9,327 nucleotides of DNA, taken from contig USTO01000026.1 in NCBI GenBank assembly GCA_900557675.1, forward strand, positions 1-9,327, read 5' to 3'. Of this stretch, positions 1 through 9,327 are shown piece after piece. The notes beneath the pieces are model-generated. The model saw only the letters and a program-made list of their open reading frames with translations. It was not told the DNA's origin and did not search any database. This stretch comes from an uncultured Mollicutes bacterium. GTDB taxonomy: Bacteria; Bacillota_I; Bacilli_A; RF39; UBA660. Both the position numbers and the translations under genes were made by a program. The first letter of the stretch is position 1. Every line of letters begins with the position of its first letter.

Positions 1-889
1 CTTTTTTCATTTTTGAATAACCTTTAACTTCTTTTTTCTTAGCAAGTTCTTTAAGTTCTGATACAGTAAGTATTGTTAAGTCAATTTTAGTTTCCTTTTT
101 TTCATTATGACTTGGCTTTTCTTTAACTACTGTTTCTTCCTCTTTAACTTTCTTTTCAAGAAATCTAGGCATTTTCTTTTCATCTTCTGTTACATAATCT
201 ATGATTTCTGCTCCAACAGCTTCAGCAATAGCATTAGTTAAAGAACCAATAACTACCTTTACACTCTTAACAGCATCATCGTTTCCAGGTATTACATAAT
301 CAATTCCATCTGGATCGCAGTTAGTATCTATTAATCCAAATACAGGGATACCAAGTTTATTAGCTTCTCTAATTGCATTATATTCCTTAGTAGAATCTAC
401 TATAATAATAGCCTTAGGAAGTCTTTCCATTTCTCTGATACCACATAAGTTTTTATTTAACTTATCATATTCTTTTTTAAGACCAACTACTTCTTTCTTA
501 GGTAATTTATCAAATGTACCATTTTTTTCCATTTCTTCGATTTGAGCTAAACGATTAACTCTTCTTCTGATAGTTCTGAAGTTTGTTAATGTACCTCCTA
601 ACCATCTTTCTGTCATATAATACATACCTGTTCTTGTAGCCTCTTCACGGCATACTTCTCCCGCTTGTTTCTTAGTACCAACATAAAGTACCTTTCCACC
701 TTCGGCAACAATTTTGTTTAAAGCCTCATAAGCTTCTTCTAATTTAGCAACAGTTTTTTGTAAATCCATAATGTAAATATCATCTCTTGTTGAGTAGATA
801 TATTCTTTCATTTTAGGATTCCATCTTTTAGTTTGATGTCCGAATTGAACACCAGCTTCTAATAAATAGTTCATTGCAACTACTGACAT
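1..889 (-). CDS. rpsB: 30S ribosomal protein S2 with C-terminal extension (3' end beyond window)
   Basis: Ribosomal protein S2, a component of the small subunit needed for late 30S assembly together with S1-type functions. Direct translation gives 296 residues before the window edge. The N-terminus reads [20 protein letters not shown], followed by [50 protein letters not shown] and [22 protein letters not shown], all S2 signatures. The start at 889 is chosen because GGAGG lies 7 bases before it; an in-frame ATG at 895 is too close to that site. The S2 core ends near residue 232. A charged linker rich in Lys and Glu (about 233-270) follows, then [20 protein letters not shown], which looks like a Rho N-terminal/SAP-type helix-extended-loop-helix. 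Bacterial S2 is usually 230-260 residues, so this tail is additional. The gene has its own promoter and a structured leader. Confidence 0.97.
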
Positions 890-993
890 TTTCATTCCTC
901 CTTTTGTTTTTTCTTCCGCATACCTCACTCAAAGTAACCACCAATAAGGCACTAGGCTATCCTTGTTAATATGCGTGCTATTTCTGAAAAGCC
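890..993 (-). promoter_or_regulatory. Structured 5' leader of rpsB, candidate autoregulatory RNA
   Basis: The distance from the predicted transcription start (about 993) to the rpsB start is about 104 bases, long for this window, where other visible leaders are about 10-60. On the minus strand, CGCATATT (975 to 968) can pair with GGTATGCG (924 to 917). That is six Watson-Crick pairs plus two G-U pairs, enclosing about 43 bases. Inside it AAGG (964-961) can pair with CCTT (949-946). The Shine-Dalgarno site lies downstream of the stem in an A-rich, unpaired stretch. Many ribosomal protein mRNAs carry leaders bound by their own product. That this one binds S2 is inference; I cannot match it to a named leader family. 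Confidence 0.5.
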
Positions 994-999
994 ATAACT

Positions 1000-1028
1000 A
1001 TAATATCACAATATTTTAAATATGGCAA
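1000..1028 (-). promoter_or_regulatory. Promoter of rpsB
   Basis: On the minus strand a -35 box TTGCCA (1028-1023) is separated by exactly 17 bases from a -10 box TATTAT (1005-1000), a good sigma-A-type promoter. Transcription would start near 993. It lies downstream of the accessory ATPase gene, so rpsB need not depend on read-through from that gene. Confidence 0.75.
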
Positions 1029-1057
1029 CTAATTATTTGTAGTTTTTTAAAAAATGT

Positions 1058-1077
1058 ACCCTATCGGGGGTCAGAAT
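1058..1077. repeat. Hairpin-forming intergenic repeat, copy 1
   Basis: The plus strand reads ACCCTATCGGGGGTCAGAAT. A second copy at 8922-8941 differs at only 3 of 20 positions. CCC and GGG around a four-base TATC loop can form a small hairpin. This copy lies about 30 bases after the stop of the accessory ATPase gene and about 30 bases upstream of the rpsB -35 box. On the minus strand it is followed by a run of six T, so this copy could also act as a weak terminator for the ATPase gene. The second copy has no such T run, so termination does not explain the conserved sequence. Confidence 0.7.
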
Positions 1078-1107
1078 TTAAAAAAACGTAATACTTTAAT
1101 TAAACCT

Positions 1108-2448
1108 CTAATACTTCACCTGTTTCATATATCTTTTTAACAAAAATCCCATAAAATATGGAAATGTATAAAACTTACCATTAAATCCAATATTCTTATT
1201 ACAAAGTTTTATACCATATTTAATATCCTTGTACTTATTGCTATTGGTAAGATTATTTAATGATACAGCCCGATTATCATTAGCCTTTACTTCTATAGGC
1301 ACAAGTGAATTTATATCTCTAATAAAGAAATCCATTTCAACAGTACCCTTCTCACTCTTATAAAAGTACAAATTATACCCCTGTTTTACTAACATATCCG
1401 CAACAACATTTTCATATACCGCACCTTTGTAAGTATTAAAATTTTGATTTTTCCGTAAATCTTCCTGAGCCTCCTCATCAAGAGAGCCAATAAGAAGACC
1501 AGTATCTCCAAAATATATTCTATAATTATTAGGATTATAATTACCTTTCAAAGGAAGGCAAACATCATCCAAAGCATAACTTATATTAACAATTCCAGCT
1601 CTATCAAGCCAGTTCAAAACTCCAATATACTCTCTGTTTCTTGCCCCATCCTGTATTTTTGTAATTTGAAACTTTTTATTTTCATTACCAAGAAATACAG
1701 GAATATTTTTATATACCGTAAGAATTTTACTTTGGTCAAGTCCTCCAGCATACTTAGTAATATCTTCTTCATAATCAAGTAAAATCTGTTGTTGCATTTT
1801 TAATATTCCACTATAATTCTTATTTTCTATAAATTTACTTACTATTGCTGGCATACCACCAATAACCATATATTCTTTAAAATTCTCAAGCATTACATCA
1901 TACATAGTTTTAGATAACGGCCTAAGTTCCACCATACATTCTAACATCTCATTAATTACTTCATCTTTATAACCCTTAGCCCATAAAAATTCCTCAAAAT
2001 CCATAGAACGAAGAGTGTAATCTTCTTTATTTCCTACACTGTTTGATTCTATTTTTTTGTAATTAATCCCCATAAGTGAGCCTGAACATATTACATCATA
2101 CCTTCCATCCTCTCTAAATGCTTTCAAAGATGTAGCTACACTTGGACAGTCTTGCATCTCATCAAAAAACATCAAAGTTTCATTAGGTATTATTTCTAGC
2201 TCCGGACGTCGTAATGTTATTTCCTTAATCACTTCATCAACATTAAATGACTTATCAAAAATAGATTTAAACTCAGGATTTAATACAAAATTTATTTCAA
2301 TAAAAACCTTGTAATTATTTTCTCCAAAATACCTAATTGCATTAGTTTTTCCTATTTGCCTAGCTCCCTTTACAATCAGTGGCAATCTATCGGAATTTTG
2401 TTTCCATTCTATCAAATAATCATCAATCTTTCTTTTTAAGCGTTTCAT
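1108..2448 (-). CDS. AAA+ ATPase with C-terminal DUF4143 domain
   Basis: A 446-residue protein of the AAA_14/DUF4143 family, widespread accessory ATPases of poorly known role that are often mobile between strains. The Walker A motif is GARQIGKT at residues 28-35 and Walker B is LMFFDE at 92-97. CSGS at 121-124 occupies the sensor-1 position. The C-terminal part carries a nuclease-like pattern: Glu346 in KGAVYEN, Asp373 in VEMDFF and EVK at 386-388 in PIEVKAND, as in PD-(D/E)XK folds. Whether it cuts DNA is unknown. The start at 2448 is preferred over the upstream ATG at 2496 for two reasons: AGGAGG lies 7 bases before 2448, and the upstream ATG falls inside the -35 box of the gene's own promoter. 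It sits alone, with no partner gene, between rpsB and a small membrane protein. Confidence 0.9.
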   Translation of the reverse strand: MKRLKRKIDDYLIEWKQNSDRLPLIVKGARQIGKTNAIRYFGENNYKVFIEINFVLNPEFKSIFDKSFNVDEVIKEITLRRPELEIIPNETLMFFDEMQDCPSVATSLKAFREDGRYDVICSGSLMGINYKKIESNSVGNKEDYTLRSMDFEEFLWAKGYKDEVINEMLECMVELRPLSKTMYDVMLENFKEYMVIGGMPAIVSKFIENKNYSGILKMQQQILLDYEEDITKYAGGLDQSKILTVYKNIPVFLGNENKKFQITKIQDGARNREYIGVLNWLDRAGIVNISYALDDVCLPLKGNYNPNNYRIYFGDTGLLIGSLDEEAQEDLRKNQNFNTYKGAVYENVVADMLVKQGYNLYFYKSEKGTVEMDFFIRDINSLVPIEVKANDNRAVSLNNLTNSNKYKDIKYGIKLCNKNIGFNGKFYTFPYFMGFLLKRYMKQVKY

Positions 2449-2467
2449 AAATATTCCTCCTAAACTA

Positions 2468-2496
2468 ATTTTATCACATTTTTCCGTATATTTCAA
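2468..2496 (-). promoter_or_regulatory. Promoter of the AAA+/DUF4143 ATPase gene
   Basis: On the minus strand, TTGAAA (2496-2491), a 17-base spacer and TAAAAT (2473-2468) form a sigma-A-type promoter. The expected start near 2461 leaves a leader of about a dozen bases that holds the AGGAGG site. This makes the accessory gene an independent transcription unit. Confidence 0.65.
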
Positions 2497-2549
2497 TATG
2501 TAAAAATCACATTTTCCCTTTTTCCGAAAACTATTTTTTACCTTTTTAC

Positions 2550-2580
2550 ATATAAAAGAAAAGACCTACAAAATCTTCCC
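2550..2580 (-). terminator. Weak terminator after the 45-residue membrane protein gene
   Basis: On the minus strand GGGAAGAT (2580-2573) can pair with GTCTTTTC (2565-2558), with three G-U pairs, around a 7-base loop, followed by TTTTATAT. It overlaps the last codons of the small gene. The stem is poor, so this is a tentative call. Confidence 0.4.
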
Positions 2581-2703
2581 TTTAATAATCATAGCAATCA
2601 TTACAATTAGGCAAACAATTATAAGTATCCTAATTGTAACATCTAATACAAACAAAATCTTTTCTCTTAACTCATTTGTATCCCTAGGCACCATTGGATC
2701 CAT
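2566..2703 (-). CDS. Small single-pass membrane protein, 45 residues, function unknown
   Basis: An intact small reading frame found by reading the minus strand, starting at 2703 and ending with TAG at 2566-2568. The protein begins MDPMVPRDTNELREKILFVL and continues with a hydrophobic helix rich in Ile, Val, Leu and Met at about residues 23-41. It ends KGKIL. The N-terminal third is polar and charged, so a single membrane span with a short soluble head is likely. Support for translation is strong: AAAGGAGGAGG lies about 8 bases before the ATG and a near-perfect promoter lies at 2768-2796. It sits between the exonuclease VII operon and the accessory ATPase gene, each with its own signals. I do not recognise the family. 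A small membrane regulator or a type I toxin-like peptide are possibilities, neither shown by the sequence. Confidence 0.75.
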   Translation of the reverse strand: MDPMVPRDTNELREKILFVLDVTIRILIIVCLIVMIAMIIKGKIL

Positions 2704-2767
2704 CAAAATAACCTCCTCCTTTACTACTCCCCCATCTTGTCAATTTATATAATGCACTACATTTATA

Positions 2768-2796
2768 ATTATACTACCATCCTCTCTTAAAGTCAA
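2768..2796 (-). promoter_or_regulatory. Strong promoter of the 45-residue protein gene
   Basis: On the minus strand TTGACT (2796-2791), a 17-base spacer and a perfect TATAAT (2773-2768). Transcription would begin near 2761, giving a leader of about 58 bases. It is one of the two or three best promoter matches in the window, for its shortest annotated gene. Confidence 0.8.
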
Positions 2797-2818
2797 TACA
2801 TAAAATGCACATTATAAT

Positions 2819-2844
2819 AAAAAAAATAAAGATATTACTCTTTA
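2819..2844 (-). terminator. Terminator of the nusB-xseA-xseB operon
   Basis: On the minus strand TAAAGA (2844-2839) and TCTTTA (2832-2827) form a perfect 6-bp stem with a 6-base loop, followed directly by eight T (2826-2819). The stem begins inside the last codons of xseB. It is AU-rich, so of moderate strength, but its position at the operon end fits well. Confidence 0.6.
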
Positions 2845-3059
2845 CTTTCATCTACACTAAAATTCTCTAGTTCACCATTCTCTGATAAAATCTTATTAAC
2901 ACTCTCACTCACCTCATTAAGCTTATCACTGCATCCCTTAGCAATTTTCATAGCCTCCGTGTACTTATTAATAGCATCATCAAGGCTAACATCCCCACTT
3001 TCAAGTTCCTTAACAATCCCCTCTAAATTCTTAATATTCTCTTCAAAACTACCTTTCAT
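2835..3059 (-). CDS. xseB: Exodeoxyribonuclease VII small subunit
   Basis: The small subunit of exonuclease VII, which joins several copies to one XseA to degrade single-stranded DNA from both ends. The 74-residue length is typical of the family. The characteristic pattern is SFEENIKNLEGIVKELESGD followed by VSLDDAINKYTEAMKIAKGC, a helical hairpin that wraps the large subunit. It starts three bases after the xseA stop, with GAGGTGG provided by the end of xseA, so the two are translationally linked and made in a defined ratio. In many Bacillota the next gene is ispA; here the operon stops at a terminator and a small membrane protein gene follows. Confidence 0.95.
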   Translation of the reverse strand: MKGSFEENIKNLEGIVKELESGDVSLDDAINKYTEAMKIAKGCSDKLNEVSESVNKILSENGELENFSVDESKE

Positions 3060-3062
3060 ATT

Positions 3063-4325
3063 CTATTCCACCTCTATTTCTATAACTTTACTTTTTACAA
3101 CTCCATTTTTAAATTGCACATCAATTTCGCTATCTCTTTTAACCACACTAGCATCAGAGATAACTTTTCCATCCATTTTTACAATGGAGTATCCTCTTTT
3201 TAGTGTATTAAGCGGATTTAAAACCTCAAGCTTATTAATCATATTCTCTAAGCCAATTCTCTTATACTTAAAAATCGTCTCCGGATTACTCAAAATATAA
3301 CTACTAACCGATTTAAAAAGCCTTACCCTATTAATCTCCACAATACTATTCATACTATTATTAAGCCTATCAATAAGATTATCCAAATTCTGTTCCTTTA
3401 TCTCATAAATGTAACTCGGCTTTACCAAAACATAACTATTCCGTAAATTATTAATCTCTTTTCTCTTCTGGGAAATTAAGTTCAAAATAAATGACCCAAG
3501 TTTCCCCCTCATATTATCTAGGTAACTCATAACTTCCACTTTATTAGGCACTGCAAGTTCTGCTGCCGCCGTAGGTGTCGGAGCCCTTAGATCCGCTACA
3601 AAGTCAGCTATCGTAAAATCAATCTCGTGTCCAACTGCACTAATTGTAGGAACCCGCGAATTATAAATAGCCCTTGCCACTAGTTCCTCATTAAAGGCCC
3701 ATAAATCCTCAATACTTCCGCCTCCACGACCAACAATCAAAACATCAATATCAAAACTATTAGCAATTTCTATCTTCCTTGAAATATCTTCCTTTGCACC
3801 AGTGCCCTGTACTAAAGCCGGAAACAAAATCGTCTCACATAACGGAAATCTCCTCTTAATAGTCGTCAAAATATCCCTAATAGCTGCCCCCGTAGGTGCC
3901 GTAATAATCCCAACCCTTTTCGGAATTTTCGGAATAGGCCTCTTTTTATCAAAAAGCCCCTCTTTACTAAGTTTCTCCTTAAGTTGTTCAAAGGCCACAT
4001 ACAAGTTACCAAGCCCATCCTCATCCATATCACTAACATATATCTGATAACTACCACTAGAAGGATAAACGCTAATCTTACCCCTAACCAAAACCCGCAT
4101 CCCATCACTAGGCCTAAATTTAAGATTCTTCGTACTACTCGCAAACATCACCGCATTAATCCTTGACTCCTCATCCTTCAAAGTAAAATAATAATGGCCC
4201 CTCGTATGCGGTTTAAAATTCGAAATTTCCCCCTTCAAAAAAATATCCTGCAAATAAATATCCTCGTCAAATTTAAACTTAAGATACCGATTGAGAGCAC
4301 TAATCGTAATATAATTTTTGTCCAC
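3063..4325 (-). CDS. xseA: Exodeoxyribonuclease VII large subunit
   Basis: The catalytic subunit of exonuclease VII, a single-strand DNA exonuclease used in mismatch and damage processing. The protein has 420 residues, slightly shorter than the 440-456 of well-known homologues. Residues 5-105 form the OB-fold DNA-binding domain (TISALNRYLK, GEISNFKPHTRGHYYFTLKD). The catalytic domain carries RVGIITAPTGAAIRDI at 137-152, GRGGGSIEDLWAFNEE at 199-214, SAVGHEIDFTIADFVADLRA at 229-248 and PTPTAAAE at 249-256, all family signatures. A helical region follows, then the C-terminal LKRGYSIV segment. Translation starts at GTG 4325: GGAG lies about 8 bases upstream, and an ATG at 4330 is followed at once by TAG. 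It lies 49 bases after nusB in the same operon. Confidence 0.97.
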   Translation of the reverse strand: MDKNYITISALNRYLKFKFDEDIYLQDIFLKGEISNFKPHTRGHYYFTLKDEESRINAVMFASSTKNLKFRPSDGMRVLVRGKISVYPSSGSYQIYVSDMDEDGLGNLYVAFEQLKEKLSKEGLFDKKRPIPKIPKRVGIITAPTGAAIRDILTTIKRRFPLCETILFPALVQGTGAKEDISRKIEIANSFDIDVLIVGRGGGSIEDLWAFNEELVARAIYNSRVPTISAVGHEIDFTIADFVADLRAPTPTAAAELAVPNKVEVMSYLDNMRGKLGSFILNLISQKRKEINNLRNSYVLVKPSYIYEIKEQNLDNLIDRLNNSMNSIVEINRVRLFKSVSSYILSNPETIFKYKRIGLENMINKLEVLNPLNTLKRGYSIVKMDGKVISDASVVKRDSEIDVQFKNGVVKSKVIEIEVE

Positions 4326-4374
4326 TACATCTCTCCTTTCTATCCCTTTTAAAGTTTGGCCCTACAGGTTCCCT

Positions 4375-4782
4375 CTACATATTTTCCTTGTTATGATAAA
4401 CCTTATCCAAAACCCCATTAATCATAGATACAACCTTCTCATCCGAGTACTTCTTAGCAAGTTCAATAGCCCCATCAATAGCTACCAAATCAGGAGTATC
4501 CATATTAAGAAGCTCATAAACCCCCATTCTAAGAATGGCCCTGTCCGTAAAACCAAGTCTATCCATAGTCCAGCCCTCTAAATAACCATTACAAATCCTA
4601 TCTAAGTACTGAACATTATCCGTAACACCATCCACAATATCCCGAACAAATTTACTATCCTCATCAATATGTTCCCTAATAATATCTTCCATATTATAAT
4701 CAATACTATTATTTTTATATAATTCAATCTGATATAAAATAGTCATAATCTTATATCTAAGTTCTTTTCTCTTCTCTTTCAT
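4375..4782 (-). CDS. nusB: Transcription antitermination factor NusB
   Basis: NusB binds boxA RNA together with S10 (NusE) and keeps RNA polymerase on rRNA operons. The protein has 135 residues, the usual length. It opens with KEKRKELRYKIMTILYQIEL, equivalent to the family's R-x-x-A-R-x-x-A-L-Q-x-L-Y. It carries GWTMDRLGFTDRAILRMGVY, then VAIDGAIELAKKYSDEKVVS and INGVLDKV, the conserved C-terminal helices. The start at 4782 is chosen because GGAAGGAAG lies just upstream; an ATG ten codons further upstream (4812) has no such site and overlaps the predicted -10 box. It is the first gene of an operon with xseA and xseB, a common order in Bacillota, and is transcribed divergently from the flippase gene. 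Confidence 0.96.
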   Translation of the reverse strand: MKEKRKELRYKIMTILYQIELYKNNSIDYNMEDIIREHIDEDSKFVRDIVDGVTDNVQYLDRICNGYLEGWTMDRLGFTDRAILRMGVYELLNMDTPDLVAIDGAIELAKKYSDEKVVSMINGVLDKVYHNKENM

Positions 4783-4807
4783 ATCATATCTTCCTTCCAC
4801 GAAGACT

Positions 4808-4836
4808 ATCATATCATAAAATAAAACATTTTAAAA
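4808..4836 (-). promoter_or_regulatory. Probable promoter of the nusB operon
   Basis: On the minus strand a -10 box TATGAT (4813-4808) has a weak -35 TTTTAA (4836-4831) 17 bases away. A second TATGAT overlaps it (4818-4813). The start would be near 4801, giving a leader of roughly 18 bases with the GGAAGGAAG site. The -35 box is poor, so this is a moderate call. Confidence 0.45.
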
Positions 4837-4886
4837 GCCCATTACGACTATTTTCACAAAAAATTTCATATACTTTAACGATAATT

Positions 4887-6173
4887 ATGAAAAACACATT
4901 TTTAAAATCAGCCGTAATCCTCTTAATAGGAGGACTGATAACAAAAATACTAGCAATGATAATAAAAATATGCCTAACAAGAAGTATCGGAGATGAAGGA
5001 ATAAGCCTCTATATGCTCATCTTACCTACATTTAATCTATTTATAACCCTATCAACCCTTTCCCTAACAACCGGAACCTCGAAAATAATAAGTGAAGGAA
5101 AAAAGCGAAGCAAAAACATCATCCTAACAATGCTCCCCCTAACCCTCTTCTATAACCTGATACTAATGCTAGTGGTAATCATCCTTGCCCATCCCATAAG
5201 TACCATTCTCCTCAAAAACGAGAGCACCTATTACCCCCTAATGGCAATCAGTCTGACCCTTCCCTTTATCTGCCTGTCAAACCTACTTCGTGGTTATTTT
5301 TTTGGCAAAGAAAATATGCTACCGCAGGTCTTATCAAATACATTAGAGCAGATAGTTAGACTCATTCTCACTATATATTTTATCCCTAACCTCCTCAAAT
5401 ACTCCCTAACCATAGCCATAACAGGAGTTGTCCTAATAAATATCATAAGTGAACTATCATCCGTAATACTACTAATAATGTTTATGCCCAAAACAAACAT
5501 ATCCCTAAATGACTTTAAACCAAATAAAAAAATAATAAAAGATGTCCTAGATATAAGCCTGCCCACAACCAGTAGTAGACTAATCGGATCCCTTGCCTAC
5601 TTCTTTGAACCAATAATCATAACATATACACTATTAAATGTCGGTTATAGCAGTCAGTATATCACTTTAGAATATGGAGTAGTTAACGGTTATGTATACC
5701 CACTTTTACTTCTGCCATCCTTCTTCAGTACAGCCGTAAGTAATGCCCTTCTCCCCGTAATATCTAACGCTTATAGTAAAGGAAATATCAAAAGAGCTAA
5801 ACAAAAAAACAAAGAAGCAGTATTAATCTGCCTCTTAATAGGTATTCCCATATCCATATTATTTATGACCTTTCCAACCTTCTTCTTAAAAGCAATATTT
5901 AACACAAACCTAGGAGCAAACTACATAATATTAGCATCTCCCCTCTTCATTTTCCACTATATCCAGTCACCACTTACCATAACATTAGGAGCCATTAATA
6001 AAGCAAAAGTCGCTATGCGAGGTACACTATACGGATGCATAATAAAATTAATACTACTAGCCCTACTTTGTTACCTAAAACTAGGAATGTGGTCCCTAAT
6101 AATTGCCAGTTCTATAAATATAATATTCGTAACATTTCATCACCTATACTATACCCATAAATACCTAAAATAA
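4887..6173 (+). CDS. SpoVB/MurJ-like polysaccharide or lipid II flippase (MOP superfamily)
   Basis: A 428-residue polytopic membrane protein of the oligosaccharidyl-lipid flippase group, closest in style to Bacillota SpoVB/YtgP. These proteins are thought to move lipid-linked cell wall precursors across the membrane. The N-terminus shows the family pattern: GGLITKILAMIIKICLTRSI, then GDEGISLYMLILPTFN, and TTGTSKIISEGKK near residue 65. RGYFFGKENMLPQVLSNTLE near 138 matches the loop common to SpoVB. Hydrophobic helices continue to the end and by eye number about a dozen or more. The length is somewhat short for SpoVB (about 500). No Shine-Dalgarno sequence precedes the ATG, unlike nearly every other gene here. 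A TATACT box at 4869-4874 could put the transcript start within about 6 bases of the ATG. It lies head-to-head with nusB and tail-to-tail with the next gene with no spacing. Confidence 0.9.
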   Translation: MKNTFLKSAVILLIGGLITKILAMIIKICLTRSIGDEGISLYMLILPTFNLFITLSTLSLTTGTSKIISEGKKRSKNIILTMLPLTLFYNLILMLVVIILAHPISTILLKNESTYYPLMAISLTLPFICLSNLLRGYFFGKENMLPQVLSNTLEQIVRLILTIYFIPNLLKYSLTIAITGVVLINIISELSSVILLIMFMPKTNISLNDFKPNKKIIKDVLDISLPTTSSRLIGSLAYFFEPIIITYTLLNVGYSSQYITLEYGVVNGYVYPLLLLPSFFSTAVSNALLPVISNAYSKGNIKRAKQKNKEAVLICLLIGIPISILFMTFPTFFLKAIFNTNLGANYIILASPLFIFHYIQSPLTITLGAINKAKVAMRGTLYGCIIKLILLALLCYLKLGMWSLIIASSINIIFVTFHHLYYTHKYLK

Positions 6174-6632
6174 CTACTTAGTAAGTACCCTTACTTTATG
6201 TATAGCAGAAACTGCATCCCTTTTTGTGCAGTTTTTAAGTTTCTGCACCTCTTTTTTTACATTTTTCTTTCTATCTAACAAATACTTTTCATACAAATGA
6301 GCATCACTATTATTACTAAAAGATATCATATCAATATTAGTATCCATTAACCTATTAAGACTATTAATAAACATAACCATAGCCCTATCACTAAAACCCT
6401 TAAAGCATACAAAATCACTATTATTAGAAATAATATCCAAAATCATATCAAAATTATCAATCAAAATATTCCTATCCGTCCATTCACCATTTCTCTTAAT
6501 ATCAAGACCCAAGTCACCACCCCTCTTCTTAATAAGGTAGCACTCATCCATTCTATTAATAAAATTATTAGTACCAGCCTTAAACATCATAAGTTCATTT
6601 AAAATAAAAATATTGTATTTATCTATCATCAT
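6174..6632 (-). CDS. Hypothetical protein, 152 residues
   Basis: I do not recognise the family. The protein is soluble, with no signal peptide or long hydrophobic helix. It has an alternating helix and strand pattern through residue 105 (for example RNILIDNFDMILDIISNNSD and FVCFKGFSDRAMVMFINSLN), then a basic C-terminal helix with LDRKKNVKKEVQKLKNCTKR that could bind nucleic acid or ribosomes. Two ATG codons stand side by side at 6632 and 6629; GGAGG lies 6 bases before the first and 9 before the second, so either could be used. Its TAG stop touches the TAA of the convergent flippase gene, and that gene's terminator is embedded in its 3' end. Intact length, a good ribosome site and a probable promoter support a real gene. 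Confidence 0.7.
   Translation of the reverse strand: MMIDKYNIFILNELMMFKAGTNNFINRMDECYLIKKRGGDLGLDIKRNGEWTDRNILIDNFDMILDIISNNSDFVCFKGFSDRAMVMFINSLNRLMDTNIDMISFSNNSDAHLYEKYLLDRKKNVKKEVQKLKNCTKRDAVSAIHKVRVLTK
6209..6236 (+). terminator. Terminator of the flippase gene, inside the opposing gene
   Basis: AAACTGCA (6209-6216) and TGCAGTTT (6227-6234) form a perfect 8-bp stem with a 10-base loop, ending in five T (6232-6236). It sits about 35 bases after the flippase stop, fully within the coding sequence of the convergent 152-residue protein. Confidence 0.75.
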
Positions 6633-6649
6633 TACCTACCTCCATAACA

Positions 6650-6678
6650 ATTATAACACCATCTTACCACTTTATAAA
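6650..6678 (-). promoter_or_regulatory. Probable promoter of the 152-residue protein gene
   Basis: On the minus strand a perfect -10 TATAAT (6655-6650) with a weak -35 TTTATA (6678-6673) at 17 bases. The -10 lies inside AACAATTATAA (6646-6656), an 11-base sequence repeated exactly at 6697-6707. That repeat could be a regulator site or chance in AT-rich DNA. Confidence 0.45.
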
Positions 6679-6748
6679 AAAAAGAAACCATAAGTTAACA
6701 ATTATAAGTTACATATAGTTATTTTTACGCAAAAGTACATTAAAAATA

Positions 6749-6776
6749 TTGACAAAGTGAAAATATATGTTAAAAT
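6749..6776 (+). promoter_or_regulatory. Promoter of the 52-residue protein gene
   Basis: A perfect -35 TTGACA (6749-6754), a 16-base spacer and TAAAAT (6771-6776). The start would be near 6783, leaving a leader of about 48 bases that ends in AAAAAGGAG before the ATG. Confidence 0.7.
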
Positions 6777-6830
6777 AATATTTAAGAGATTAGTGCCGTA
6801 ATAATAATTATAAAAAGGAGATGATATAAT

Positions 6831-6989
6831 ATGCTTAGTCACGAAGACTTTATCAGGTCACAACAAGACTGTGCCGATATGTTAGGAATGACCTTAGAAG
6901 AATACGAAAATTTTTGCAACAATATAACGGTATGTACTGAAAATGATTATAACAATATTAATGATAATGAAAATGAAAAAAATAATTAA
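6831..6989 (+). CDS. Small acidic protein, 52 residues, function unknown
   Basis: A small gene between the 152-residue protein and ftsW. The protein begins MLSHEDFIRSQQDCADMLGM, continues TLEEYENFCNN, and ends in an acidic, Asn-rich tail (residues 38-52) that looks disordered. The segment QQDCADMLGMTLEEYENFC has the spacing of a helix-turn-helix, with Ala15, Gly19 and Thr21-Leu22 in plausible positions. It could be a small DNA-binding or protein-binding element, but the domain is too short to assign. Two or three Cys residues are present, with no clear metal site. Translation is well supported by AAGGAG 10 bases before the ATG, a consensus -35 promoter upstream and a terminator just downstream. 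It forms a single-gene transcript. Confidence 0.72.
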   Translation: MLSHEDFIRSQQDCADMLGMTLEEYENFCNNITVCTENDYNNINDNENEKNN

Positions 6990-7005
6990 TAACATATATA
7001 TATGT

Positions 7006-7046
7006 AAAAAACAAAGACCCCACCAAAGTGGAAATCTTTGTTTTTT
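7006..7046. terminator. Bidirectional terminator between the 52-residue gene and ftsW
   Basis: AAAAAACAAAGA (7006-7017) pairs perfectly with TCTTTGTTTTTT (7035-7046). Inside, CCAC (7020-7023) pairs with GTGG (7028-7031). The A and T runs on both sides let it stop plus-strand transcription from the small gene and minus-strand transcription from ftsW, whose TAA stop begins in its outer edge. Confidence 0.85.
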
Positions 7047-8164
7047 TAAACCCTTCTATTATTCTCAATACTAACTCTTGCAACAAGACCAAGAGCAAAC
7101 AATAAAGATAAACAATAACTACCCCCATAACTAAGAAACGGTAAAGGAACACCAGTTAAAGGAATAACTCCCATAACTCCCCCCAAATTAATAACAATAT
7201 GCAATAAAAGATACATAAATACCCCAAAAGCAAGTAACGAATTCCTAAGATTCTTAGCATTCCTTGATATCCTAAATATCCTATATAAAAGAACAAAGAA
7301 TAAAATAAGTACTAACGTTCCCACTAAGAAACCCCATTCCTCAACAATAATAGGGAAAATAAAATCCGTATAAGACTCAGGTAAATACAAATACTTCTGC
7401 GTACTCTTACCAATACCCTGTCCCGTTAAACTACCATTCTTAAAAGCAATAAAACTATTACAAAGCTGATATCCCGTATCATCACGATACCTATCACAAG
7501 GATCCTTAAAGTTAAACCTCTCCAGTTGATAATCCTGTAAAATACTACCCTTCGTAGCTACCATAACAAGAGAAATTAACAAAACAACACTAATAATAAG
7601 CTTAGTAACAATACTCCGCTCTCCCTTTTTAACCGGAACACTATAAAACATACACATAACAATAGCAAAAATAATAAACGCTGTTCCCACATCCGGTTGA
7701 ATAGCAACAAGAATAGTAATAATCGCTCCCACAATAAGAGGAAGTATTAACGTAAACTTATTACTAAGCCGACCCTTGTATTTATCAAAATAACAAGAAA
7801 GAAAAATAATCAGGACAATCTTAGCAATCTCACTAGGCTGAATTTTTATTGGACCAATCTCATACCAACTAGCAGCATTATTAGCAACATAACCAGATAT
7901 AGTAAGACCAGCAAGAGCTGTAATAACAACAATAACTAGTGGCCAAGATAACTTCCTATATACCTTCGTAGGAATAAGTATCGTAAAGAAAAATATAAAT
8001 ACTCCCCCTACTAAAAATATCGCCTGTTTAAAAAAATAATAATAAGGACTCTTTGCATACCGCATATAACTCTCCATCGAGGAGGCACTAAGTATCATAA
8101 TAAGTCCAAAAACAAATAAAACCACACTCACAATAATAAGAGGTTTATCTATTTTCTTAAGCAC
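7046..8164 (-). CDS. ftsW: SEDS-family peptidoglycan polymerase FtsW
   Basis: A membrane glycosyltransferase that polymerises lipid II with a partner class B penicillin-binding protein, most likely at the septum. The protein has 372 residues with about ten hydrophobic helices. Family motifs: ASWYEIGPIKIQPSEIAK at 98-115, QPDVGTA at 156-162, GYQLCNSFIAFKNGSLTGQG at 231-250, GKSTQKYLYLPESYTDFIFP at 252-271 and NLGGVMGVIPLTGVPLPFLS at 327-346 followed by YGGS. Asp267 in YTDFIF corresponds to the essential SEDS aspartate. The QKYLYLPE wording favours FtsW over RodA, but SpoVE or RodA cannot be excluded. The start is GTG at 8164 with TAGGTGA 6 bases before it; the nearby ATG at 8184 is out of frame. 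It is transcribed alone, with no murG or other division gene beside it. Confidence 0.93.
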   Translation of the reverse strand: MLKKIDKPLIIVSVVLFVFGLIMILSASSMESYMRYAKSPYYYFFKQAIFLVGGVFIFFFTILIPTKVYRKLSWPLVIVVITALAGLTISGYVANNAASWYEIGPIKIQPSEIAKIVLIIFLSCYFDKYKGRLSNKFTLILPLIVGAIITILVAIQPDVGTAFIIFAIVMCMFYSVPVKKGERSIVTKLIISVVLLISLVMVATKGSILQDYQLERFNFKDPCDRYRDDTGYQLCNSFIAFKNGSLTGQGIGKSTQKYLYLPESYTDFIFPIIVEEWGFLVGTLVLILFFVLLYRIFRISRNAKNLRNSLLAFGVFMYLLLHIVINLGGVMGVIPLTGVPLPFLSYGGSYCLSLLFALGLVARVSIENNRRV

Positions 8165-8190
8165 TCTCTATCACCTACTAACATAATTCT

Positions 8191-8199
8191 ATAATACCA
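8191..8199 (-). promoter_or_regulatory. Extended -10 promoter of ftsW
   Basis: On the minus strand TGGTATTAT (8199-8191) is an extended -10 element, TG-n-TATTAT. There is no good -35 (TTTATT at 17 bases), which extended -10 promoters tolerate. The start would be near 8184, with a leader of about 20 bases. Confidence 0.5.
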
Positions 8200-8292
8200 C
8201 AGAAAAAAAAATAAATAAATACTTTCCCCCAAAATAAATACAATTCCCCCTTTTTTCCCCAATTATGTAAAGAAAAAACTCCACTTTTACAT

Positions 8293-8328
8293 ATAAAGAA
8301 AAATCCCTCATAAGGGGACCTTCTTTAT
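8293..8328 (-). terminator. Terminator of the rpsP-khpA operon
   Basis: ATAAAGAA (8293-8300) and TTCTTTAT (8321-8328) form an 8-bp outer stem, with an inner TCCCT/AGGGGA stem. On the minus strand the descending arm contains ATTTTTCTTTATAT. It starts one base after the khpA stop. Confidence 0.7.
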
Positions 8329-8577
8329 CTAATAAGAATCAATATTAATATTAACTTTCTTATCCATATTAAGAGAAGCTGCAGCCTGAACAATAGTTCT
8401 TATACTACCAATGATTTTACCATCCTTACCAATAACCCTTCCAATATCATCCTTAGATATCAAAACTTCTAGTAAAATAATATCATCATCACTACTCTCA
8501 AATTCCTTAACTGTCACTGTATCTGGATCCTTAACCATTCTCGTAATAATATACTCTGTAAGTTTAACCAAATCCAT
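8329..8577 (-). CDS. khpA: KH-domain RNA-binding protein KhpA (YlqC family)
   Basis: A small single-KH-domain protein that in Bacillota pairs with KhpB/EloR and binds RNA, influencing cell elongation and division. The protein has 82 residues, usual for the family. The N-terminus reads MDLVKLTEYIITRMVKDPDT, then a strand region with VLISKDDIGRVIGKDGKIIG at about residues 37-56, holding the GKDG loop (GxxG) that contacts RNA, and SIRTIVQAAASLNMDKKVNI after it. It starts one base after the rpsP stop codon, so it is co-translated with S16, the normal Bacillota arrangement. The usual next genes rimM and trmD are absent; a terminator follows instead. Confidence 0.94.
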   Translation of the reverse strand: MDLVKLTEYIITRMVKDPDTVTVKEFESSDDDIILLEVLISKDDIGRVIGKDGKIIGSIRTIVQAAASLNMDKKVNINIDSY

Positions 8578-8578
8578 A

Positions 8579-8851
8579 CTATTTACCTAACTTACTGTTA
8601 TGAAATGCTTCCATAACTCCAGCTTTACTTAAAATATTTCTTACAGTATCAGTAGGAATAGCTCCATTATTAAGCCATTTAATTGCTTTTTCAGTATCAA
8701 TCTTAATGTCACTAGGGTTAGTAATAGGATTGTAGTATCCTAAATTTTCAATAATTTTTCCATCTCTTGGACTTCTTGAATCTGCAACTACTACACGGTA
8801 AAATGGTGCCTTCTTAGCACCCATTCTCTTAAGTCTAATCTTAACTGCCAT
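8579..8851 (-). CDS. rpsP: 30S ribosomal protein S16
   Basis: An early-assembling small-subunit protein. The protein has 90 residues with the full signature: [60 protein letters not shown] and [24 protein letters not shown] lies 6-7 bases before the ATG. A near-consensus promoter immediately upstream (8875-8904) drives rpsP-khpA, leaving a leader of only about 17 bases. In many Bacillota ffh precedes rpsP; here an accessory surface protein gene and the 8922-8941 repeat take that place. Confidence 0.98.
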
Positions 8852-8874
8852 ATTATCCCTCCTTCATTACTAAC

Positions 8875-8904
8875 ATTATAACATTAAAAATATATCTTTG
8901 TCAA
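8875..8904 (-). promoter_or_regulatory. Strong promoter of rpsP-khpA
   Basis: On the minus strand a perfect TTGACA (8904-8899), an 18-base spacer and a perfect TATAAT (8880-8875). It starts 17 bases downstream of the 8922-8941 repeat, so the repeat is upstream of the promoter and not part of the rpsP message. Confidence 0.85.
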
Positions 8905-8921
8905 CCTTTTTTTGTTACATT

Positions 8922-8941
8922 GCCCTATTGGGGGTAAGAAT
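8922..8941. repeat. Hairpin-forming intergenic repeat, copy 2
   Basis: The plus strand reads GCCCTATTGGGGGTAAGAAT, 17 of 20 bases matching the copy at 1058-1077, in the same orientation. CCC and GGG flank a TATT loop. As at copy 1, it lies 18-30 bases after the stop of a minus-strand accessory gene and just upstream of a ribosomal protein promoter. Confidence 0.7.
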
Positions 8942-8959
8942 AAAGATTATAAGTATGTA

Positions 8960-9327
8960 TTAAGATAAGATGTAAGGATCTGTTTCTGTACCTGTACCAC
9001 CTGTAATAGATGTAGAAGAGGTTAGGTAGAAGACTGGGCGCACCGAATAAGCATCGTTGACACCACTGAAGCGGACGTAGCCGGACGAGTAGACGATGAA
9101 GGCAAAGGCGGAGTTGCCCAAATACGGCGACATTAACCACTGATAAGTATTTGAAATATAGAGCCAATCCTTGTTACTGCATTTTCCATAATATTTCCAT
9201 AACTGTGTTCCTGTTGCACATACATTTCCTGCTGCATATCCATAATCACTTGGATACATAAGTCCAACCATCCCTTCCCAATAAAGTGGTCTATCCGTAT
9301 TATATCTTAACGTACCTCTTTCATATC
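8960..9327 (-). CDS. C-terminal part of a surface protein with a DUF6273-like (C-type-lectin/FGE-like) domain; 5' end beyond window
   Basis: The frame is open to the right edge, so the gene is cut by the window; 121 residues are visible. The first visible residues are YERGTLRYNTDRPLYWEGMV, followed by GLMYPSDYGYAAGNVCATGT, two Cys (in NVC and GKCSNKDW) that may form a disulfide, and WLMSPY. A variable-looking stretch leads to SVRPVFYL, and the end is ITGGTGTETDPYIL. This layout matches large surface or pilin-like proteins of uncultured gut Bacillota whose C-terminal domain resembles DUF6273 and formylglycine-generating-enzyme or lectin folds. That match is from memory. The visible part says nothing about the N-terminus. 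The segment 9020-9130 has base composition unlike the rest of the gene (see its own entry). No ribosome site can be judged. Confidence 0.75.
   Translation of the reverse strand, partial: YERGTLRYNTDRPLYWEGMVGLMYPSDYGYAAGNVCATGTQLWKYYGKCSNKDWLYISNTYQWLMSPYLGNSAFAFIVYSSGYVRFSGVNDAYSVRPVFYLTSSTSITGGTGTETDPYILS
9020..9130 (-). other. Candidate variable region (A-poor, GC-rich block) in the surface protein gene
   Basis: These 37 codons, from the SPY after WLM to YLT, have 28 third positions that are G or C, 22 of them C. The codons on both sides mostly end in A or T. The coding strand holds only 15 A in 111 bases; in the central 60 bases (9061-9120) it is 6 A and 36 G+C. Neighbouring parts of the same gene have roughly 30% A. 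Loss of A with kept NNC codons, ending just after a conserved VRPV motif, is the pattern left when template adenines are randomised in diversity-generating retroelements. It could also be an imported cassette. Confidence 0.5.

What the first reader, a model, noticed from the sequence alone, without database searches (positions are those of the whole stretch)
9020..9130. Adenine-depleted, GC-rich block in a lectin-like surface domain: possible DGR variable region
Inside an AT-rich gene, a sharply bounded 111-bp segment has 15 A on the coding strand and 28 of 37 codons ending in G or C, mostly NNC. It encodes the stretch between WLMSPY and VRPVFYL, where C-type-lectin-like targets of diversity-generating retroelements carry their variable residues. 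DGRs replace template adenines, so a variable region becomes poor in A and keeps NNC codons derived from AAC. No reverse transcriptase or template repeat lies in the window, so the system would have to act from elsewhere, or variation would come from recombination among gene copies. If real, the target sits beside a core ribosomal operon.
Basis: partly seen in the sequence, partly recalled or inferred. Interest (0 to 1): 0.85.

Follow-up and report, generated by a model that had tools for sequence, protein, structure and literature searches.

The report
Targeted-hypermutation region in gut-bacterial protein
The odd GC-rich stretch looks like the part of a bacterial surface-type protein that a reverse-transcriptase system rewrites at chosen positions; the engine is not in this fragment, but relatives carry it and seem to aim it at many such genes at once.

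Summary
The block is the C-terminal variable region (VR, about 9127-9032, minus strand) of a truncated DUF6273-like gene. Relatives from gut Bacilli MAGs carry DGR cassettes (target, template repeat TR, Avd, RT). Over 20 VRs compared with their own genome's TR, 1222 of 1382 non-A bases match but only 311 of 718 A bases. Among the 47 closest proteins, the 14 most variable of 31 VR columns are exactly the 14 Asn codons of foreign TRs; one pair differs at all 14, at 0 of 92 positions outside and at 0 fixed VR columns. All 14 window codons there end in C or T. The window's own RT and TR are untested because no genome is held. In relative G030 (46 DUF6273 matches), 10 VRs fit the TR beside the only detected RT, and 19 fit an orphan second TR that I predicted from the VRs and then found as one exact hit. 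The kind is known; the size of the dispersed target set is the interesting part.

The parts
8960..9325 (-). 3' part of a DUF6273-like target gene; the 5' part runs off the window
   Evidence: Open frame; Pfam DUF6273 E 2.2e-4, 21.6 bits, below the 23.5 cut-off; relatives
9032..9127 (-). Variable region (VR) in the register of relatives' template repeats
   Evidence: 14 hypervariable codons start (high end) at 9124, 9115, 9109, 9106, 9097, 9091, 9079, 9073, 9070, 9067, 9064, 9058, 9055, 9049; all end in C/T
9032..9046 (-). A-poor 3' end of the VR (TCG GTG CGC CCA GTC), the place where an IMH-like homing site would be expected
   Evidence: Sequence; position equals the 3' end of TR/VR identity in relatives; function inferred, not tested
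8875..8904 (-). 12/12 sigma-70-like promoter between the target's stop codon and rpsP
   Evidence: Consensus scan; 3 promoter-like sites in the region against a shuffle mean of 2.1, so only the perfect score is notable
8579..8851 (-). rpsP (ribosomal protein S16), neighbour only, not part of the system
   Evidence: ORF; name recognised by eye

Best explanation
9127-9032 is the variable region of a DUF6273 (C-type-lectin-like) protein that a DGR diversifies. A template RNA with AAC/AAT codons at 14 positions is copied by an error-prone RT-Avd complex that puts random bases opposite A; the cDNA then replaces the VR, homing at its A-poor 3' end. Because template third bases and fixed codons are C/G-rich, the VR ends up GC-rich and A-poor. 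Shown in relatives: cassettes, TR/VR pairs with A-biased mismatch, several to many VRs per TR. Shown in the window's own protein subfamily: variation concentrated at the template-Asn columns. Inferred: that the window's genome holds, or recently held, RT and TR elsewhere; that the protein is anchored at the cell surface; that it binds varied ligands.
For: TR/VR pairs in 12 of the 14 genomes with a TR that I compared (the other two were not compared): over 20 VRs, 1222/1382 non-A and 311/718 A bases match; sites were pre-selected at 72% or more non-A match. 14 of 14 template-Asn columns are the top-entropy columns among 31 in 48 sequences, and again in a second set of 120 full-length proteins. 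P0014/P0027 differ at 14/14 Asn columns, 0/92 outside, 0 fixed VR columns; P0180/P0183 (575 aa) at 10 Asn columns, 0 fixed, 4 elsewhere. Residues that NNY codons cannot encode (E,K,Q,M,W): 22/656 at Asn columns against 150/657 at variable columns outside, 23/1669 against 307/1673. Third base C/T in 720/781 codons at these columns against 2627/5339 outside the VR in 56 loci; 14/14 against 44/92 in the window. Window VR against the G034 TR: 48/68 non-A, 12/34 A, in frame; next place in the window 32/68. Against G030 TR2 less one codon: 43/63; 200 codon-shuffled controls at most 38, mean 30.1. RT motifs GNxTSQ and YMDD; best solved relative 8ub7_A, E 3.1e-18, next 5.9e-7 (that 8ub7 is the BPP-1 DGR RT is recalled). 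Avd by NF033474 E 7.6e-14 and 3.9e-10, below cut-off.
Against: No RT or TR in the window, and the window's genome is not held. Only 7 of 14 foreign TRs place the window VR in the homologous register, and none of three more does. 14 of 56 relatives' VRs show weak or no GC signature, so decay is common in this family. A few residues at Asn columns are not NNY-encodable (22/656). In G378 (28 matches) no TR fitting its DUF6273 copies was found in the stretches fetched. In the genus of G125, nearest by rpsP-ftsW DNA, 7 of 11 genomes have no RVT_1 match.
Confidence: 0.92

Rival explanations
1. Fossil VR: the gene was a DGR target, but this genome has lost the RT and TR and the block is now static.
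For: No RVT_1 match in 7 of the 14 genomes; weak VR signature in 14 of 56 loci; the homologue in L001 has VR GC3 0.31 and Glu residues in the VR; G030's RT and avd frames are split.
Against: In the window all 14 codons are still NNY and GC3 is 28/37; its close subfamily shows fresh-looking VR differences.
Confidence: 0.25
2. Cassette exchange or gene conversion among the many paralogues creates the variation, without an RT.
For: Relatives hold many copies (24, 28 and 46 DUF6273 matches in G034, G378 and G030).
Against: Exchange would carry whole segments. Here VRs differ at template-Asn columns while the interleaved codons stay fixed, and TRs with A at these places exist outside the target genes.
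Confidence: 0.03
3. Chance or laterally acquired GC-rich codon usage under ordinary diversifying selection.
For: GC 0.559 in an AT-rich gene.
Against: The block lies inside one continuous domain and recurs at the same place in 42 of 56 loci, with different residues at the same columns.
Confidence: 0.01

Closest known systems
DGRs with DUF6273 targets in gut phages: tentaclins (PMC10743442) and Faecalibacterium prophages (PMC11792537); passages read
   Same: DUF6273 domain with the VR at its C-terminal end, TR/VR/RT logic, one TR serving two targets
   Different: Here the relatives' targets are chromosomal MAG genes with an N-terminal hydrophobic helix, in many dispersed copies; no match to the window protein in 50,697 phage records
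Treponema denticola DGR with remote targets (PMC4891356, passages read)
   Same: One RT and one TR, several dispersed cell-envelope targets with a C-terminal VR
   Different: 2 to 7 targets per isolate there; 16 (G034, one TR) and 29 (G030, two TRs) VRs at 80% or more non-A match here
Cyanobacterial and Thiohalocapsa DGRs with remote targets (PMC7517822, PMC10907252, passages read)
   Same: Remote C-type-lectin targets; action in trans proposed
   Different: 76 remote targets over 21 genomes; nine loci with 15 targets in one genome; regulatory or defence proteins rather than DUF6273 proteins
DUF6273 domain of the Thomasclavelia ramosa IgA peptidase (9qa6; PMC12402451, passages read)
   Different: An N-terminal domain of a peptidase; no DGR link in the passages seen

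Membership tests
Diversity-generating retroelement (target/VR) | VR differs from a TR in the same genome mainly at template A | tested here: met
   Met in relatives: 1222/1382 non-A against 311/718 A bases over 20 VRs. For the window's own genome: not testable, none held
Diversity-generating retroelement (target/VR) | DGR-type reverse transcriptase in the genome | not testable with these tools
   Window genome not held. In relatives: RVT_1 in 35 of 40 genomes, which includes group II types; 11 of 30 fetched RT loci fit the GxxxSQ/YMDD motif by my pattern
Diversity-generating retroelement (target/VR) | Window VR fits a template at non-A positions | tested here: inconclusive
   Only foreign TRs available: 48/68 (G034) and 43/63 (G030 TR2), above controls; 7 of 14 TRs in register, 0 of 3 more
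Diversity-generating retroelement (target/VR) | Hypervariation confined to template-A codons in close relatives | tested here: met
Diversity-generating retroelement (target/VR) | VR at the C-terminal end of the target | tested here: met
   VR ends 24 codons before the stop codon
Diversity-generating retroelement (target/VR) | Accessory Avd gene beside the RT | tested here: inconclusive
   In two relative cassettes, NF033474 51.9 and 40 bits (cut-off 80), PF22296 34.5 and 29.3 bits (cut-off 40), over nearly the whole model length
Diversity-generating retroelement (target/VR) | IMH site and hairpin or cruciform just downstream | not tested
   Only the A-poor VR end was noted
DUF6273 (PF19789) | Score over the curated cut-off | tested here: inconclusive
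C-type lectin fold | C-type-lectin topology shown by a structure match | tested here: inconclusive

The most novel reading that the evidence does not exclude
The window is one node of a genome-wide hypermutation network in small-genome gut Bacilli: one RT serves two or more separate templates, including orphan ones parked beside ribosomal genes, and rewrites dozens of dispersed surface proteins in trans. Surveys that look only next to the RT would miss most of it.
Probability: 0.45. Interest if true: 0.78.

Novelty: new member of a known kind. Interest (0 to 1): 0.6.

Why it matters
It shows that a DGR target can be recognised from a single VR without its engine. In a relative, a hidden template was predicted from VR sequences alone and then found. 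PMC8144416 (passages read) states that its survey would not detect remote targets, so DGR repertoires of gut bacteria are probably undercounted. If active, these bacteria re-randomise many exposed binding proteins in genomes of about 1.0-1.3 Mb, which could bear on contacts with host, mucus, phage and antibodies (inference).

Tried and rejected
Window genome: not held. Nearest genomes by rpsP-ftsW DNA: top pieces 67-74% identical, shorter ones up to 78%, in 288 genomes drawn from one order. No closer one appeared in 11 genomes of the genus of G125. With the target itself, no close relative appeared in 338 genomes of the family of G315 (DNA), in 3 and 7 genomes of two genera, or in 385 of the order with protein P0014 at E 1e-25 (7 matched, best 50-52% identity). 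Viral contigs: 8 stretches matched, none encodes a relative; exact VR-derived pattern 0. Phage records: no match.

G378: 28 DUF6273 matches, but the one TR found there fits another target and none of the 20 stretches fetched at 62% or more of non-A bases (not every match was fetched). No engine for its DUF6273 copies was found.

A pilin-type N terminus was looked for in 72 complete ORFs and found in none. The first structure model (L201, 9 sequences) was too poor to use (mean pLDDT 39.8). Among the 50 rows I saw no other chain named as a C-type lectin; that list covers mainly model residues 44-170, so it excludes nothing. Rfam: no match at gathering threshold. NCBIfam: the RTs hit only group II and antiviral RT models far below cut-off.

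In print: full-text searches for DGR with RF39, Tenericutes, Mollicutes, and with Bacilli + gut + surface protein gave 0, 1 (a liver-disease review, listing only), 0 and 0 papers. The library holds few subscription journals and no preprints.

Full report
OBSERVATION. The block is as described: 15 A, 28 of 37 codons ending in G/C, GC 0.559 against 0.353 in the rest of the gene piece, and the joint-highest GC of any 111-nt window in the 9.3 kb. A-poverty alone is less special (26 of 18434 positions are as low). The gene piece (8960-9325, minus strand) is the end of a DUF6273-like protein (just under Pfam's cut-off) that runs off the window.

RELATIVES. In the 56 that I aligned, VR GC3 averages 0.55 against 0.21 elsewhere; 14 of 56 are weak. 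Codons at the 14 variable columns end in C/T in 720 of 781 cases, against 2627 of 5339 outside the VR.

TEMPLATES. RVT_1 is found in 35 of 40 relative genomes, but this includes group II types; of 30 RT loci fetched, 11 fit the GxxxSQ/YMDD motif by my pattern. Asn-rich repeats such as PNSSNSNNVFNVNNNGNVNNNNANNTNN appear in loci held from 15 of these 40 genomes. I compared 12 of these genomes with their own VRs: 20 VRs, pre-selected at 72% or more non-A match, give 1222 of 1382 non-A and 311 of 718 A bases matched; 11 of 20 match at 90% or more of non-A bases, and A matches range from 31 to 58%. L030 and L132 hold cassettes with target, MutS_I-like genes, TR, Avd and RT (model scores mostly below cut-off). 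The best solved relative of the G034 RT is 8ub7_A (recalled as the BPP-1 DGR enzyme).

THE WINDOW. Against the TR of G034 the window VR matches 48 of 68 non-A and 12 of 34 A bases, in frame at the expected place; the next place in the window scores 32. 7 of 14 TRs place it in the homologous register; the other 7, and three more, do not. TRs of other species differ at silent sites, so this is suggestive, not proof.

SUBFAMILY TEST. I aligned the window with the 47 best short proteins (of 120 listed, 224 found), 59-76% identical to it. The 14 Asn columns were taken from foreign TRs; the 14 highest-entropy columns among 68-98 are exactly these. P0014 and P0027 differ at all 14, at 0 of 92 positions outside and at 0 fixed VR columns. 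In a second set, the 120 proteins listed of 1361 found, the same 14 columns come out. Of 73 same-length pairs under 12% different, 11 differ at 8 or more Asn columns, with 0-5 changes at fixed VR columns and 4-31 elsewhere; 4 differ at 2, and 58 at none. Residues that NNY codons cannot make are rare at these columns but not absent (22/656 and 23/1669). All 14 window codons end in C/T, against 44 of 92 outside the VR.

SCALE. G034: 24 DUF6273 matches; in the stretches fetched, 19 VRs match its TR at 60% or more of 63 non-A bases and 16 at 80% or more. G030: 46 matches; 10 VRs match TR1 at 80% or more (reversed-TR control best 31, none at 60%). A second VR group ending VVWPVVYL fits TR1 poorly. 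From its consensus (10 of 15 sequences) I wrote a 31-base template with AAC/AAT at the variable codons. The genome held one hit, exact, with none for the backward control. It lies on contig C44 near genes that look like rplK, rplA and further ribosomal proteins (names by eye), after a stretch that by eye resembles a degenerate MutS-like gene; no RT-like ORF of 100 aa or more shows in the 9 kb read, and the genome's only RVT_1 match is on C4 beside TR1. 19 VRs match TR2 at 81% or more of non-A bases, 12 of them at 95% or more. G030's RT and avd frames are split in this MAG, by assembly error or decay, and a missing second RT is not excluded. The window VR also fits TR2 less one codon: 43 of 63 non-A; 200 codon-shuffled controls reach at most 38.

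AGAINST. In G378 (28 matches) no fitting TR was found. 7 of 14 genomes have no RVT_1 match. The L001 homologue has a weak GC signature and Glu in its VR. So loss and decay occur in this family, and the window's own engine is unproven.

VERDICT. The window holds a DGR variable region (0.92). Whether the engine is still present and active in this genome is untested.

Noticed in passing
window 1059-1077 and 8923-8941, both +: A 19-bp intergenic repeat CCCTATYGGGGGTMAGAAT occurs twice; 0 expected in 200 shuffles. No exact match in 264 other loci and no Rfam family in the window.
   Followed up: partly
window 8904-8875, -: A perfect TTGACA-18-TATAAT promoter-like site with TG before the second hexamer lies between the target's stop codon and rpsP.
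   Followed up: no
G030:C44:143-173 (L301, TR from about 139): Orphan template repeat beside ribosomal protein genes with no RT gene seen near it; predicted from the VRs of the same genome and then found exactly.
   Followed up: yes
L138 about 7238-8614: The avd-like and RT frames of G030 are each split between reading frames: assembly error or decay.
   Followed up: no
L001 880-1236: The best species-genome homologue has a VR with weak GC signature (GC3 0.31) and Glu residues: looks like a decayed variable region.
   Followed up: no
L238 (G378:C6): A TR/VR pair of another type beside an RT: the VR matches 63/63 non-A and 12/36 A bases, in a different target ending LGLAPAFCL.
   Followed up: no
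window 1108-2496, -: An AAA_14/DUF4143 ATPase gene between the rpsB end and the xse genes.
   Followed up: no
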